This document shows, piece by piece, positions 1-64,000 of a stretch of 64,000 bases of DNA. The position numbers and the translations under genes are program-made. The stretch spans positions 1 through 64,000 of the forward strand of contig JAJQIH010000041.1 of the NCBI GenBank assembly GCA_021199305.1. The letters are read 5' to 3'. The notes below the pieces were generated by a model. The model saw only the letters and a program-made list of their open reading frames with translations. It was not told the origin of the DNA and made no database searches. Numbering within the stretch: the stretch's first letter is position 1; every line of letters starts with the position of its first letter. The stretch is from Ruminococcus sp. (lineage in GTDB: Bacteria; Bacillota; Clostridia; Oscillospirales; Ruminococcaceae).

Positions 1-102
1 GTTTGCATAATTATGTAATTTTTGACGGTTTTTTTGTAATATTTTGCAAAGAAGAAATAGACCTCACTCCGCCGCTGGTGTCGGTTATTGAGGATTGAAA
101 AT

Positions 103-123
103 CCCAGCGAACCAGTCGCTGGG
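103..123 (-). terminator. Possible terminator hairpin after the first gene
   Basis: A perfect 8-bp inverted repeat (CCCAGCGA / TCGCTGGG, 5-nt loop) lies about 80 nt beyond the stop codon of the minus-strand gene that ends at 200. Read on the minus strand it is followed only by ATTTTC, a weak T tract, so termination is plausible but not compelling. I see no gene in the rest of 1-199. Confidence 0.35.
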
Positions 124-199
124 AATACTGAATGTTGAATTTAAAAGTGTGGTATAAGAAAAAGAGAAACGATTTGAGAGATATATGATAAACTTTTTA

Positions 200-850
200 T
201 TAACTTTTATTTATTCTTTCTCCCCTATCCTGATTTTCTAAAGAAAAAGAACGTGTGGGGCGGTTCAGCATATCACGAAGCATAGCGGCAATAGTTTTCA
301 ATACGCTTTTCAGCGGCGTTCTGGTAGTGTAAAAGGTTTCGCCGATACTTTCATCTAAGTTATCGAGGTCAACCGTTCTGCCGCACTTAGCGAAGGTTTT
401 GCCATCCTCGCTCCAACACCAATTTTGCTCAAACAGCGTAACTGTAGAGCCGCTTACCTCTTTGACAATCGCCCAGTGGTTGTTGCTCATATAAATGTCG
501 CCGACGTGAACGATTTTGGTTTCGTAAAATACGGCATTGTGAGCTGTCGGAGCTGAGGACGGATACAGGTACTGCATATCTATGCCGTAGACTTCTTTAT
601 AAAAGCGGCTTACGAGTGCCGCACAGGAATAGGTTTCGTCAGAAAATACCTCCTCGCTTGTAAGGGCAGAAATCGGGTGGTAATAAGCGCAAATTGTCTT
701 TCCGTCAATCGTCATACTGTCAACCACTTGATTTTCGCTTTCAATTTCAATTATCTCTCCGCCGCTTGCAGCGAATGCCTGCAAAGCGCTTGAGAGCAGA
801 AAAGTACAAGCTGCTATAAATGTCGCAAGAGTTCTTTTTAATAATCCCAT
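200..850 (-). CDS. Secreted CHAP/NlpC-like cysteine peptidase or amidase
   Basis: I start this 216-aa protein at the ATG at 850 because a GGAGC ribosome binding site precedes it; a longer open frame to 922 runs through the glgA terminator and has no such site. Residues 1-27 form a signal peptide (basic start, hydrophobic core, AFA|AS cleavage). A YSCAALVSRFY segment, a later NNHWAIV segment and a FEQNW segment give the Cys, His and Asn expected of a CHAP or NlpC/P60-like papain fold, so it probably cuts peptidoglycan or a peptide outside the cell. It follows the glycogen operon on the same strand but is separated from it by a terminator whose T tract ends a few bases before this ribosome binding site. 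Exact family and substrate are not certain. Confidence 0.6.
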   Translation of the reverse strand: MGLLKRTLATFIAACTFLLSSALQAFAASGGEIIEIESENQVVDSMTIDGKTICAYYHPISALTSEEVFSDETYSCAALVSRFYKEVYGIDMQYLYPSSAPTAHNAVFYETKIVHVGDIYMSNNHWAIVKEVSGSTVTLFEQNWCWSEDGKTFAKCGRTVDLDNLDESIGETFYTTRTPLKSVLKTIAAMLRDMLNRPTRSFSLENQDRGERINKS

Positions 851-861
851 TTTATCAGCTC

Positions 862-907
862 CAAAAAATAATGCAAACAGCTTAAATTCCTTCAAGCCGT
901 TTGCATT
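862..907 (-). terminator. Rho-independent terminator of the glycogen operon
   Basis: On the minus strand, 35 nt after the glgA stop, AATGCAAAC and GTTTGCATT pair across a short loop, with inner GCTT/AAGC pairing, and a run of six T follows. The T run leads straight into the GGAGC ribosome binding site of the next gene. Confidence 0.85.
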
Positions 908-942
908 AAGTATTTCCAACAAATGGAAGATTATTCAGTTAG

Positions 943-2364
943 TTACATATTTTCATACAAGCCGATATAAAGCTTAGCGGATTTCTCCCAGCTGAAGTCC
1001 TGTCTGAACGCATTGTTTACAAGCTGGCCCCACTTCATTCTGTTGTCGTAGTAGCCTCTTGCTCTTGCGCAAGCGTCAAGCATATCGTGAGCGTTGTAGG
1101 TCTTGAAAGTAAATCCGTTTCCGACCAGCTGACCGTTCGGGTCACCAGCGTCCTGAATTGAATCCTTTAGTCCGCCCGTTTCACGAACGATAGGAATAGT
1201 TCCGTATCTTAAAGCTATCATCTGAGCTAAGCCGCAAGGCTCCGACTGTGAAGGCATAAGGAACATATCAGCTCCTGCATAGATTTTCTTTGAAAGCGCA
1301 GGAATAAAGCCGATCTTAACGCCTACTCTGTCAGGGTAACGATAGCTCATTTCTGTGAAGAAGTCCTCGTAAATCTTTTCTCCGCTGCCTAAGATTGCAA
1401 ACTTATAACCCAGATTTACAATATCCTCAAACACATACTTTATAAGGTCGAGTCCCTTGTGAGAAACAAAACGAGTTACGATTCCGATAACAGGTTCCTT
1501 ACCGTCGGCAATTCCCATTTCCTCGCAAAGAGCCCTCTTACAGATCTTCTTGCCAGACTTGTCTTTAAGTCCGTAATTCTTAGCGATAATCGGGTCGGTT
1601 TCAGGATTGTATACGTTCTGGTCGATTCCGTTTAAGAAGCCGCAAAGCTTATATTGCTTTCCAGCAAGCGCTCTGTCAAGTCCGTGAGAATACCACGGGT
1701 CTAAAATTTCCGTAGCGTAAGTTGGTGAAACGGTAGTAACCTTGTCTGCAACCTCAATAGCTGCCTTCATAAAGTTTACGTCGCCGTCGTAAGAAAGCAG
1801 GTCAGTATGGTAAAGAGGTATTCCCATAAGGTCGCTTATAAGTTCAAGTCCGTATCTGCCCTGATACTGGATATTGTGAATGGTAAATACCGTTTTGATG
1901 TCCTCGTATCCCGACTGGTATCTGTAAAAGATGTCGTAATATACAGGAACCAAAGCTGTCTGCCAGTCGTTTGCGTTTATTACGTTTGGCTTGAAATCAA
2001 TGTAGCGAATAAGCTCTAACACCGCACGAGAAAAGAAAATGTATCTTTCTGCGTCGTCGTAGAAGCCATAAAGTCCGTTTCTTCCGAAGTAATACTCGTT
2101 ATCCAAAAGATAATATGTAACGCCGTTTACGTTTCCGACAAACACACCGCAGTATTGATTTCTCCATGCAACCGGAACGGTAAAGTTGGTCAGAAACGTC
2201 AGTCCGTCTTTCAGCTCCTGCTTGATTTGTCCGTAATAAGGAATTACGACTCTGCAATCGTGTCCCTGAGCGTTAATAGCAGCAGGGAGTGAACCAGCAA
2301 CGTCTGCAAGTCCGCCAGACGCAATATAAGGAAGCGCTTCTGACGCAGTATATAATATATTCAT
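943..2364 (-). CDS. glgA: Glycogen synthase GlgA
   Basis: Adds glucose from ADP-glucose to the growing alpha-1,4-glucan (GT5 family, GT-B fold). The 473-aa length is normal. The start is set at the second of two close ATGs because AGAGGA lies 6 nt before it and touches the first. The N-terminal glycine loop is ASGGLADV at residues 15-22; E. coli GlgA has KTGGL there, so the ADP-glucose-linked Lys15 is Ala in this protein. The C-terminal EPCGL and ETGGL motifs of the donor site are intact. It is the last gene of glgB-glgC-glgD-glgA, 37 nt after glgD, and is followed by a strong terminator. Identity is firm; the effect of the missing lysine is unknown. Confidence 0.95.
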   Translation of the reverse strand: MNILYTASEALPYIASGGLADVAGSLPAAINAQGHDCRVVIPYYGQIKQELKDGLTFLTNFTVPVAWRNQYCGVFVGNVNGVTYYLLDNEYYFGRNGLYGFYDDAERYIFFSRAVLELIRYIDFKPNVINANDWQTALVPVYYDIFYRYQSGYEDIKTVFTIHNIQYQGRYGLELISDLMGIPLYHTDLLSYDGDVNFMKAAIEVADKVTTVSPTYATEILDPWYSHGLDRALAGKQYKLCGFLNGIDQNVYNPETDPIIAKNYGLKDKSGKKICKRALCEEMGIADGKEPVIGIVTRFVSHKGLDLIKYVFEDIVNLGYKFAILGSGEKIYEDFFTEMSYRYPDRVGVKIGFIPALSKKIYAGADMFLMPSQSEPCGLAQMIALRYGTIPIVRETGGLKDSIQDAGDPNGQLVGNGFTFKTYNAHDMLDACARARGYYDNRMKWGQLVNNAFRQDFSWEKSAKLYIGLYENM

Positions 2365-2401
2365 AAACATTCCTCTTTTCTTTGTAAAATCAGATTTTTT
2401 T

Positions 2402-3529
2402 CTAAACCTTAGCGTCCTTAGCTACATATATAGGGAAGGTTTCTGAGCTTGAAAGACTTCTGTCATCTCCAACTACAACATTCTTATCAGTTATTGCATA
2501 GTCGATAGTTGTGTTTTCGCCTACTACCGTATCCTGCATTAAAATAGAATTCTTGACAACAGAACCCTTGCCTATCTTTACGCCTCTGAACAGCACGGAG
2601 TTTTCAACCTCTCCGTCAATTACGCAGCCGTCTGCGATAAGAGAATTTGTAACCTTGCTGTCAAGTCCGTACTTTGAAGGTGCGTTATCTTTAAGCTTTG
2701 TATAAATCGGTGAGTTCTGGTTGAATAGCTGCTTTGAATTTTTAACATCCAGCAAATCCATATTTGCATTATAGTAGGAAAGAATGCTGCAAATCTGCTT
2801 GTAGTAGCCCTGATAATCATAAGCCATAATCTTCAGCTCATTCTTCTTAGCCTGCAAAACGTCTCTTTCAAAGCTGTACATTCCCTTTGCTGTATACGAC
2901 ATAATAATGTCAACAAGAAAATCCTTCTTAACAACGTACATATTGAGGTTTAAAGCACCTGTTCCCTCTAAACCGCTGTGAATCAGAACGTCCTGTACTC
3001 TTCCCTGACTGTCAACAGTCATAAAGGTTCCCTGCTTTGTTTCATAAGAATTGAGCTTTCCTGTGCTTGTAACAACGGTTATGTCAGCTCCGCTTGTTTC
3101 GTGAAAATCAACAATCGGGCGGTAATCAATATTTGCAATTACATCGCAGTCGCTCATTACAACATATTCCTGAGGTGCGTGTACAATAAAGCTTATAGCT
3201 CCGTACAGCGCTTCAAGTCTTCCTCTGTAAAGAGTGCTTTCGTTATTTCCAAACGGCGGAAGAATGTGAAGTCCGCCAGTTTTACGAGCTAAGTCCCATG
3301 ACCTTCCGTTTCCCATGTGGTCTAAAAGCGACTGATAGTTATGCTTTGTAACAACGCCAATATTTGAAATTCCGCTGTTTACCATATTCGACAAAGGAAA
3401 ATCTATAAGTCTGTATCTTCCGCCGAACAGGATAGAACCCATCGTTCTTTTTTGTGTAAGGGACTCGACAGTCATATCGTGCATATTAGCAAAAACTATT
3501 CCCAGAACATTTTTCATATTTATTGACAT
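2402..3529 (-). CDS. glgD: GlgD, regulatory-type subunit of ADP-glucose pyrophosphorylase
   Basis: This 375-aa protein is a paralogue of GlgC. It keeps the nucleotidyltransferase fold and the C-terminal left-handed beta-helix, and shares YRLIDFPLSN, GNGRSWDL and GGLHILPPF with the GlgC group. The catalytic GGxGxRL loop at the N terminus is missing: the matching stretch reads FANMHDMTVESLTQ. In Firmicutes GlgD is known to pair with GlgC and to raise its activity, so I infer a non-catalytic or regulatory role. The start at 3529 is chosen for AAGGAGG 8 nt upstream; an ATG at 3535 is too close to that site. It lies 13 nt after glgC. Confidence 0.93.
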   Translation of the reverse strand: MSINMKNVLGIVFANMHDMTVESLTQKRTMGSILFGGRYRLIDFPLSNMVNSGISNIGVVTKHNYQSLLDHMGNGRSWDLARKTGGLHILPPFGNNESTLYRGRLEALYGAISFIVHAPQEYVVMSDCDVIANIDYRPIVDFHETSGADITVVTSTGKLNSYETKQGTFMTVDSQGRVQDVLIHSGLEGTGALNLNMYVVKKDFLVDIIMSYTAKGMYSFERDVLQAKKNELKIMAYDYQGYYKQICSILSYYNANMDLLDVKNSKQLFNQNSPIYTKLKDNAPSKYGLDSKVTNSLIADGCVIDGEVENSVLFRGVKIGKGSVVKNSILMQDTVVGENTTIDYAITDKNVVVGDDRSLSSSETFPIYVAKDAKV

Positions 3530-3542
3530 ATCCATTCCCTCC

Positions 3543-4751
3543 TTACTTATTCTCTCCTACAATTTCTTTTGGTGCGATTATCATTCCCTCAGAAATTGTA
3601 ATTTTGTGTCCAACAACAGCAATTCCCCACTCGTCGCGGTTTTCGACATTTTCAGGTCTTGCTCCAACTCTTGCGTTTTCGCTGATTGTCGAATTTTCGC
3701 CGATAATAGCATATTCAACAACAGCTCCTGACTTTACAACACTTCCTGGCATTAAAATGGAATCGGTAACTGTAGCGCCCTCTTCAATTACAACGCCGTC
3801 TGAAATCATAGAGAAGTCTACCGTTCCGTCAATGATACATCCCTCTGTTACCATAGAGTTCTGAATCTTTGCATTCTTACCGATGCTCTGCGGCGGCATT
3901 ACAGGATTTCTCGAATAGATTTTCCATGTCGGGTCGTAAAGGTCAATAGGAATGTTAGGATTGATAAGATCCATATTAGCTTCCCAGAGGCTGTCGATAG
4001 TTCCAACGTCCTTCCAGTAGCCTTCGAAGCGATACGCATAAAGGCGTTTTTCGTCCTTCAGCATCATCGGAATAATATCCTTTCCGAAGTCCTTAGCGTT
4101 ATCAACTCTCTTGTCGTTCTCGTTGTCGGTCAGGTATTTCTTCAGCACGTCAAATGAGAAGATATAAATTCCCATTGAAGCGAGCGTACTCTTCGGCTCT
4201 TTTGGCTTTTCAACGAAGTCGTAAATCTCGCCGTCGTCACGGGCAAACATAATTCCGAAACGTGAAGCTTCCTCAAGGTCAACGTCAATAACTGCTATAG
4301 TGCAGTCTGCGTTTTTCTCCTTGTGATACCTGAGCATTTCGCTGTAATCCATCTTGTAGATGTGGTCGCCCGAAAGAATTACAACGTATTCAGGATCATA
4401 TCTTTCAATAAACGAAAGATTCTGGTAGATAGCGTTAGCAGTACCAGCGTACCACTCAGCTCCGCTTTGCGACTGATACGGCGCAAGAATATGAACTCCG
4501 CCGTTGTTTCTGTCAAGGTCCCATGGCTGTCCGTTTCCGATGTAGTCGTTCATCGCCAACGGCTGATACTGGGTAAGAACTCCTACCGTATCAATTCCTG
4601 AGTTTACGCAGTTTGACAACGGAAAGTCAATAATTCTGTATTTTCCGCCGTAAGGAACCGCAGGTTTTGCAATCTGCTTTGTAAGAGCGTACAAACGACT
4701 TCCCTGTCCGCCCGCTAAAAGCATTGCAACTGTTTCTTTTTTGTTAATCAT
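3543..4751 (-). CDS. glgC: Glucose-1-phosphate adenylyltransferase GlgC
   Basis: Makes ADP-glucose from ATP and glucose-1-phosphate, the committed step of bacterial glycogen synthesis. The 402-aa protein starts [15 protein letters not shown] and carries the GGQGSRL nucleotide loop, the [10 protein letters not shown] motif, a GDHIYKMDY metal/substrate segment and C-terminal beta-helix repeats. The start at 4751 follows AGGCGGTGAT; the frame stays open upstream into glgB, but that extension is Arg/Leu-rich and reads the glgB tail out of frame. It lies 34 nt after glgB and 13 nt before glgD, so all four glg genes are probably co-transcribed. Confidence 0.96.
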
Positions 4752-4785
4752 CAGATCACCGCCTAAATTATTTGTATATAAATTG

Positions 4786-6819
4786 TTATTTGCTGCTTTT
4801 GTCAGATTCTGCTTTCGGCTTTGCTGCAGAGGCAGGCTTCTTAGCCGTTGTCTTTTTTGTCGAAGCCGTACTCTTTTTAACCGTTTTAGCTGTTGTCGAA
4901 GTCGTAGCCTTTTTAGCTCTCGGCTTTGGCTTTTCATATTTGAAATACATTGTCGAATATGCAGGAATATCAATCGTTATAGAATTATCATATCCGTGCA
5001 TCGGAACTGCCTTGCTTCTGACTCTCTTGTTAGTGGGAGTCAGTCCGTCGTCAGACGAGGTATTGAATACCTCCTTGTATGCTCCCTTGTATGGAACTCC
5101 GAAGCTGTAGCCTGTCCTTGAAACAGGAACGAAGTTACAAACTACAATTATTTCATTTCCGCTGTCGTCAATTCGCCTGAAAACTATAATGCTCTGAGTA
5201 TAGTCGTCGTTTGAAATCCACGAGAAGCCTTCCCACGAATAATCTATTTCCCACAGAGGAGAATTGTCAAGATAAAATCTGTTCAGGTTTCTGACGAACT
5301 TATGGAAGTTTCTATGATTTTCGTACTCGTCAATCATAAACCACTCAAGCTGACTTTCGTAATCCCACTCCCTGAATTGTGCAAATTCACTTCCCATAAA
5401 CAGAAGCTTCTTGCCGGGGTGCGCCATCATATAGCCTAAAAAGGTTCTCGCCTGAGCAAACTTCTGGTCGGTGTCGCCGAACATCTTATTTACAAGCGAA
5501 CCCTTTCCGTGAACCACCTCGTCGTGAGAAATCGGAAGTACGAAGTTCTCAGAAAAAGCGTAGAAGAACGAGAATGTCAGTGCGTTGTGGTGAAATGCTC
5601 TGTGAATCGGGTCGAGCGCCATATACTTGAGCATATCATTCATCCAGCCCATATTCCACTTGAAGTTAAAGCCTAAGCCTCCTATATCTGCAGGCTTTGT
5701 AACCATCGGCCAGGCTGTCGACTCCTCAGCTATCATCAAAGCGTTCGGGAATCTTTCAAACACCGCAGAGTTAAGCTTTTTGAAAAATTCAATAGCTTCA
5801 AGGTTTTCGTTTCCGCCGTTCTTGTTAGGAATCCATTCTCCGTCACGTCTGTCATAATCGAGGTAGAGCATCGAAGCTACAGCGTCAACTCTCAAACCGT
5901 CAACGTGGTATTTATCAAGCCAGTATAAAGCGTTTGAAACGAGGAAGGAAACGACCTCGTTCTTTCCGTAATCGAATACCTTGGTTCCCCATGCTTTATG
6001 CTCGCCCTTTCGCCAATCGGAATACTCATAGCAAGCACTTCCGTCAAAATCAGAAAGTCCTGCGGCATCTCTTGGAAAATGAGCCGGAACCCAGTCCATA
6101 ATAACGCCTATTCCCGCCTTGTGAAAGGCGTTTATCATCTTCATAAAATCCTTCGGCGTACCAAATCTTGAAGTAGGCGCATAATAACCCATTTGCTGAT
6201 AGCCCCACGAGCCGTCAAACGGATACTCTGAAAGCGGCATAAACTCGATATGAGTGTAACCCATTTCAAGCATATAAGGTATCATTTCTTCAGCGAGCTT
6301 TTCGTAAGTATAATAGTTTCCGTCAGGATAACGCTTCCAGGAATTGAAATGAACCTCGTATATGTTCATCGGACTTTTGTATACGTTTTTCTTAGCCTTT
6401 GCCTTCATGTACACAGAATCTGTCCACCTGAAGCCGTCAACCGAATAAATCCTTGTCGCCGTTTCAGGGGGCGTTTGCATATGAACACCGTATGGATCCG
6501 CCTTGGTAAGCTTTTCACCGTCGCTTGTGATAATGCGGTACTTATACAAATCATATTCCTTGAGGTCTGGAATAAAGCATTCCCAGATTTCATTGTCCTT
6601 AAGGCGAGTCATAACATTTTTATCTTCGTCCCAGTCGTTAAAATCGCCAATGACGCTTACACTTTTTGCGTGAGGTGCCCAGACTCTGAAATAATAACCC
6701 TTTTTTCCATCAAGCTCACCCTTGTGGTTTCCCAGAAGGTCCTGCATTTGGAAATTGTTCCCCTGATGAAAAAGCATTATAGGAAAATCATTATTATTGT
6801 TAATGCTATTTTCGGACAT
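4786..6819 (-). CDS. glgB: 1,4-alpha-glucan branching enzyme GlgB with basic C-terminal tail
   Basis: Makes the alpha-1,6 branches of glycogen (GH13). In this 677-aa protein a CBM48 domain ([10 protein letters not shown] and GDFNDWD, near residues 45-70) precedes the GH13 barrel with [10 protein letters not shown] (nucleophile Asp), AEEST (acid Glu) and [12 protein letters not shown]. The start is the ATG at 6819, six nt after GGAGGA; a GTG at 6825 touches that site. The last ~50 residues, from KPKPRAKK on, are almost only Lys, Thr, Ser, Ala and Pro, resembling a histone H1 tail, and are not part of the normal GlgB fold. First gene of the glg operon, with its own promoter at 6847-6875. Confidence 0.95.
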
Positions 6820-6846
6820 AGTCACTCCTCCATCTTCTTTTTATCT

Positions 6847-6875
6847 ATTGTACCTCTTTTTCGTGTTATATGCAA
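6847..6875 (-). promoter_or_regulatory. Sigma-A-type promoter of the glg operon
   Basis: On the minus strand TTGCAT and TACAAT are separated by exactly 17 nt, and the -10 lies about 28 nt before the glgB start. The remaining ~215 nt up to spoIIE (to 7092) show no further gene or strong structure. Confidence 0.75.
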
Positions 6876-7092
6876 GAGTTTTTATTCAATTTTTCCAATT
6901 CTCACATAAAACGACACCTAAATTTGTTGAAAATGACAATAACTTTCTACAATTCGTAACAAATAAAAGGCAATTGTGTAAACTGACTGTAAAAAAATAA
7001 GAACTTTTAACATTAAGACGACTGGAGTTTCATTTTGATGTAATGATAAAATGGAGCTTTTGTATATCACAAACGAGCGTCGGCTTTACGCT

Positions 7093-9351
7093 TTACAAAA
7101 TTTTTGTAGCTATGACAGTGACGTCGTCAGGCTTTGTCCCAGACTTTTTAAGACTTACTTCGTCTGAAATCATTCTGATAATTTCCTTCGGTTCGCACTT
7201 GTTGATTGATTTTTTGTTTGAAACGGCCTGACTTATTTCCGCTTTGGATATTCCATCGGAGCATATAAGCAGTATATCCTCCCTTTCAAGCTTTAAGCTT
7301 ATAGTTTCAGGAGTAATTCCCGACAGGATTCCGAGAGGAAAGGTTTTGGCATCCAGGACGTTTAAGCTTCCCTTTCGGATAAGATAGCTGTACGCTGCGC
7401 CGCATTTCAAAAGATTAAGCGCACCTGTTGTCAAATCAATGTCGGCAATATCAAGGGTAGCGAAGCTTTCCTCCTCGCTTTTAACCCTTAAAACTGCGTT
7501 TATCAAAGAAGCCGCTGTTGTTCCACTCGCTCCACTAGTTATAAGCCTTGTCACTAAGTTTACCGCAAGCATTGAATCAAGCCTTGCGCTTTTTCCAGTT
7601 CCCATACCGTCCGAGAGAATTATAAACTGTCTGTTTGGAGTTGCCTTTACAAGCTCGTAATAGTCGCCCGAATAGTCACCGAAAACGGCGCTTGCCGCAA
7701 GCACGTCAGATTCAAGAGAATAGTACGGCTTTGTCGAAAACTCCAGTCTTTTCATATTTTGGGCTATGCTTACAACAGGCAGGTCAAAGTCAGCGCAGGC
7801 AGCTTCACCAATTTCAACTGTAAGCTTAACAAGGTCTGGCTTTATGTTTTTTGGAATATAAATCTCAACCTTCGGTCTGCTCGCCTGGTCAATATAAGCG
7901 CAAATTTTAGCGTTTCTGATGCCCTGCCTGTAAACAATATCTGCGATGCTGTCCGAAAGCATAGCGTCAATTCTGTTCAAGCTGTCTGTGTCGGTTGAAA
8001 GGTCGTCAAACATACCCGACATAACGCTTAGCTGCGAGCACAAAAGCTCCCTGAGCTCTGCTATTCGGTTTTTTCTTTCCTGCTCGTACCGAAGGTTCAT
8101 ATAGAGCATATTGAAAGAACTCATCAAAACCTCCTTGCGGCAGCATTCGCTATATTTGTTTTGTATATCCTCAAGCGTTATTGCGCCGTTTAAATTTGCT
8201 CTCATAGAAAGCTGCAGAAATACGCTTTTGACTCCCGGCGCGTTGTGCTGCCAGCAGAAAGCAAATTTTGTGCAGTCCTTACAGACGCACATTCTGACCT
8301 CGTTCGACAGGTCGCACGGCTCGATTTTCTTTTCGAGCGCTTCGGTAACGCTTACAATCTGCTCCCTTACAGCGTTTATATTCTTCGATGCAAACTCAAG
8401 TCTTGAAGCGGCGGTCTGGCACAAAATTTCGGGCGATTTTCTCTTTCCGCCGACAAGTCTGAAAGCTGAAAGAATTTTATTGTCGGGCAGGCTCAGATAC
8501 ATCACCGCACCTACTATAATATCCGCCAAAAGCTTAAAGGAATCGGCGTTGGTTCCCATAACGAAAATTCCGCCTAAAACGCTTACAATCAGCGACACCA
8601 CTACCGCTACAACTCCAAGCGACGAAAAGGCTCCGCAGATAAGACCTGCTACCGCCAGAAGCAGAGTGTTCTTTGCCATTTCAGGTGAGCAAATAATTAC
8701 TCCCGCCGCACAAAGAGCGCCGTAAATTACACCGCCTATATACTTATATTTGTTCGCCGCAAAAAGCATAACAGCCACGCCTGTAGCTCTTCCTAAGTTT
8801 ATTCCCAGAATTGAAACGCTCGTGAGGGTTGAAACCAACGTTACAAAAATAAGCGCTATCATAATTCCCGCTCTGCCGTTCATTTCAAACATTCCGTCGT
8901 CTATGTACTTTTCATAGCAAACCTTTGCGGAATATGTTATTGCAAAAATCAAAAATGTACTGAGAAGTCTGTACAGAACCTCATCAGGCTCTGAGGCTGA
9001 CACCAGACTTATTATTGCTGCATACAAAAGATACGACGAAGATGAAATCATAGCGGTGACTGTCGGCGTTTCGCTTTCAGCTTTACCTGTTATAATTCTT
9101 ATGGCAATAAGCGTTGCTATTGCGCAAAGATTTATTATCCCGTCAAAGACATTCCCATTGATTATGTACGACAAAAGCGAAGCCGCAAGCGAAAATACGC
9201 CATAATTTCCGCAAAGAGCTGAAATTACGACGTTAATCGGCGACGGAAAGGAAAAAAGCTCACCTCCCGTCGCCACAAAGCTCGAAATCATTGTTAATCC
9301 TGCAAATGAAAAATAGCGCAGTTTCTCCGTGTTTTTTAAAGTTGTCTCCAT
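7093..9351 (-). CDS. spoIIE: Stage II sporulation protein E (SpoIIE), membrane PP2C phosphatase
   Basis: Dephosphorylates the anti-sigma factor antagonist SpoIIAA and so activates sigma-F in the forespore; it also localises to the division septum. The 752-aa protein has about ten hydrophobic segments in residues 1-300, a central region with a Cys cluster (MCVCKDCTKF), and a C-terminal PP2C domain from about residue 555 with LSDGMGTGKSA and LLICSDGIS metal-binding motifs. Start chosen at 9351; the ATG at 9360 touches the AGGGA site. In Bacillus subtilis spoIIE also sits near tilS and ftsH, as here. The upstream promoter has the long spacer seen in Spo0A-dependent promoters. A clear sign of a spore former. 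Confidence 0.95.
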   Translation of the reverse strand: METTLKNTEKLRYFSFAGLTMISSFVATGGELFSFPSPINVVISALCGNYGVFSLAASLLSYIINGNVFDGIINLCAIATLIAIRIITGKAESETPTVTAMISSSSYLLYAAIISLVSASEPDEVLYRLLSTFLIFAITYSAKVCYEKYIDDGMFEMNGRAGIMIALIFVTLVSTLTSVSILGINLGRATGVAVMLFAANKYKYIGGVIYGALCAAGVIICSPEMAKNTLLLAVAGLICGAFSSLGVVAVVVSLIVSVLGGIFVMGTNADSFKLLADIIVGAVMYLSLPDNKILSAFRLVGGKRKSPEILCQTAASRLEFASKNINAVREQIVSVTEALEKKIEPCDLSNEVRMCVCKDCTKFAFCWQHNAPGVKSVFLQLSMRANLNGAITLEDIQNKYSECCRKEVLMSSFNMLYMNLRYEQERKNRIAELRELLCSQLSVMSGMFDDLSTDTDSLNRIDAMLSDSIADIVYRQGIRNAKICAYIDQASRPKVEIYIPKNIKPDLVKLTVEIGEAACADFDLPVVSIAQNMKRLEFSTKPYYSLESDVLAASAVFGDYSGDYYELVKATPNRQFIILSDGMGTGKSARLDSMLAVNLVTRLITSGASGTTAASLINAVLRVKSEEESFATLDIADIDLTTGALNLLKCGAAYSYLIRKGSLNVLDAKTFPLGILSGITPETISLKLEREDILLICSDGISKAEISQAVSNKKSINKCEPKEIIRMISDEVSLKKSGTKPDDVTVIATKIL

Positions 9352-9426
9352 TTTTAACATTCCCTACACACCTGTCCTGATAAATTTTTCCGTTTCTTTC
9401 TCTATATACGGAAATTGTACGTTTTT

Positions 9427-9459
9427 ATTGTAGCAAGGTAATGTAAAGAATTTTGTCAA
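9427..9459 (-). promoter_or_regulatory. spoIIE promoter with 21-nt spacer and Spo0A-box-like sites
   Basis: On the minus strand TTGACA (9454-9459) and TACAAT (9427-9432) are good sigma-A hexamers but are 21 nt apart. A 7-mer overlapping the -35 (9454-9460, TGTCAAA on the plus strand) and one upstream (9488-9494, GGACGAA on the minus strand) each match the Spo0A box TGNCGAA at all but one position. The B. subtilis spoIIE and spoIIG promoters are known to have 21-22 nt spacers and to need Spo0A~P. Confidence 0.7.
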
Positions 9460-9533
9460 AGGCGGCTTTTAACAAAAAGATATGAAATTCGTCCATTGTA
9501 GAGAAAAAGCACGCCGAAGGTTTATTCCTGCGA

Positions 9534-9557
9534 CAAAAAAGCCGCCCGAAGGCGGCA
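9534..9557 (-). terminator. Rho-independent terminator of metA
   Basis: On the minus strand GCCGCC-TTCG-GGCGGC is followed at once by TTTTTTG. The UUCG tetraloop, GC-only stem and T tract make this a textbook terminator, directly after the metA stop codon. Confidence 0.93.
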
Positions 9558-9563
9558 GCAGTT

Positions 9564-10481
9564 CTATTTGATTTGCTTAAGATCAAACGGCGTTCCAGGA
9601 TAAACTATAAAGTTAAGCCAGTTTGAAAACATCAGGTTTGCGTGGCAGATCCAGGTGTGAAGCGGTTTGTTGTTCGGGTTGTCATCAGGAAAATAGTTAT
9701 ACGGAATGTCAATGTCAAGTCCCTTTTCAAGATCCCTGAAATACTCCTCCGCAAGCGTTCGCTTGTCGTACTCTCTATGTCCGAAGATAAAGAATCTTCT
9801 CATACTTTCATCGCCGACAATGTCAACTCCCGCTATATCGCTTTCGGCGAGAATTTCAAGCTCGGGCACCTTTTCAATGTCGCTTCTTCTGACCTCAGTA
9901 TGTCTTGAATGAGGAACTAAAAATACGTCGTCAAAGCCGTTTAAAATCGGATGTCTTGGATTTAAAACGTGATGCTCGAAAACTCCGAACATCTTCTTTT
10001 CAAGCGGATACTTTTTCACGCCGTAATGGTAAAAAAGTCCTGCCTGCGCTCCCCAGCAGATATGAATTGTTGAATAGACGTGAGTTTTGCTCCACTCCAT
10101 AATTTCGCAAATCTCGTCCCAGTAGTCAACGTCCTCAAATTCAAGCTGTTCAACAGGCGCACCAGTTATTATAAGTCCGTCAAAATATTTATCCTTCACC
10201 TTATCAAAGGTAGTGTAGAACTTAAACATATGCTCCGCCGAGGTAGTTTTGGTTTCATGACTTGCCGTTTGCAAAAGCTCAATGTTAATCTGAAGCGGAG
10301 TATTGCTCAAAAGCCTTAAAAGCTGAGTTTCAGTTTCAATTTTTTTAGGCATCAGATTGAGGATTGCTATTTCAAGCGGTCTTATATCCTGATGAGTTGC
10401 TCTGTTCTCATCAATGACCATAATTCTATCCTCGACCAGCGTTTTAAACGCAGGAAGTCCGTTCGGTATCTTAATAGGCAT
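9564..10481 (-). CDS. metA: Homoserine O-acyltransferase MetA, predicted acetyl-specific
   Basis: Activates homoserine for methionine synthesis. The 305-aa protein starts [10 protein letters not shown] and has Cys142 in the ICWGAQ segment, and His235 and Glu237 in GHREYD, matching the family's catalytic triad by position. Residue 111 is Glu (GAPVEQLEF). In this family Glu111 is reported to give acetyl-CoA specificity and Gly111 succinyl-CoA, so despite the usual name homoserine O-succinyltransferase this one should make O-acetylhomoserine. AAGGAG lies 8 nt before the ATG. It has its own promoter and terminator, so it is a single-gene unit. No SAM riboswitch or T-box is visible in its short leader. 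Confidence 0.94.
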
Positions 10482-10514
10482 AATCCTCGCTCCTTTCTTT
10501 TCACGAATATTGTA

Positions 10515-10543
10515 ATTCTACCACAGAATATGAAAAATGTAAA
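10515..10543 (-). promoter_or_regulatory. Promoter of metA
   Basis: TTTACA and TAGAAT on the minus strand with a 17-nt spacer, ending 33 nt before the metA start. Confidence 0.75.
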
Positions 10544-10563
10544 GCAAAAGCCGAAAAATCACA

Positions 10564-10589
10564 CAAAAGGCGGACTGAATCGTCCGCCC
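10564..10589 (-). terminator. Rho-independent terminator of ftsH
   Basis: On the minus strand GGCGGAC and GTCCGCC pair around a 6-nt loop, followed by TTTTGTG, 20 nt after the ftsH stop codon. Confidence 0.85.
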
Positions 10590-10608
10590 TGTAATATTAA
10601 AGTCAAGA

Positions 10609-12492
10609 TTATTCTTCGCTTGGAGTAACCCCGTTCATAAGAGATTCAAATTCTTTTCCGTCAATCTTTTCATGAATGAACAAGTATCCAGCTACTGTAT
10701 GAAGCTTGTCGATGTGTTCTCTTAAAATCTTTTCAGCTTCCTTAAAGCAGTCTTCAATCAAGTCTCTTATCTCGTCGTCTATCTGCGCTGCAATAGCTTC
10801 TGAGTAATGGTTTCCGCCAGCGTAATCACGTCCTAAAAAGACCTGAGATTCGTCGTGGCCGTAAACGACAGGTCCGAGCTTTTCGGAAAAGCCGTATCTT
10901 GTAACCATATCTCTGGCAGTTGAGGTTGCACGCTCAAGGTCATTTGACGCACCCGTTGAAATGTCGTCGAGGACAATCTTTTCAGCTACTCTTCCGCCCA
11001 GCAAAACAACAATCTGCTCGATCATTTCGTGCTTTGAAACAAACGATTTATCCTTTTCAGGAAGTGAAAGCGTATAGCCGCCAGCCATTCCTCTTGGTAT
11101 GATTGAAACCTGATGAACCTTATCCTGCGAGCTGCAATAATAGGTACAGATTGCGTGGCCCGCTTCGTGGTAGGATGTCAGCTTCTTTTCGTTTTCTGTG
11201 ACAACCTTCGATTTCTTTTCAGGTCCGGCAATTACCTTGATTGAAGCTTCCTCCATATCCTCCTTTGTAATTGCCTTTCTGTTCTTTCTCGCCGCCAGAA
11301 GGCTGGCTTCGTTTATAAGGTTTTCAAGATCTGCGCCCGTAAAACCAACTGTCGTTTTTGCGATTGTTTTAAGATCAACGTCAGGAGCGAGCGGCTTGTT
11401 TCTTGAATGAACCTTTAAAATTTCCTCTCTTCCCTTAACGTCAGGGTAGGAAACCAGAATCTGTCTGTCAAATCTTCCCGGTCTTAAAAGAGCAGGGTCC
11501 AGAATATCACGACGGTTTGTTGCCGCCATAACGATAATTCCCTCGTTACCGTCAAAGCCGTCCATTTCAACAAGAAGCTGATTGAGCGTTTGCTCTCTTT
11601 CGTCGTGGCCGCCGCCTAATCCTGCTCCTCTTTGACGACCTACTGCGTCAATCTCGTCGATGAATATGATAGCAGGCGCATTTTTCTTAGCCTCGCCGAA
11701 AAGATCTCTGACTCTTGAAGCTCCGACTCCGACAAACATTTCAACGAAGTCGGAACCTGAAATTGAGAAGAACGGAACTCCCGCTTCTCCTGCTACGGCT
11801 CTTGCAAGCAAAGTTTTACCAGTTCCCGGAGGTCCCATCAGAAGAACACCCTTTGGAACTCTTGCGCCGATAGAATCAAACTTCTTCGGGTTTTTAAGAA
11901 AATCAACAATTTCAGCAAGCTCTTCCTTTTCCTCGTCTGCTCCTGCGACGTCAGCAAAGGTAGCCTTTTTACCAGTATTGAGGTGCTGCTTTGCGTTTGA
12001 CTTTCCAAAGCCACCGATTTTTCCGCCGCCCTGGCTTTTCATCATCATATAGAAAAGCAATACCATAGAGCCGATAATCAAAATATACGGCAAAATGCTG
12101 AGCCAGATGCTGTTGTCCTGAACCTCGAGGAGATTCATCTTCAAAGGCTCGTCTTCGTTTTCAGCATTGTAGAGCTTCTGATAATCGTAACTTTCGTTAA
12201 ACAGTCTATTGTAAAACGCCGATACTGACGGAACGTCATAGGTATGAGCGTACTGTCCGTCGCTAAGTTCACTCGTATCATCGCTTTTCAGCGTATAATT
12301 AAGCTCGCCACTTCCTAAATCAAGCTCAAATTCCGAAACCTCCAGATCGTCAAAATACGACAAAATTTCAGAATATTCTACCTCAGTTGTATCAGAGCCT
12401 GAAACGCTGCTCAGCATAAATACCAGGCCGAAAATTATTACGGCTGACACCAAGAGGTAAACCACCAGGCTCCTGTTCTTCTTACCTTTCAT
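10609..12492 (-). CDS. ftsH: ATP-dependent zinc metalloprotease FtsH
   Basis: Membrane-anchored AAA+ protease that degrades misfolded membrane proteins and short-lived regulators. The 627-aa protein has a first membrane segment at about residues 8-27, an extracytoplasmic domain of about 100 residues, a second membrane segment near 128-150, then the AAA module ([23 protein letters not shown], second region of homology [17 protein letters not shown]) and the M41 protease with HEAGH zinc ligands. Length is typical. Both AGGAG and a closer AGG precede the ATG. It is expressed alone from a strong promoter at 12606-12634 and ends in a terminator. The neighbourhood spoIIE/tilS/ftsH is conserved across Firmicutes. 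Confidence 0.97.
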
Positions 12493-12605
12493 CCTACCAA
12501 CTCCTCGTTAAGTCTGATTTCAATGTTTTTTAATAAAAACTGCCTGCCGCCTGAAAAAATTCAAAGCGTCAGGACTTTCATCCCTTCAATTTATGTGTTT
12601 TTCAG

Positions 12606-12634
12606 ATTGTACTACACAAAAAGCTTTGTGTCAA
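12606..12634 (-). promoter_or_regulatory. Strong promoter of ftsH
   Basis: TTGACA - 17 nt - TACAAT on the minus strand, close to consensus. The transcript would carry a leader of about 110 nt in which I see no convincing regulatory structure, only a weak CCTGA/TCAGG pairing. Confidence 0.85.
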
Positions 12635-12651
12635 CACTTAAATTTTTGCAC

Positions 12652-12674
12652 CTTTCCGTAGTCAGCACGGAAAG
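12652..12674. other. Stem-loop between tilS and the ftsH promoter
   Basis: CTTTCCGT and ACGGAAAG form a perfect 8-bp stem with a 7-nt loop, about 80 nt beyond the tilS stop. Neither strand has a T tract after it, so it is not a classical intrinsic terminator; it may stabilise the 3' end of the tilS operon transcript. Nothing else is visible in 12493-12755 apart from the ftsH promoter. Confidence 0.4.
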
Positions 12675-12755
12675 CCTTAATTGAATTTACTATAATAATG
12701 TGAAAATTGTATGATATATCAACCGTACAAACCCCATTTTTTTACAAATCAAAAG

Positions 12756-14069
12756 CTATTTCTTTAAAATAACCACCGCTACCTTTGATTTCGTACCTTC
12801 GTCAACCGCTACTCTTTTTGCAACCGAAAAATTTTCAACAAATATTATTCCCTCGCTGTCGGATAAAATAACATTGCTCTCCCTTTTATCAGGAGCTATT
12901 TTTTCGTTGTACGCCTTTTTAAGAAGCGTTGTATGCTGGCGGCGGGAAAATACTACCTTATCCTGACTCATTCTGTTACGCAATATGATTTTCCCCTTGA
13001 TTTTGTCAAAATCCATAACAGGATACTCACAGTCGCCTTCGCACAATTTTAGCTGTACGGTTTTTTCAAAAAAATCCTCCGTCTTTGAAAGCTCTATAGG
13101 CTTTGAAACCTGAATCCACTCAAGGGGTTTTTCCTCGCCGATTCTTAAATTACCATCTTTGTCCACAAAGCTAAAGACATCCTTTGAAAGATTTATTTTT
13201 TTGCCCTCGTTTATCGTCTGCCTTAAGTCGTCGATGCGAATTTTGCTGACCTCGACCGAATTCTCTCTTAAAATCATAGCGATAACTCTGCTTTGTATCG
13301 CCGTCGCCTGAGCTTTAAGCACTTTTATGTCGTAGCAGCTTTTTGCTTTCTTGCTTTGATTTATAACGTCAAGAGCAACACTGTTTAAATATTCCTCGTC
13401 GGCTTCTAAAGCAAGTGATGTATTCTTAAAGCTTTTAAGTGCCGAAGCGTTTACATTAAGCATTCTGGGAACTATTTCGTGGCGGATAAAATTTCTCTTG
13501 TAGTCGTTTGTCAGGTTGGTGGAGTCTGTTACGAAATCCTGATTTATAGCAGTCAGATACTCTTCAATCTCCTGCCTTGTGGCCTCAATAAACGGCCTTA
13601 CAATTTTTCCTCTCTTAGCGGGAATTCCCGTCAGACCTTTGAGCGCCGTTCCCCTCGCCAGATTAAAAAGACAGGTTTCATAAGAATCGTTAAGAGTGTG
13701 CGCTGTTGCGATTTTATCGCAGTCCTCGTTCAGAAGTGCCTTATAGCGCAAAGCTCTTGCTCCCTCCTCTGTAGAAAGGGAATTTTGCTTGCAGTAGGAC
13801 AAGACGTCCTCGCTTACGACTTTAAGCTTCACGCCCAGCTTTTTACACAAATCTATGCAAAAACGCTCGTCACGATTACTTTCCTCCCCCCGAAGGTTGT
13901 GATTTAAATGAAGCGCGCAAACGGATATGTCAAGCTTTTTTTGCAAATCGCATAAAACGCACAAAAGCGCCGTGCTGTCGGCGCCTCCCGACAAGGCGCA
14001 AAGCACCCTGTCGCCGCTATTAAACATATCCTTTTCCTTCAAAAAATCGTATACCTTATCAGGAAGCAT
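12756..14069 (-). CDS. tilS: tRNA(Ile)-lysidine synthetase TilS
   Basis: Converts the wobble C of the AUA-reading tRNA-Ile to lysidine, using ATP and lysine. The 437-aa protein has the PP-loop ATP pyrophosphatase motif SGGADSTAL near residue 27 and the ALHLNHNLRGEES segment typical of TilS, followed by a linker and a C-terminal substrate-binding domain ending VVILKK. AGAGGG lies 6 nt before the ATG. It starts 11 nt after the dnaB stop, so it is probably the last gene of the RNase J-gdpP-rplI-dnaB-tilS transcription unit. Confidence 0.94.
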   Translation of the reverse strand: MLPDKVYDFLKEKDMFNSGDRVLCALSGGADSTALLCVLCDLQKKLDISVCALHLNHNLRGEESNRDERFCIDLCKKLGVKLKVVSEDVLSYCKQNSLSTEEGARALRYKALLNEDCDKIATAHTLNDSYETCLFNLARGTALKGLTGIPAKRGKIVRPFIEATRQEIEEYLTAINQDFVTDSTNLTNDYKRNFIRHEIVPRMLNVNASALKSFKNTSLALEADEEYLNSVALDVINQSKKAKSCYDIKVLKAQATAIQSRVIAMILRENSVEVSKIRIDDLRQTINEGKKINLSKDVFSFVDKDGNLRIGEEKPLEWIQVSKPIELSKTEDFFEKTVQLKLCEGDCEYPVMDFDKIKGKIILRNRMSQDKVVFSRRQHTTLLKKAYNEKIAPDKRESNVILSDSEGIIFVENFSVAKRVAVDEGTKSKVAVVILKK

Positions 14070-14080
14070 AAAAATCCCTC

Positions 14081-15433
14081 TTAATTCTCCTGTCTTGCCG
14101 TTGTGTCAATGCTGCGAAACAGCGTATATTCACCGAGCCACGCTAAGTTTACCGTTCCCGTTTCGCCGTGTCTGTTTTTGGATACTATACACTCGGCTTC
14201 ACTTTGATTTTCCGCCTCCTTGTTGTAATATCCGTCACGGTACAAAAACAGAACTATATCTGCGTCCTGCTCGATAGAACCCGATTCACGAAGGTCTGCG
14301 AGCATCGGACGGTGGTCCTGTCTGTTTTCTGGTCCTCTGGCAAGCTGTGAAAGGCAGATAACCGGCACGTTAATTTCCTTCGCCATAAGCTTAAGCTGCC
14401 TTGTGATTTCAGAAACCTCGTTTACTCTGTTTGAATGATTTCCAACGCTTTCCATCAGCTGTAAATAGTCAATTATTACAAGTCCCAAGTTCCTCATTCG
14501 GCGAAGCTTTGCCTTCATCTGAGGAACTGTAATTCCGCCTGTATCGTCAATATAAATCGGCAGCTCGGACAGCGCCGCTGCGCCGGCAGCAAGCTTGTTC
14601 CAGTCCTCAACCTCCAGATAACCTGAGCGAAGAGATGTATTGCTGACTAACGCTTCGCTTGAAAGCATTCTGGTTACAAGCTGCTCCTTACCCATTTCGA
14701 GCGAGAATACAGCTACCTCTTTGTTGCTTCTTTTGCACATATTAACGGCGATATTAACCGCAAACGCAGATTTTCCGACACCCGGTCTTGCCGCTAGGAT
14801 TATAAGGTCAGAATTGTTAAGTCCGCCTGTTATCCTGTCAAGCTGAGAAAAGCCAGACTTTGCGCCTAAATACTTTTCCTTGTCCTCGCCTGTTATCTGC
14901 TGCAGATGCTGATAGGAATCCAGGATAATGCTGTCGATCTTAGTAAGTCCCTCAGCGTCCTTGCCTTTTCTTATATCGTAGATTTTTTGCTCTGCGCTGT
15001 CAAGAAGCGTCTTTGCATCAAGAGAAGCATTTTCAGCGTTGTCTATAATTTCCCTCGCCGCTAAAATCAACGAGCGAAGGTAGTATTTCTCCTCTAAAAT
15101 GTCGCAGTAGCTTTCAATATTTGAAACGCTTGGAACGCTTTCCGCCATACCCTTCAGGTAGGTTCTCGCCATAACGTCCGTTTCAAACACGCCCATTTTC
15201 TGAGCTTCGTTGGCTACTGTCAATATGTCGACATTCTGGTTTGAGGTGAACATTCTTTGCATAATTGCAAAAATTGCTCTGTGCTGCTCGCTGTAAAAGA
15301 AGTCAGCCTTTACCCGTTCAATAACGACAGGCAGTGCTTTTTTGGCATCGATAAGTATTCCGCCTAAGACGGTCTGCTCGGCTTCTAAGCTTACAGGCAG
15401 CGAGGAAACGCCTATATCAGTTGTAAAGTCCAT
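14081..15433 (-). CDS. dnaB: Replicative DNA helicase DnaB (DnaC in Bacillus naming)
   Basis: Hexameric helicase that opens the replication fork. In this 450-aa protein the N-terminal domain (SLEAEQTVLGGIL) is followed by the RecA-like core with Walker A AARPGVGKSAFA near residue 210 and Walker B LVIIDYLQLM, and the LAKEINVPVICLSQL-like motif that follows it (seen here as MAKEINVPVICLSQL). No intein is present and length is normal. GAGGG precedes the ATG. It sits 17 nt after rplI; gdpP-rplI-dnaB is a common grouping in Firmicutes and supports the call. Confidence 0.96.
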   Translation of the reverse strand: MDFTTDIGVSSLPVSLEAEQTVLGGILIDAKKALPVVIERVKADFFYSEQHRAIFAIMQRMFTSNQNVDILTVANEAQKMGVFETDVMARTYLKGMAESVPSVSNIESYCDILEEKYYLRSLILAAREIIDNAENASLDAKTLLDSAEQKIYDIRKGKDAEGLTKIDSIILDSYQHLQQITGEDKEKYLGAKSGFSQLDRITGGLNNSDLIILAARPGVGKSAFAVNIAVNMCKRSNKEVAVFSLEMGKEQLVTRMLSSEALVSNTSLRSGYLEVEDWNKLAAGAAALSELPIYIDDTGGITVPQMKAKLRRMRNLGLVIIDYLQLMESVGNHSNRVNEVSEITRQLKLMAKEINVPVICLSQLARGPENRQDHRPMLADLRESGSIEQDADIVLFLYRDGYYNKEAENQSEAECIVSKNRHGETGTVNLAWLGEYTLFRSIDTTARQEN

Positions 15434-15450
15434 TTTTTTACCCTCAAAAA

Positions 15451-15900
15451 TTACTCTTCACTAACGCTTACCTTAACCGCAAAGGAAACTCCCTGTGAAA
15501 GCTTTACATCGGCTTCGTAATCGCCGAAAGCCTTTATATCTCCGCCCTTCAAGGATATTTTCTTCTTGTCAAGCTTTATATTGTATGCCTTTTCAATTTC
15601 CTGAGAAATAACGCTTGGCGTTACCGCTCCGAAGAGCTTTCCGCCGTTACCAGCCTTCGCCTTGATAGAAATTGTCTTTCCGCTTAACGCTTTTGAAATG
15701 CTCTCGTTCTCAGACTTCTGAACGTCTATCTTATGCTGAACTGACGACTGCTGACCTTTAAGTACGTTTAAGTTCTTGTTTGTAGCTTCTGCGGCTAATC
15801 CCTTAGCCAGCAAAAAGTTTCTTGCGTATCCGTCAGCGACGTTTTTAATCTCTCCAGCCTTGCCGGAGCCCTTTACGTCCTTTAAAAATATAACCTTCAT
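15451..15900 (-). CDS. rplI: 50S ribosomal protein L9
   Basis: Large-subunit ribosomal protein that binds 23S rRNA near the L1 stalk. The 149-aa sequence begins [18 protein letters not shown] and has the N-domain [14 protein letters not shown] signature, the central helix and the C-terminal domain. I chose the ATG at 15900 over an in-frame TTG two codons earlier because AGGTAGG lies 8 nt before the ATG and L9 proteins begin MKVI. It is placed between gdpP and dnaB in one operon. Confidence 0.97.
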
Positions 15901-15953
15901 ATTCAAAACCTACCTTTCCAAAAAGTAAATATTAAAAATTCAAAATCAATGTG

Positions 15954-17930
15954 CTAAGCCTTTTCAGCGTAGCCTTCCACATTTTGTGCAAGCACTTCCT
16001 TCAGCTTTTCCTTGGCTTCGTCAATCGGCATATTAACCTGAGTTGCCGCCATATTGTGATGTCCGCCGCCGCCGAGCGCTTCCATAATAACCTGTACGTT
16101 TACATCACCCATACTTCTTGCGCTCATAGCGGTCATAGCGTTGCTTTCGTACAAAACAAACGAAGCCTTGATTCCTGAAATTCCTAAAAGCTCGTCCGCC
16201 GCCTGCGCCGCCGCAAGTCTTACAGCATCGTTGTTTCCGTCGCCCGTTGCAATAGCACAGGAGCCGTAAAGCTCCGCTTCGCTTATAAGCTTTGACTTTT
16301 CTCTGTATGTATCAATAGGCGTTGCGAACATCGTTTTGACAGCTATTGTATCTGCACCCTGTCGCTTCAAGTACGCTGCCGCCTCAAAGGTTCTTACACC
16401 TGTCTTCATAACGAAGTTTTTGGTATCAAGCATAATTCCTGCAAGCAGGCTTTCAGCAATGTGCGGTTTAAGGGTAGTATTCTCAGATAAATACTGAACA
16501 AGCTCAGCGACCATTTCAGAAGCAGAAGAAGCGTTAGGCTCGTTGTAGAAAATAACTGCGTTTTCTATGGAATTTACCATTCTTCTGTGGTGGTCGACAA
16601 CAATAACCTTGTCGAACATCCGATAAAACTCTGTGCTGTCCAAAATATCAGGATTGTGCGTATCAACAATTATAAGTGCGCTATCGTCGGTTTTCATCGT
16701 CATCGCCATCTGAGGAGGTATGTAATATGTATCCTTCTCATTTTCATTTATGTGGTTTATCATAACCGTTGCGAGATTGGATTCAAGGTCACAGACTACA
16801 AACGACTGCTTGCCAAGATTTCTTATAGCTGCGCAAAGTCCGGTTGCCGAACCGATACTGTCAAGGTCGCCGTTTCGATGTCCCATTATAAATACCGTAT
16901 CCGACTCCTTTATTGCTTCGGAAATAGCGTTTGCGATTACACGGCTTCTGACCTTGGTTCTTCGCTCATAGCCCTTAGATACTCCGCCGAAAAACTCAAA
17001 GCCTGATTTGTTCCTGATTGCCGCCTGATCGCCGCCTCTTCCGAGACACATATCAAGCGCCTGCTTGGCATAAGCTTCGCTTTGGGAAAGAGTATCGGCA
17101 TCCTTTCCGATTCCGATAGAAAATGTTATCGGCTGACTTCCGCCAACCAAAATATCTCTCGCCTTGTTAAGAATATCGAATTTATCCTCAATGCACTTTC
17201 TCAGATGTCTTTCTTCAATTACAATTACGAACCTCGACGAGGAAATATTTACAGCTATTCCAGTGGTTGAATCTATAAAGTCCTCAACCAGCCTTTCGAT
17301 TTCGCCGACGATTGTACTTTTTTCGCTCGCTCTTGAATTCTGAAGCGCATCGTCATAGTTGTCGACAGAAATTATCATAACGGACGGATGAGAAAGGGTA
17401 TATTCGTCCTGCAAGCTTTTAAACTCGGTCTCGTCGTTGAGGTAAATCATTATAAGACCGTTTACCTCCCTTTCGGGACGTGTAGCTCTCGCTATAAAAT
17501 ATCTGTCGTGGATTTTAACTACCGTTCCCTGCTCGTGAAACATCATATCGAAGTTTACGGTAAACAGCTCTGAAACCTTTCTGCCAAAGGCTTCCTTTTC
17601 GGAAAAAAGCTCTCTTGAAAAGCTTTCGTTTACCCAGACTACCGTTCTGCTTTCGTCAACTATCAGAACAGGCGCTGGAAAGTTAAACAGCGTTTCCCTT
17701 TGAGTGTACTTTAAGTCGTGCGACATTTTAGCAATGTACTTAAGCTTTCTGTTTTCGCTGACGATAAAATATATCATAATTACAGCAAGCATTACTATAT
17801 CGACAATAAAAGCTGCAATTCCAACATTTTTATTGCCGTCTCCTGCAATTATATAAAACGCAGAAAGTACCGCCGATATTCCTAGCAGCAAAAGCGCCGC
17901 AATCAAAGGTATCTGGGCTTTCTTTTTCAT
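15954..17930 (-). CDS. gdpP: Cyclic-di-AMP phosphodiesterase GdpP (DHH family)
   Basis: Hydrolyses the second messenger c-di-AMP. The 658-aa protein has two membrane helices (about residues 8-28 and 38-57), a PAS-like domain (about 75-165), a degenerate GGDEF domain (about 175-315) in which the signature reads GRGGDQAA, and DHH/DHHA1 domains with HRNGDLDS near 351, VDTHNPD, VDHHRR and a terminal GGGGHHNMAA. The mutated GGDEF motif and intact DHH metal ligands are as in known GdpP proteins. GGAGG precedes the ATG. It lies 45 nt downstream of the RNase J gene and 53 nt upstream of rplI. Confidence 0.93.
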   Translation of the reverse strand: MKKKAQIPLIAALLLLGISAVLSAFYIIAGDGNKNVGIAAFIVDIVMLAVIMIYFIVSENRKLKYIAKMSHDLKYTQRETLFNFPAPVLIVDESRTVVWVNESFSRELFSEKEAFGRKVSELFTVNFDMMFHEQGTVVKIHDRYFIARATRPEREVNGLIMIYLNDETEFKSLQDEYTLSHPSVMIISVDNYDDALQNSRASEKSTIVGEIERLVEDFIDSTTGIAVNISSSRFVIVIEERHLRKCIEDKFDILNKARDILVGGSQPITFSIGIGKDADTLSQSEAYAKQALDMCLGRGGDQAAIRNKSGFEFFGGVSKGYERRTKVRSRVIANAISEAIKESDTVFIMGHRNGDLDSIGSATGLCAAIRNLGKQSFVVCDLESNLATVMINHINENEKDTYYIPPQMAMTMKTDDSALIIVDTHNPDILDSTEFYRMFDKVIVVDHHRRMVNSIENAVIFYNEPNASSASEMVAELVQYLSENTTLKPHIAESLLAGIMLDTKNFVMKTGVRTFEAAAYLKRQGADTIAVKTMFATPIDTYREKSKLISEAELYGSCAIATGDGNNDAVRLAAAQAADELLGISGIKASFVLYESNAMTAMSARSMGDVNVQVIMEALGGGGHHNMAATQVNMPIDEAKEKLKEVLAQNVEGYAEKA

Positions 17931-17975
17931 AGCTTTTTCCTCCGTAGCTCGACTTAAAATTCTGACGCCGACAGG

Positions 17976-19979
17976 CTAAACCTCCATAATTATCGGAAGT
18001 ATCATCGGACTTCGCTTTGTCTTTTGATAAATGTATCCCGAAAGCGACTCCTTCATTTTATTTTTCATCGTACTCCACTCGTAAACTGAATTGTCGAGGA
18101 AACCCTTTAAGCAGTCGTACAAAAGGTCCTTCGCTCCGTCGAGCAGCTCTTCGGCTTCTCTGACGTAAACAAAACCTCTTGAAACGATGTCGGGGCCTGA
18201 AACGATAGTGCGGTTTTTGCTGTCTATTGCCGCTACTGCAATTATAAGTCCGTCCTCCGCCAGATGCTTTCTGTCGCGAAGAACAATAACTCCGACATCT
18301 CCGACTCCCAGTCCGTCTACCAAAACCTTTCCAGCAGGAACGGTACCCGTTATTTTCATATCCACTCCGTCAGTTTCAATAACGCTTCCCAAGTCCGCCA
18401 TAATTATGTTTTTGTAGTCGATTCCTGTGGAATGCGCCGTCTGAGCGTGGCGTGAAAGATGCTTATACTCGCCGTGAACAGGGATAAAATACTTCGGCTT
18501 TACAAGAGAAAGCAGCATCTTCTGCTCCTCCTGACAAGCGTGTCCTGAAACGTGAACGTCGTACATCGACTCGTATATCACCTCTGCTCCAAGGCGCATC
18601 AAGCTGTTTACTACATTAGTAACTCCCTTTTCGTTTCCAGGGATAGGAGTAGCTGAAATTATAATAAAGTCCTGAGGGGTAATGGTTACCTGTCTGTGCT
18701 CGTTTCTTGCCATTCGGGTAAGCGCAGACATCGGCTCGCCCTGACTTCCTGTTGTAATAATAACAAGCTCCTCAGGCGAATACCTGTTTATCTCCTCAAT
18801 GTCAATCAGAATGCTGTCAGGGCATTTCAGGTAGCCTAGCTCTCTGCCCTTTTGCATTACGTTTACCATACTTCTGCCTGATACGGCAACCTTTCTGCCG
18901 TCCTTGATAGCTCTGTCGATTATCTGCTGAACACGGTGAATGTTAGATGCAAAGGTTGCAATTATAATTCTCTTGCCGTCGGCTCTCTGGAAAAGCCTTG
19001 AAAAGCTTTCTCCGACCTTTCTTTCACTCATAGTAAAGCCAGGGCGCTCGGAGTTCGTAGAGTCTGACATTAGTGCTAAAACTCCCCTGTTTCCAAGCTC
19101 CACAAATCTCGCAAGGTCGATAGCTCCGCCCTCAATCGGCGTAAAGTCGACCTTGAAGTCGCCTGTATGAATCAAAATTCCAGCCGGTGTAAAAATTGCC
19201 AGACCGACAGCGTCCGGAATAGAATGATTAACCCTGATAAGCTCAACCGCCATGCAGCCGAATTTTATTGTATCTCCAGGCTTTACGACAGAAAGCTGAA
19301 CGCTGCCTAAAAGACCCGCTTCCTTGAGCTTTCCTTCAACAAGACCAATAGTGAGCCTTGTTCCGTAAACCGGTACGTTTATTTTGTTGAGAAAATAAGG
19401 AAGTCCTCCGATGTGGTCCTCGTGTCCGTGAGTCAGGACGATTCCCCTTATTTTTTCGACGTTTTTCTCAAGATAAGTATAATCAGGTAAAACGAGGTCA
19501 ACGCCCAGCATTTCAGAGTCAGGAAATTCAAGTCCGCAGTCGATGATGAAAATGTCGTTAGAGCATTCTATTACAGTCATATTCTTTCCGATTTCGTTAA
19601 GTCCTCCAAGCGGAATTATTTTAACCGGAGTCGAGCGTTTTACTTCCTTTTTGCGCTGTGTATTTTGTACAGTTTTATTTGTCGTTTTTGTCTTTTTTGT
19701 CTTTGAATCGGTGCGGCTGGATTTTGCCTTTTGAGTCTGCTGCTTTGTAGTCTGCTTTTTTGACTTTTTAGTGTTAGCTTGCGCTGACGTTTGCGCCGAG
19801 GATTTTTTCTCAGCAGCTTTTTTGCTTGCTGTCGCATTTACTTCGGGTACGTCAATAGTAAAAAGACCGGTAAGCTCGTCGTCATAAGTTCCGTCCAACG
19901 ACTTCTGCCTCAGATCTCTTTTCGCCGCTGCTCTATCGTATTTCGGACGCTTAGAGTAGCTCTTATTTAATTTTGTCAT
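17976..19979 (-). CDS. rnj: Ribonuclease J with long basic N-terminal extension
   Basis: Metallo-beta-lactamase/beta-CASP 5' exonuclease and endonuclease of RNA turnover. The catalytic core begins near residue 119 (KIIPLGGLNEIGKN) and has the THGHEDHIGG metal motif at 183-192, MSDSTNSERPG and the PVHGEYKHL segment. At 667 aa it is about 110 residues longer than the usual ~555 aa. The extra N-terminal part (1-117) is rich in Lys, Thr, Gln and Ser with almost no hydrophobic residues from 50 on, so it is probably disordered and may bind RNA. The start at 19979 has AAAGGA about 12 nt upstream and overlaps by ATGA the stop codon of a small upstream ORF. Clostridial RNase J; I cannot say J1 or J2. 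Confidence 0.92.
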   Translation of the reverse strand: MTKLNKSYSKRPKYDRAAAKRDLRQKSLDGTYDDELTGLFTIDVPEVNATASKKAAEKKSSAQTSAQANTKKSKKQTTKQQTQKAKSSRTDSKTKKTKTTNKTVQNTQRKKEVKRSTPVKIIPLGGLNEIGKNMTVIECSNDIFIIDCGLEFPDSEMLGVDLVLPDYTYLEKNVEKIRGIVLTHGHEDHIGGLPYFLNKINVPVYGTRLTIGLVEGKLKEAGLLGSVQLSVVKPGDTIKFGCMAVELIRVNHSIPDAVGLAIFTPAGILIHTGDFKVDFTPIEGGAIDLARFVELGNRGVLALMSDSTNSERPGFTMSERKVGESFSRLFQRADGKRIIIATFASNIHRVQQIIDRAIKDGRKVAVSGRSMVNVMQKGRELGYLKCPDSILIDIEEINRYSPEELVIITTGSQGEPMSALTRMARNEHRQVTITPQDFIIISATPIPGNEKGVTNVVNSLMRLGAEVIYESMYDVHVSGHACQEEQKMLLSLVKPKYFIPVHGEYKHLSRHAQTAHSTGIDYKNIIMADLGSVIETDGVDMKITGTVPAGKVLVDGLGVGDVGVIVLRDRKHLAEDGLIIAVAAIDSKNRTIVSGPDIVSRGFVYVREAEELLDGAKDLLYDCLKGFLDNSVYEWSTMKNKMKESLSGYIYQKTKRSPMILPIIMEV

Positions 19980-20179
19980 ATAAAAAATATATCCTTTCTT
20001 TCCTTTAAAAATTTCCCTATACGCATATTTCCGTTCGGCGTATAATGGATTAAAACAACTCCATTTGTGGAGTAAGATTCTGTAAATTCTGTAAAATGAA
20101 AAATCCCGGGCCATAACAAAAGCTGAAATTCAAGCGGCTCGGGTATGTTTGAAAGACTAAAACTGTTTCGTTTTATCAT
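19976..20179 (-). CDS. Small upstream ORF overlapping the RNase J start
   Basis: A 67-codon ORF from the ATG at 20179 ends in TGA that overlaps the RNase J ATG (ATGA), the usual sign of translational coupling. It lies fully in the leader between the consensus promoter and RNase J and spans the terminator-like hairpin at 20093-20143. No good ribosome binding site is seen; AGGGTGAG is about 12-14 nt before the ATG. The segment IPEPLEFQ and the NGVVLI...MRIGKFL stretch faintly recall YlzJ, which is encoded near rnjB in B. subtilis, but I do not consider the match proven. It could also be a chance frame or a leader peptide. Confidence 0.35.
   Translation of the reverse strand: MIKRNSFSLSNIPEPLEFQLLLWPGIFHFTEFTESYSTNGVVLIHYTPNGNMRIGKFLKERKDIFFI
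20093..20143 (-). terminator. Terminator-like hairpin in the RNase J leader
   Basis: On the minus strand CCCGAGCC pairs with GGCCCGGG (one mismatch) and is followed by ATTTTTCATTTT. It lies downstream of the TTGACA/TATAAT promoter at 20246-20274 and about 115 nt upstream of RNase J, so it may act as an attenuator, or else end transcripts of the upstream gene. A second small hairpin (ACTCCA/TGGAGT, 20057-20073) follows. Confidence 0.5.
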
Positions 20180-20245
20180 AGATGAGAAAAACTCACCCTG
20201 TAAAATTTCCGACTGTAAAAAAATCCGACCAATATGAATACACCT

Positions 20246-20274
20246 ATTATAACCACTTTATTCCTCTTTGTCAA
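20246..20274 (-). promoter_or_regulatory. Perfect consensus sigma-A promoter of the RNase J operon
   Basis: TTGACA - 17 nt - TATAAT on the minus strand, a full match to consensus. The -35 is embedded in the last codons (Leu-Asp-Lys) of the upstream gene. The leader before RNase J is about 260 nt. Confidence 0.9.
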
Positions 20275-21397
20275 GATTTATTCGGCTTACATAGCCTTCT
20301 ATTTCGTCACAGATTGAGCTTGCAGCTTCAAAGCTTAAAGCGTCGGCAAACAAAACGAGTCCCTTTTTTCCCTTGTCAAGCTTTACTCTCGCCTTTCCGA
20401 TACTGCTGACCCGCTCTTTATTTTCGTTCAGAAATTTTGACTCAAGCATTTTATTTATTTTATCCTCGCTTTTTTCTCCCGTATAAATATAGCGTTCGGA
20501 AAAATATACCTTCGGTACGTCCTCAAGCGCTTCGCTCAGCGACAGCTTGTTTTTACCAAGATGGTCAAGAATCTTTGTCATAAGATAAAAGCTGTCGGTC
20601 AGGAATCTGTTGTGGGCATTTATCTCAAGACTTTCTCTGTTTTCGGCTCTTGTAAGTCTGCCCGAAAGGGTATCAGCCGCCTGTGGGAAGTATTCCGGAA
20701 CCTCGACCTCCACGCCCTTTTCAAGCTCAATTTTTGCAGCCATCAGCAAAAGCGTTTCGTAAAACACATAGCCTGACCTGTCGCTGTAGGCTGAAACCTT
20801 TTTGCAGTCGAGCGAAAAGTTAAAAACTATCTCCTCGGCACCCAGGTCGTTTTTATCCCTTATCACCTCGTCAAAAAGCTTTGCTACAAGCGGCGACGCA
20901 GTTTTAACACTCGCTCGTATATTTTTTATGCTCTTGAAATTCTTAAGCAGGTCAAGCTCGTAAAGAGTCACCATATCGTTTACTATTTTGATTTTTCCGC
21001 TTTGAGCAGGCTTTACCTTTTTGTAGTCGTTTGAATGGTAGTGAGCTGTTACCTCGTTCAGAAAATCCAGACTCAGGCCGCTTCCCAACGCACCCTTTGC
21101 ACTGACGCTTATATGACTTCCCGAACGGATGTGTATACACTCATCTGTATGAAGCTTATATGCTGCATATTCCGACATAAATTCTTCACTTTCAGGCACT
21201 ATAAAGCAATCGTTTTTGCAAGCTGATATTGCCGACGAGATTAAAAAGGCGTAAATGTCTGAGCCTCTGTTTCGGCAATAGCCTACTGTGACCTTGCTGT
21301 TTTCCTTAAGCGACGAACCTACCGCCAGGCCGAACCTATACGCTTCAAGCGGAGAGAATAATCTGCCTTGTGCGTTTGAAAAGTTAAAATCATCCAT
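20258..21397 (-). CDS. Unannotated protein resembling a degenerate phosphohexomutase
   Basis: I recognise no named gene. The 379-aa protein lines up by pattern with the alpha-D-phosphohexomutase fold, for example GlmM in this window: SPLEAYRFGLAVG (15-27) with the GlmM region before the active site, CIHIRSGSHIS (87-97) with the SASHN catalytic loop, EIVFNFSLDCKKVSAYSD (189-206) with the DGDADR metal loop, and LVLFADALSFEAAS (347-360) with the RESGTEP phosphate loop. Only the Ser-x-Ser-His of the first loop survives; the Asp metal ligands and phosphate-binding Arg are gone, and it is about 70 residues shorter. I infer a pseudoenzyme or a strongly diverged member. Start at 21397 follows AAGGGGG by 8 nt; no clear promoter seen. 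Confidence 0.55.
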   Translation of the reverse strand: MDDFNFSNAQGRLFSPLEAYRFGLAVGSSLKENSKVTVGYCRNRGSDIYAFLISSAISACKNDCFIVPESEEFMSEYAAYKLHTDECIHIRSGSHISVSAKGALGSGLSLDFLNEVTAHYHSNDYKKVKPAQSGKIKIVNDMVTLYELDLLKNFKSIKNIRASVKTASPLVAKLFDEVIRDKNDLGAEEIVFNFSLDCKKVSAYSDRSGYVFYETLLLMAAKIELEKGVEVEVPEYFPQAADTLSGRLTRAENRESLEINAHNRFLTDSFYLMTKILDHLGKNKLSLSEALEDVPKVYFSERYIYTGEKSEDKINKMLESKFLNENKERVSSIGKARVKLDKGKKGLVLFADALSFEAASSICDEIEGYVSRINLDKEE

Positions 21398-21540
21398 AAT
21401 ATAAGCCCCCTTAGCTTTTTCTTTTAGCATAATAATTGGTAAAAACTCACCTGTTATTCATTCTCTTCTCACGCTACGCAAGAAATAAAGCGATATATTT
21501 TGAAAAATAATGACAAAAGTATGGTATTTTCCAAAAAAAT

Positions 21541-21550
21541 GTGGTATGAT
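21541..21550 (+). promoter_or_regulatory. Possible extended -10 promoter of nadB operon
   Basis: TGTGGTATGAT holds an extended -10 (TG-G-TATGAT) about 65 nt before nadB; no good -35 is at 17 nt. An imperfect repeat (TATGGTATTTT / TGTGGTATGATTATTTT) in 21519-21556 could be an operator. The 183-nt gap to the divergent gene holds nothing else I can name. Confidence 0.45.
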
Positions 21551-21614
21551 TATTTTTGAGCGAAATTTTTACTCAATTCAAATATATTCAACACAGAAAG
21601 GTCGTGTCATTTTT

Positions 21615-23129
21615 ATGAATAATTATGACGTTATAATTGTAGGAAGCGGCGCAGCAGGTCTTTATTCAGCGATAAATCTCTCTGAAAACCTGCGGATTTT
21701 ACTACTTTCAAAATCTGAACTTTCTCTTTGTAATTCTTCACTTGCACAGGGAGGAATTGCAGGCGTTTATAATTCTCCAACCGATTCCCCTGAATATCAC
21801 AAGCATGATACCTTCGTTGCGGGAGGATTTGAAAACAATCCGAAAACAACCACTATACTTGTAAACGAAGCGCATATAGATATTGAGCGGATAATAAATC
21901 TCGGAGTGGATTTTGACAAAACCCCGGACGGCGACTATCACAGAACGCTTGAAGGCGGTCACGGCAAGCATAGAATTTTCCACCACAAGGATTCAACAGG
22001 AAATGAAATAACGACCAAGCTTCGCGAGTACGTTTTATCGCTTGAAAATGTCGACGTTATTGATAATGCGCTTGTGTGCGGAGTCAAAAAATCGCACCAC
22101 GGCTTTTCCTTCAACGTGCTTCGTGACGGAGTTTATACAACCTATCACTCTCACTTCAGCATTTTTGCGACAGGCGGAATTGGCAGAGTTTACGAGTATA
22201 CTACAAACTCTGCTATTGCAACAGGCGACGGAATATCATTTGCCTACAATATGGGTGCTAAGATTTCAAATCTCAGCAGCATACAATTTCACCCGACGGC
22301 GTTTAACGACAAAAGTTCAAGGGAGTGCTTCCTGATTACAGAAGCCGTTCGTGGCGAGGGCGCTTATTTAAAGAACTGCCACAAGCAGAGATTTATGCAA
22401 AACTACGACGACAGACTGGAGCTTGCACCGAGAGATGTTGTTTCACACTCGATAATTTTTGAAGAGCAGAAAACCGGCAGCGACAAGTTCTACATCGATA
22501 TAACTCACAAGGATCCGGAATTTGTAAAGAACCGCTTCCCGATGATTTATTCAAAGCTTTTGGAAGCAGGCTACGATATGACGACGGATCTGATTCCTAT
22601 TTACCCCTGTCAGCACTACCTGATGGGCGGAATTGCTGTAAACGAATACTCTGAAACGACAATAGATAATCTGTTCGCTTGCGGCGAATGCTCGCATACA
22701 GGAGTTCACGGCAACAACAGACTTGCTTCAAATTCTCTTATGGAGGCTCTTGTATTTTCAAGGCGTGCAGCAAACGTCATAAACGAGCGTGCAAAGGGTA
22801 TGAAGCGAAGCTACAGCGAATACGAATTCAAGCAGCCTGAGGGAGCCGAGCATATTCCTACAGGAATAAGAACCCGCATCAGAAGCATTATGCAATCGGC
22901 TTACTTTGTAATGCCGAATATCGAAAAGCTGTTTTCTGGGTTGGACGAAATATTCAGGATAAAGGAAATGCTCGAAAACGGAAACTTTATCATTGACAAG
23001 GACTACACAGAAGCAAGATCGCTTGCTACTGTAGCTTACATTATTTTATCCGAAGCTAACAAAACCGCTACTGAAAGTCTTGAGCTTAAAACTCAGGACT
23101 GGGTAGAGCACGAGCTTAACAATTACTAA
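21615..23129 (+). CDS. nadB: L-aspartate oxidase NadB
   Basis: FAD flavoenzyme that oxidises aspartate to iminoaspartate, first step of de novo NAD synthesis. The 504-aa protein opens with the dinucleotide-binding VGSGAAGLYSA, and has SSIQFHPTAF, APRDVVSHSI, PCQHYLMGG and GNNRLASNSLMEA, which hold the His/Arg residues of the active site. It is slightly shorter than usual: the C-terminal helical domain lacks the ESRGxHYR-type stretch and reads ANKTATESLEL instead. The ATG at 21615 is chosen because the protein then starts at the flavin fold; AAAGG is about 13 nt upstream. First gene of nadB-nadC; no nadA is in the window, so quinolinate synthase must be elsewhere. Confidence 0.93.
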   Translation: MNNYDVIIVGSGAAGLYSAINLSENLRILLLSKSELSLCNSSLAQGGIAGVYNSPTDSPEYHKHDTFVAGGFENNPKTTTILVNEAHIDIERIINLGVDFDKTPDGDYHRTLEGGHGKHRIFHHKDSTGNEITTKLREYVLSLENVDVIDNALVCGVKKSHHGFSFNVLRDGVYTTYHSHFSIFATGGIGRVYEYTTNSAIATGDGISFAYNMGAKISNLSSIQFHPTAFNDKSSRECFLITEAVRGEGAYLKNCHKQRFMQNYDDRLELAPRDVVSHSIIFEEQKTGSDKFYIDITHKDPEFVKNRFPMIYSKLLEAGYDMTTDLIPIYPCQHYLMGGIAVNEYSETTIDNLFACGECSHTGVHGNNRLASNSLMEALVFSRRAANVINERAKGMKRSYSEYEFKQPEGAEHIPTGIRTRIRSIMQSAYFVMPNIEKLFSGLDEIFRIKEMLENGNFIIDKDYTEARSLATVAYIILSEANKTATESLELKTQDWVEHELNNY

Positions 23130-23154
23130 TCATAAAAGCAGAAAGGGAAAAGCT

Positions 23155-24000
23155 ATGAAACCAATGCAGTTTGAAATTGACGACATAATTAAAAGAGCAA
23201 TCAAAGAGGACATAAACTATATTGACGTTACAACCGATTACCTTATAGACGATAATCTTACATCGAGCGCAAGGTACGTTTCAAAGGACGACGGAGTAGT
23301 CTGTGGAATTGAATTTGCAATGAGAGTGTTTGAGCTTTTGGACAGCGACATAACTTATGAGATTTTAATTCACGACGGAGAAGAGGTTAAAAAAGGCGAT
23401 ATTATCGCTGTTATTCACGGAAGAGTAAAAACGCTTTTAAAGGGCGAGAGAACGGCTCTTAATATTGTTTGCCACCTGTCGGGAATTGCAACACAGACAA
23501 GAAAGTGCGTTGAGCTTATAAAGGGCACAAACGCAAGCGTTGCGGACACGAGAAAAACTCTCCCTGGACTTCGTTCACTTCAGAAGTACGCCGTAACGGT
23601 TGGCGGCGGAAAGAACCACAGATATAATCTTTCCGACTGCGCAATGCTAAAGGACACTCACCTTGACGCTTACGGAAGCATTACAAACGCTGTGAACGCT
23701 TTAAGAGAGCATTTAGGACATACCGTAAAAATCGAGGTTGAAACCACAAATCTTGATGAGGTAAAGGAAGCTCTTGACGTTGGAGCGGAGCTTATAATGC
23801 TTGATAATATGTCCTGCGAGCAGATGGCTGAGGCTGTAAAGCTTTGCGACAAGAGAGCGCTTTTGGAAGCGAGCGGAAACGTAACCGAAGAAACTATCAG
23901 GAGCATCGCCGAAACAGGGGTTGATATTATTTCAATCGGCGCATTGACTCATTCGGTCAAGTGTTTTGACATATCAATGAAAATGGAAAAGAACAAATAG
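23155..24000 (+). CDS. nadC: Nicotinate-nucleotide pyrophosphorylase NadC
   Basis: Quinolinate phosphoribosyltransferase, which makes nicotinate mononucleotide from quinolinate and PRPP. The 281-aa protein shows the family signatures GERTALNIVCHLSGIAT, DTRKTLPGLR, KYAVTVGGGKNHR and the C-terminal EVETTNLDE and LLEASGNV barrel segments. GAAAGGG lies 7 nt before the ATG. It follows nadB by 25 nt and is followed after only 2 nt by the aldolase-like gene, so the genes are co-transcribed. Confidence 0.96.
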   Translation: MKPMQFEIDDIIKRAIKEDINYIDVTTDYLIDDNLTSSARYVSKDDGVVCGIEFAMRVFELLDSDITYEILIHDGEEVKKGDIIAVIHGRVKTLLKGERTALNIVCHLSGIATQTRKCVELIKGTNASVADTRKTLPGLRSLQKYAVTVGGGKNHRYNLSDCAMLKDTHLDAYGSITNAVNALREHLGHTVKIEVETTNLDEVKEALDVGAELIMLDNMSCEQMAEAVKLCDKRALLEASGNVTEETIRSIAETGVDIISIGALTHSVKCFDISMKMEKNK

Positions 24001-24002
24001 AT

Positions 24003-25028
24003 ATGATATTATTTACAAGCGATTATACAGAAGGCTGTCACGAAAATATACTGAACGCATTAAACAAGACAAATATGGTTCAGACGGTAGGCTACGGCGA
24101 GGATGAATATTGCGCTTTGGCTAAAGAGAAAATCAAGGCTGCGTTTTCACTCACCCACAGCGACGTTCACTTTTTAGTTGGCGGAACGCAGACAAACGCT
24201 ACTATTATTGCTGCCGCTTTAAAGCCGTATCAGGGAGTTATTTCACCTGATACGGGACATATAAACGTCCACGAAACAGGTGCTGTTGAAGCCAGAGGAC
24301 ACAAGGTTTTAGCTGTAAAAAATGAAAATGGAAAGCTTTGCGCCAAGCAGATAGAGGAGCTTCTGACATCTCACAACGCAGACGAGTCCAAGGAGCATAC
24401 TGTTATGCCAAAAATGGCGTATATCTCCTTCCCTACCGAAACAGGAACGATTTACTCAAAGGCGGAGCTTCAGGAAATTTACAACACCTGCAAAAAATAT
24501 GGAATTTATTTCTTTATAGACGGCGCAAGGCTCGGCTATGCTCTTGCGAGCGGCGCTAACGACGTTAAGCCCTGCGAACTTGAAAATCTCTGCGATGTGT
24601 TTTACATTGGAGGAACCAAGGTTGGCGCTCTTTTCGGCGAAGCGCTTGTCATTACAAATGACAGCTTAAAGCCTGATTTCAGATATATGATAAAGCAGTC
24701 GGGCGCAATGCTTGCAAAGGGCAGGCTTTTGGGAATTCAGTTCTCTGAGCTTTTTACCAACAATCTGTATTTTGAAATTTCAAAGCGAGCTATTACGCTT
24801 GCTGAAAAACTTAAAAACGGCTTTTTACAAAAGGGATACGAGCTTTTTGTAAACTCGTATACAAACCAGCAGTTCGTTGTTCTGAGCAACGAAAAAGCAG
24901 CTGAGCTTCGGGAAAGCTTCGGCTTTGAGCTATGGGTAAAAATTGATGAGGAAAAATCAGCCTATAGATTCTGCACAAGCTGGGCAACAAGGGAAGAAAA
25001 CATCGACAAGCTTATAAGCTGTCTTTAA
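24003..25028 (+). CDS. Threonine-aldolase-family PLP enzyme
   Basis: A fold-type I PLP enzyme of the beta-eliminating lyase/low-specificity threonine aldolase family. In 341 aa it has FLVGGTQTNATII (cofactor phosphate region), FFIDGARLGYAL (Asp that binds the pyridine nitrogen) and YIGGTKVGALFGEA with the Schiff-base lysine. Members cleave threonine or related beta-hydroxy amino acids to glycine and an aldehyde; the exact substrate cannot be told from sequence. It starts 2 nt after nadC and precedes uridine phosphorylase by 15 nt, an unusual operon partner for NAD synthesis genes with no obvious metabolic link. Confidence 0.82.
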   Translation: MILFTSDYTEGCHENILNALNKTNMVQTVGYGEDEYCALAKEKIKAAFSLTHSDVHFLVGGTQTNATIIAAALKPYQGVISPDTGHINVHETGAVEARGHKVLAVKNENGKLCAKQIEELLTSHNADESKEHTVMPKMAYISFPTETGTIYSKAELQEIYNTCKKYGIYFFIDGARLGYALASGANDVKPCELENLCDVFYIGGTKVGALFGEALVITNDSLKPDFRYMIKQSGAMLAKGRLLGIQFSELFTNNLYFEISKRAITLAEKLKNGFLQKGYELFVNSYTNQQFVVLSNEKAAELRESFGFELWVKIDEEKSAYRFCTSWATREENIDKLISCL

Positions 25029-25043
25029 TACAGGAGAAAAACT

Positions 25044-25835
25044 ATGGCGTCAATTATGGATACTCCTCGACAATTTCATATAAAAACGCTAAAGGGTGAG
25101 GTCGGCAGGTATGTTATACTGCCTGGCGACCCTGAACGCGTCAGCGTAATTGCTGAGTATCTTGATGACGCTGTTTTTATTTCCAGAAATCGTGAATATA
25201 CTGTTTATACAGGTTACTTAAACGGCGAGAAGGTTACCGTTTGCTCAACAGGAATAGGCGGTCCGTCTGCGGCAATAGCAGTTGAAGAGCTTATAAAATG
25301 CGGAGCGGACACATTTATCCGGGTTGGCACAAGCGGCGGAATGGCAGAAGAAGTCGTCGGCGGCGACCTGATAATTGCTACAGCCGCCGTCAGAGGCGAG
25401 GGCACCAGCAAGGAATACTTAACGCCCGACTACCCCGCAGTAGCAAGCTTTGAGGTTGTAGCTGCTTTAAAGAAAGCGGCTGAAAAGCTTTCGAGCAAGG
25501 ATTTTGGCAACGGCTACCATTTGGGCGTAGTTCATTCAAAGGACAGTTTTTACGGCGAGGTCGAGCCTGACGGCTCTGCGGTAAGCGAGGACATAAAGGA
25601 AAGATGGAACGCATATCTCAGGGCTGGCTGCTTAGCCAGCGAAATGGAATGTGCGGCGATATTTTCAGTAGGACTTGTAAGGAAAGTAAGATGTGCGGCC
25701 GTTTTAACGGCGCTCTGGAACGTCGAGCGGTCAAACAAGGGCCTTGCTGATAACATAACGAACGATTCTTCAAGAGCTATAAAATGTGCGATTGAAGCAA
25801 TAAAAATTCTTATTGACGAGGATAAAAATGAGTAA
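25044..25835 (+). CDS. udp: Uridine phosphorylase-type nucleoside phosphorylase
   Basis: Cleaves uridine with phosphate to uracil and ribose-1-phosphate (nucleoside phosphorylase I family). The 263-aa protein has VILPGDPERV (phosphate site), STGIGGPSAAIAVEEL, RVGTSGGM and ASEMECAAIFSVG, the last holding the Glu-Met-Glu ribose contact. AGGAG precedes the ATG. It overlaps by 8 nt the downstream lipoprotein gene and belongs to the nadB-to-DHHW gene string. Specificity for uridine rather than another nucleoside is likely but not certain. Confidence 0.87.
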   Translation: MASIMDTPRQFHIKTLKGEVGRYVILPGDPERVSVIAEYLDDAVFISRNREYTVYTGYLNGEKVTVCSTGIGGPSAAIAVEELIKCGADTFIRVGTSGGMAEEVVGGDLIIATAAVRGEGTSKEYLTPDYPAVASFEVVAALKKAAEKLSSKDFGNGYHLGVVHSKDSFYGEVEPDGSAVSEDIKERWNAYLRAGCLASEMECAAIFSVGLVRKVRCAAVLTALWNVERSNKGLADNITNDSSRAIKCAIEAIKILIDEDKNE

Positions 25836-26418
25836 AAAATTATTGGCGGCAGCGCTTTGCCTTTCTTTGGCGATTTGTATCAGCGGCTGCGACGACATTT
25901 TTTATACAACGCCTGAGTTTTCAGTTTCCTACTCCGAATACGAGGGCAACATAATGCCTGACCTTACTGGCGTAACGCTTGAAGAAGCCAACGAGAACGC
26001 TCTGGAATACAAGCTCAATCCTATTGAAAGCTATTCGGTAGACTACGAGGAGGGCGTAATTTTTGAGCAAAGCGTCAAGGCCGGAGAAACTGTAGCTTTG
26101 GGAGCGATAGTTGACGTTTACGTTTCAAAGGGCGCAAGATACGAGGAAGTACCGGTTGTTTCAAGCTTTACCTATCAGGTTGCCAAAACAGTTTTGGAAT
26201 CTGTAGGCTTTGAGGTCGAAATAGTGTACGAGGGCGAGGAAGGCTCCTGTGACGATTCGATAAATTCAATTTCACCGGAAGAAGGAACCAACGCAGTTTA
26301 CGGCTCGGTAGTAACGATAAGAGCTAATGCTCTTGAGCCGTCGAAAATAAAGACAACTACAACCGAAGCGCTCGCTCGTGACGGAACACGACCAGCAACA
26401 ACTAAACTGACATACTAA
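25828..26418 (+). CDS. PASTA-domain lipoprotein
   Basis: A 196-aa exported protein starting at the ATG at 25828 inside the end of udp (8-nt overlap, GAGGAT upstream). It has a signal peptide with a lipobox CISGC, so it should be lipid-anchored at residue 25-26. Two PASTA-like repeats follow: IMPDLTGVTLEEA...IFEQSVKAGETV and EEVPVVSSFTYQVAKTVLESVGF, with the typical Val-Pro-x-Leu/Val start and hydrophobic spacing. PASTA repeats bind muropeptides or beta-lactams, usually in PknB-type kinases or PBPs; here there is no kinase or PBP domain. The Thr-rich tail (KTTTTEAL onward) is probably a linker. Role unknown. Confidence 0.7.
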   Translation: MSKKLLAAALCLSLAICISGCDDIFYTTPEFSVSYSEYEGNIMPDLTGVTLEEANENALEYKLNPIESYSVDYEEGVIFEQSVKAGETVALGAIVDVYVSKGARYEEVPVVSSFTYQVAKTVLESVGFEVEIVYEGEEGSCDDSINSISPEEGTNAVYGSVVTIRANALEPSKIKTTTTEALARDGTRPATTKLTY

Positions 26419-26463
26419 ATACATAAAGACAGAGAGATAAGTATTAAAGGAGAACAACAAAAA

Positions 26464-27537
26464 ATGAAAAAAGCACTATTGATTTTAACGGCTTTTATTC
26501 TTTCCCTTGCCGTTGCCGGTTGCGATAGTGGCGACAGCTCGTCGGAGGACAGCTCGAGCAGCAAGAGCGATTCGTCTTCCCTTTCAAGCGAGGTTGAGGA
26601 AACTGAAGCTACAACCGAAGAGGAAGAGGAAACGGTTGACGTCTGGGAAAATAACGGCGTTATGATAACAGGAAGCGGCGAGGACGTCAGAGCTATTGAG
26701 CTTTACGGCGGAAGCTTTAAAAACGGTACCGTTTATGCCGAAGCGCTAAATCTTTGCAAGCAAGAGCTCGGCGATATGGTAAACGTATATAATATGTGTA
26801 TTCCAACGGCTTTTGCATACTATTTACCTGAGCAGTACGAGGAGGAATACGCAAGTCAGTACGACAATATTTTAAATATTCAAAGTCAGCTTGTAAACGT
26901 AATTGACGTTGATATTTACGAAACGCTCGAGTCGCATTCCGACGAGTATATATACTTTCGGACCGACCACCATTGGCAGCCGCTCGCAGCCTATTATGCA
27001 GCGGAGGTTTTTGCTGAAAGAGCTGCGCTTGACGAGTTTCCCGACCTTTCTACTTATGAGAAAATCGAATACGAGGACTTTTGCGGCTCGCTGGAAGGAT
27101 ATGCAAAATCAAACGAGCTTTCTGAAAATCCGGATTTGTTTACCTATTATAAGCCTGCCAACCTCGACAATTTGACTACGACCTACTACGATACTGATTT
27201 TACAAACCCTGTCGAAAGTATGCTGTTTTTCGACAGCTTTGAAATGAAAAACGCCTACAGCACATTTTTAGGCGACGACAGGGAGATAGCTCAGATTGAT
27301 ACTGACGTTGAAAATTCCAGAACGCTTGTAATCTTCAAGGACAGCTTTGGAAATGCGCTCGTTCCGTTTTTAACTCAGTCCTTTGAGCATATATACGTTT
27401 GCGACGTCAGATACTTTGAGCTGAACGCTATTGAGTTTTGTCAGGATGTCGGCGCAACGGACGTACTGTTCGCCTGCTGTATGTTTACAAGCACCGGTGA
27501 AAACTCAGCTCTTGTCGAAGAAATTATGAACCAGTAG
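26464..27537 (+). CDS. DHHW-family lipoprotein
   Basis: A 357-aa lipoprotein with lipobox AVAGC, a long Ser/Asp/Glu-rich low-complexity linker (about 20-58), then a domain with RTDHHWQPLAAYYAAE near residue 165 and IFKDSFGNALVPFL near 290. These two motifs mark the DHHW family, whose fold resembles the SGNH-like AlgX/AlgJ acetyltransferases: DHHW supplies Asp/His and KDSF the Ser. Such proteins usually sit beside an MBOAT acyltransferase in polysaccharide O-acetylation; none is seen here. AAAGGAG precedes the ATG. No clear terminator follows before the trp promoter. Confidence 0.75.
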   Translation: MKKALLILTAFILSLAVAGCDSGDSSSEDSSSSKSDSSSLSSEVEETEATTEEEEETVDVWENNGVMITGSGEDVRAIELYGGSFKNGTVYAEALNLCKQELGDMVNVYNMCIPTAFAYYLPEQYEEEYASQYDNILNIQSQLVNVIDVDIYETLESHSDEYIYFRTDHHWQPLAAYYAAEVFAERAALDEFPDLSTYEKIEYEDFCGSLEGYAKSNELSENPDLFTYYKPANLDNLTTTYYDTDFTNPVESMLFFDSFEMKNAYSTFLGDDREIAQIDTDVENSRTLVIFKDSFGNALVPFLTQSFEHIYVCDVRYFELNAIEFCQDVGATDVLFACCMFTSTGENSALVEEIMNQ

Positions 27538-27565
27538 GCTTTTTGTGAAATTTGAGTCTCAGCTA

Positions 27566-27594
27566 TTGACAAAAGACAAAAAAAGTCATATAAT
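27566..27594 (+). promoter_or_regulatory. Perfect consensus promoter of the trp operon
   Basis: TTGACA - 17 nt - TATAAT, immediately before the Trp T-box leader and 28 nt after the DHHW stop codon. Confidence 0.92.
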
Positions 27595-27600
27595 GATATG

Positions 27601-27920
27601 TAATAACTTAAAAGAATAAATCCGATGAACAAAGGTAAGTAGCTTTTTTCACGATGTCACAGAGAGTCGGCGGCGGTGGAAGTCCGATACAAAAGGAAAT
27701 CAGTGAATGGATTTGCGAGGAGCTGGGTGAAATCATTTTTTGAAATTATCCTTAGCCGTGTGTTTTCTGCGTTAAAGGAAAGAAGTATTGATACATATTA
27801 AATGTTGCGTACTTTCTGAGCCGATTTTTAAAATCGGGAATTTGGGTGGCACCACGAAGATTTCGTCTATCGTCCCAAAAGGATTTTTGTAATCCTTTTG
27901 GCGATAGACTTTTTTATTGC
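27601..27920 (+). promoter_or_regulatory. Trp-specific T-box leader
   Basis: A T-box riboswitch that reads uncharged tRNA-Trp and controls trp transcription. Stem I begins at AGAGAG (27661) with a GGTGG apical part; a TGG codon at 27708-27710 is the likely specifier. The T-box core GGGTGGCACCACG is at 27844-27856; its UGGC would pair with GCCA, fitting the G discriminator of bacterial tRNA-Trp. The terminator GTCTATCG...CGATAGAC (27865-27909), with inner CCAAAAGGAT/ATCCTTTTGG pairing, is followed by T6. Confidence 0.93.
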
Positions 27921-27941
27921 ATAATTTGGAGGTATTAAACT

Positions 27942-29417
27942 ATGTTTTATCCTGAAAAGAACGAAGCAAGAGAGCTTTTGAAAAAATACAAGACAGTTCC
28001 CTTCTTCTATGAAATGCTGATCGATTCATACACACCTATAGAAATGTTCAGGGCGTTCCGGGAGAAGTACAAAAACTGCTTCTTTTTAGAGAGCGTTGAC
28101 AACAAGAACCAGTGGGGACGCTATTCGTTTGTCGGAATCAATCCGAAAATGGAAATTGTTATAAAGGACCATTTAGCGACTGTCATTGACGAGAGCGGCG
28201 AAAAGAGCGAGAGATGTGACAATCCGGTTTCATTCCTGTCGGATATTTTAGAGGAGTACAAATCCCCTCGCTTCCCTAACAGGCCAAAGCTTACAGGTGG
28301 ACTGATGGGGTACTTTGCTTACGATATGGTGAGGTATTTTGAAAAGACGCTTGTAAACCCACCGAAGGACGATTTAAATATGCCTGACGCTAATTTGTTT
28401 TTGTACGACGAGGTTGTAGCTTACGACCATTTAAGCAACAAGGCGGTTATAATTTTAAATATTCACTCGGATGAGGATTTTGAAGAGGCATATTCAAGGC
28501 TTAACTCAAGAAAGGACGAGATAAGAGAAATCTTAAGAAGCTACAAGCCTACAAGCTCTCCAAAGGCAAAAAGAGAAAAGCGTGAAATAAAGGTTACCTC
28601 AAACATCACTAAAGAGCAGTTTGTAAAGAATGTCGAAAAGGCAAAAGACTACATTAAAATGGGCGATATTTTTCAGGTTGTTCCATCTCAGCGGTTTGAG
28701 GTTGACAATCCGCCTGACAGCTTCGACGTTTACAGAATGCTGAGAGCTACAAATCCCAGTCCGTACCTTTATTACTTCGACCACGGCGATTACGCTTTTG
28801 CCGGCGCATCTCCTGAGATGCTGGTATCAGTTTTTGGAAACACAGTAACCACAAAGCCTATTGCTGGTACAATAAAGCGTGGTATTACCGACGAGGAGGA
28901 TTTAAAAAATGAGAAAACTCTCCTAAGCGACCCGAAGGAGCTTGCAGAGCATACAATGCTTGTCGATTTAGGACGAAACGACATCGGTAAGGTTTCAAAG
29001 TTTGGTACGGTTGAGGTTCACGACCCGATGCACATAGAAAGATACTCGAAGGTTATGCATATAGTTTCCGACTGCACAGGCGAAATGGCAGACGGTAAAA
29101 AGCCGCTTGATGCATTGGCGGCAGTTCTTCCGGCAGGAACTCTTTCGGGCGCTCCAAAGGTAAGAGCGATGGAGATAATTGATGAGCTTGAACCTAACAA
29201 GCGTGGCCTTTACGGCGGAACTGTCGGATACATTGCATTTGACGGAAGCTTAGATACATGCATTGCTATAAGAACTGTGCTTTTCAGAAACAACAAGGCT
29301 TATGTTCAGGCAGGCGGCGGCGTTGTTCTCGATTCTATCGGCGAAAACGAATATATGGAATCCTGCAACAAGGCACTTGCGGTAATAAATGCAATCAAAG
29401 ACGCTGCGGAGCTTTAA
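27942..29417 (+). CDS. trpE: Anthranilate synthase component I TrpE
   Basis: Makes anthranilate from chorismate with ammonia from the TrpG domain. The 491-aa protein has the N-terminal tryptophan-binding element CFFLESVDN (the LLES feedback site) and the chorismate-binding core GDIFQVVPSQRF, SPEMLVS, KPIAGTIKRG, DLGRNDIGKV, GTLSGAPKVRAMEII and QAGGGVVLDS. GGAGG lies 10 nt before the ATG. First gene of the operon, directly after the T-box terminator, so both transcription (T-box) and activity (Trp feedback) should respond to tryptophan. Confidence 0.97.
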   Translation: MFYPEKNEARELLKKYKTVPFFYEMLIDSYTPIEMFRAFREKYKNCFFLESVDNKNQWGRYSFVGINPKMEIVIKDHLATVIDESGEKSERCDNPVSFLSDILEEYKSPRFPNRPKLTGGLMGYFAYDMVRYFEKTLVNPPKDDLNMPDANLFLYDEVVAYDHLSNKAVIILNIHSDEDFEEAYSRLNSRKDEIREILRSYKPTSSPKAKREKREIKVTSNITKEQFVKNVEKAKDYIKMGDIFQVVPSQRFEVDNPPDSFDVYRMLRATNPSPYLYYFDHGDYAFAGASPEMLVSVFGNTVTTKPIAGTIKRGITDEEDLKNEKTLLSDPKELAEHTMLVDLGRNDIGKVSKFGTVEVHDPMHIERYSKVMHIVSDCTGEMADGKKPLDALAAVLPAGTLSGAPKVRAMEIIDELEPNKRGLYGGTVGYIAFDGSLDTCIAIRTVLFRNNKAYVQAGGGVVLDSIGENEYMESCNKALAVINAIKDAAEL

Positions 29418-29437
29418 AAGAGAAAGAGGTTTGAAAT

Positions 29438-31075
29438 ATGATAGTAATGATTGACAATTATGACAGCTTTACCTATAATTTATATCAGTATATCGGTCAG
29501 CTTCATAAGGACATTTTGGTTTTCAGAAACGACGAGATTACAATTCCTGAGATCGAAGCGCTAAAGCCTGATGCTATTGTAATTTCCCCAGGGCCAGCTT
29601 TTCCAAAGGACGCAGGAATTTCAATAGAGGTAATAAAGCACTTTGCAAAAACCACTCCTATTCTTGGAGTTTGTTTAGGACATCAGGCGATTGCAGAGGC
29701 GTTTGGCGGAAAGGTTGTAGTTGCAAAAAGGCAGCTTCACGGAAAATCATCAGTTGTAAAGATTGACGCTTCCTCTCCGATTTTCAAAGGACTGAAAAGC
29801 AACATAACCGTTGCGAGGTACCATTCTCTTATCGTTGAGAAAGCAACGCTTCCTGATACGCTTAAGATAATTGCCGTTGACCCTGACGGCGAAATAATGG
29901 CTATCAAGCACAAGGAATACGACGTTTACGGAGTGCAGTTCCACCCCGAATCAATATTAACAAAAGAAGGTATGATTATTATGAAGAACTTTTTAAACGA
30001 GGTTGTCGGCCTCAAAACCGACGAAAAGCAGGAACCGCTTCCAACAGAGCAGAGAACCGAGCTTAAGCCGCTTATTGCAAAGGCAGTTGACGGCGAGCAT
30101 CTCACTCAGGAAGAGGCAAGGCAGGCAGTTGACATTATTATGAGCGACAGAGCTACAAACGCTCAGACAGCAGCTTTACTTACTGCTATGCGAATGAATG
30201 TTGAAACTCCTGAAGAAATTACAGGCTGTGCGCTTGGTATGCGCGGAAAGATGACTCCTGTTGAGCATGACGAGCCTGTGCTTGAAATTGTCGGAACAGG
30301 CGGAGATCTGGCTGGAAGTTTTAACATTTCGACAACATCTATGTTTGTAATTGCTTCGAGCGGGCAGGCGGTTGCAAAGCACGGAAACAGAAGCGTTTCC
30401 TCAAAGAGCGGAGCAGCAGACGTTTTAGAGGAGCTTGGAGTAAAGATTGCTTCAACACCAGAGGAGGCTTCAAAGAGCATAAAGGAAATCGGAATTTCAT
30501 TCCTGTTCGCTCAGAGCTTTCACAAGGCAATGCGCTTTGTTGGCCCTGTAAGAGGACAGATTGGCGTTCGTACAGTTTTTAACATTTTAGGACCTCTTAC
30601 AAATCCTGCTGACGCTGAGTACAACATCATCGGCGTATATGAAGAACGACTGCTTGAAATTGTTGCTAATGTTCTTAAAAACCTGGGAGTCAAGCATTCG
30701 CTTGTCGTTCACGGCGACGACGGACTTGACGAGCTTTCAATTTCCGACTGCACTACCGTTTGCGAAATTGACGGCGACGAGATTAAAAAGTACAGCATTT
30801 CTCCTGAGTCGGTCGGCTTAAAGAGAGGAAGCAAGTCGGATATTGTCGGCGGAAATGCCAGCGAGAACGCTCAGATTACGCTTGGAATTTTAAAGGGCGA
30901 AATCCGTGAAGCAAAGCGTGATATTGTTCTGTTAAACTCTGGTGCTGCACTTTATGTAAGCGGCAAGGCTGACAGCATTGAAGCGGGCGTAAAGCTTGCA
31001 GGAGAGCTGATTGATAACGGCTCGGCATACAAGAAGCTTGAGCAGCTTATAGAATTTTCCAACAGGGTGCAGTAA
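29438..31075 (+). CDS. trpGD: TrpG-TrpD fusion: glutamine amidotransferase plus anthranilate phosphoribosyltransferase
   Basis: A 545-aa bifunctional protein. Residues 1-190 are the TrpG class I glutamine amidotransferase with GVCLGHQAI (catalytic Cys) and VQFHPES (His, Glu). After a short charged linker (about 193-210) comes TrpD, with VGTGGDLAGSFNIST (PRPP-binding glycine loop), KHGNRSVSSKSGAADVLE and FLFAQSFHKAMR. Fusions of this kind also occur in enterobacteria (E. coli TrpGD). It starts 20 nt after trpE and ends one nt before trpC, so the whole operon is tightly packed. Confidence 0.96.
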   Translation: MIVMIDNYDSFTYNLYQYIGQLHKDILVFRNDEITIPEIEALKPDAIVISPGPAFPKDAGISIEVIKHFAKTTPILGVCLGHQAIAEAFGGKVVVAKRQLHGKSSVVKIDASSPIFKGLKSNITVARYHSLIVEKATLPDTLKIIAVDPDGEIMAIKHKEYDVYGVQFHPESILTKEGMIIMKNFLNEVVGLKTDEKQEPLPTEQRTELKPLIAKAVDGEHLTQEEARQAVDIIMSDRATNAQTAALLTAMRMNVETPEEITGCALGMRGKMTPVEHDEPVLEIVGTGGDLAGSFNISTTSMFVIASSGQAVAKHGNRSVSSKSGAADVLEELGVKIASTPEEASKSIKEIGISFLFAQSFHKAMRFVGPVRGQIGVRTVFNILGPLTNPADAEYNIIGVYEERLLEIVANVLKNLGVKHSLVVHGDDGLDELSISDCTTVCEIDGDEIKKYSISPESVGLKRGSKSDIVGGNASENAQITLGILKGEIREAKRDIVLLNSGAALYVSGKADSIEAGVKLAGELIDNGSAYKKLEQLIEFSNRVQ

Positions 31076-31076
31076 T

Positions 31077-31856
31077 ATGATTCTCGACGAAATTGTAAAG
31101 GTTCGCCTTGAGCAGCTTGATCGTGAGAAATCTGAAATAAGCGAAAGCGAGATAAAGACGCTTGCCAAGCGTTCGACAAAGCCGATTTACGACCTTGCAA
31201 AAAGCTTGAAAAGTGACAGACTAAGGCTTATCTGCGAGGTTAAAAAGGCTTCGCCTTCAAAGGGACTTATTGCCGCAGACTTTGACCCGCTCGGTACGGC
31301 GAAGCAGTACGAAGCGACAGGCGCAGCAGCTATTTCCTGTCTTACTGAGGAGCATTATTTTCAAGGCTCAAATGAGTATTTAAACGAGATTGCAAAGTGC
31401 GTTAAAATTCCCGTTCTGAGAAAGGATTTTATCGTTGATGAATATCAGATTTACCACGCAAGAGTTTTGGGCGCAAGCGCAGTTTTGCTGATAGCGGCGA
31501 TACTTGACGACGAAAAGCTGAGTGAATACTTAAATATAACTCACTCGCTTGGTATGAAGGCGCTTCTGGAGGTTCACGACGAAAACGAGCTTGAAAGAGT
31601 TCTTTCGCTCGATACTGAGATAATTGGCGTAAACAACAGAAATCTTAAAACCTTTGAGGTAACGCTTGACACTACAAAAGCTCTTATGAGTAAAATCGGA
31701 AGTGACAAGGTTCGGGTTTCTGAAAGCGGAATCAAGACAAACGAGGATATGAAATCCCTTCGCTCATTTGGCGCAGACGCCGTTTTGATCGGTGAAACGC
31801 TTATGAGGTCGGGCGATATAAGCAGCACGTTCCAAGCTTTGACGGAGGGCGTATGA
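31077..31856 (+). CDS. trpC: Indole-3-glycerol phosphate synthase TrpC
   Basis: Closes the indole ring from carboxyphenylaminodeoxyribulose phosphate. The 259-aa TIM-barrel protein has the EVKKASPSKGLI substrate-binding Lys/Ser segment, VLRKDFIVDEYQI, ALLEVHDENEL, GVNNRNLKTF and SESGI, all expected for TrpC, and no fused TrpF domain. It starts one nt after the trpGD stop and its own stop overlaps the trpF start (ATGA), suggesting translational coupling. Confidence 0.96.
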   Translation: MILDEIVKVRLEQLDREKSEISESEIKTLAKRSTKPIYDLAKSLKSDRLRLICEVKKASPSKGLIAADFDPLGTAKQYEATGAAAISCLTEEHYFQGSNEYLNEIAKCVKIPVLRKDFIVDEYQIYHARVLGASAVLLIAAILDDEKLSEYLNITHSLGMKALLEVHDENELERVLSLDTEIIGVNNRNLKTFEVTLDTTKALMSKIGSDKVRVSESGIKTNEDMKSLRSFGADAVLIGETLMRSGDISSTFQALTEGV

Positions 31857-32479
31857 CAAGGGTAAAAATTTGCGGACTGAGACGTGAGGAGGACGTAAAA
31901 ATTGTAAACTCCCACTCGCCTGACTATTGCGGTTTTATTTTGTCACAAGGCTTTAAAAGAACAGTTGAATTTAACGACTTCTTACGGCTAGTAAAAAGCG
32001 TAAAGGCTGAAATTCAGACTGTAGGCGTTTTTGTAAACGAACCGATGGACAGCATTTTAAAATTTGCTGAACATTTAGACGTTTTACAGCTTCACGGCGA
32101 CGAGGATGCTTCTTACGCTACAACGCTTCGACAAAAAACCGACAGGAAAATAATTAAGGCAATACGAGCAAAAAGTCCCTCAGACATCGAACGCTTTAAC
32201 GACTACCCATGCGACTATCTGCTGATTGACGCTTACAAAGAGGGCGAATATGGCGGAACTGGAAAGGTCGCAGACTGGGGCATTATAAAAAAGGCGAAAA
32301 TAAGCAAGCCGTTTTTCCTGGCAGGCGGTATCTCAGCGGAAAATGTTTCGGATGCAATAAACGCTCTTTCGCCGTTTTGCGTAGACGCTTCAAGCTCGGT
32401 CGAAACGGACGGCTTCAAGGACGAACAAAAAGTTGAAAAACTTATTTCAATAATAAGGAAGGAAGAAAGGTATGAGTAA
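31853..32479 (+). CDS. trpF: Phosphoribosylanthranilate isomerase TrpF
   Basis: Performs the Amadori rearrangement before TrpC. The 208-aa protein starts [15 protein letters not shown], where the Cys is the general base, and has [29 protein letters not shown] with the catalytic Asp, and [10 protein letters not shown] for phosphate binding. It overlaps trpC by 4 nt and trpB by 8 nt. An ordinary, complete family member. Confidence 0.96.
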
Positions 32480-33662
32480 AATCGGAAGGTACGGCGAGTT
32501 TGGCGGACAATATGTTCCTGAAACGGTAATGAACGCCGTAAACGAATTAAACGAAGCTTACGAAAAATACAAGGACGACCCTGAGTTCAAGGCGGAGCTT
32601 GCAAATCTTTATAAGACTTATGCAAACCGCCCGTCAATGCTTTATTATGCTGACAGAATGACTAAGGACCTGGGCGGCGCTAAGATTTACATCAAGCGTG
32701 AGGACTTAAACCACACAGGTGCTCACAAGATAAACAACGCATTGGGTCAGGTTCTCCTTGCTAAGAAAATGGGCAAGAAAAGAATTATAGCTGAAACTGG
32801 CGCTGGTCAGCACGGAGTTGCAACCGCTACAGTTTGCGCTCTTATGGGGCTTGAATGCGAAGTGTATATGGGCAGCGAGGATATGAAAAGACAGTCGCTT
32901 AACGTATACAGAATGAATCTTTTAGGCTCAAAGGTAACGGGCATTGACAGCGGAACAGCAACTTTAAAGGACGCTATTAACGAAGCTATGAGAGATTGGT
33001 GTTCAAACATCGACACCACATTTTACTGCATTGGCTCGGTTATGGGGCCTCACCCCTACCCTGAAATTGTAAGAGATTTCCAGAAAATAATTTCCGAAGA
33101 AATCCGCTCGCAGCTCTATGAAGCAGAGGGCAGACTTCCTGACTGTGTTGTCGCTTGCGTTGGCGGCGGCTCAAATGCAATGGGTGCCTTTTACGACTTT
33201 ATAAAGGACGAGAGCGTAAGGCTTGTAGGCGCAGAGGCTGCAGGACGAGGAATCAACACCGACAAGCACGCCGCTACCATTACAAAGGGAAGCGTTGGAA
33301 TTTTCCACGGAATGAAGTCGCTTTTCCTGCAAAACGAGTACGGACAGATCGATCCGGTATATTCAATTTCAGCAGGACTTGACTATCCGGGAATCGGCCC
33401 TGAGCACGCTTATCTTCATCAGACAAAGCGAGCTGAATATGTAGACATTACCGACGAGGAAGCAGTTTGCGCCTTTGAATATCTTTCAAAGGTCGAAGGA
33501 ATTATTCCTGCTATCGAATCTGCTCACGCAGTAGCTGCCGCTATGAAAATTGCGCCGACAATGGGCAAGGATCAGATTTTAGTTATAAATCTTTCAGGCA
33601 GAGGCGACAAGGACGTATACTCAGTCGCAAAATACAGGGAGGTTGACATAGATGAGCAATAG
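32472..33662 (+). CDS. trpB: Tryptophan synthase beta chain TrpB
   Basis: PLP enzyme joining indole and serine to tryptophan. The 396-aa protein has [13 protein letters not shown], the [16 protein letters not shown] segment with the PLP lysine, [13 protein letters not shown], the [10 protein letters not shown] phosphate loop and [11 protein letters not shown]. These belong to the TrpB1 type that works with TrpA. It overlaps trpF by 8 nt and trpA by 11 nt. GGAAGAAAGG lies before the ATG inside trpF. Confidence 0.98.
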
Positions 33663-34437
33663 AATAGACGACTGCTTTGAAGCTCTGAAGGCAAAGGGCG
33701 AAAAAGCGCTTATAACCTTTGTTACGGCTGGAGATCCTGATATGGAAACCACCGAGAAGGCAGTTCTTTCGATGTTTGATAACGGCGCTGACATAGTAGA
33801 GCTTGGAGTTCCTTTTTCAGATCCTATCGCTGAGGGCGTAACAATTCAAAAATCGTCGCTTCGCTCGTTAAACGGCGGAACAACGCTTGACAAGATATTC
33901 GACCTTGTCGCTTCTCTTCGTAAAAAGACTGACAAGCCGATGCTTCTGATGATGTACTTAAATACGATTTTCGTGTACGGTAAGGAAAAGTTCTTTAAAA
34001 ACTGCCGCGACTACGAAATTGACGGAGTAATCGTTCCTGATATGCCTTATGAGGAGCGTGACGAAATTCTCGACACCGCTGACAAATACGGAATTTACAA
34101 CGTAAATCTCGTCGCTCCAACATCGCACGACAGGATTGCTGAAATTGCTTCGCACAGCAAGGGATTTTTGTACTGCGTATCCTCTCTCGGAGTAACCGGA
34201 ACAAGAACCGAATTTAAAACTGACTTCGACGAATTCTTCTCGCTTGTAAACAAAAGCGTTTCCTGTCCCGCTTGCGTTGGCTTTGGAATTTCCTCCCCTG
34301 AACAGGCTGGGAAAATGTCTAAATACTGCGACGGCGTAATCGTCGGAAGCGCAATTGTAAAGCTGATTGAAAAGTACGGCGCGGATTCAATCGACGAGGT
34401 TGGAAAGCTAGTAAAGAGCTTAAAGGATGCTATGTAA
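33652..34437 (+). CDS. trpA: Tryptophan synthase alpha chain TrpA
   Basis: Cleaves indole-3-glycerol phosphate and channels indole to TrpB. The 261-aa barrel has [14 protein letters not shown] (catalytic Glu), [12 protein letters not shown] (catalytic Asp), [10 protein letters not shown] and GFGISSPEQ for phosphate binding. It overlaps the 3' end of trpB by 11 nt and is the last gene of the operon; a strong hairpin follows 20 nt later. Confidence 0.96.
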
Positions 34438-34458
34438 GGCTTTTTTGACAGAAAAATA

Positions 34459-34484
34459 CCCCCTGGGTTTTTAAACTCAGGGGG
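34459..34484. terminator. Bidirectional terminator between trpA and the dTDP-glucose dehydratase gene
   Basis: CCCCCTG(G)GTTT pairs with AAAC(T)CAGGGGG around two bases. The plus strand continues ATTGTTGTTT and the minus strand TATTTTTC, so it can end both converging transcripts. Confidence 0.88.
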
Positions 34485-34492
34485 ATTGTTGT

Positions 34493-35452
34493 TTACTTTA
34501 AAAATTTACTTTTGTACCAGTTTATGGTAGATGTAAAAGCCTTATCAAAATCCGCTTTTGCGTGCCAGTCAAGCTCCTCACTTATTTTGTCGGTTGATAA
34601 CGCATATCGCAAATCATGTCCTTTTCTGTCAGGGACAAACTCTATTATCTCATCAGGCTTGTCAAGCTCCTTGCAAATCTTTTTGACAAGCGTTAAATTG
34701 CTGATCTCATTTTCGCCGCCGACATTGTAAATCTCGCCGGCTTCTGAGCTGTGAATTATTAAATCTATCGCTTCGCAATGGTCCTTTACATATATCCAGT
34801 CACGGACGTTCCTGCCGTTTCCGTAAATTGGAAGCGGTTTATTATCAAGCGCATTTTTCACCATTAACGGAATAAGCTTTTCAGGGTATTGCCTTTCGCC
34901 AAAATTATTTCCCGAACGGCTTATGCTGACGTTAAGCTTGTAGGTTTTAAAGTAGGATAAAACAAGCAGGTCAGCAGATGCCTTTGAAGCGCTGTATGGA
35001 CTTGAAGGCGCAAGCGGAGAGTGTTCGGTAAATTTCTTGGAGCTTTCAAGCGAAAGCGAGCCGTACACCTCGTCGGTAGACACCTGATGAAATCTTGATA
35101 CGTTGTATTTTATGCAAGCGTCCATCAGAACGCCCACTCCTGAAATGTTCGTTTTGAGGAAAATACCTGGGTCCAAAATAGAACGGTCAACGTGGCTTTC
35201 AGCCGCAAAGTTCACGACAATTTCAGGGCGTTGCTCGCAAAAGGCTTTATCAACCTGAACCTTGTCGCAAATATCAGCCTTTATAAAGCGAAAGCGAGAG
35301 CTTTTAAACGCTTTTTTCAGATTATCAAGGCTTGCAGCATAAGTCAGCTTGTCGATGCAAACCACCCGATAGTCCGGATGTTTTTCCAGAATATAGTCGA
35401 CAAAATGCGAGCCGATAAACCCAGCGCCGCCAGTTACCAAAACTGTTTTCAT
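34493..35452 (-). CDS. rfbB: dTDP-glucose 4,6-dehydratase
   Basis: Extended SDR enzyme that makes dTDP-4-keto-6-deoxyglucose, the first step toward dTDP-rhamnose and other deoxysugars. The 319-aa protein has TGGAGFIGSHF (NAD-binding loop), FAAESHVDRS, the STDEVYG motif of this family, the catalytic YSASK and GNGRNVRDWIYVKDH. GGAAAAGGG lies before the ATG. It is 22 nt downstream of the fucokinase fusion gene, so a shared surface-polysaccharide role is likely, but the other rfb/rml genes are absent here and the true product could be another NDP-sugar dehydratase. Confidence 0.88.
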   Translation of the reverse strand: MKTVLVTGGAGFIGSHFVDYILEKHPDYRVVCIDKLTYAASLDNLKKAFKSSRFRFIKADICDKVQVDKAFCEQRPEIVVNFAAESHVDRSILDPGIFLKTNISGVGVLMDACIKYNVSRFHQVSTDEVYGSLSLESSKKFTEHSPLAPSSPYSASKASADLLVLSYFKTYKLNVSISRSGNNFGERQYPEKLIPLMVKNALDNKPLPIYGNGRNVRDWIYVKDHCEAIDLIIHSSEAGEIYNVGGENEISNLTLVKKICKELDKPDEIIEFVPDRKGHDLRYALSTDKISEELDWHAKADFDKAFTSTINWYKSKFLK

Positions 35453-35474
35453 TTTCCCTTTTCCTTATAGCTTT

Positions 35475-38381
35475 TTAATACCCTGTGAACTCGCAGTCAT
35501 ACACAGTTACTCCGCTATCTCTGAAAATATCACGCAGACGCTTTTTAAGCTCCGTCTTTTCTACGTTCTTCTTTAAGACAACCTGTAAAAAACCGCCGCC
35601 GCCAGCTCCGCAGATCATCTGTCCGTCAATTAAATCATTGATACTGTAAAGTATGTGGTCAATACAGGTATTGGTGCAGCCTGCGTCCAGTTTTTTGGAT
35701 AGTTCCCAATGCTCTGACAAAAGCTTCGCAAAGCCGTCAACATTTCCCTTTTCAAGCTCTAATCTCATAAGCACCGCATACTTTTGAATCTCATAATGAA
35801 CAGCAATGCTGTCAGGATTATTGCCGATATAGTTTCCGACTACCTTTCTCAAAAGGTTTCGGGCAAGTCTGCGCTGACCTGTATAAATAAGGCAAAATCT
35901 CTGATTCAGCTCGTCTATCGTTTCACGGCGAATGTCAAGCGGCAAGCAGGAAATTTCCTGATCAAGTCCTTGTCTTGAGGAAATCATTTTTATTCCCTTT
36001 GCCAGACCGCCGACCTGATCCTGCCAGCCGCCGCCAGTCATCATAATTTGCTCCATGCACAAAACTCTGCTGTACATTTCGTCTGATGAAATATCAGCTC
36101 CTGTAAGCTCGTAAAGTCCCTTTACACAAGCACCCGCTAAAATCGAGCTTGTTCCAAGGCCTGAGCCCTTCGGAATGTTGATAACACGGGTATTGAAATA
36201 CAGGCCTCCGCCTAAATTGTCGCAAATCTGTTCAACGGAAGATATGTCGGTATAAGGAATGATTCCGCAAGCAATCAAAGCCGCCTTGTGCAGAGCAAAT
36301 GCGTCCTGAGGATTGCGGCAATTCTGAAGTGGTGACAAGTCACCTGTAAACTCCTCGTAAGCTCCAATGTCAGTAGAGCAAAGAACTATTTTCTTTTCGT
36401 CCAGTCGCTTTAATGTTACTTCAATTGGAAGTCCGCCGTTTAAGCTTATAGCGGCGTTAAGAACAGTACCGCCGTTTTCCATACAATATGGCGGCGTGTC
36501 GCTCCAGGCTCCTCCCCAGTTTACTCGAACAGGAAGCTTGGTTACAACCTCGTCCTTTGTTATTTTAGCGTCCGCACGATAAGCTGTCCCCTTCAGTGCC
36601 GATTCCAGAACTGTCTGAGAAATGGTTTCAAAACACATATCCGAGTAGCTCATCTTTCCGCTAAGCTTGTACAAATAGTAGTATATTCTTATTTTAAGGC
36701 TGAATTCCTCAATGCTGTTGCCCTTTATTCTTTCAGCTTCCCTGATAAGATAGTTTTCAATACGAGGGTTTACCTCAAAATGCAATTCGTCAACAGAAAT
36801 GCCGTCGTCAATCGCCTGCAGCACTGAAACGGTTTTTACTTTATCCGAAAGCTTTATCTGCCAGGGCAAAATCGCCGCAATATCTGCATTGTTAAAGCTG
36901 TCTTTAAGACTTGTAAGCTCACCGTCGACAGGCTCGCCGGAAACAAGCGCTGAAAGAGTTCCATTTACAGCCTGTGCCATTGTATCGCAGACGGGGTAAA
37001 TTTTACTTTCCCAAAGGCTGCCTTCGATTTCTTTTCCGAAAAGTTTGTTCTCTTTAGGGTTGTCGGCAACGCCGTACATTCTGCAAACGAAGCGTCCGTC
37101 GTTTAGCTTTAAGCCGTGAAGCACGCAGTTGTCAGGAATAGTTTCACCGTTTAAGGTAACGCCTGACAAAACGCAGTTTTTACCAACCTTGCTGTGGTGA
37201 TGAATATAGCAGTCCTCGATATATGAGCCTTCGCCAATTTCCGATTTACGGCTTATATAGCTGTTGCTTACAGCAAAGCTATCAGCCTTGGCGTTAGAAT
37301 CAATATTTCTGCTCCAGCCTAAAAACCTGTACTTATCCATTTCGTCGGTCATAAGACTTAAAAGCTCTTTGGTTGTACCAAAATGAATAAACGAAGCGGG
37401 AGAAAGCTGAATAAGCTTCATAGAATACTTATTCAGTACCTTCCAGAGTGCCGCTCTGCACTCGTGAAGCTCGTCGTTAAATTCGCCCTCCGGAGTTTCC
37501 TTGTAATACTGCTCCTCGGTTGCCGACGAAGCAAGCGGATACAAAAAGTCGGCGTAAAACGAAAGACGTGCCTTTTCATTTATATACTTTTTCGGGTCCT
37601 CTTCAACCAGACTGCACAAATCAGAAAGCAGATGCTTGTCGAAAATTACCGCTCCTGTATCTATATCAACATTATCGTACTCGTCTACTGCGCCGACCTC
37701 TCTTAAACGCTCAACCGACTGCTTGTGCAAAAACGAACCGACGTTTGAATTTTCGTCCTTTAAATATACGCCGTGGTTCTTTCCTGTCATTACGTTTTCT
37801 TTGATTGAAAGAGCAGCTGCGCCCTTGGAGTAAAAGTCAATCTGCAATGCGTTAAACAGCAAAAGAACATCTCCTGAGCATACCAGCATTCCTGATGAAA
37901 TTCTCTCTGCTACCGGCGACATTGCAATCATAAACTCGTCGAACAATGTGCTTCTCTTGCCGTCAGGCAATGTTCTTGGAACTGGTGAAAACAGCTTTCC
38001 GCAGGCAGAATATTGCGGAACTCGCTTACTGTCGCCGCCAGAATGAATGACAAGTATCCTTTTGTCAAACGGCTCAAAGCTGTTTTTCTCCTGCTCCTTG
38101 ACATAAAGAATAGCATTTAAAGTTGCACCGCCCGAACCTACACGCTCGCCGTTCGGGTCAGGCAAAACTGCAAAATGAGTGCTTTTAGGAAGTCTGTTTT
38201 CCTCAAGCCTGTATTTTATCTGCTGCATATAGCCGTTCGCCTGCGCTTCATTGGAAGCCGTTAAAATGACATAATCCCACGTTTCTGCGTCCAACGGGCA
38301 CTTCAGTAAATTCTCATAAAAATCCAACGAATCGTTGTACGATTGCTGTTCAAACAAGGTGCTGTAATCAGTTTTTTTCAT
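35475..38381 (-). CDS. Bifunctional fucokinase/fucose-1-phosphate guanylyltransferase (Fkp-like)
   Basis: A 968-aa fusion. The N-terminal half is a pyrophosphorylase: GERVGSGGATLNAI near residue 75, HSGGDSKRVPQYSACGK and LVCSGDVLL, then left-handed beta-helix turns (SYIEDCYIHHHSKVG). The C-terminal ~350 residues are a GHMP sugar kinase: LPVRVNWGGAWSDTPPYC, PKGSGLGTSSILAG and ICGAGGGGFLQVV. This matches the Bacteroides Fkp layout, which makes GDP-fucose from free fucose by salvage; other GHMP sugars cannot be ruled out. The start at 38381 is chosen for GGCGG 9 nt upstream. Strong promoter at 38487-38515 and a long leader with a CTTGATTT/AAATCAAG hairpin (38432-38466). Confidence 0.82.
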   Translation of the reverse strand: MKKTDYSTLFEQQSYNDSLDFYENLLKCPLDAETWDYVILTASNEAQANGYMQQIKYRLEENRLPKSTHFAVLPDPNGERVGSGGATLNAILYVKEQEKNSFEPFDKRILVIHSGGDSKRVPQYSACGKLFSPVPRTLPDGKRSTLFDEFMIAMSPVAERISSGMLVCSGDVLLLFNALQIDFYSKGAAALSIKENVMTGKNHGVYLKDENSNVGSFLHKQSVERLREVGAVDEYDNVDIDTGAVIFDKHLLSDLCSLVEEDPKKYINEKARLSFYADFLYPLASSATEEQYYKETPEGEFNDELHECRAALWKVLNKYSMKLIQLSPASFIHFGTTKELLSLMTDEMDKYRFLGWSRNIDSNAKADSFAVSNSYISRKSEIGEGSYIEDCYIHHHSKVGKNCVLSGVTLNGETIPDNCVLHGLKLNDGRFVCRMYGVADNPKENKLFGKEIEGSLWESKIYPVCDTMAQAVNGTLSALVSGEPVDGELTSLKDSFNNADIAAILPWQIKLSDKVKTVSVLQAIDDGISVDELHFEVNPRIENYLIREAERIKGNSIEEFSLKIRIYYYLYKLSGKMSYSDMCFETISQTVLESALKGTAYRADAKITKDEVVTKLPVRVNWGGAWSDTPPYCMENGGTVLNAAISLNGGLPIEVTLKRLDEKKIVLCSTDIGAYEEFTGDLSPLQNCRNPQDAFALHKAALIACGIIPYTDISSVEQICDNLGGGLYFNTRVINIPKGSGLGTSSILAGACVKGLYELTGADISSDEMYSRVLCMEQIMMTGGGWQDQVGGLAKGIKMISSRQGLDQEISCLPLDIRRETIDELNQRFCLIYTGQRRLARNLLRKVVGNYIGNNPDSIAVHYEIQKYAVLMRLELEKGNVDGFAKLLSEHWELSKKLDAGCTNTCIDHILYSINDLIDGQMICGAGGGGFLQVVLKKNVEKTELKKRLRDIFRDSGVTVYDCEFTGY

Positions 38382-38486
38382 AAATTCAATCCGCCTCTCC
38401 TGAAGAGCTTTCAATCTTTTTAAAATTTTCGCTTGATTTTTCTTTCGTCATTTGCCGTAAATCAAGCATACACTCACAATAACATC

Positions 38487-38515
38487 ACTATATCACAAAA
38501 TATTATAATTGTCAA
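38487..38515 (-). promoter_or_regulatory. Promoter of the fucokinase-dehydratase operon
   Basis: TTGACA - 17 nt - TATAGT on the minus strand, giving a leader of about 100 nt that contains an 8-bp hairpin (38432-38439 with 38459-38466). Confidence 0.85.
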
Positions 38516-38564
38516 TGAATAGCTTTGCTATGAATTTAAAATTCTCTGCTGCCTGAGCTTTAAA

Positions 38565-38604
38565 AACAAAAAAGCACCCCGAAAGCTAATGCTTTCAGGG
38601 TGCT
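38565..38604 (-). terminator. Terminator of the tRNA-Leu gene
   Basis: On the minus strand AGCACCCTGAAAGC and GCTTTCGGGGTGCT pair around ATTA and are followed by TTTTTTGTTTTT, starting 7 nt after the tRNA 3' end. Confidence 0.93.
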
Positions 38605-38610
38605 TTGCGC

Positions 38611-38697
38611 TGGTGCCGGTAACCGGGGTCGAACCGGTACGGTATCGCTACCACTGGATTTTGAGTCCAGCACGTCTGCCAATTCCATCATACCGGC
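38611..38697 (-). tRNA. tRNA-Leu, anticodon CAA
   Basis: 87-nt class II tRNA. The acceptor GCCGGTA pairs with TACCGGC and CCA is encoded. The anticodon arm CTGGA-CTCAAAA-TCCAG holds anticodon CAA, which reads UUG; a long variable arm and GGTTCGACC T-loop agree with Leu. It has its own promoter and terminator. Confidence 0.97.
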
Positions 38698-38712
38698 ACA
38701 TTCAACCATAAT

Positions 38713-38741
38713 ATACTAGCACACTTTTTCTTTCTTGTCAA
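38713..38741 (-). promoter_or_regulatory. Promoter of tRNA-Leu
   Basis: TTGACA - 17 nt - TAGTAT on the minus strand, ending 15 nt before the tRNA 5' end. Confidence 0.85.
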
Positions 38742-38792
38742 GAATTTTTTTAACCCGCTGGCAAACCATAAGATAAAAACGTGGGGGAGCTT

Positions 38793-39206
38793 ATGGATTG
38801 GCTAAAATCGTTTACAATATTTTGCATCGGCGCATTCGGCTACGGAATTATAGAGATTTTCTTTCGAGGCTATACTCATATCACAATGGGCGTTTTAGGG
38901 GGAATTTGTCTTTTGTTTATGAGTATTCTGAATTATTTTTATACTTCCTTCCGGTCACTTGTCGTTTGCGCCTTGATAAGCGGCGTATTTATCACCGTTA
39001 TGGAGGGCGCAATGGGTTACTTTTTAAACCTTCTGCTGGGGCTTGATATCTGGGATTACAGCACTGCTCCCCTTAATGTAAACGGTCAGATTTGTCTGCC
39101 CTTTTCTATAGCCTGGGTGGTGTTGTCGCTGGTTGTAATGCCGCTTGAGAGATTTCTTTCCCGCAAGATTTTTGGAGTTGAGGAAAATATTGCCCAAACT
39201 ACTTGA
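38793..39206 (+). CDS. Small membrane protein, CmpB-like putative ABC transporter permease
   Basis: A 137-aa protein with about four membrane helices. The segment LLGLDIWDYSTAPLNVNGQICLP resembles the conserved stretch of the family often labelled putative ABC-transporter permease (CmpB type); that label has little experimental support. I start at the ATG at 38793, since GGGGGAG lies just before it and an upstream GTG at 38781 overlaps that site. It stands alone between a divergent tRNA and the alaS promoter, whose -35 overlaps its stop codon. Function unknown. Confidence 0.7.
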   Translation: MDWLKSFTIFCIGAFGYGIIEIFFRGYTHITMGVLGGICLLFMSILNYFYTSFRSLVVCALISGVFITVMEGAMGYFLNLLLGLDIWDYSTAPLNVNGQICLPFSIAWVVLSLVVMPLERFLSRKIFGVEENIAQTT

Positions 39207-39231
39207 TTTTTCTCTGTGTTTTTGATATACT
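39203..39231 (+). promoter_or_regulatory. Promoter of the alaS T-box operon
   Basis: TTGATT - 17 nt - TATACT; the -35 overlaps the stop codon of the small membrane protein gene. Confidence 0.75.
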
Positions 39232-39239
39232 ATATTTGT

Positions 39240-39457
39240 ATAAAAAGCTTTGAAGGGATTTATCTGAGTTTTGCGATTTTCAGAGAAAAGGCGGTTGGTG
39301 AAAGCCTTTAATCTGCAACTTGGTGGCTGACCCTGAGCTTCGATGTAAACATCGACGTTTTCCTGCGTTAAAGGTTTCGAGTGGCAGATTTCTGCAACTT
39401 GGGTGGTACCGCGAATTCTAAGTTCGTCCCAGGAGTATGGGATGGACTTTATTTTTT
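39240..39457 (+). promoter_or_regulatory. Ala-specific T-box leader
   Basis: T-box core GGGTGGTACCGCG at 39401-39413; its UGGU would pair with ACCA, fitting the A discriminator of tRNA-Ala. A GGTTGGTG apical element lies in 39292-39299. Candidate specifiers are GCT (39326-39328), flanked by CCC/CTTC that can close with GAAGGG near 39250, or GCA (39315-39317). Terminator hairpin 39426-39447 (GTCCCA...TGGGATGGAC) followed by TTTATTTTTT. Confidence 0.9.
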
Positions 39458-39475
39458 ACAAAGGAGTTTATATAA

Positions 39476-42124
39476 ATGAAATGGACAGGACTTAACGAAT
39501 TGAGAGATATGTATCTTCGCTTTTTTGAAAGCAAGGATCATTTAAGGCACAAGAGCTTTCCGCTCGTTCCTCAGAACGACAACAGCCTTCTTCTGATAAA
39601 TGCTGGAATGGCGCCGCTGAAGCCTTATTTTACAGGTCAGGAGGAACCGCCGAGAAGAAGAATGACCACCTGTCAGAAGTGTATCAGAACGGGCGATATT
39701 GAAAATGTTGGAATTACAGCCCGTCATGGAACATTTTTTGAAATGCTTGGAAATTTCTCGTTTGGAGATTACTTCAAAGAGGACGCTATCGCCTGGGCGT
39801 GGGAATTTTGTACAGAGGTTCTGGAACTTCCTGTTGACAGACTTTTCGTTTCAATTTACGAGGACGACGACGAAGCGTATTCAATCTGGCATGAAAAGAT
39901 CGGACTTTCAGACGATAAGATTTTCAGAATGGGCAAGGAGGATAATTTCTGGGAGGCTGGAATTGACGGGCCTTGCGGACCTTGCTCGGAGATTTATTTT
40001 GACAGGGGCGAGGAATACGGCTGCGGCAAGCCTGGCTGTACAGTAGGCTGCGACTGCGACAGATATATGGAATTCTGGAACCTCGTGTTCACTCAGTTTG
40101 AACGCCACGAGGACGGAACCTACACTCCTCTTGCGCAGAAAAATATCGACACAGGAATGGGACTTGAAAGACTTGCGGCTATGATGCAGGGAGTTGACTC
40201 AATTTTTGACGTTGACACAATAAAGGCTATCAGAGATAAGGTCTGCGAGATTGCACATTGCGAGTACCAGACTGATCACAAAAAGGACGTATCAATCAGA
40301 GTTATTACAGACCACATCCGTTCGGTTACATTTATGGCTTCAGACGGAGTATTTCCTTCAAACGAAGGCAGAGGTTACGTTATGCGCCGCCTTATAAGAA
40401 GAGCTGTTCGTCACGCTAAGCTTTTAGGAATTGACGGACTTTTCTTAAGTGAGCTCGTAAAGACGGTAGTTGAAAACTCAAAGGGCGAGTACACAGAGCT
40501 TGAGGAAAAATTTGACTACATCGAAAAGCTTCTGACAAACGAAGAAAAGAGCTTTAACGAAACGATTGACAGAGGAATAACTATATTAAACGGCTTTGTT
40601 GACGATCTTAAAGCAAGTGGAAAAACTGTACTCGACGGCAAATCCTGCTTCCTGCTTTCTGATACATATGGATTCCCTATCGACCTTACAAGAGAGCTTC
40701 TGGAGGAGCAGGGACTTTCCTGCGACGAGGAAGAATTTGCTGAATGTATGGAGGAGCAAAAGGAAAGAGCAAGAGAGGCAAGAGGCGGCTCAAAGTATAT
40801 GGGCGCTGATGAAACGGTTTTCCACCAGATTGACAGGTCATTCCATACCGAATTTGTTGGCTACGATACACTTACCGCTACAAGTGAAATTTCCTTTATT
40901 GCTACTGACGATGAGCTTATTGAAAAGGCAAGCGAGGGCGATACAGTTTATATTGTTTCACCTCTCACTCCGTTTTACGCAGAAAGCGGCGGACAGGTTG
41001 GCGATATTGGTACTATTTCCACTCCAACAGGAATAATGCTTGTAACCGACACTCAGAAGGTAGTGGCTGGTAAATTTGCTCATACAGCAAAAGTTGTAAG
41101 CGGCGAGGTTTCGGTTGGTCAGAAAGCAGAGTTTGAGGTTGACAAGCAAAACAGAATGTCAATCACACGTAATCACACCTGCGCTCACCTTCTTCAGGCA
41201 GCATTAAGAGAGGTTTTAGGCGATCATGTCCACCAGGCAGGACAGCTTGTAACCGCAGACAGACTTCGTTTCGACTTTTCTCACTTTGATGCTGTAACCC
41301 CAGAGCAGCTTATAGAGGTAGAAGATATTGTAAACCAGAAGATTATGGATTCTATCGACGTTGATACCAAGGAAATGGCTATAAACGACGCCCGTAAGCT
41401 CGGCGCAATGGCGCTTTTCGGTGAAAAGTACGGCGAGGTTGTAAGAGTTGTTTCAGTAGACGACTTCTCTATTGAATTTTGCGGAGGTACTCATCTTAAA
41501 AACACATCTCAGGCGGGATTGTTCAAGATTATTTCAGAGTCAAGCGTTGCTGCTGGAGTAAGAAGAATTGAAGCAGTTACTGGCTACGGCATTTTAAAGA
41601 GATTAAACGGATTGAACACAGTTATGGTGAACGCTTGCAAGGCTTTGAAGGTAAACGACTTTTCTGCTCTTGTTGACAAGTGTAAGAGCCTGATGCAAAA
41701 CACAAAAGACCTTGAGAAAACTGTTCAGGCGTTAAACGACAAGCTTGCACTCGGAGAAATCAAAGAGCTGATGAACGAATGTGAGAGAGTAAACGGAGTT
41801 CGGATAATCGCTACCTATATGGCTAATTCAAACGGCGAGGTTTTAAGAAAAATCGGCGACCAGATTAAGGGCATCAACGAGCCTGTTGTTGCTATACTGT
41901 TCGGTCGTGCAAGCGAAAGCAAGGGAGTTTTATACTGCGCTTGTACAAAGGAAGCTATAGCACTTGGCGCACACGCAGGAAATATTTTGAAAAAGGTATC
42001 TGCTCTTACTGGCGGTAAGGGCGGCGGAAAGCCTGACAGCGCTATGGGCGGCGTCGGCGATATTTATAAAATTGATGAGGCTCTCAGCCAGGCAAATGCT
42101 ATTGTCGGCGAGTTTATTAAGTAA
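39476..42124 (+). CDS. alaS: Alanyl-tRNA synthetase AlaS
   Basis: Charges tRNA-Ala. The 882-aa protein has the class II core with TCQKCIRTGDIENVG and FFEMLGNFSFGDYFK, then the editing domain with zinc ligands HTCAH (near residue 565) and CGGTH, and the C-terminal oligomerisation/tRNA-binding domain ending in GGKGGGKPDSAMGGV. Length and motif order are typical. AAAGGAG lies 10 nt before the ATG. It is governed by an Ala T-box, so it is induced when tRNA-Ala is uncharged. Confidence 0.98.
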   Translation: MKWTGLNELRDMYLRFFESKDHLRHKSFPLVPQNDNSLLLINAGMAPLKPYFTGQEEPPRRRMTTCQKCIRTGDIENVGITARHGTFFEMLGNFSFGDYFKEDAIAWAWEFCTEVLELPVDRLFVSIYEDDDEAYSIWHEKIGLSDDKIFRMGKEDNFWEAGIDGPCGPCSEIYFDRGEEYGCGKPGCTVGCDCDRYMEFWNLVFTQFERHEDGTYTPLAQKNIDTGMGLERLAAMMQGVDSIFDVDTIKAIRDKVCEIAHCEYQTDHKKDVSIRVITDHIRSVTFMASDGVFPSNEGRGYVMRRLIRRAVRHAKLLGIDGLFLSELVKTVVENSKGEYTELEEKFDYIEKLLTNEEKSFNETIDRGITILNGFVDDLKASGKTVLDGKSCFLLSDTYGFPIDLTRELLEEQGLSCDEEEFAECMEEQKERAREARGGSKYMGADETVFHQIDRSFHTEFVGYDTLTATSEISFIATDDELIEKASEGDTVYIVSPLTPFYAESGGQVGDIGTISTPTGIMLVTDTQKVVAGKFAHTAKVVSGEVSVGQKAEFEVDKQNRMSITRNHTCAHLLQAALREVLGDHVHQAGQLVTADRLRFDFSHFDAVTPEQLIEVEDIVNQKIMDSIDVDTKEMAINDARKLGAMALFGEKYGEVVRVVSVDDFSIEFCGGTHLKNTSQAGLFKIISESSVAAGVRRIEAVTGYGILKRLNGLNTVMVNACKALKVNDFSALVDKCKSLMQNTKDLEKTVQALNDKLALGEIKELMNECERVNGVRIIATYMANSNGEVLRKIGDQIKGINEPVVAILFGRASESKGVLYCACTKEAIALGAHAGNILKKVSALTGGKGGGKPDSAMGGVGDIYKIDEALSQANAIVGEFIK

Positions 42125-42154
42125 ATTCAAAATACGAAAAGGAGTGTATTAAAA

Positions 42155-42496
42155 ATGAACGACTGCTTGTTTTGTAAAATCATAAACGGTGAAATTCCGT
42201 CCAAAAAGGTCTACGAGGACGAAATGGTGTATGTTTTTGAGGATATAGCGCCTGCTGCGCCGATTCACTATCTGGCAATTCCGAAAAAGCATTTCTCATC
42301 AGCTCTTGAGGTTGATGAGGATAACTCAAAGTATATCGCTCACATCTATGAGGTGATTGCAAAAATCGCTAAGGAGAAGGGCTTTGACAAGGACGGCTTT
42401 CGGGTTATCAACAACTGTGGAGAGCAGGCAGGACAGACAGTTTTTCATATTCATTTTCACATTCTGTCGGGAACAAAAATGGATAAGCTCATTTAG
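42155..42496 (+). CDS. HIT-family nucleotide-binding protein (HinT-like)
   Basis: A 113-aa histidine-triad protein, starting CLFCKIINGEIPSKKVYED and ending in the HIHFHILSG triad. Bacterial HinT proteins hydrolyse AMP-lysine-type phosphoramidates, including aminoacyl adenylates; placement directly after a tRNA synthetase gene (30 nt) fits cleaning up of stray aminoacyl-AMP, but that link is an inference. AAAAGGAG precedes the ATG, and purD follows after 18 nt. Confidence 0.92.
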   Translation: MNDCLFCKIINGEIPSKKVYEDEMVYVFEDIAPAAPIHYLAIPKKHFSSALEVDEDNSKYIAHIYEVIAKIAKEKGFDKDGFRVINNCGEQAGQTVFHIHFHILSGTKMDKLI

Positions 42497-42514
42497 TAAA
42501 AGGAGGAATACAGC

Positions 42515-43870
42515 ATGAAAATTCTTGTAGTTGGCGGCGGCGGAAGAGAACACGCCATTGTTATGAAGCTTGCGCAGAGCGATAAGGTAGAAGCGCTTTA
42601 CTGTGCGCCTGGAAACGGCGGAATTTCAAAGTTCGCAGAATGCTTCCCTGTTTCGGCTACTGATATTGACGGAATTGTAGAGCTTGCAAAGAAATTAAGC
42701 GTTGATATGGTAGTAGTTGCGCCTGACGACCCGCTGGTGCTTGGAATGGTTGACGCTTTACGTAAAGAAGGATTTATGACGTTTGGCCCTACCAAGGCGG
42801 CGGCAATAATCGAAGGTAGCAAGGTCTTTTCCAAGGAGCTTATGAAAAAGTATAACATTCCTACTGCAGCTTATGAAGTGTTCACAGACGCTGATAAAGC
42901 GATAAAATATTTAAAGGCTCAGGACTCCTATCCTGCTGTTATAAAGGCTGACGGATTAGCTCTCGGAAAGGGAGTTATAATCGCCCAGAATGAGCAGGAA
43001 GCTGTCGACGCTGTAAATTCAATGATAAACGACAAGAAGTTCGGCGAGTCGGGCGCAAGAGTTGTAATTGAGGAATTTTTAACAGGCCCTGAGGTTTCTG
43101 TATTGTCATTTACCGACGGCGAAACGCTTGTACCGATGATTTCTTCAATGGATCACAAGAGAGCTTACGACAACGACGAAGGATTGAATACCGGCGGAAT
43201 GGGAACGGTTGCGCCAAATCCATATTACACCGACAGCGTTCAGAAGGAATGTATGGAAAAAATCTTCCTGCCGACTATCAACGCTATGAAGGCTGAGGGC
43301 AGAACCTTTGAAGGTTGTCTTTACTTCGGACTTATGATAACTCCAAAGGGTCCTAAAGTAATTGAGTACAACTGCCGCTTCGGCGACCCTGAAACTCAGG
43401 TTGTGCTGCCGATGCTTGACGGAGATTTAGCCGATATAATGGTAAAAATTTACAACCACGACCTGAAAAATGCAAAAATTGACTGGAAGCAAGGCTACTG
43501 CACCTGTGTTGTTATGGCGAGTGGCGGTTATCCGCAAAGCTACCCGAAGGGACTTGAAATTTCAGGACTTGACGAAAAGGGTCAGGTTGAAGGTGCTTTT
43601 GTTTACCACGCTGGAACTAAATTCTCAGACGGCAAGTTCCTGACAAACGGCGGCAGAGTTTTGGGCGTTACCTGCAACTCGCTGACGCTTCAGGGAGCGC
43701 TCGACAAGTCCTACAAGGCAGTTTCTAAAATAAGCTGGAATAATGCACATTTCAGAACTGATATAGGAAAGAGAGCTTTAAAGGCGCTTGACAACGACCC
43801 TCTTAATCTTGAATACAAGCAGGATCTTGAGGATTATCTTGAGGACAACGGCGTTTATTTAAGACAATAA
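42515..43870 (+). CDS. purD: Phosphoribosylamine-glycine ligase PurD
   Basis: ATP-grasp enzyme that makes GAR in purine synthesis. The 451-aa protein starts MKILVVGGGGREHAI and has YPAVIKADGLALGKGV, EEFLTGPEVSVLSF, the GLNTGGMGTVAPNP loop and EYNCRFGDPETQ metal site. Slightly longer than the usual ~425 aa, mainly in the C-terminal part. AAAGGAGG precedes the ATG. It is the last gene of alaS-hit-purD, away from any other purine gene, so its expression may be tied to the Ala T-box. Confidence 0.95.
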   Translation: MKILVVGGGGREHAIVMKLAQSDKVEALYCAPGNGGISKFAECFPVSATDIDGIVELAKKLSVDMVVVAPDDPLVLGMVDALRKEGFMTFGPTKAAAIIEGSKVFSKELMKKYNIPTAAYEVFTDADKAIKYLKAQDSYPAVIKADGLALGKGVIIAQNEQEAVDAVNSMINDKKFGESGARVVIEEFLTGPEVSVLSFTDGETLVPMISSMDHKRAYDNDEGLNTGGMGTVAPNPYYTDSVQKECMEKIFLPTINAMKAEGRTFEGCLYFGLMITPKGPKVIEYNCRFGDPETQVVLPMLDGDLADIMVKIYNHDLKNAKIDWKQGYCTCVVMASGGYPQSYPKGLEISGLDEKGQVEGAFVYHAGTKFSDGKFLTNGGRVLGVTCNSLTLQGALDKSYKAVSKISWNNAHFRTDIGKRALKALDNDPLNLEYKQDLEDYLEDNGVYLRQ

Positions 43871-43887
43871 GATAAGACTAAAGCAAA

Positions 43888-43927
43888 AGCTAAGTCGAGG
43901 CAACTGCTCTCGGCTTAGCTTTTTATT
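43888..43927. terminator. Bidirectional terminator between purD and the M50 protease gene
   Basis: AGCTAAGTCGAG pairs with CTCGGCTTAGCT and is followed by TTTTTATTTTTTG on the plus strand. On the minus strand the same stem is followed by TTTTGCTTT. It overlaps the last codon of the minus-strand gene. Confidence 0.88.
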
Positions 43928-44492
43928 TTTTGTTTAAAAGCTCGCCTATCGTCAAAAACAAAACAGTGACAAGCACGCTTATACTGATTTCAAAGCGAAA
44001 AATCGAATACGCACAAAGGACTGCCAGCAAAAGGCTTACAATACATTTTACCAACCTTGCAGGCGTATTAAGGACAGGATATTTGTCGCTTATAATATCA
44101 AGCGCTCTTGCGCCGTCAAGCGTTCCTATTGGCAGAAGATTAAAAATGAGTATTGAAAGATTTACAGCAAAGACGAGCGGAAAAAGCTTGTAAAACAAAA
44201 CGCAGAGAATCAAATTGACTGCAACGCCTGAAAAGGCTATAAAAAGCTCACGTTTGACGCTGATAAATCCATTCTCAGCAGAAATTTTCGCACCGCCGCC
44301 GTAAAGGCGAAGCTCTTTGATTTTTACTCCGCTTACCTTCATTGCGACAATATGACCGCACTCGTGCAAAAGGCTCGACAGAACGGAAATAATTATAATC
44401 TGCTCGTTGTACAGCAAAACGCAAAGCGTTACAACCGCAACAAACGAAAAGCAGATGACTATATCTGTATTTTTGACTGTCAGCTTAAACAA
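43923..44492 (-). CDS. M50-family intramembrane metalloprotease (SpoIVFB-like)
   Basis: A 189-aa, mostly hydrophobic protein with five or six membrane segments, HECGH (HExxH zinc motif, near residue 44) and NLLPIGTLDGARAL (the second motif with the Asp ligand). This is the core of site-2 proteases; SpoIVFB, which cleaves pro-sigma-K, is the closest familiar size and layout, and the genome is from a spore former. No spoIVFA partner is adjacent and there is no CBS domain, so I do not assign the name. The only start I can support is TTG at 44492, whose GGGTGG ribosome binding site is buried in the 3' arm of the upstream gene's terminator hairpin. Confidence 0.75.
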   Translation of the reverse strand: MFKLTVKNTDIVICFSFVAVVTLCVLLYNEQIIIISVLSSLLHECGHIVAMKVSGVKIKELRLYGGGAKISAENGFISVKRELFIAFSGVAVNLILCVLFYKLFPLVFAVNLSILIFNLLPIGTLDGARALDIISDKYPVLNTPARLVKCIVSLLLAVLCAYSIFRFEISISVLVTVLFLTIGELLNKK

Positions 44493-44525
44493 AAAACCAC
44501 CCGTGATAATCTATTCACAGGTGGT
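44488..44525 (-). terminator. Terminator of the ClpE-like gene, overlapping the next ribosome binding site
   Basis: On the minus strand ACCACC(T)GTGA pairs with TCAC(G)GGTGGT and is followed by TTTTTTG. The last TTG is the start codon of the M50 protease gene, and the GGGTGG of the stem is its likely ribosome binding site. Confidence 0.82.
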
Positions 44526-44541
44526 TTATATTATGTCAAAG

Positions 44542-46848
44542 CTATTCGGCTTCTACCTTAAGCTCGCCGTTTTCTTCGGTAAGGCTTAAATGCTTTGTTT
44601 CAACTCTTAGCTCGTCAATCAGCACAGACGCAATTTTATCCTCAACCTCTCGTCTGATAACCCGACGAATATCTCTTGCGCCAAGCTTCTGGTTGTGCGA
44701 CTTGTGAGCAATGTAAACGCAAGCCTTTCTGTCGTATTCAAACTCAATTCCCTTTTCAGCAAGAGGTTCCTTCATTTCATCGAGCATCAATGCGCAAATG
44801 TCGGCGTAATTTTCTTCCGTCAAAGGATTAAATACTACTACCTCGTCGACTCTTCCCAAAAACTCAGGACGCAGGAAATCACGAAGTCCCTTCATCGCCT
44901 TTTCCTTTGAAATTTCCATATTCGTCTTGTTGAAGCCGACGCCTGTTTCCTGCGAAGTGCTTCCAGCGTTCGAGGTCATAACGATAACGGTATTTTCAAA
45001 GGATACGTTTCTTCCCTGAGCGTCGGTAATTTTACCTTCGTCAAGAATCTGAAGAAGTATGTTCATAACATCAGGGTGAGCCTTTTCAATTTCGTCAAAC
45101 AAAATTACCGAATACGGACGGCGGCGTACCTTTTCAGTAAGCTGGCCCGCTTCGTCGTAGCCTACATATCCCGGAGGTGAACCTATAAGCTTCGCTACAC
45201 TATGGCGTTCCATATACTCGCTCATATCAACTCTGATAAGAGGTTCAGTTGCATCGAAAAGCTCCTCGCCTAAAACCTTTACAAGCTCGGTTTTTCCAAC
45301 GCCTGTCGGTCCGACGAAAATAAACGAAGCCGGGCGGCGGCGCTTTGAAAGTCCTACCCTTGTCCTCTTTACAGCCTTAGCAACAGCATCTATCGCCTGC
45401 TCCTGTCCGATTACTCGTTTTGAAAGCGACTCTTTAAGGTTTCTGATTTTTGAATACTCAGTTTCAACAACCTTGTTAGCAGGTATTCCCGTCCAAAGCT
45501 CAATTACCTTAGACAGATCCTCCTCGCTTACCTTAATGTTATCAGCCTTTTGCTGCAGCTCCTTCTGATTTTCTTCAATTCTAAGTATATCAGCCTTTAT
45601 CTCGGCTATCTTTTCAAAGTCAGGCGACTCGGCTCCCTCAAGCTCCGAAAGCTCAGCGTTTTTAGCTTCAAGCTCCTTTGAAATTTCAGCAAGCTCGGCA
45701 AGCTCAGGACTTCTTATACTCGTCCTTGCGCAAGCTTCATCAAGCAGATCTATCGCCTTATCAGGCAGGAAACGGTCGTTTATATACCTCTCTGACAAAA
45801 TTGCACACATTCTGAGCGTTGCGTCGTCAATCTTAACCTTGTGGTATTCTTCGTAATACTTTCTGATTCCCTGAAGAACCTCAATGGTATCAGCAAGCGT
45901 CGGCTCAGAAACGGTAACAGGCTGAAATCTTCTTTCGAGTGCTGCGTCCTTTTCGATATACTTTCTGTACTCCTTAAAGGTTGTAGCGCCGATTACCTGA
46001 ATTTCTCCTCTTGAAAGCGCAGGCTTTAAAATGTTAGCAGCATTCATACTTCCCTCTGCGCTGTCGCCTGCTCCGACAAGATTATGAACCTCGTCTATGA
46101 ACAGAATTACGTTTCCAAGGCTTTTTACCTCTTCAACAAGTCCCTTTACACGGCTTTCAAACTGTCCTCGAAATTGCGTTCCGGCAACCATAGCTGTAAG
46201 GTCGAGAAGATAAAGCTCCTTTCCCTTCAGATGATAAGGTACGTCGTCAGCGACAATTCTTTGAGCAATTCCTTCAGCGATCGCCGTTTTACCAACTCCC
46301 GGCTCACCTATAAGGCAGGGGTTGTTCTTTTGCCTTCTTGAAAGAATCTGAACGACACGAGCTATTTCCTTGTCACGGCCGATAATGTTATCAAGCTTAC
46401 CGTCTCTCGCTCGCTCGGTAAGGTTAGTCGCATAGTTTGGCAGGAATTTAAGCTTGCTTTTCTTATCCTTTTTGTCCTTGCTACGTCCTCTTTTCTTTTC
46501 CTTTGTGCTTTCAGCTTCCGAATCTCCAGCTGTCACGCCTGAATTTTCGTTTGCAGCATTGCTCTGAGGATTAGAAAACTGTCCCAGCATATTTGAAAGA
46601 AAGCTCGGCATTGTCGGACTTCCACCCGGCTCGAAATCATCGCCGTCGCTTACCTCCTCCATCTGGTTTGTAAGCATTTCAAGATCATCATCGCTCATTC
46701 CCATAGACTTCATATAATCGTCTACCTGAGAAATTCCAAGCTCTCTGGCACAGACAAGACAAAGACCTTCATTTTTCTTTTCCTGTCCGTTCATAGAGGT
46801 TATAAAGACAGCCGCAGGACGCTTTTTGCATCTGGTGCACATCATCAT
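44542..46848 (-). CDS. ClpE-like AAA+ unfoldase with N-terminal zinc finger
   Basis: A 768-aa Hsp100 protein with two AAA modules: GEPGVGKTAIAEG with VILFIDEVHNLVGAG, then GPTGVGKTELVK with ILFDEIEKAHPDV. The N terminus has a four-Cys zinc ribbon (CTRCKK...CLVCAREL), as in ClpE, in place of the double Clp N-domain repeats of ClpC. A Gly/Asp/Lys-rich linker (about 60-130) follows, and a coiled-coil middle region lies between the modules. It likely unfolds proteins for ClpP. I start at the ATG at 46848, one of three in a row; a GTG at 46857 is too near AAAGGA. It is 27 nt after cvpA and ends in a terminator. Confidence 0.87.
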   Translation of the reverse strand: MMMCTRCKKRPAAVFITSMNGQEKKNEGLCLVCARELGISQVDDYMKSMGMSDDDLEMLTNQMEEVSDGDDFEPGGSPTMPSFLSNMLGQFSNPQSNAANENSGVTAGDSEAESTKEKKRGRSKDKKDKKSKLKFLPNYATNLTERARDGKLDNIIGRDKEIARVVQILSRRQKNNPCLIGEPGVGKTAIAEGIAQRIVADDVPYHLKGKELYLLDLTAMVAGTQFRGQFESRVKGLVEEVKSLGNVILFIDEVHNLVGAGDSAEGSMNAANILKPALSRGEIQVIGATTFKEYRKYIEKDAALERRFQPVTVSEPTLADTIEVLQGIRKYYEEYHKVKIDDATLRMCAILSERYINDRFLPDKAIDLLDEACARTSIRSPELAELAEISKELEAKNAELSELEGAESPDFEKIAEIKADILRIEENQKELQQKADNIKVSEEDLSKVIELWTGIPANKVVETEYSKIRNLKESLSKRVIGQEQAIDAVAKAVKRTRVGLSKRRRPASFIFVGPTGVGKTELVKVLGEELFDATEPLIRVDMSEYMERHSVAKLIGSPPGYVGYDEAGQLTEKVRRRPYSVILFDEIEKAHPDVMNILLQILDEGKITDAQGRNVSFENTVIVMTSNAGSTSQETGVGFNKTNMEISKEKAMKGLRDFLRPEFLGRVDEVVVFNPLTEENYADICALMLDEMKEPLAEKGIEFEYDRKACVYIAHKSHNQKLGARDIRRVIRREVEDKIASVLIDELRVETKHLSLTEENGELKVEAE

Positions 46849-46875
46849 TATAATCACTATCCTTTCTTATTTTTT

Positions 46876-47748
46876 CTATTTCACCATATTATAAAAGTAC
46901 TTGAATATCAAAGAATTGTCGATTGTAGATTCTGAGAAAATCGAATAGCTTCCCGAAAGGAAATACGATAGTCCTACTACAATAACGGCCACTAAGAGCA
47001 CAAACACTCCGCCCTTTAATATGCCGAATGCTCCGCCGAGCGCACGGTTTATTTTTCCAGCAACAGGAATCTTGTTTATTATTCCCGTCGCTGCAACCAA
47101 CAGCTTCAGCAGGAATCTGATAATTATATAAAAGATCAGGAACAAAACGCACTTTACCAAAGACACCAAAGCGTCGTTTACAAATGTTTCCTCAATAGCT
47201 TCTGCGGCAGCGCCTTTATCGTTGCTGACGCAAGCCTGTAAAATATCGACAATAGCGTCTGTTGAGTCCTCAACTCCTGAGAGGACTGCGTTGGATAAAA
47301 AGTCAAGCTTTGATACGCTCAATGCGTTTTCAAGCTCGTCGGACTTTACAAAGCTGTCGATATTGTCCTCAATCGTTTGCTCGTCTATTTCAACTCCCTG
47401 CCCTTCGGCGTAGAGCTTTATATTTTGAGTAATGTCGCCGTCTGTACCGATTATGCTTCTGATAGTGCTGTCGTCAGCTTCAATTCCCAGATCGTCTAAA
47501 ATATACGAATTGACAACGTCGGTTACATCAAGCTTATCGAGGTTTTCCTCAATAAGCGAGGTAACGCTTTCCTTGAAGCACATTTCATAAATCGGCTCCG
47601 CCAATCTTTCGGACAAAAACAGCGATAATACTACCGACAGCACAAAGCAAATAAGCGAAAGAATGCTCTTTATAAAGCCCTTCCTTACACCAAATGCAAA
47701 GAACACAATCAGTATCAAAACTACCAATAAATCGTAAATAAGCGCCAT
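46876..47748 (-). CDS. CvpA-family membrane protein
   Basis: A 290-aa protein with an N-terminal hydrophobic pair (about 5-50), a central acidic, probably extracytoplasmic region (about 60-190), and C-terminal membrane segments (about 195-275). RKGFIKSILSL near the start and GGAFGILKGGVFVLLV near the end are typical of the CvpA family (colicin V production). It is longer than the ~165-aa E. coli CvpA because of the central insert. AAGGAGG precedes the ATG. The role in Firmicutes is not well defined; neighbours suggest envelope or stress functions. Confidence 0.82.
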   Translation of the reverse strand: MALIYDLLVVLILIVFFAFGVRKGFIKSILSLICFVLSVVLSLFLSERLAEPIYEMCFKESVTSLIEENLDKLDVTDVVNSYILDDLGIEADDSTIRSIIGTDGDITQNIKLYAEGQGVEIDEQTIEDNIDSFVKSDELENALSVSKLDFLSNAVLSGVEDSTDAIVDILQACVSNDKGAAAEAIEETFVNDALVSLVKCVLFLIFYIIIRFLLKLLVAATGIINKIPVAGKINRALGGAFGILKGGVFVLLVAVIVVGLSYFLSGSYSIFSESTIDNSLIFKYFYNMVK

Positions 47749-47776
47749 TTTTCCTCCTTGGATTGGACATTATCAA

Positions 47777-48964
47777 CTAATAGCTATAATCTATCTTATT
47801 GATTTCTCTGTATCCTAAGAACAAAACCTCGTCGTCCAAAGCAATAAAATCAACATAATCGCTGCTTACCTGAGCTGTTGCTATCTGAGTTCCCGACATA
47901 GAGTACAGGTTAAGCAGGCTGTCAGTCAAGACATAAGTATTTCTCGAATCACACTCAACCGATTTGATTTCCTCGTCAAGCTCAAACTCAAGCGCATCGT
48001 TATCGCTTCTTATTACCAGAAGCTTCGATTTTGAAGAATCAATCGAATTTTTAATTGCAATAGATACAACCTCTGTCGATGCGTCAAAGTCAATCAGATC
48101 AGACTCGTATTCTATTTCACCTAATATTTTACCACTCTTGTCAAGTCTTATTACCCTATCGTCACAAACAGCTATAATGTCGCCGTCCGAAAGCTTGTTT
48201 GCCTTTATAACTGTGGTGTTTTCTATATTGTCGCTTTTGAATACTACCTCGTCCTCGTCAAAGTCAAGAGAATAGATATTCGTAATCATATCGCCGTTTT
48301 TCATTTCAAATGCTGAAACAAAGCAGCCGAGTCCGCTCGGCTTAAAGTCTACGGCGTTTATTCTTGCGTTATTTGCAAATTTATATATAACCTCTCCGTT
48401 CTTGTCATAAACGGTAAGATATGAGGAATAGCCTTCTGAGCTTGTAACTACTGCGAAGGAATTGTCTGACGACATCTCGGCAAAGTAAATATCCCCGTCA
48501 AGCTCCTTTTCAAACAAAATCTCCTTGTCGTTCATAACGCTAAGGGTGCTTGAGCCTCTGCCGTAAACTAAAACTCTTCCGTCGCCTACCTTTACCTCAT
48601 AATCTGAAAATGTATGCTGAATTGAATTTTTTCTGACTCCGTTTGCCTTGTAGAAATTTATATGTGTATCGGTTGCGATTATAAATTCGTCGCCGAATTT
48701 TACAAGCTTTGTATTGCTCGTGCTGCTGTCACTTGTCGAAATTGGAAAATTCCCCGCTTCAAGCTCGCCGTCGTTTACAGTTGTCGTTTGCGTTCTGTCA
48801 AGTATATCCTCAAACCACGGTATCCACGTGTTCCTTGTAAAATATAGCGCAAACACCGCCGCCAACACAAGCAGTATTATAGATAATCGGCGCAGAAATC
48901 TTTTTAGCTTTTTCTTTCTTCTTGCGCGTCGTATATCTGTCTGAAACGCTTTTGCCTTTGCCAT
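47777..48964 (-). CDS. DUF5711-like membrane-anchored beta-propeller protein
   Basis: A 395-aa protein with a basic N terminus (RRARRKKKLKRFLRR), one membrane helix (about 25-45) and a large extracellular part of repeated short beta-strand units (for example KFGDEFIIATDTHINFYKANG and VYDKNGEVIYKFANNARINAVD), which looks like a WD40/PQQ-type propeller. This resembles DUF5711 proteins seen beside cvpA and truA in Clostridia. I see no enzyme motif. GAAAGGA precedes the ATG. It lies between truA and cvpA, 28 nt from the latter. Confidence 0.68.
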   Translation of the reverse strand: MAKAKAFQTDIRRARRKKKLKRFLRRLSIILLVLAAVFALYFTRNTWIPWFEDILDRTQTTTVNDGELEAGNFPISTSDSSTSNTKLVKFGDEFIIATDTHINFYKANGVRKNSIQHTFSDYEVKVGDGRVLVYGRGSSTLSVMNDKEILFEKELDGDIYFAEMSSDNSFAVVTSSEGYSSYLTVYDKNGEVIYKFANNARINAVDFKPSGLGCFVSAFEMKNGDMITNIYSLDFDEDEVVFKSDNIENTTVIKANKLSDGDIIAVCDDRVIRLDKSGKILGEIEYESDLIDFDASTEVVSIAIKNSIDSSKSKLLVIRSDNDALEFELDEEIKSVECDSRNTYVLTDSLLNLYSMSGTQIATAQVSSDYVDFIALDDEVLFLGYREINKIDYSY

Positions 48965-48988
48965 TTTGTGTCCTTTCTTTTTCCCTCA

Positions 48989-49723
48989 TCAATAAAAAAC
49001 TCTATTAAGATAAAGTCCTTGCGGTGCAACTGTCTTTCCCGCCTTGGTTCTGTCCTTTGCTGAAATAATATCAGGGATTGCATTCTCCGGGATTTTTCCC
49101 TCGTTTATAAACAACAAGGTTCCCACCATTATTCTCACCATATTGTAAAGAAATCCGCTTCCGGAAAAATAAAACTTTACCAGATCCCCTTCTCTTATAA
49201 CTCTTGCATCGTAAATTGTTCTGACGGTTATCTGCTTGTCGCAGGCGGTAGAACAGAAGCTTTTAAAGTCATGCTCGCCTATAAAATCCTTCGCCGCCAG
49301 ATCAAGCTTTCGCTCATCTATCGGGTACCAATATTTGAGCGCTGTGTTTTTGTAAAACGGATTTTTTATTTCGCTGTTGTGAACTATATACTCGTATTCC
49401 TTGCCCTTTGAATCAAATCTTGCGTGGAAGTCCATTGGCGCTTCCTCAGCTGAAAGAATTGAAATATCAGGCGGAAGCTTCGGATTCAAGCCAAAAACTA
49501 TTCCCCTTAAAGTTATCGGACTTTCCGACTGAAAGGAAAAATAAAACTCTCTGGCGTGAACTCCGGTATCGGTTCTTGAACAGCCGTCAATAGTTATATT
49601 CTCGTGAAGAAGCTCAAAAAGCGCCTCCTCAACCTTTTGCTGAACGGTAATGGCGTTGTCCTGACGCTGAAAGCCGTGATAGCAGGAACCGTCATAAGCC
49701 ATTTTAACCTTAAAATTTCTCAT
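48989..49723 (-). CDS. truA: tRNA pseudouridine synthase TruA
   Basis: Makes pseudouridine at positions 38-40 of tRNA anticodon arms. The 244-aa protein starts MRNFKVKMAYDGSCYHGFQRQ and has the catalytic aspartate in GCSRTDTGVHAREF, plus YIVHNSEIKNPF, SGSGFLYNMVRIMVG and the C-terminal APPQGLYL-like end (here APQGLYL). Its start overlaps the ecfT stop by one nt (TGATG), with AAGGTGA upstream. truA commonly follows ecfT in Firmicutes, as here. Confidence 0.96.
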   Translation of the reverse strand: MRNFKVKMAYDGSCYHGFQRQDNAITVQQKVEEALFELLHENITIDGCSRTDTGVHAREFYFSFQSESPITLRGIVFGLNPKLPPDISILSAEEAPMDFHARFDSKGKEYEYIVHNSEIKNPFYKNTALKYWYPIDERKLDLAAKDFIGEHDFKSFCSTACDKQITVRTIYDARVIREGDLVKFYFSGSGFLYNMVRIMVGTLLFINEGKIPENAIPDIISAKDRTKAGKTVAPQGLYLNRVFY

Positions 49724-50532
49724 CAGAAAATATTCACCTTGTCAATGATAACAATCAGCACAATAGGAATTGCTGTAACAATTACTGCATTCAGATCCTT
49801 CATAGTCATATGAAGCTGTTTGAGCCTTGTTCTTCCGTCGCCGCCGTGATAGCAACGGCATTCCATAGCCATTGCAAGCTCTTCAGCTCTTCTGAAAGCT
49901 GATACGAAAAGCGGAATCAAAACAGGCACAAGAGCCTTCGCTCTTTTTAAAATTGAGCCAGACTCCATATCTGCGCCTCTCGCCTTCTGAGCCATTGTAA
50001 TCTTGTCCGTTTCCTCAATCAGCGTTGGAATAAATCTCAGCGCTATCGTCATCATCATTGCAACCTCATGAACGGGAAGCTTTATTTTTTTTAGCGGCGA
50101 AAGAACTCGCTCAATAGCATCTGTCAATTCTATCGGCGAGGTTGTGTAGGTTAAAAGCGAGGTGCCGACAATAAGAGCTATGATTCTTACCACCATAAAT
50201 ACGGCGGTTTTAACGCCCCCTGTCGTTATTTTAAAAATCCACCAATCAACCAGAACATCGCCTGTGGTTATAAAAAACAAATTCAAAATGGCTGTAAGAA
50301 TAATAAGCGGAGCTATCGGCTTTACGCTTTTTAAAATCATCTTCAGCGGTATTTTCGACATCATATATGCAAAGCCGATAAACAAAACACCCACTAAAAG
50401 TCCTAAAAAGGTATTCGCCATAAACAGCATTACAATAAACATCACCGTCAGAAGAAGCTTTATTCTCGAATCCAGTCTGTGAACAATGCTATTGCCTGGA
50501 AAATACTGTCCTATCGTTATATCCTTTATCAT
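49723..50532 (-). CDS. ecfT: ECF transporter transmembrane subunit EcfT
   Basis: Scaffold membrane protein of energy-coupling factor vitamin/metal importers; it links interchangeable S-components to the EcfA ATPases. The 269-aa protein has about six membrane segments, a GQYFPGNSIVHRLDSRIK start typical of the family, and the two Ala-Arg-Gly-type coupling motifs QKARGADM and ECRCYHGG in the cytoplasmic helices. No S-component gene is in the window, as expected for a shared group II module. It sits between ruvB and truA, not directly after ecfA2. Confidence 0.95.
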   Translation of the reverse strand: MIKDITIGQYFPGNSIVHRLDSRIKLLLTVMFIVMLFMANTFLGLLVGVLFIGFAYMMSKIPLKMILKSVKPIAPLIILTAILNLFFITTGDVLVDWWIFKITTGGVKTAVFMVVRIIALIVGTSLLTYTTSPIELTDAIERVLSPLKKIKLPVHEVAMMMTIALRFIPTLIEETDKITMAQKARGADMESGSILKRAKALVPVLIPLFVSAFRRAEELAMAMECRCYHGGDGRTRLKQLHMTMKDLNAVIVTAIPIVLIVIIDKVNIF

Positions 50533-50570
50533 TTAATTTCCTTTCATACCTTTGTTTGTGCAGACAGCCT

Positions 50571-51620
50571 TTAAAGAGTGGTCTGTCCGTCCTTGAGTAG
50601 TCCTAAATGCTTATAGGCCAGGTCTGTTGCTACTCTTCCCCTTGGCGTTCTTGAAATGAATCCCAGCTGCATCAGATACGGCTCGCAAACATCCTCAAGT
50701 GTTACCGCTTCCTCGCCGATGGCGCTCGCTAAAGTTTCAAGTCCTACAGGGCCGCCGTTATAGCCCTTTATAAGCATAGTGAGAAGTCGCTTGTCCATAG
50801 TGTCAAGTCCCAGCTTATCGACATCCATTCGGTCAAGGGCAATAGTTACAATCTCCTTGGTAACCCGACCGTTGCCCATAACGTCGGCAAAATCTCTTAC
50901 TCGTCTTAAAAAGCGGTTGGCAATTCTCGGGGTTCCCCGACTTCGCTTTGCAAGCTCAAGCGCTCCTTCCTTGTCGCAAGCGACGCCTAAAATTGAAGCG
51001 GAACGAAGAATAATATCGCAAAGCTCCTCCTGAGTATAAAGCTCAAGCCGCTGGATAACTCCAAATCTATCCCTTAAAGGAGATGTAAGCTGTCCTGCTC
51101 TGGTCGTAGCTCCAACCAGCGTAAACTTATTAAGATCAAGTCTTATGCTTCTGGCGCTCGGTCCTTTTCCTATTATAATATCAAGCGCATAATCTTCAAG
51201 CGCCGGATATAAAATCTCTTCAATCGCACGGGAAAGTCTGTGAATTTCATCGATAAAAAGCACATCGCCTTCCTGCAGATTTGTCAAAAGAGCTGCCAAG
51301 TCGCCTGGCTTTTCAATAGCAGGTCCGCTTGTAACTCTGAAATTAACTCCCATTTCGTGCGCAATAATTCCCGCAAGAGTAGTTTTTCCAAGTCCCGGAG
51401 GGCCGTACAGCAGCACATGATCCAGAGCGTCGTCACGCTTTTTTGCAGCTTCGATAAATATAGAAAGATTTTCCTTGACCTTTTCCTGACCGATATATTC
51501 GCTGAGAGTTTTCGGCCTTAATGAATAATCTATATCGTCTGTACGCTCGTCGCTTGTCGCTTCAGGCGCCACTATTCTGTTTTCACGGTTTTCAAAATCG
51601 AAATCGGATTTTTCTATCAT
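50571..51620 (-). CDS. ruvB: Holliday junction branch migration helicase RuvB
   Basis: AAA+ motor that drives branch migration with RuvA. The 349-aa protein has [15 protein letters not shown], Walker [46 protein letters not shown] with the arginine finger, and a winged-helix C-terminal domain ending in [17 protein letters not shown]. Its start overlaps the ecfA2 stop by 4 nt (ATGA). ruvA and ruvC lie 4-5 kb upstream in the same direction, so ruvB is split from them by glmM, a methyltransferase and the ecfA genes. Confidence 0.97.
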
Positions 51621-52477
51621 TTTTTCATCTCCATAAGCCTTTTGACAAGCTTCACGCCGTAATCGACTGTGTATACGTCCTCGTTTATATCAATTCCTCT
51701 TTTTTTGAGCTGGTTAAAAACGTCTGTAATCTGAGGTACCGACAAGCCCATAGCTTTAAGCTCCTCTGCTCTTGAAAACACAGTTCTGGTGTCGTCGTAG
51801 CAAAAAAGCTTTCCCTTGTTCATAACTAAAATCTTTGTGGCGTTTTTTGCAACGTCTTCCATTGAATGGGAAACAAGCATAACTGTATTTTTCTTTTCTT
51901 TGTGGTACTCCCGTATCATAGAAAGTATAGTTTCCCTGCCCTTTGGGTCAAGTCCTGCCGTTGGCTCGTCAAGAATCAGAACCTTCGGCTCCATTGCCAT
52001 TACGCCAGCAATAGCAACCCGCCTTTTTTGTCCTCCCGACAAATCAAAGGGGGATTTTTCAAGCATATTATCGTCAATTCCTACAAGCCTTGCCGTATCA
52101 CGAACCCGCCTGTCGACTTCCTTTTCGTCAAGTCCCATATTTTTAGGGCCGAAGGAAATATCCTTGTAAACGGTATCCTCAAAAAGCTGATACTCAGGAT
52201 ATTGAAAAACAAGTCCGACCTTAAAGCGAAACGCCCGAAGGGTTTTCTTGTCCTCCCAGTTTATCTTTTCGCCGTCGACAAAAACGCTTCCGCTTGTAGG
52301 CTTTAAAAGTGCGTTAAAATGCTGGATAAGCGTCGACTTTCCTGAGCCTGTATGACCTATTACGCCGACAAGCTCGCCCTCGTCTATTTTTATACTTACA
52401 TCATCTACAGCTACCTTTTCAAAAGGCGTTCCCTCGCCGTAAACGTATGTTAAATTCTGAGTTTCAATTATTGCCAT
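51617..52477 (-). CDS. ecfA2: ECF transporter ATPase EcfA2
   Basis: One of the two ATPases of the ECF energising module. The 286-aa protein has Walker [10 protein letters not shown] near residue 42, [13 protein letters not shown] (Q-loop), [13 protein letters not shown] signature and [13 protein letters not shown] Walker B. The YPEYQLF segment and ordering after a second ATPase gene point to EcfA2. It lies 12 nt after ecfA1 and overlaps ruvB by 4 nt. Confidence 0.94.
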
Positions 52478-52489
52478 TAAATTTCATCC

Positions 52490-53347
52490 TTAGTCGCTAC
52501 TTAAAAGCTTATACAAAGCTTCAACACATTCGTCCTCTGTTGTAATTTCGCTGTCAAGCTCATATCCGCACTCGTTAAGTCTGTAAACAAGCTCGGTAAC
52601 CTGAGGTACGTCAAGTCCTAAAGACTTTATTTCATCCACTCTCGAAAAAACCTTCTTCGGTTTATCGTCCATAACTATTTTTCCGTTGTCCATAACGACA
52701 ACTCTGTCAGCTTGCGCCGCTTCGTCCATATAGTGAGTTATCAGCACAATAGTTACTCCTCGCTCACGATTGAGCATTTTTATTGTGTTCATAACCTCTT
52801 TTCGTCCTCGTGGATCAAGCATTGCTGTCGGCTCGTCAAGCAAAATGCAGTCAGGCTGCATAGCTAAAATTCCAGCGATAGCAACTCTTTGCTTTTGTCC
52901 TCCCGAAAGTCTGTGAGGTGCGTGCTCCCGATACTCGTACATTCCGACAGTTTTTAAAGAGTCGTCAACCCGCCGCCTGATTTCTTCGCTGGGAACGCCC
53001 ATATTTTCGGGCGCAAAGGCTACGTCCTCTTCAACTATCGTCGCAACTATCTGATTGTCGGGGTTTTGAAAAACCATTCCGACCGATTGCCTTATATCCA
53101 GAATTTTACTCTCGTCCTTGATGCTCATTCCGTTTACAAAAACGTCTCCCTTTTCAGGAATATTGATAGCGTTAAAGCACTTCGCAAGAGTTGACTTTCC
53201 AGAGCCGTTATGTCCTAAAATTGCAACGAACTCTCCCTTTTCGACTTGAAGAGATAAGTCTTTGAAGACCGTCGTTTTGATTGGCGGCTCTTCCATTTCA
53301 TTCACATACGAAAATGTGATATTGTCTGCGTTCAGAAATACACTCAT
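52490..53347 (-). CDS. ecfA1: ECF transporter ATPase EcfA1
   Basis: Partner ATPase of EcfA2. The 285-aa protein has Walker [32 protein letters not shown] (the Q-loop typical of EcfA1), [13 protein letters not shown] and [13 protein letters not shown]. The C-terminal domain ([15 protein letters not shown]) is similar to that of EcfA2, as usual for these paralogues. It is 41 nt downstream of the methyltransferase gene. Confidence 0.94.
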
Positions 53348-53388
53348 TATATTTTCCTTATTGTTATTTGTTTAAAAGCGTCATACTA

Positions 53389-54261
53389 TCATTTTGTCCA
53401 GATTGCCGTTGAACCACAAGGCAGAGCTGCTTTTGACAGCTCAACAGGCAGACCAATTTCATCAGCCGTTACATTGCCGCCAAATTTCGGAGCAAGCAGG
53501 TCGCTTAAAATATACGCCATAACCGACGGTGAAAGTCCTGTCGTATAGCTGTTGAGCAAAAAGAAGATTGGTGCTTCGCTTAAAACGTTTGAGCAAAGCT
53601 TTACGAGGTCGTACACGCAATCCTCAAGCTTCCAGACCTCGCCGCCAGGACCTCTGCCGTAGCTTGGCGGGTCCATTATAATAATGTCATATTTGTTGTT
53701 CCTTCTTATTTCACGGCTTACAAACTTCTCGCAGTCATCAACTAACCAGCGAACAGGCTTATCAGCGAGTCCGCTTGCAGCGGCGTTATCTCTCGCCCAC
53801 TGCACCATTCCCTTGGAAGCGTCAACGTGAGTAACGCTCGCTCCAGCATTAGCGCAAGCAAGCGTAGCTCCGCCCGTATAGGCAAAAAGGTTTAACACCT
53901 TAACCTCTCGTCCTGAAGCTTTTGCAGCTTTTATTTTTTCGGCTGCAAAATCCCAGTTTACCGCCTGTTCAGGGAAAAGTCCTGTATGCTTAAAGCCTGT
54001 CGGGCGGATAATAAAGCGCAGATCTCCGTAGCTTATCTTCCAGCTTTCAGGAAACTTTTTTCTAAACTCCCATTCACCACCGCCCTTGTTTGAGCGGTGG
54101 TAAACTCCGTCAGCTTTTTTCCAGAGAGAGGTTTTATGCTCAGACTTCCAGATAACCTGTGGATCGGGACGAACGAGCGTTACGCCGCCCCAGCTTTCAA
54201 TCTTTTCGCCGCAGGAGGTATCTATGATTTTGTAGTCCTTCCAGTTTTTTGCTACCCTCAT
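53389..54261 (-). CDS. SAM-dependent methyltransferase, RlmI/RlmK-like
   Basis: A 290-aa Rossmann-fold methyltransferase with motif I LNLFAYTGGATLACANAGA near residue 125, THVDASKGMVQWARDNA, and the catalytic-type DPPSYGRGPGGEVW. This set is found in the RlmI/RlmK-like family that methylates cytosine or guanine of 23S rRNA, but the N-terminal PUA domain of RlmI is absent, so the substrate is not assigned. It starts about 12 nt after glmM on the same strand. Confidence 0.82.
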   Translation of the reverse strand: MRVAKNWKDYKIIDTSCGEKIESWGGVTLVRPDPQVIWKSEHKTSLWKKADGVYHRSNKGGGEWEFRKKFPESWKISYGDLRFIIRPTGFKHTGLFPEQAVNWDFAAEKIKAAKASGREVKVLNLFAYTGGATLACANAGASVTHVDASKGMVQWARDNAAASGLADKPVRWLVDDCEKFVSREIRRNNKYDIIIMDPPSYGRGPGGEVWKLEDCVYDLVKLCSNVLSEAPIFFLLNSYTTGLSPSVMAYILSDLLAPKFGGNVTADEIGLPVELSKAALPCGSTAIWTK

Positions 54262-54272
54262 TTTATTCCTTT

Positions 54273-55628
54273 CTATACGCCGAAGCTCTTGCTTATTGCC
54301 TCAGCGATAGTTTTTGCGTATTCGGTAATTTTACCTAAATGCTTTCCTTCAAGCATTACTCTGACAAGCGGCTCAGTGCCCGACTCTCTTACTAAAATTC
54401 TTCCGTCGTCGCCAAGCTTTTCCTTGTACATCTCTATAAATTCGGCAACTCCCTTGTCTGTCTGCCAGTTGCCCTTATACTCGCTCTTTATCGTTACGTT
54501 TTCAAGAACCTGCGGATATGTTTCCATAACAGATGCCAGCTCAGAGAGCTTTTTCTTTGTCTTAGCCATAACTTCAAGCAGCTTGACTCCAGTCATTTCG
54601 CCATCGCCCGTATTTGCGTAATCAAGCATAATAATATGACCCGACTGCTCACCGCCTAAATTGTAGCCGCCCCTTTGCATTTCCTCTAAAACGTATCTGT
54701 CGCCAACTCCTGTTCTTGCGACAACTACATTTTCCTTCTTGGCGTACTTCATAAAGCCTAAATTCGTCATAACCGTTACAACGCAGGTATTGGAATTGAG
54801 CGTACCACAAGCCTTCATATACTTTGAGAAAATTGCCAATAGCTTATCGCCGTCAACAACCTCTCCCTTTTCGTCGACAGCAAGACATCTGTCAGCGTCG
54901 CCGTCAAAGGCAAGACCAACGTGGCACTTGTTGTCAACTACGTATTTTCTTAGCTGCCCCATATGAGTTGAGCCGCAGTCACGGTTTATATTAGTTCCGT
55001 CAGGGTCGTTATTTATAAAGTAGCAGGAAGCTCCAAGTCCCTGAAACAGCTTTGTAGCGCAGTCGCTGGCAGCTCCGTTTGCGCAGTCGATAGCTACCTT
55101 TATTCCTCTGAAGTCGCAGTCAACCGACTTCATAATGTGTCTTAAATAATCCCAGACGGCGTTCTTCTCGTGAATAATTTTGCCAATCGCTATGCCGTCC
55201 TTCAGCGTTATCTCATCAGGTGTGTCGAGAATAAGCTTCTCAATTTCGTTTTCAACGCTGTCAGGAAGCTTAAAGCCTTCGCTTGAAAACAGCTTGATTC
55301 CGTTAAACTCAACCGAGTTGTGCGAAGCTGAAATCATAACTCCTGCGTCTGCGTCGTACTTTTCGACAAGAACCGCTACCGCCGGAGTTGGTATAACACC
55401 CAGCAATACAGCGTCAGCACCAACCGAACAAATTCCAGCTACCAATGCCGACTCCAGAACGTCGCTTGAAATTCTGGTATCCTTGCCGATTATAATCTTC
55501 GCCTTATCTCTCTTTGAATGGCGAGTGAGTACAACCGCCGCTGCTCTGCCTATTTTCATTGCAAGCTCGCAGGTAAGCTCAGTAATTGCAACTCCTCTGG
55601 CTCCGTCTGTTCCAAATAATCTTCCCAT
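54273..55628 (-). CDS. glmM: Phosphoglucosamine mutase GlmM
   Basis: Interconverts glucosamine-6- and -1-phosphate on the way to UDP-GlcNAc for cell wall. The 451-aa protein starts MGRLFGTDGARGVA and has the catalytic serine Ser102 in ISASHNSVEFNGIK, the metal loop AFDGDADRC, the sugar loop GGEQSGHI and the phosphate loop RESGTEPLVRV. All key residues are present, which makes it a good internal reference for the degenerate homologue at 20258-21397. It has its own promoter (55679-55706), separating it from ruvA. Confidence 0.97.
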   Translation of the reverse strand: MGRLFGTDGARGVAITELTCELAMKIGRAAAVVLTRHSKRDKAKIIIGKDTRISSDVLESALVAGICSVGADAVLLGVIPTPAVAVLVEKYDADAGVMISASHNSVEFNGIKLFSSEGFKLPDSVENEIEKLILDTPDEITLKDGIAIGKIIHEKNAVWDYLRHIMKSVDCDFRGIKVAIDCANGAASDCATKLFQGLGASCYFINNDPDGTNINRDCGSTHMGQLRKYVVDNKCHVGLAFDGDADRCLAVDEKGEVVDGDKLLAIFSKYMKACGTLNSNTCVVTVMTNLGFMKYAKKENVVVARTGVGDRYVLEEMQRGGYNLGGEQSGHIIMLDYANTGDGEMTGVKLLEVMAKTKKKLSELASVMETYPQVLENVTIKSEYKGNWQTDKGVAEFIEMYKEKLGDDGRILVRESGTEPLVRVMLEGKHLGKITEYAKTIAEAISKSFGV

Positions 55629-55678
55629 TTTGCGTCTGTCCCTTTCCCTGTTTATATTTTTTATTGCCGAAAGGCAAT

Positions 55679-55706
55679 ATTCTACAAGTATTCAAGCTTC
55701 TGTCAA
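55679..55706 (-). promoter_or_regulatory. Promoter of glmM and the downstream run
   Basis: TTGACA - 16 nt - TAGAAT on the minus strand; the -35 overlaps the end of ruvA. A short ATTGCC/GGCAAT hairpin at 55663-55678 sits around the expected start point. Confidence 0.7.
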
Positions 55707-56299
55707 TTTCCCGACAGAACCTTTAATCCGCCCTTTATAAGCTCCTCAACCGACAAATCCTTGTCAAGCTTTGCAATGGCAGTAGCAGCTTCGCTTTGAG
55801 TATAACCAAGAGTTACAAGCGCAAGCACCGCCTGTTCGGCATTCGGGAAGCCGTCAGTATCAAAGCTGACGTCGGCGTTTTCACCTAAAAGCTCCGTTTC
55901 CTTAGAAACCTTATCCTTTAGTTCAAGCGTAATTCTCTGAGCTACCCTCGGGCCTACTCCCTTTGCCTTTGTAAACGCTTTTGAATCTCCTGTAGCTACC
56001 GCTAAAGCAAAGCTCTGAGGCGTTAAGACGGACAGAATTGCAAGTCCTGCCTTTGGCCCTACTCCAGAAACGGAGGTCAGAAGCCTGAAAGCGTTAAGCT
56101 CATCATAAGTTGCAAAGCCGTAGAGCGATAAATCGTCCTCACGTACCGCTAAATGCGTATACAAGGTAGCGCTTGTTTTTGAACTGAGAGCCGAAAGAGT
56201 TGTAAGCGTGGTGTTTACGTAGTAGCCTATTCCGCCGCACTCGACAACTACCATATCGCTTCCTCTATAAGTAATATTTCCTGTTATGCTGTATATCAT
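55703..56299 (-). CDS. ruvA: Holliday junction DNA-binding protein RuvA
   Basis: Tetramer that binds the four-way junction and loads RuvB. The 198-aa protein starts MIYSITGNITYRGSDMVVVE (OB fold) and has two helix-hairpin-helix motifs, VSGVGPKAGLAIL and AKGVGPRVAQRITLELKDK, plus a C-terminal three-helix domain (AVLALVTLGYTQSEA) that contacts RuvB. It overlaps ruvC by 4 nt, so the two are translationally coupled. Confidence 0.97.
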   Translation of the reverse strand: MIYSITGNITYRGSDMVVVECGGIGYYVNTTLTTLSALSSKTSATLYTHLAVREDDLSLYGFATYDELNAFRLLTSVSGVGPKAGLAILSVLTPQSFALAVATGDSKAFTKAKGVGPRVAQRITLELKDKVSKETELLGENADVSFDTDGFPNAEQAVLALVTLGYTQSEAATAIAKLDKDLSVEELIKGGLKVLSGN

Positions 56300-56796
56300 A
56301 TGTATTTCTCCAGATTTTTAAGTGTATTAAATGACGAATGTCCGTGAGTAATCGCCAGCGCCAGGGCGTCCGCCGTATCGTCAGGCTTTGGAACCTTGCT
56401 GAGCTTTAAAATAGAACGTGTAAGCTCCTGAACCTGCTTTTTCTCAGCTCTTCCATAGCCTACTACTGCCTGCTTTACCTGTAATGGCGTATATTCGCTG
56501 ATTTTAATTCCCCGCTGAACTGCCGGCAGGAGTGTAACTCCTCTCGCCTGCGCTACGTCAATTCCCGTCTTTTGATTGGTATTGAAAAACAGCTTTTCAA
56601 TTCCCATTTCCTCAGGCTTATACGTGTCGAGAATTTCGCACATATCGTCATAAATTGACTTTAGCCTCAGCTCAAACGGCGAACCAGCAGGAGTGGTAAT
56701 TGCTCCAAAATCGACGACAGTGAACTCATTGCAGTCATAATCCAATATTCCAAATCCTACTATCGCATAGCCTGGATCTATACCGATTATCCGCAA
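56296..56796 (-). CDS. ruvC: Crossover junction endodeoxyribonuclease RuvC
   Basis: Holliday junction resolvase. I choose the TTG at 56796: the protein then begins (M)RIIGIDPGYAIVG as the family does, is a normal 166 aa, and AGGGTGAT lies just before it. A frame open to an ATG at 56835 would add 13 residues that fit nothing. The acidic catalytic residues are visible in GIDPG, GIEKLFFNTN and the C-terminal DDTADALALAITH. Promoter at 56836-56864. Confidence 0.95.
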   Translation of the reverse strand: MRIIGIDPGYAIVGFGILDYDCNEFTVVDFGAITTPAGSPFELRLKSIYDDMCEILDTYKPEEMGIEKLFFNTNQKTGIDVAQARGVTLLPAVQRGIKISEYTPLQVKQAVVGYGRAEKKQVQELTRSILKLSKVPKPDDTADALALAITHGHSSFNTLKNLEKYI

Positions 56797-56835
56797 AAAA
56801 TCACCCTCTCGCCAATTTAAAATATACATACTCAC

Positions 56836-56864
56836 ATTTTAACACAACAGCATAAAAAAATCAA
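56836..56864 (-). promoter_or_regulatory. Promoter of ruvC-ruvA
   Basis: TTGATT - 17 nt - TAAAAT on the minus strand, about 40 nt before the ruvC TTG start. Confidence 0.7.
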
Positions 56865-56890
56865 GCAAAAGCACCCGAATAGCCAGCGTT

Positions 56891-57415
56891 TCAGCAAAAC
56901 TTCTCCCTCACTATTTTCCCTAGCCGATTGTCGGTCACCTGAGCCGCAATTCCAGTAAACACTCCAGTAGCCAAAGCTGTAATAGTCAAAACTGGCAGAT
57001 AGTACCAGACGCTCATATTGTTTATCATTATAGTTGCAGCCAGAAGCTGACCGATATTGTGAAATACAGCACCCATAACAGACGTCGCCCAGATAAGCTT
57101 ATTCGGCAGAAGCTTTATCATAACGCTCATTATAATAAATGCAAAAACGCCGCCCAGCAGCGAGAACACAAAGCTTACAACTGTTCCGCAAAAAAGGGCG
57201 GTAATTAAAATTCTCAAAAATAAAATACAAGCGCTCAGCCTGACTCCTAAATAAACAAGCGCCAACAGGGTAATAATATTTGAAAGCCCGAGCTTTGCTC
57301 CCGGGATACCGATAGGCGGAATAAAGCTTTCCAGCACAAAAATAGCTATTGAAAGCGCCAGAAACAAAGCCGCCAGGCACAGCCTTTTATAATTTGCTTT
57401 TATACCTTTATACAT
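56891..57415 (-). CDS. Gx transporter family / HepA-like membrane protein
   Basis: A 174-aa hydrophobic protein with five or six membrane segments and the FIPPIGIPGAKLGLSNIITLLAL stretch and FHNIGQLLAA, typical of the family annotated either as heptaprenyl diphosphate synthase component I or Gx transporter. The synthase label is historical; the sequence looks like a small membrane transporter component similar to ECF S-components. GGAGGA precedes the ATG. Its start overlaps by 8 nt the NusG domain II gene, a pairing common in Clostridia. Confidence 0.83.
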   Translation of the reverse strand: MYKGIKANYKRLCLAALFLALSIAIFVLESFIPPIGIPGAKLGLSNIITLLALVYLGVRLSACILFLRILITALFCGTVVSFVFSLLGGVFAFIIMSVMIKLLPNKLIWATSVMGAVFHNIGQLLAATIMINNMSVWYYLPVLTITALATGVFTGIAAQVTDNRLGKIVREKFC

Positions 57416-57764
57416 AAGCGTCCTCCGAGACTTGAGAAGCGATTTTTACAGTAAAGCTGTGTGGAGCGCAAACTATAACCGAACCGACAGAGCTTATTGG
57501 CGAGCTGTTTACGCAAATCTGATTTTTGCAGTCGGCACTCTTCACATAGACGCTTCCGTCCTTGACTTCAACCACGTTTACCCCCTCGTCAAGCTCAAAC
57601 TTTTTAGTCTGATTTACACTCAGGTCCATTTCACAGATAAGCTCGTCCTCGTGGTAGATTTCGACCGCCTCGCCGCTGCTCCGATTGAATAAAACTACGC
57701 ACAAAACGCAAGCGGCTAAAAGCACTATAAATATAGCTATCCAGAATTTTTGAGTTTTGAGCAT
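57408..57764 (-). CDS. NusG domain II-containing exported protein
   Basis: A 118-aa protein with one N-terminal membrane helix (about 6-27) and a small beta domain: EIYHEDELICEMDL, GVNVVEVKDGSVYV, SADCKNQICVNSSPI and CAPHSFTVKI. The two Cys of DCKNQIC and the CxPH segment match the NusG domain II family often found beside the Gx/HepA protein. The ATG at 57764 is 8 nt after AGGCGG; a GTG at 57773 overlaps that site. First gene of a two-gene operon with promoter at 57796-57824. Function unknown. Confidence 0.82.
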   Translation of the reverse strand: MLKTQKFWIAIFIVLLAACVLCVVLFNRSSGEAVEIYHEDELICEMDLSVNQTKKFELDEGVNVVEVKDGSVYVKSADCKNQICVNSSPISSVGSVIVCAPHSFTVKIASQVSEDAYV

Positions 57765-57795
57765 AAGCTTCACCGCCTGAGAATTTTCTAAATCT

Positions 57796-57824
57796 ATATT
57801 AACACTTAGACCCTGCTAAGTCAA
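57796..57824 (-). promoter_or_regulatory. Promoter of the NusG-II/HepA operon
   Basis: TTGACT - 17 nt - TAATAT on the minus strand, about 32 nt before the start codon. Confidence 0.75.
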
Positions 57825-57840
57825 GGACGAAGTTTCGGCT

Positions 57841-57880
57841 GTCTGTGGGGCATTTTTGCAAGCAAAATTGCCCCACAGAC
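57841..57880. repeat. 19-bp near-perfect hairpin between divergent promoters
   Basis: A 40-nt inverted repeat: a GTCTGTGGGGCA outer arm and matching TGCCCCACAGAC, continued by TTTTTGC/GCAAAAT, 18 of 19 positions paired around two bases. No T tract follows on either strand, and no gene ends into it, so it is not a terminator. It lies 16 nt upstream of the minus-strand -35 at 57824 and 41 nt upstream of the plus-strand -35 at 57922. Confidence 0.75.
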
Positions 57881-57921
57881 AAATAAATTAGCATTTTTAT
57901 CGGCATATTTGGCAAAAGGTC

Positions 57922-58022
57922 TTGATTTTTCCGACGAGATGTGATAAAATTTAGTGTGTACAAGTTTAAGATGCACAAGACAGAGATGTGCGCGGCTTGT
58001 ATTTCCCCGCATATTTTTAATT
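57922..58022 (+). ncRNA. Candidate small structured RNA with own promoter and terminator-like end
   Basis: TTGATT (57922-57927) - 17 nt - TAAAAT (57945-57950) could start a transcript near 57957. It would fold as TACAAG/CTTGTA enclosing GCACA/TGTGC, or instead as TGCG(C)GG/CCCCGCA followed by ATTTTTAATT, a terminator-like end near 58020. The two folds exclude each other. No ORF is present. This is a prediction from pairing alone. Confidence 0.35.
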
Positions 58023-58035
58023 GACACAGTATTAT

Positions 58036-58093
58036 AATTGTAGAAATTTTCGGACTTGTTTTGAACATTTCTATATAAATAGTAGAAATTTTC
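58036..58093 (+). repeat. Two 16-nt direct repeats, 42 bp apart, upstream of the murA promoter
   Basis: AATTGTAGAAATTTTC (58036-58051) and AATAGTAGAAATTTTC (58078-58093) match at 15 of 16 positions. Their 42-bp phase is four helical turns and the second ends 9 nt before the -35 at 58103, as expected for activator sites. No known regulator site is recognised. Confidence 0.6.
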
Positions 58094-58102
58094 CAAAATC
58101 AT

Positions 58103-58131
58103 TTGATTTAATTTAGCAAACGGGGTATAAT
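58103..58131 (+). promoter_or_regulatory. Promoter of murA
   Basis: TTGATT - 17 nt - TATAAT. A small hairpin (TGCAAaAGC/GCTTTGCA) followed by TTTATTTATTT at 58139-58171 lies at the very start of the expected transcript. Confidence 0.8.
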
Positions 58132-58245
58132 TGCTTTATGCAAAAGCTTTGAGCTTTGCATTTATTTATTTGAAAATATCAATCCAGTGTAAAATAGATA
58201 AAACAAGAGATACAGACAACAAAATGATTCATAAGGGGCTTAATG

Positions 58246-59538
58246 ATGGATAAGTATGTTATTAGAGGGGGCAACCCCTTAAGCGGCGAGGTTGTCATTA
58301 GCGGTGCTAAAAATGCGGCGGTTGCTATCGTTGCCGCAACTATACTCTGCGATGAACCTTGCGTTTTAGAAAACGTACCCGAGATAAGCGATATCTCAAT
58401 ATGCTTGAAAATTCTTCGTGAAATGGGAGCGAAGATCAATGTTTTATCAAAGAATGTAATTTCCTTTGACACAACGGCTATCAAACACCCGACCGTTCCA
58501 TACGAGCTTGCAAGAAGTATGCGTGCTTCAAGCTATTTCCTTGGAACTTTATTAGGTAGATTTCACGAGGCTTATGTTCCGATGCCGGGCGGCTGTGATT
58601 TAGGCGACCGTCCTATAGATCAGCACCTGAAAGCATTCAGATGCTTAGGCGCAGAGGACGATATGCACGCAGGAACCGTACACGTTAAATGCGATAATCT
58701 TTACGGCGGAAACATCTATTTCGATTTCATAACAGTTGGCGCAACAATAAACGCTATTTTTGCAGCGGTAAAAGCCAAGGGTCTTACTGTTATTGAAAAC
58801 GCCGCTAAGGAGCCGCACATTGTAGACCTTGCTAACTTCTTAAACTCAATGGGAGCAGATATAAGGGGAGCAGGTACCGACGTTATCAAGGTTCGTGGAG
58901 TAGATTATTTAAAGGGAATAACTTATGCTATTATTCCTGATCAGATAGAAGCTGGAACCTATATGGTTATGGCGGCGGCTACAAGAGGCGACGTAATGAT
59001 CAAAAACGTCATTCCAAAGCACTTGGAGTCAATTTCCGCAAAGCTTCGTAAAATCGGCGCTAAGGTTGAAGAATTTGACGAAAGCGTTCGGGTTTACGTT
59101 GAGCCTAACACAAAATTTGTAAAGACCAGCGTAAGAACAATGCCGCATCCGGGATTTCCAACGGATATGCAGCCTCAGCTTTCTACCCTTCTGACTCTCG
59201 CTGAGGGAACGAGCATTGTAACAGACGACATATTTGAAAACAGATTCAGATACGTTGCAGAGCTCAGAAGAATGGGTGCAGATATTTTAGTTGACGGTAA
59301 AGTTGCCATTATTCAGGGAGTAGGTCATCTTGCAGGAGCACCTGTCAAGGCTACCGACTTGAGAGCGGGCGCAGCAATGGTAATTGCAGGACTTGCCGCT
59401 GACGGAGAAACTATAATAGACGATATTCACCATATCGAAAGAGGCTACGAAAATATAGACGCAAAGGTCAGAGCTTTAGGCGGCGATATGGTAAGAAGAT
59501 ATTATCCCGATTCAAATGTACAAGCTATAACGGGATAG
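58246..59538 (+). CDS. murA: UDP-N-acetylglucosamine 1-carboxyvinyltransferase MurA
   Basis: First committed step of peptidoglycan synthesis, the fosfomycin target. The 430-aa protein starts MDKYVIRGGNPLSGEV and has GAKNAAVAIVAA, the loop PMPGGCDLGDRPIDQH with the fosfomycin-reactive Cys, and HPGFPTDMQPQ and DNIFENRF-like (here DDIFENRFRY) segments. Two adjacent ATGs exist; I use 58246, 7 nt after AAGGGG, though 58243 is possible. Firmicutes often have two MurA paralogues; which one this is cannot be told here. Genes walJ and rlmH follow. Confidence 0.95.
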   Translation: MDKYVIRGGNPLSGEVVISGAKNAAVAIVAATILCDEPCVLENVPEISDISICLKILREMGAKINVLSKNVISFDTTAIKHPTVPYELARSMRASSYFLGTLLGRFHEAYVPMPGGCDLGDRPIDQHLKAFRCLGAEDDMHAGTVHVKCDNLYGGNIYFDFITVGATINAIFAAVKAKGLTVIENAAKEPHIVDLANFLNSMGADIRGAGTDVIKVRGVDYLKGITYAIIPDQIEAGTYMVMAAATRGDVMIKNVIPKHLESISAKLRKIGAKVEEFDESVRVYVEPNTKFVKTSVRTMPHPGFPTDMQPQLSTLLTLAEGTSIVTDDIFENRFRYVAELRRMGADILVDGKVAIIQGVGHLAGAPVKATDLRAGAAMVIAGLAADGETIIDDIHHIERGYENIDAKVRALGGDMVRRYYPDSNVQAITG

Positions 59539-59556
59539 ATTTAATTATGAACATTC

Positions 59557-59617
59557 AAGGCGGCTTAGCTTGAACGGGCAGATTCAGCTCGTCACGGTTA
59601 CCGCCTTTTATTTTTTT
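59557..59617 (+). terminator. Terminator or attenuator between murA and walJ
   Basis: AAGGCGG (59557-59563) pairs with CCGCCTT (59601-59607), followed by TTATTTTTTTC. An alternative TTCAAG/CTTGAA pairing (59555-59560 with 59569-59574) uses the same upstream arm and would block it. Confidence 0.55.
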
Positions 59618-59635
59618 CAAAGCAGGTGGTTATTT

Positions 59636-60421
59636 ATGTCAAGGATATGTCCGCTTTATTCTTCAAGCTCGGGAAACTCAACCTTTCTTGGCGGAGCGAA
59701 GGGCGGAATTTTAATAGATGCAGGAGTCAGCTGTAAGCGAATTTGCGAGGCGCTTCAAAGCCTTAACGTATCTTCTGAAGCAATAACCGGAATTTTAATA
59801 ACTCACGAGCATTCAGACCACATAAAGGGTCTTCTGAATTTCACAAAGAAGTATCACACACCGATTTTTACAGGCTTGAAAACTGCGGAATACTTAACCG
59901 CCAACAATCTAGTATCGCCTGACAGTACAATCAACGTATTTTCAGATGAGAAGGAGTTTTGCGTAGATAATTTTGAGATTCACCCATTTAAAACTCCCCA
60001 CGATTCAAGAGAAAGCTTCGGCTTCAGGATTAAAAATCCAGAGGGAAAAATTATTGTAAGCTGTACCGACCTTGGAAACGTAACACAAGTGGTACATAAA
60101 AATCTTTTAGGCGCGTCGGTTTGTCTTATCGAAGCAAATTACGATGAAAGAATGCTCAACAACGGTCGTTATCCGTATTTTCTTAAAGAGCGAATAAAGT
60201 CAAATCACGGTCACCTTTCAAACAAATGCTGTGCCGATGAGATTGAAACGCTTATTCAAAACGGCACGGACAGAATTATTTTAGGGCATTTAAGTCAGGA
60301 GAACAACTCCCCTTATGTTGCAAGGCGAGCGGTTGAAACGACACTTTGCGACATACCAGAGGACGAGTACCAGCTTTTTGTTGCGCCAGCGGGCGAGCCG
60401 GGGCAAGAGGTGGAAATATGA
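59636..60421 (+). CDS. MBL-fold metallohydrolase, WalJ/YycJ-like
   Basis: A 261-aa metallo-beta-lactamase fold protein with the metal motif THEHSDHIKG near residue 55, a SSSSGNSTFLGG start, TPHDSRESFGF and LGHLSQENNSP. This matches WalJ (YycJ), a putative exonuclease linked to cell division/DNA replication control; the walRK genes are not in the window. I start at the ATG at 59636 because AGGTGG precedes it and the fold begins there; an upstream ATG at 59570 lies inside the terminator-like element. It overlaps rlmH by 4 nt. Confidence 0.87.
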   Translation: MSRICPLYSSSSGNSTFLGGAKGGILIDAGVSCKRICEALQSLNVSSEAITGILITHEHSDHIKGLLNFTKKYHTPIFTGLKTAEYLTANNLVSPDSTINVFSDEKEFCVDNFEIHPFKTPHDSRESFGFRIKNPEGKIIVSCTDLGNVTQVVHKNLLGASVCLIEANYDERMLNNGRYPYFLKERIKSNHGHLSNKCCADEIETLIQNGTDRIILGHLSQENNSPYVARRAVETTLCDIPEDEYQLFVAPAGEPGQEVEI

Positions 60422-60900
60422 TTGAAATCAACCTTATCGCTGTCGGCAAGCTAAAGGAAAGCTACCTCCGTGAGGCGAGTGCTGAATATCAAAAGCGGCT
60501 CGGAGGACTTTGTAAAATAAAGGTAGTTGAGGCTCCTGAGTACAAAATTTCGGACAGGCCCAGTGATAAGGAAATCGCCGCCGGACTGAACGCTGAGGGC
60601 AAGCAAATCCTATCGCTTCTCTCCCCTCGGAGCTATACGTTTTCTATGTGCATTGAGGGCAAGGAGCTGTCATCGACCGAGCTTTCCAAAAAGCTTGATG
60701 ATATTTCCCTCGGCGGTATTTCAACTGTAAACTTCATTATCGGTTCGTCGTTCGGACTTTGCGACGAGGTTAAAAACCGCTCCGACTTTAAGCTTTCAAT
60801 GTCAAAAATGACATTTCCTCATCAGCTTGCAAGGGTAATGCTTCTTGAGCAGCTTTACCGAGCGCTCGGAATTTCAAACAATTCAAAATATCATAAATAA
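60418..60900 (+). CDS. rlmH: 23S rRNA (pseudouridine1915-N3)-methyltransferase RlmH
   Basis: SPOUT methyltransferase acting on pseudouridine 1915 of helix 69 in the assembled ribosome. The 160-aa protein starts MIEINLIAVGKLKESYL and has the SAM-binding knot segments FIIGSSFGLCDEVKNR and SKMTFPHQLARVMLLEQLYRA. Normal length. Starts in an ATGA overlap with walJ, with GAGGTGG upstream. The walJ-rlmH pair is a conserved neighbourhood in Firmicutes. Confidence 0.97.
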   Translation: MIEINLIAVGKLKESYLREASAEYQKRLGGLCKIKVVEAPEYKISDRPSDKEIAAGLNAEGKQILSLLSPRSYTFSMCIEGKELSSTELSKKLDDISLGGISTVNFIIGSSFGLCDEVKNRSDFKLSMSKMTFPHQLARVMLLEQLYRALGISNNSKYHK

Positions 60901-60903
60901 GCG

Positions 60904-60930
60904 AACCCCCTGAACAAAAATCAGGGGGTT
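60904..60930. terminator. Bidirectional terminator after rlmH
   Basis: AACCCCCTGA and TCAGGGGGTT form a perfect 10-bp stem between rlmH and the converging ABC gene. T tracts are weak on both sides (GCTTCTTG on plus, CGCTTATTT on minus). Confidence 0.75.
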
Positions 60931-60968
60931 GCTTCTTGTGTAAAAAAGTTAAGGGATTATGAGAATCT

Positions 60969-61637
60969 CTAGCTGGCTACAATTTGTCCGTCGGAAATTT
61001 CAATAACTCTGTCGCATTGCTCTGCGACAAGAGGGTCGTGTGTGACGATTATTACCGTCTTTCCTCTTTCGTTAAGCTCATGGAAAAGCTCCATAATTTC
61101 AGCGGAGGTTTTAGTGTCGAGCGCTCCTGTAGGCTCGTCGGCAAGTATCATTGTCGGGTCGTTTACAATAGCTCTTGCTATCGCTACTCTCTGCTTCTGA
61201 CCGCCTGAAAGCTTATTGCAGGACTTCTTTGCATACTCCTTCATTCCTACAGAATCAAGCGCTTTAAGAGCTAATTCCTTCTTTCCGCTTATTTTCTTCT
61301 TTGAAAAGGACAGCGGTATCATTACATTCTCGATAGCTGAAAAGTCCTCGACCAGCGCAAAGTCCTGCATTACAATTCCGATTTTTTCGTTCCTGATTTT
61401 TGCATACTTCTTTTCGCTCAGCTTCTTTACAAGCTCGTCGTCAATGTAATACTCTCCCTCCTCGTAGCTGTCAATGCAGGCGAGAATGTGCAGAAGTGTA
61501 GACTTTCCTGCTCCTGATTTTCCAATTATCGCTACCATTTCTCCGTCTTCAATCTGTGCGTCTACACCCTTTAAAGCTGTAAACTCGTTCGCCTTTTTAG
61601 GGTTGTAAACCTTGACCACGTTCTTTAAACTTATCAT
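60969..61637 (-). CDS. ABC transporter ATP-binding protein (MacB/LolD-type)
   Basis: A 222-aa ATPase with Walker A GKSGAGKST near residue 38, QDFALVEDFSAIENV Q-loop, [15 protein letters not shown] and MILADEPTGALD, then THDP. The sequence is of the type that energises FtsX-like permeases, and two such permeases are encoded directly upstream in the same operon (12-nt gap). These systems export peptides or sense antimicrobial peptides rather than import; the substrate is not known. Confidence 0.92.
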   Translation of the reverse strand: MISLKNVVKVYNPKKANEFTALKGVDAQIEDGEMVAIIGKSGAGKSTLLHILACIDSYEEGEYYIDDELVKKLSEKKYAKIRNEKIGIVMQDFALVEDFSAIENVMIPLSFSKKKISGKKELALKALDSVGMKEYAKKSCNKLSGGQKQRVAIARAIVNDPTMILADEPTGALDTKTSAEIMELFHELNERGKTVIIVTHDPLVAEQCDRVIEISDGQIVAS

Positions 61638-61649
61638 ATTAGCACTCCT

Positions 61650-62870
61650 TTACTCGTTGTTTTTCAATATTTCTCTCGGGTTGGTTCTGCCGATTATCGC
61701 AAGCGGCATTATGATTGCTGTTATCAGATATAGCACCACTACCGCTAAGCAGGCGAGAAGCTGCCACGAGCCAAATTCAATTACTGTGTTCTTCAGCAGT
61801 CCTGATTTATCTCCTATAAATAGCGCAAGAGCCGCCAGAACTGCTGCTATTGCCGCAGTCACAATGGACGAAAATACGCTGATGAAAACGCATTGCTTCC
61901 AACGGCTTCCGCAAATATAATATACGCCGTAGCTTCTCAGCTGCTTTTTGGCGTTGATTGCGGACATACAAATCGTTGTGACAATTGTAAACAGCAGAAC
62001 GCCTACCACTATCGGGAGCAGGAATATAAGGTTTGTTTTTACTTCGTCCATTGTATTCTCGCCAATGGATTCGGCATTCATTCCGCTGCCTACTGACATT
62101 GCAAGTGAAAGTATTTCCTCAACTCTCTCATCGCTTGTCGAATCGTCAAGCTTTATAAGCGCACATTTATCAATATAATAGTAGTATCCGCACCTGTCAA
62201 TATCCTCCTGAGCTACTATTATATAAGGCTCGTTTTGTGTGTCGGAATTTATAAGATAATTCGGGAAGAAATCGTCCGCCTTATACGAGGACATATCTCC
62301 GCTCGGTTTTTTGAATATTGCGGCGCTGTTTTTTATCTTGCCGACAATTCTTACAGTTATAGGTTCTCCCGATTCCGTTTCGGCGGTAAGCTCGTCGCCT
62401 ACCTCTAAGTTGCTATAATTTTCAGTTACAACTGCATTTACGACCCCGTCTTCCTGACTTACCTCGCTAAGCCATTTTCCGTCCTCCAAAAGCGGCTTGA
62501 AGCCTTCAACTATCTCCTCCGGATAACCCATTCCCCGAATGCTTACGTTCATACTATTGCCTGTGAAGTTGAAGCTAAAGGAGGTCTGCGCGCAGACGCT
62601 TTCCGCTTCGGGAATTTTTTCAAAAATAGCTTCGTATGAGGTGAGCTGTTTATCGTAAGATACCCTGTTCGACAGCGTTTCAGGTATGATATATAGGCTC
62701 TTTGAGTTCAAATAATTGGACAAAGGCTCGTAAAATCGAAGCTGTGAGCGGACTGACGAAACGGTGAAAATTGCTGTTATCAGCACCGCCGCTATCTCTA
62801 TTACTATCAGCAGGTTTATTTTCAGATTTCTTACGAACTCCAGATACCCCAGTTTTATGTATGTGAACAT
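61650..62870 (-). CDS. FtsX-like ABC permease
   Basis: A 406-aa protein with one N-terminal membrane helix (about 19-40), a large extracellular domain (about 45-280) and three C-terminal membrane segments (about 290-395), ending near INAKKQLRSYGVYYICGS and IGRTNPREILKN. This is the MacB/FtsX layout. The start ATG directly follows the stop of the upstream permease, with GGAGGG inside that gene. With the adjacent ATPase and second permease it makes a heteromeric exporter. Confidence 0.85.
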   Translation of the reverse strand: MFTYIKLGYLEFVRNLKINLLIVIEIAAVLITAIFTVSSVRSQLRFYEPLSNYLNSKSLYIIPETLSNRVSYDKQLTSYEAIFEKIPEAESVCAQTSFSFNFTGNSMNVSIRGMGYPEEIVEGFKPLLEDGKWLSEVSQEDGVVNAVVTENYSNLEVGDELTAETESGEPITVRIVGKIKNSAAIFKKPSGDMSSYKADDFFPNYLINSDTQNEPYIIVAQEDIDRCGYYYYIDKCALIKLDDSTSDERVEEILSLAMSVGSGMNAESIGENTMDEVKTNLIFLLPIVVGVLLFTIVTTICMSAINAKKQLRSYGVYYICGSRWKQCVFISVFSSIVTAAIAAVLAALALFIGDKSGLLKNTVIEFGSWQLLACLAVVVLYLITAIIMPLAIIGRTNPREILKNNE

Positions 62871-64000
62871 TTACGTTCCCTCCCTCAATAGCTCCACTGG
62901 TGAGCGTGAAATTTGTGCTATTATCATTGCGTTTAAAACTATATATGAGATTGCGGCATAGATTAAGAACATAATGCCGTAAATCTTCAGGTTATACACC
63001 TCGGCGCAGTATGGATAATATTTTGTAAGCCACGGCAGAACGGCAAAATTGAAAATAACTGCACAAATTACAAAAATTACAACAGATATTCCCAGCGTTT
63101 CGGTTATATAAATTCTGCGAATTTTGTTCTTTGTAGCTCCTGTCAGCCTGAAAATTGCAAGCGTTTTTCTGCGGGTTGTCAGGACATATCTATAGAGAAC
63201 CGCAAGGTTTATCGCTGCGGCGAAGGCAATTATTACTGACAGCCAGATATTTGTGTTGTAAAAGGTCTGCTTATCGACGTTTACGACGGCTACGTCTAAG
63301 TCGTTTACCAACATATCGCCGAGGTACTCGTTCATAATCGAAACGTATTTGTTGTTTTCTTCGACAGTAAGCGGTTCGTTGAATTTAACGAACATACCCG
63401 AATACATATATAATTCATCTGGTGCATTTATCAGCGGAATATACATATAGCTTCTCAATCCGCTTGAACCCTGTCCAATGATTTTATACTCATTTCCTAA
63501 AAGATTTACATAATATTCTCCATCATCTTCCCGTATAGAAAGTCCTTCTGTTTGAACAGCGTTGTTATTTATATATTCCGCATTTGCTATGCATACTGCT
63601 TCTCCATTTTGTATTTCTTCGTCAGTAAAAAATCTACCTACAAAACCAAGCTCTTGTTGTTCATAGGATCTTAACAACGTGGTCTTTTCAAAAGTATATT
63701 CTCCGTCGTGCTTTGCAAGCATTGTTGTTATTCCTACTGGGAACGCTTGCTGTGTGCTGTAATATTCTATCGCCTCACTATTCATCTGTTCAGTCATCAA
63801 TACAAGTTCAACATAGTCGAGCTTAGAGTCAAAATAATCTGTAAGTTCATATAGCATAGGCTTTACTTCACCTAATGTTTTGGTGTAATTTTCAGTATCT
63901 AAATCTATGGTATACATCATATACCGGTAATCGTCCTCACTGTATTCTTCATCCTCGTCGCCGAAAATTCCGTCGCCGTGCAAGCCAGCGGTCGATATAT
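62871..64000 (-). CDS. FtsX-like ABC permease, 5' end outside the window
   Basis: The frame is open to the window edge, so the N terminus (first membrane helix and part of the extracellular domain) is not included. The visible ~376 residues hold an acidic extracellular domain (GDEDEEYSEDDYRYMMY), then three membrane segments with LTTRRKTLAIFRLTGATKNKIRRIYI between the first two, and end ISRSPVELLREGT. The RRKTLAIFRLTGA stretch is typical of FtsX-like permeases. Partner of the permease at 61650-62870. Confidence 0.83.
   Translation of the reverse strand, partial: ISTAGLHGDGIFGDEDEEYSEDDYRYMMYTIDLDTENYTKTLGEVKPMLYELTDYFDSKLDYVELVLMTEQMNSEAIEYYSTQQAFPVGITTMLAKHDGEYTFEKTTLLRSYEQQELGFVGRFFTDEEIQNGEAVCIANAEYINNNAVQTEGLSIREDDGEYYVNLLGNEYKIIGQGSSGLRSYMYIPLINAPDELYMYSGMFVKFNEPLTVEENNKYVSIMNEYLGDMLVNDLDVAVVNVDKQTFYNTNIWLSVIIAFAAAINLAVLYRYVLTTRRKTLAIFRLTGATKNKIRRIYITETLGISVVIFVICAVIFNFAVLPWLTKYYPYCAEVYNLKIYGIMFLIYAAISYIVLNAMIIAQISRSPVELLREGT

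Follow-up and report, generated by a model that had tools for sequence, protein, structure and literature searches.

The window analysed here is a stretch of 64,000 nucleotides from a Ruminococcus sp. contig (JAJQIH010000041.1). It contains an open frame for a protein of 379 aa, which we refer to as PHM-like (PHM, alpha-D-phosphohexomutase), together with the neighbouring genes and sequence features collected in Table 1. The frame recorded in the initial annotation is real, with the correction that it lies on the minus strand. Its longest form extends to position 21430, and the start used here is backed by relatives of 379 aa in three other species. Upstream lies the divergent nadB gene, and downstream are the genes for RNase J and a GdpP-type c-di-AMP phosphodiesterase, followed by rplI and dnaB. 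The listed frame of RNase J probably has its true start internally, which would give a protein of ~668 aa, and the N-terminus of this frame (about 19640-20114, minus strand) consists of a long Lys-rich low-complexity extension.

Table 1. Features of the locus and the comparison gene, with coordinates in the window.
Feature	Coordinates	Strand	Basis or remark
rplI and dnaB, remainder of the conserved family block	14081..15906	-	
GdpP-type c-di-AMP phosphodiesterase	15954..17930	-	Next gene in the conserved block
RNase J	17976..20114	-	712 aa as listed
Sigma-70-type promoter, TTGACA-N17-TATAAT	20246..20274	-	12/12 match
PHM-like pseudoenzyme gene (predicted)	20258..21397	-	379 aa; putative standalone remnant of an NTase-LbH-PHM fusion
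KLDKGKK codons, residues 339-345, aligned with the GlmM phosphate loop RESGTEP	20363..20383	-	Alignment
SLDCKK codons, residues 195-200, aligned with the GlmM Mg2+ loop DGDADR	20798..20815	-	Alignment; hhalign
RSGSHIS codons, residues 91-97, site of the lost or shortened phosphoserine loop	21107..21127	-	Alignment; model
nadB	21510..23129	+	Divergent upstream neighbour of the PHM-like gene
Genuine GlmM, all catalytic motifs, comparison protein	54273..55628	-	Pfam and NCBIfam

Elsewhere in the window, T-box leaders (Rfam RF00230) are present at 27616-27880 and 39241-39434, both on the plus strand. The first precedes a trpE-like gene, and a 545-aa frame at 29438-31075 (plus strand) reads as a TrpG-TrpD fusion. 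The glmM gene, correctly placed in the initial annotation, is intact and also on the minus strand. In this region (54273-56835, minus strand) it adjoins genes reading as ruvA and ruvC and not cdaA-cdaR, the usual context of glmM being a cdaA-cdaR-glmM operon.

The PHM-like protein had been assigned to no recognised family. This holds for Pfam, where the 379-aa sequence has no match, but not entirely for NCBIfam, which gave a single weak, collinear match to archaeal GlmM (TIGR03990, E 1.4e-4, residues 262-338); the GlmM model TIGR01455, with which the true GlmM scores 548 bits, had no match to it. Pairwise comparison was similarly uninformative, the similarity to the window GlmM being invisible to BLASTP (E 0.37). 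A phmmer search of PDB with the single sequence gave no match and an alignment was needed: a profile of the relatives, which within the genus are found at E 1e-32 to 1e-222, matched solved phosphohexomutases at E ~1e-32. The family profile also aligned collinearly with the window GlmM in hhalign (P 97.7%, E 1.8e-12), and relatives of the fused type described below match Pfam PGM_PMM_I. The AlphaFold model of the protein (pLDDT 89, pTM 0.87) gave a best Foldseek E of 5e-21, with phosphohexomutases in all of the matches listed. VIA-align superimposed 370 residues on 9du5 (Z 30.1, rmsd 4.4), returning four-domain PHMs; all 50 matches listed were PHMs, with Z 25-30 for GlmM and other phosphoglucosamine mutases, and a GlmM-CdaA complex was among the fold matches. 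The initial annotation had proposed a phosphohexomutase homologue, to be checked by structure prediction, Foldseek and a profile search, and each of these pointed to the four-domain phosphohexomutase rather than to an unrelated fold. The protein thus resembles GlmM and the other bacterial and archaeal phosphoglucosamine mutases over nearly its full length, in fold and in profile homology, but it is shorter (379 vs ~450 aa) and has lost the phosphoserine, Mg2+, sugar and phosphate loops. We conclude that the gene is predicted, from sequence and model together, to encode a four-domain alpha-D-phosphohexomutase-fold protein that is catalytically dead.

The alignment with GlmM shows the state of these loops. 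In the PHM-like family the phosphoserine loop, T(S)ASHNP, is shorter by ~7 residues, and its motif is absent from the window protein and its relatives. At the position of the Mg2+ loop DGDGDR the window protein reads SLDCKK, and the relatives are degenerate. The sugar-specificity loop of domain 3, GEXSGH (the GEQSGH region of GlmM), is deleted, and KLDKGKK occupies the place of the domain 4 phosphate loop RxSGTEP. In the model, short turns between strands are found at the phosphoserine-loop and phosphate-loop sites, RSGSHIS itself forming a tight turn between two strands. The earlier proposal that the Mg2+ and phosphate sites are lost is therefore borne out, whereas only one of the three motif pairings on which it was based agrees with the alignment, namely that of SLDCKK with DGDADR. 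The pairing of RSGSHIS with ISASHNS was fortuitous: with the loop ~7 residues shorter, the likeness of SGSH to SASH is due to chance. In other standalone species the SGSH of the window pair reads SGAC, SAAS or SSAS. Likewise, LFADALSFEA is misregistered as a counterpart of RESGTEP, lying ~10 residues too far along, and RESGTEP aligns with KLDKGKK. None of the motifs TASHNP, DGDGDR and RxSGTE was found in any of the relatives, fused or standalone, examined across Clostridia, and for this reason the loss of the catalytic loops is judged to be common to the whole family examined, neither species-specific nor recent. Since domain 3 has lost its sugar-binding loop and the phosphate loop is rewritten, it is also doubtful that the protein still binds a sugar phosphate.

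Most relatives of the PHM-like protein are not standalone but form the C-terminal part of proteins of ~750-850 aa, which combine a nucleotidyltransferase (NTase), a left-handed beta-helix (LbH) and the PHM-like domain. Among NCBIfam models, mannose-1-phosphate guanylyltransferase fits the NTase part best, though below cut-off. The PHM-like domain is kept in every one of the 15 genus genomes, fused in 10 and standalone in five, the window genome included. In the latter the NTase and LbH have been lost from the gene, and the standalone protein begins with FNFSNAQGRLFSP, a stretch that corresponds in the alignment to the linker in fused relatives. In several members of the genus nadB is also the upstream neighbour of the fused gene. 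The window protein shares with the fusion family an orthologous C-terminal domain, its location upstream of RNase J and its clade, but has neither NTase nor beta-helix. A relocated NTase-LbH module was sought in all five standalone genomes and was not found elsewhere in them; the best match was an unrelated-looking NTP_transferase frame, presumably GlgC-like by its size and neighbours, and a match of similar level was present in a fused genome. By these comparisons the window protein is judged to be what remains of a larger fusion, not a duplicate of GlmM that has decayed, the NTase and LbH having been deleted in the ancestor of the five species.

The same kind of loss has occurred repeatedly. 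Searching with the single protein detected relatives in 61 of 198 sampled genomes of the Ruminococcaceae-level family, and a profile of 40 relatives raised this to 77. About a dozen further standalone loci with the frame kept were found elsewhere in this family, and standalone genes are also present in one other Clostridia family. There, two loci have an independent standalone gene (404-418 aa frame), followed immediately by an RNase J frame of 715 aa. In a tree built from 85 domains, 11 changes are required to account for the standalone state, and well-supported branches force at least nine of them. One row counted as standalone (L075), however, keeps a stretch of beta-helix in a frame of 568 aa and is better left out, which brings the number to about eight or more. 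Loss of the NTase signature needs seven changes on the same tree, at least six of them forced. Some branches are long and individual placements uncertain, and the program warns of two long-branch joins. As read from this tree, the NTase part was lost about eight or more times independently, usually at the site beside RNase J, with the PHM-like part kept.

This history bears on one reading of what the domain does, that it evolved as the allosteric or structural part of the fused NTase and that the standalone form regulates sugar-nucleotide synthesis by acting in trans on a different nucleotidyltransferase, for instance GlgC/GlgD, GalU or GlmU. Such a role would fit the fusion of most relatives to an NTase with an intact signature, the several other NTP_transferase proteins in the window genome and, in one other family, a glycosyltransferase gene between the fusion and RNase J. 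However, the 10 fused members of the genus have lost the NTase signature GGxGTRL while keeping the PHM-like part, as have other lineages, so that regulating this NTase is not the shared function there; moreover, none of the standalone genes inspected is flanked by an NTase gene of this type. We regard this reading as possible, though on the unlikely side.

Within the Ruminococcaceae-level family the usual gene order is PHM-like gene, RNase J, GdpP, rplI and dnaB. RNase J was directly downstream of the PHM-like gene in 54 of the 66 family genomes where this could be judged, and the position upstream of RNase J noted in the initial annotation recurs across the loci of the genus. Many loci in other Clostridia families likewise have RNase J directly downstream, in an order such as hslV, hslU, codY, sometimes fur, the fusion, RNase J and mltG (names read from the sequences). 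RNase J is thus the constant neighbour across families and the remaining neighbours differ. At one locus of another family (L101), a GT4-type glycosyltransferase gene separates the NTase-PHM fusion from RNase J.

Overlapping the 3' end of the PHM-like gene is a sigma-70-type promoter that probably drives RNase J, to judge from its sequence and position. Its -35 box falls within the last codons of the PHM-like gene (..NLDKEE*), as it does in all five standalone species of the genus, and most family loci with RNase J next to the gene have a perfect or near-perfect promoter at the corresponding position. The invariant tail RINLDKEE is explained by this embedded box, and we therefore ruled out its conservation as evidence about the protein. 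With a promoter of its own for RNase J, the two genes need not be co-transcribed. The interval between them gave no Rfam match to a structured RNA leader, and its folding z was only -1.1. RNase J does not need the PHM-like gene, since it is present in 188 of the 198 family genomes and the latter in 77. Nor did the Lys-rich extension of RNase J appear, by eye, to track the gene, RNase J frames being about as long in family genomes that lack it.

Conservation and dN/dS had been suggested as a means of showing that the gene is under selection. Besides its presence throughout the genus, comparison with the nearest species gave a dN/dS of 0.15, against 0.02-0.09 for neighbouring genes (the value for RNase J in this comparison is an alignment artefact and was disregarded). 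This indicates purifying selection, looser than that on the neighbours. Alternatively, the gene could be a decaying relic, its remainder drifting after loss of the NTase and its frame surviving because the loss is recent and the RNase J promoter lies in its 3' end. A dN/dS several-fold above that of most neighbours, the patchy distribution (77/198), the long stem of the clade and the promoter-bearing tail, its most conserved part, would all be consistent with decay. Yet the ratio is still 0.15, the frame is full length in five species with identity as low as ~41%, about a dozen other standalone loci have also kept theirs, and the model is confidently folded. We think decay quite unlikely.

Two further readings fare worse. 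A PHM-fold protein could act in the c-di-AMP pathway, with GdpP as its target or, in the manner of GlmM, the cyclase. Most family loci have GdpP two genes downstream, and CdaA is bound and inhibited by GlmM, a protein with this fold (PMC8573169), the complex of the two being among the fold matches. Outside the Ruminococcaceae-level family, however, GdpP is absent from the neighbourhood while RNase J still adjoins, which leaves such a partnership very improbable. Least probable of all, and barely credible, is an active enzyme with migrated catalytic residues or another reaction in the PHM fold: the columns Y146, D268, E357 and C363 are invariant and a basic motif, IRPxKSGKG, is common at the former phosphate loop in the Ruminococcaceae-level family, but the PHM active-site loops are shortened, deleted or divergent and this motif is kept neither in the window protein nor outside that family.

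The results presented above favour, overall with good confidence, a model whereby the gene encodes a PHM pseudoenzyme that is a remnant of a fusion and has been retained for a non-catalytic function. That it is a pseudo-PHM remnant under selection is highly probable. A non-catalytic binding or regulatory role is rather probable, because the PHM-like part has outlived the NTase again and again, which argues for a conserved function residing in this part. The suggestion in the initial annotation of a non-catalytic regulator or scaffold is strengthened by the same repeated loss. Most likely, the protein would bind another protein, and a small ligand might gate this binding. RNase J, the sole neighbour constant across families, would be the best candidate, with GdpP second; the PHM-like protein might then influence RNase J in the way that GapA modulates RNase J1, or behave like GlmM towards CdaA. 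Gene order makes a partnership with RNase J plausible, but the separate promoter of RNase J and the many genomes that have RNase J and lack the PHM-like gene weaken the case, and we put forward RNase J as a physical partner only tentatively, as a rather unlikely proposition. Indeed, the adjacency of the two genes may reflect chromosomal inertia, and a dN/dS of 0.15 vs 0.02-0.09 also fits a loosely constrained or dispensable protein.

Several known systems offer precedents. PGM5 (aciculin), a vertebrate inactive phosphoglucomutase, is thought to act through binding partners (PMC7761743); like the window protein, by prediction, it has a PHM fold without mutase activity, but it is eukaryotic and of independent origin, and its active site is conserved and binds substrate, whereas in the window protein the loops are gone. 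GlmM and CdaA set a precedent in Firmicutes for the PHM fold as a protein regulator, although GlmM is an active enzyme. In Bacillus subtilis, GapA binds and modulates RNase J1 (PMC8152036), a precedent for a metabolic-enzyme fold modulating RNase J; the fold is unrelated, and the link in our case is one of gene adjacency alone. In a literature search with most subscription journals outside its reach, we found no description of a bacterial pseudo-PHM family, no report of the NTase-LbH-PHM fusion and none of a link between RNase J and a pseudo-PHM.

Inactive phosphohexomutases are known in animals (PGM5), and a bacterial family of them may be new. One practical consequence is that apparent nucleotidyltransferase/phosphomannomutase fusions in such genomes probably have no mutase activity. 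The retention of a dead domain while the adjacent enzyme domain repeatedly decays or disappears is unusually clear natural evidence that a pseudoenzyme has its own function. More speculatively, and in our estimation improbably, the Clostridia-wide family could serve RNase J as a dedicated partner that responds to metabolites and so links RNA decay to the status of sugar phosphates or sugar nucleotides, the NTase half having been shed repeatedly since only the pseudoenzyme half matters. The long-lived site beside RNase J provides a specific and cheap hypothesis, that RNA decay in Clostridia may be tied to sugar metabolism via the PHM-like protein.
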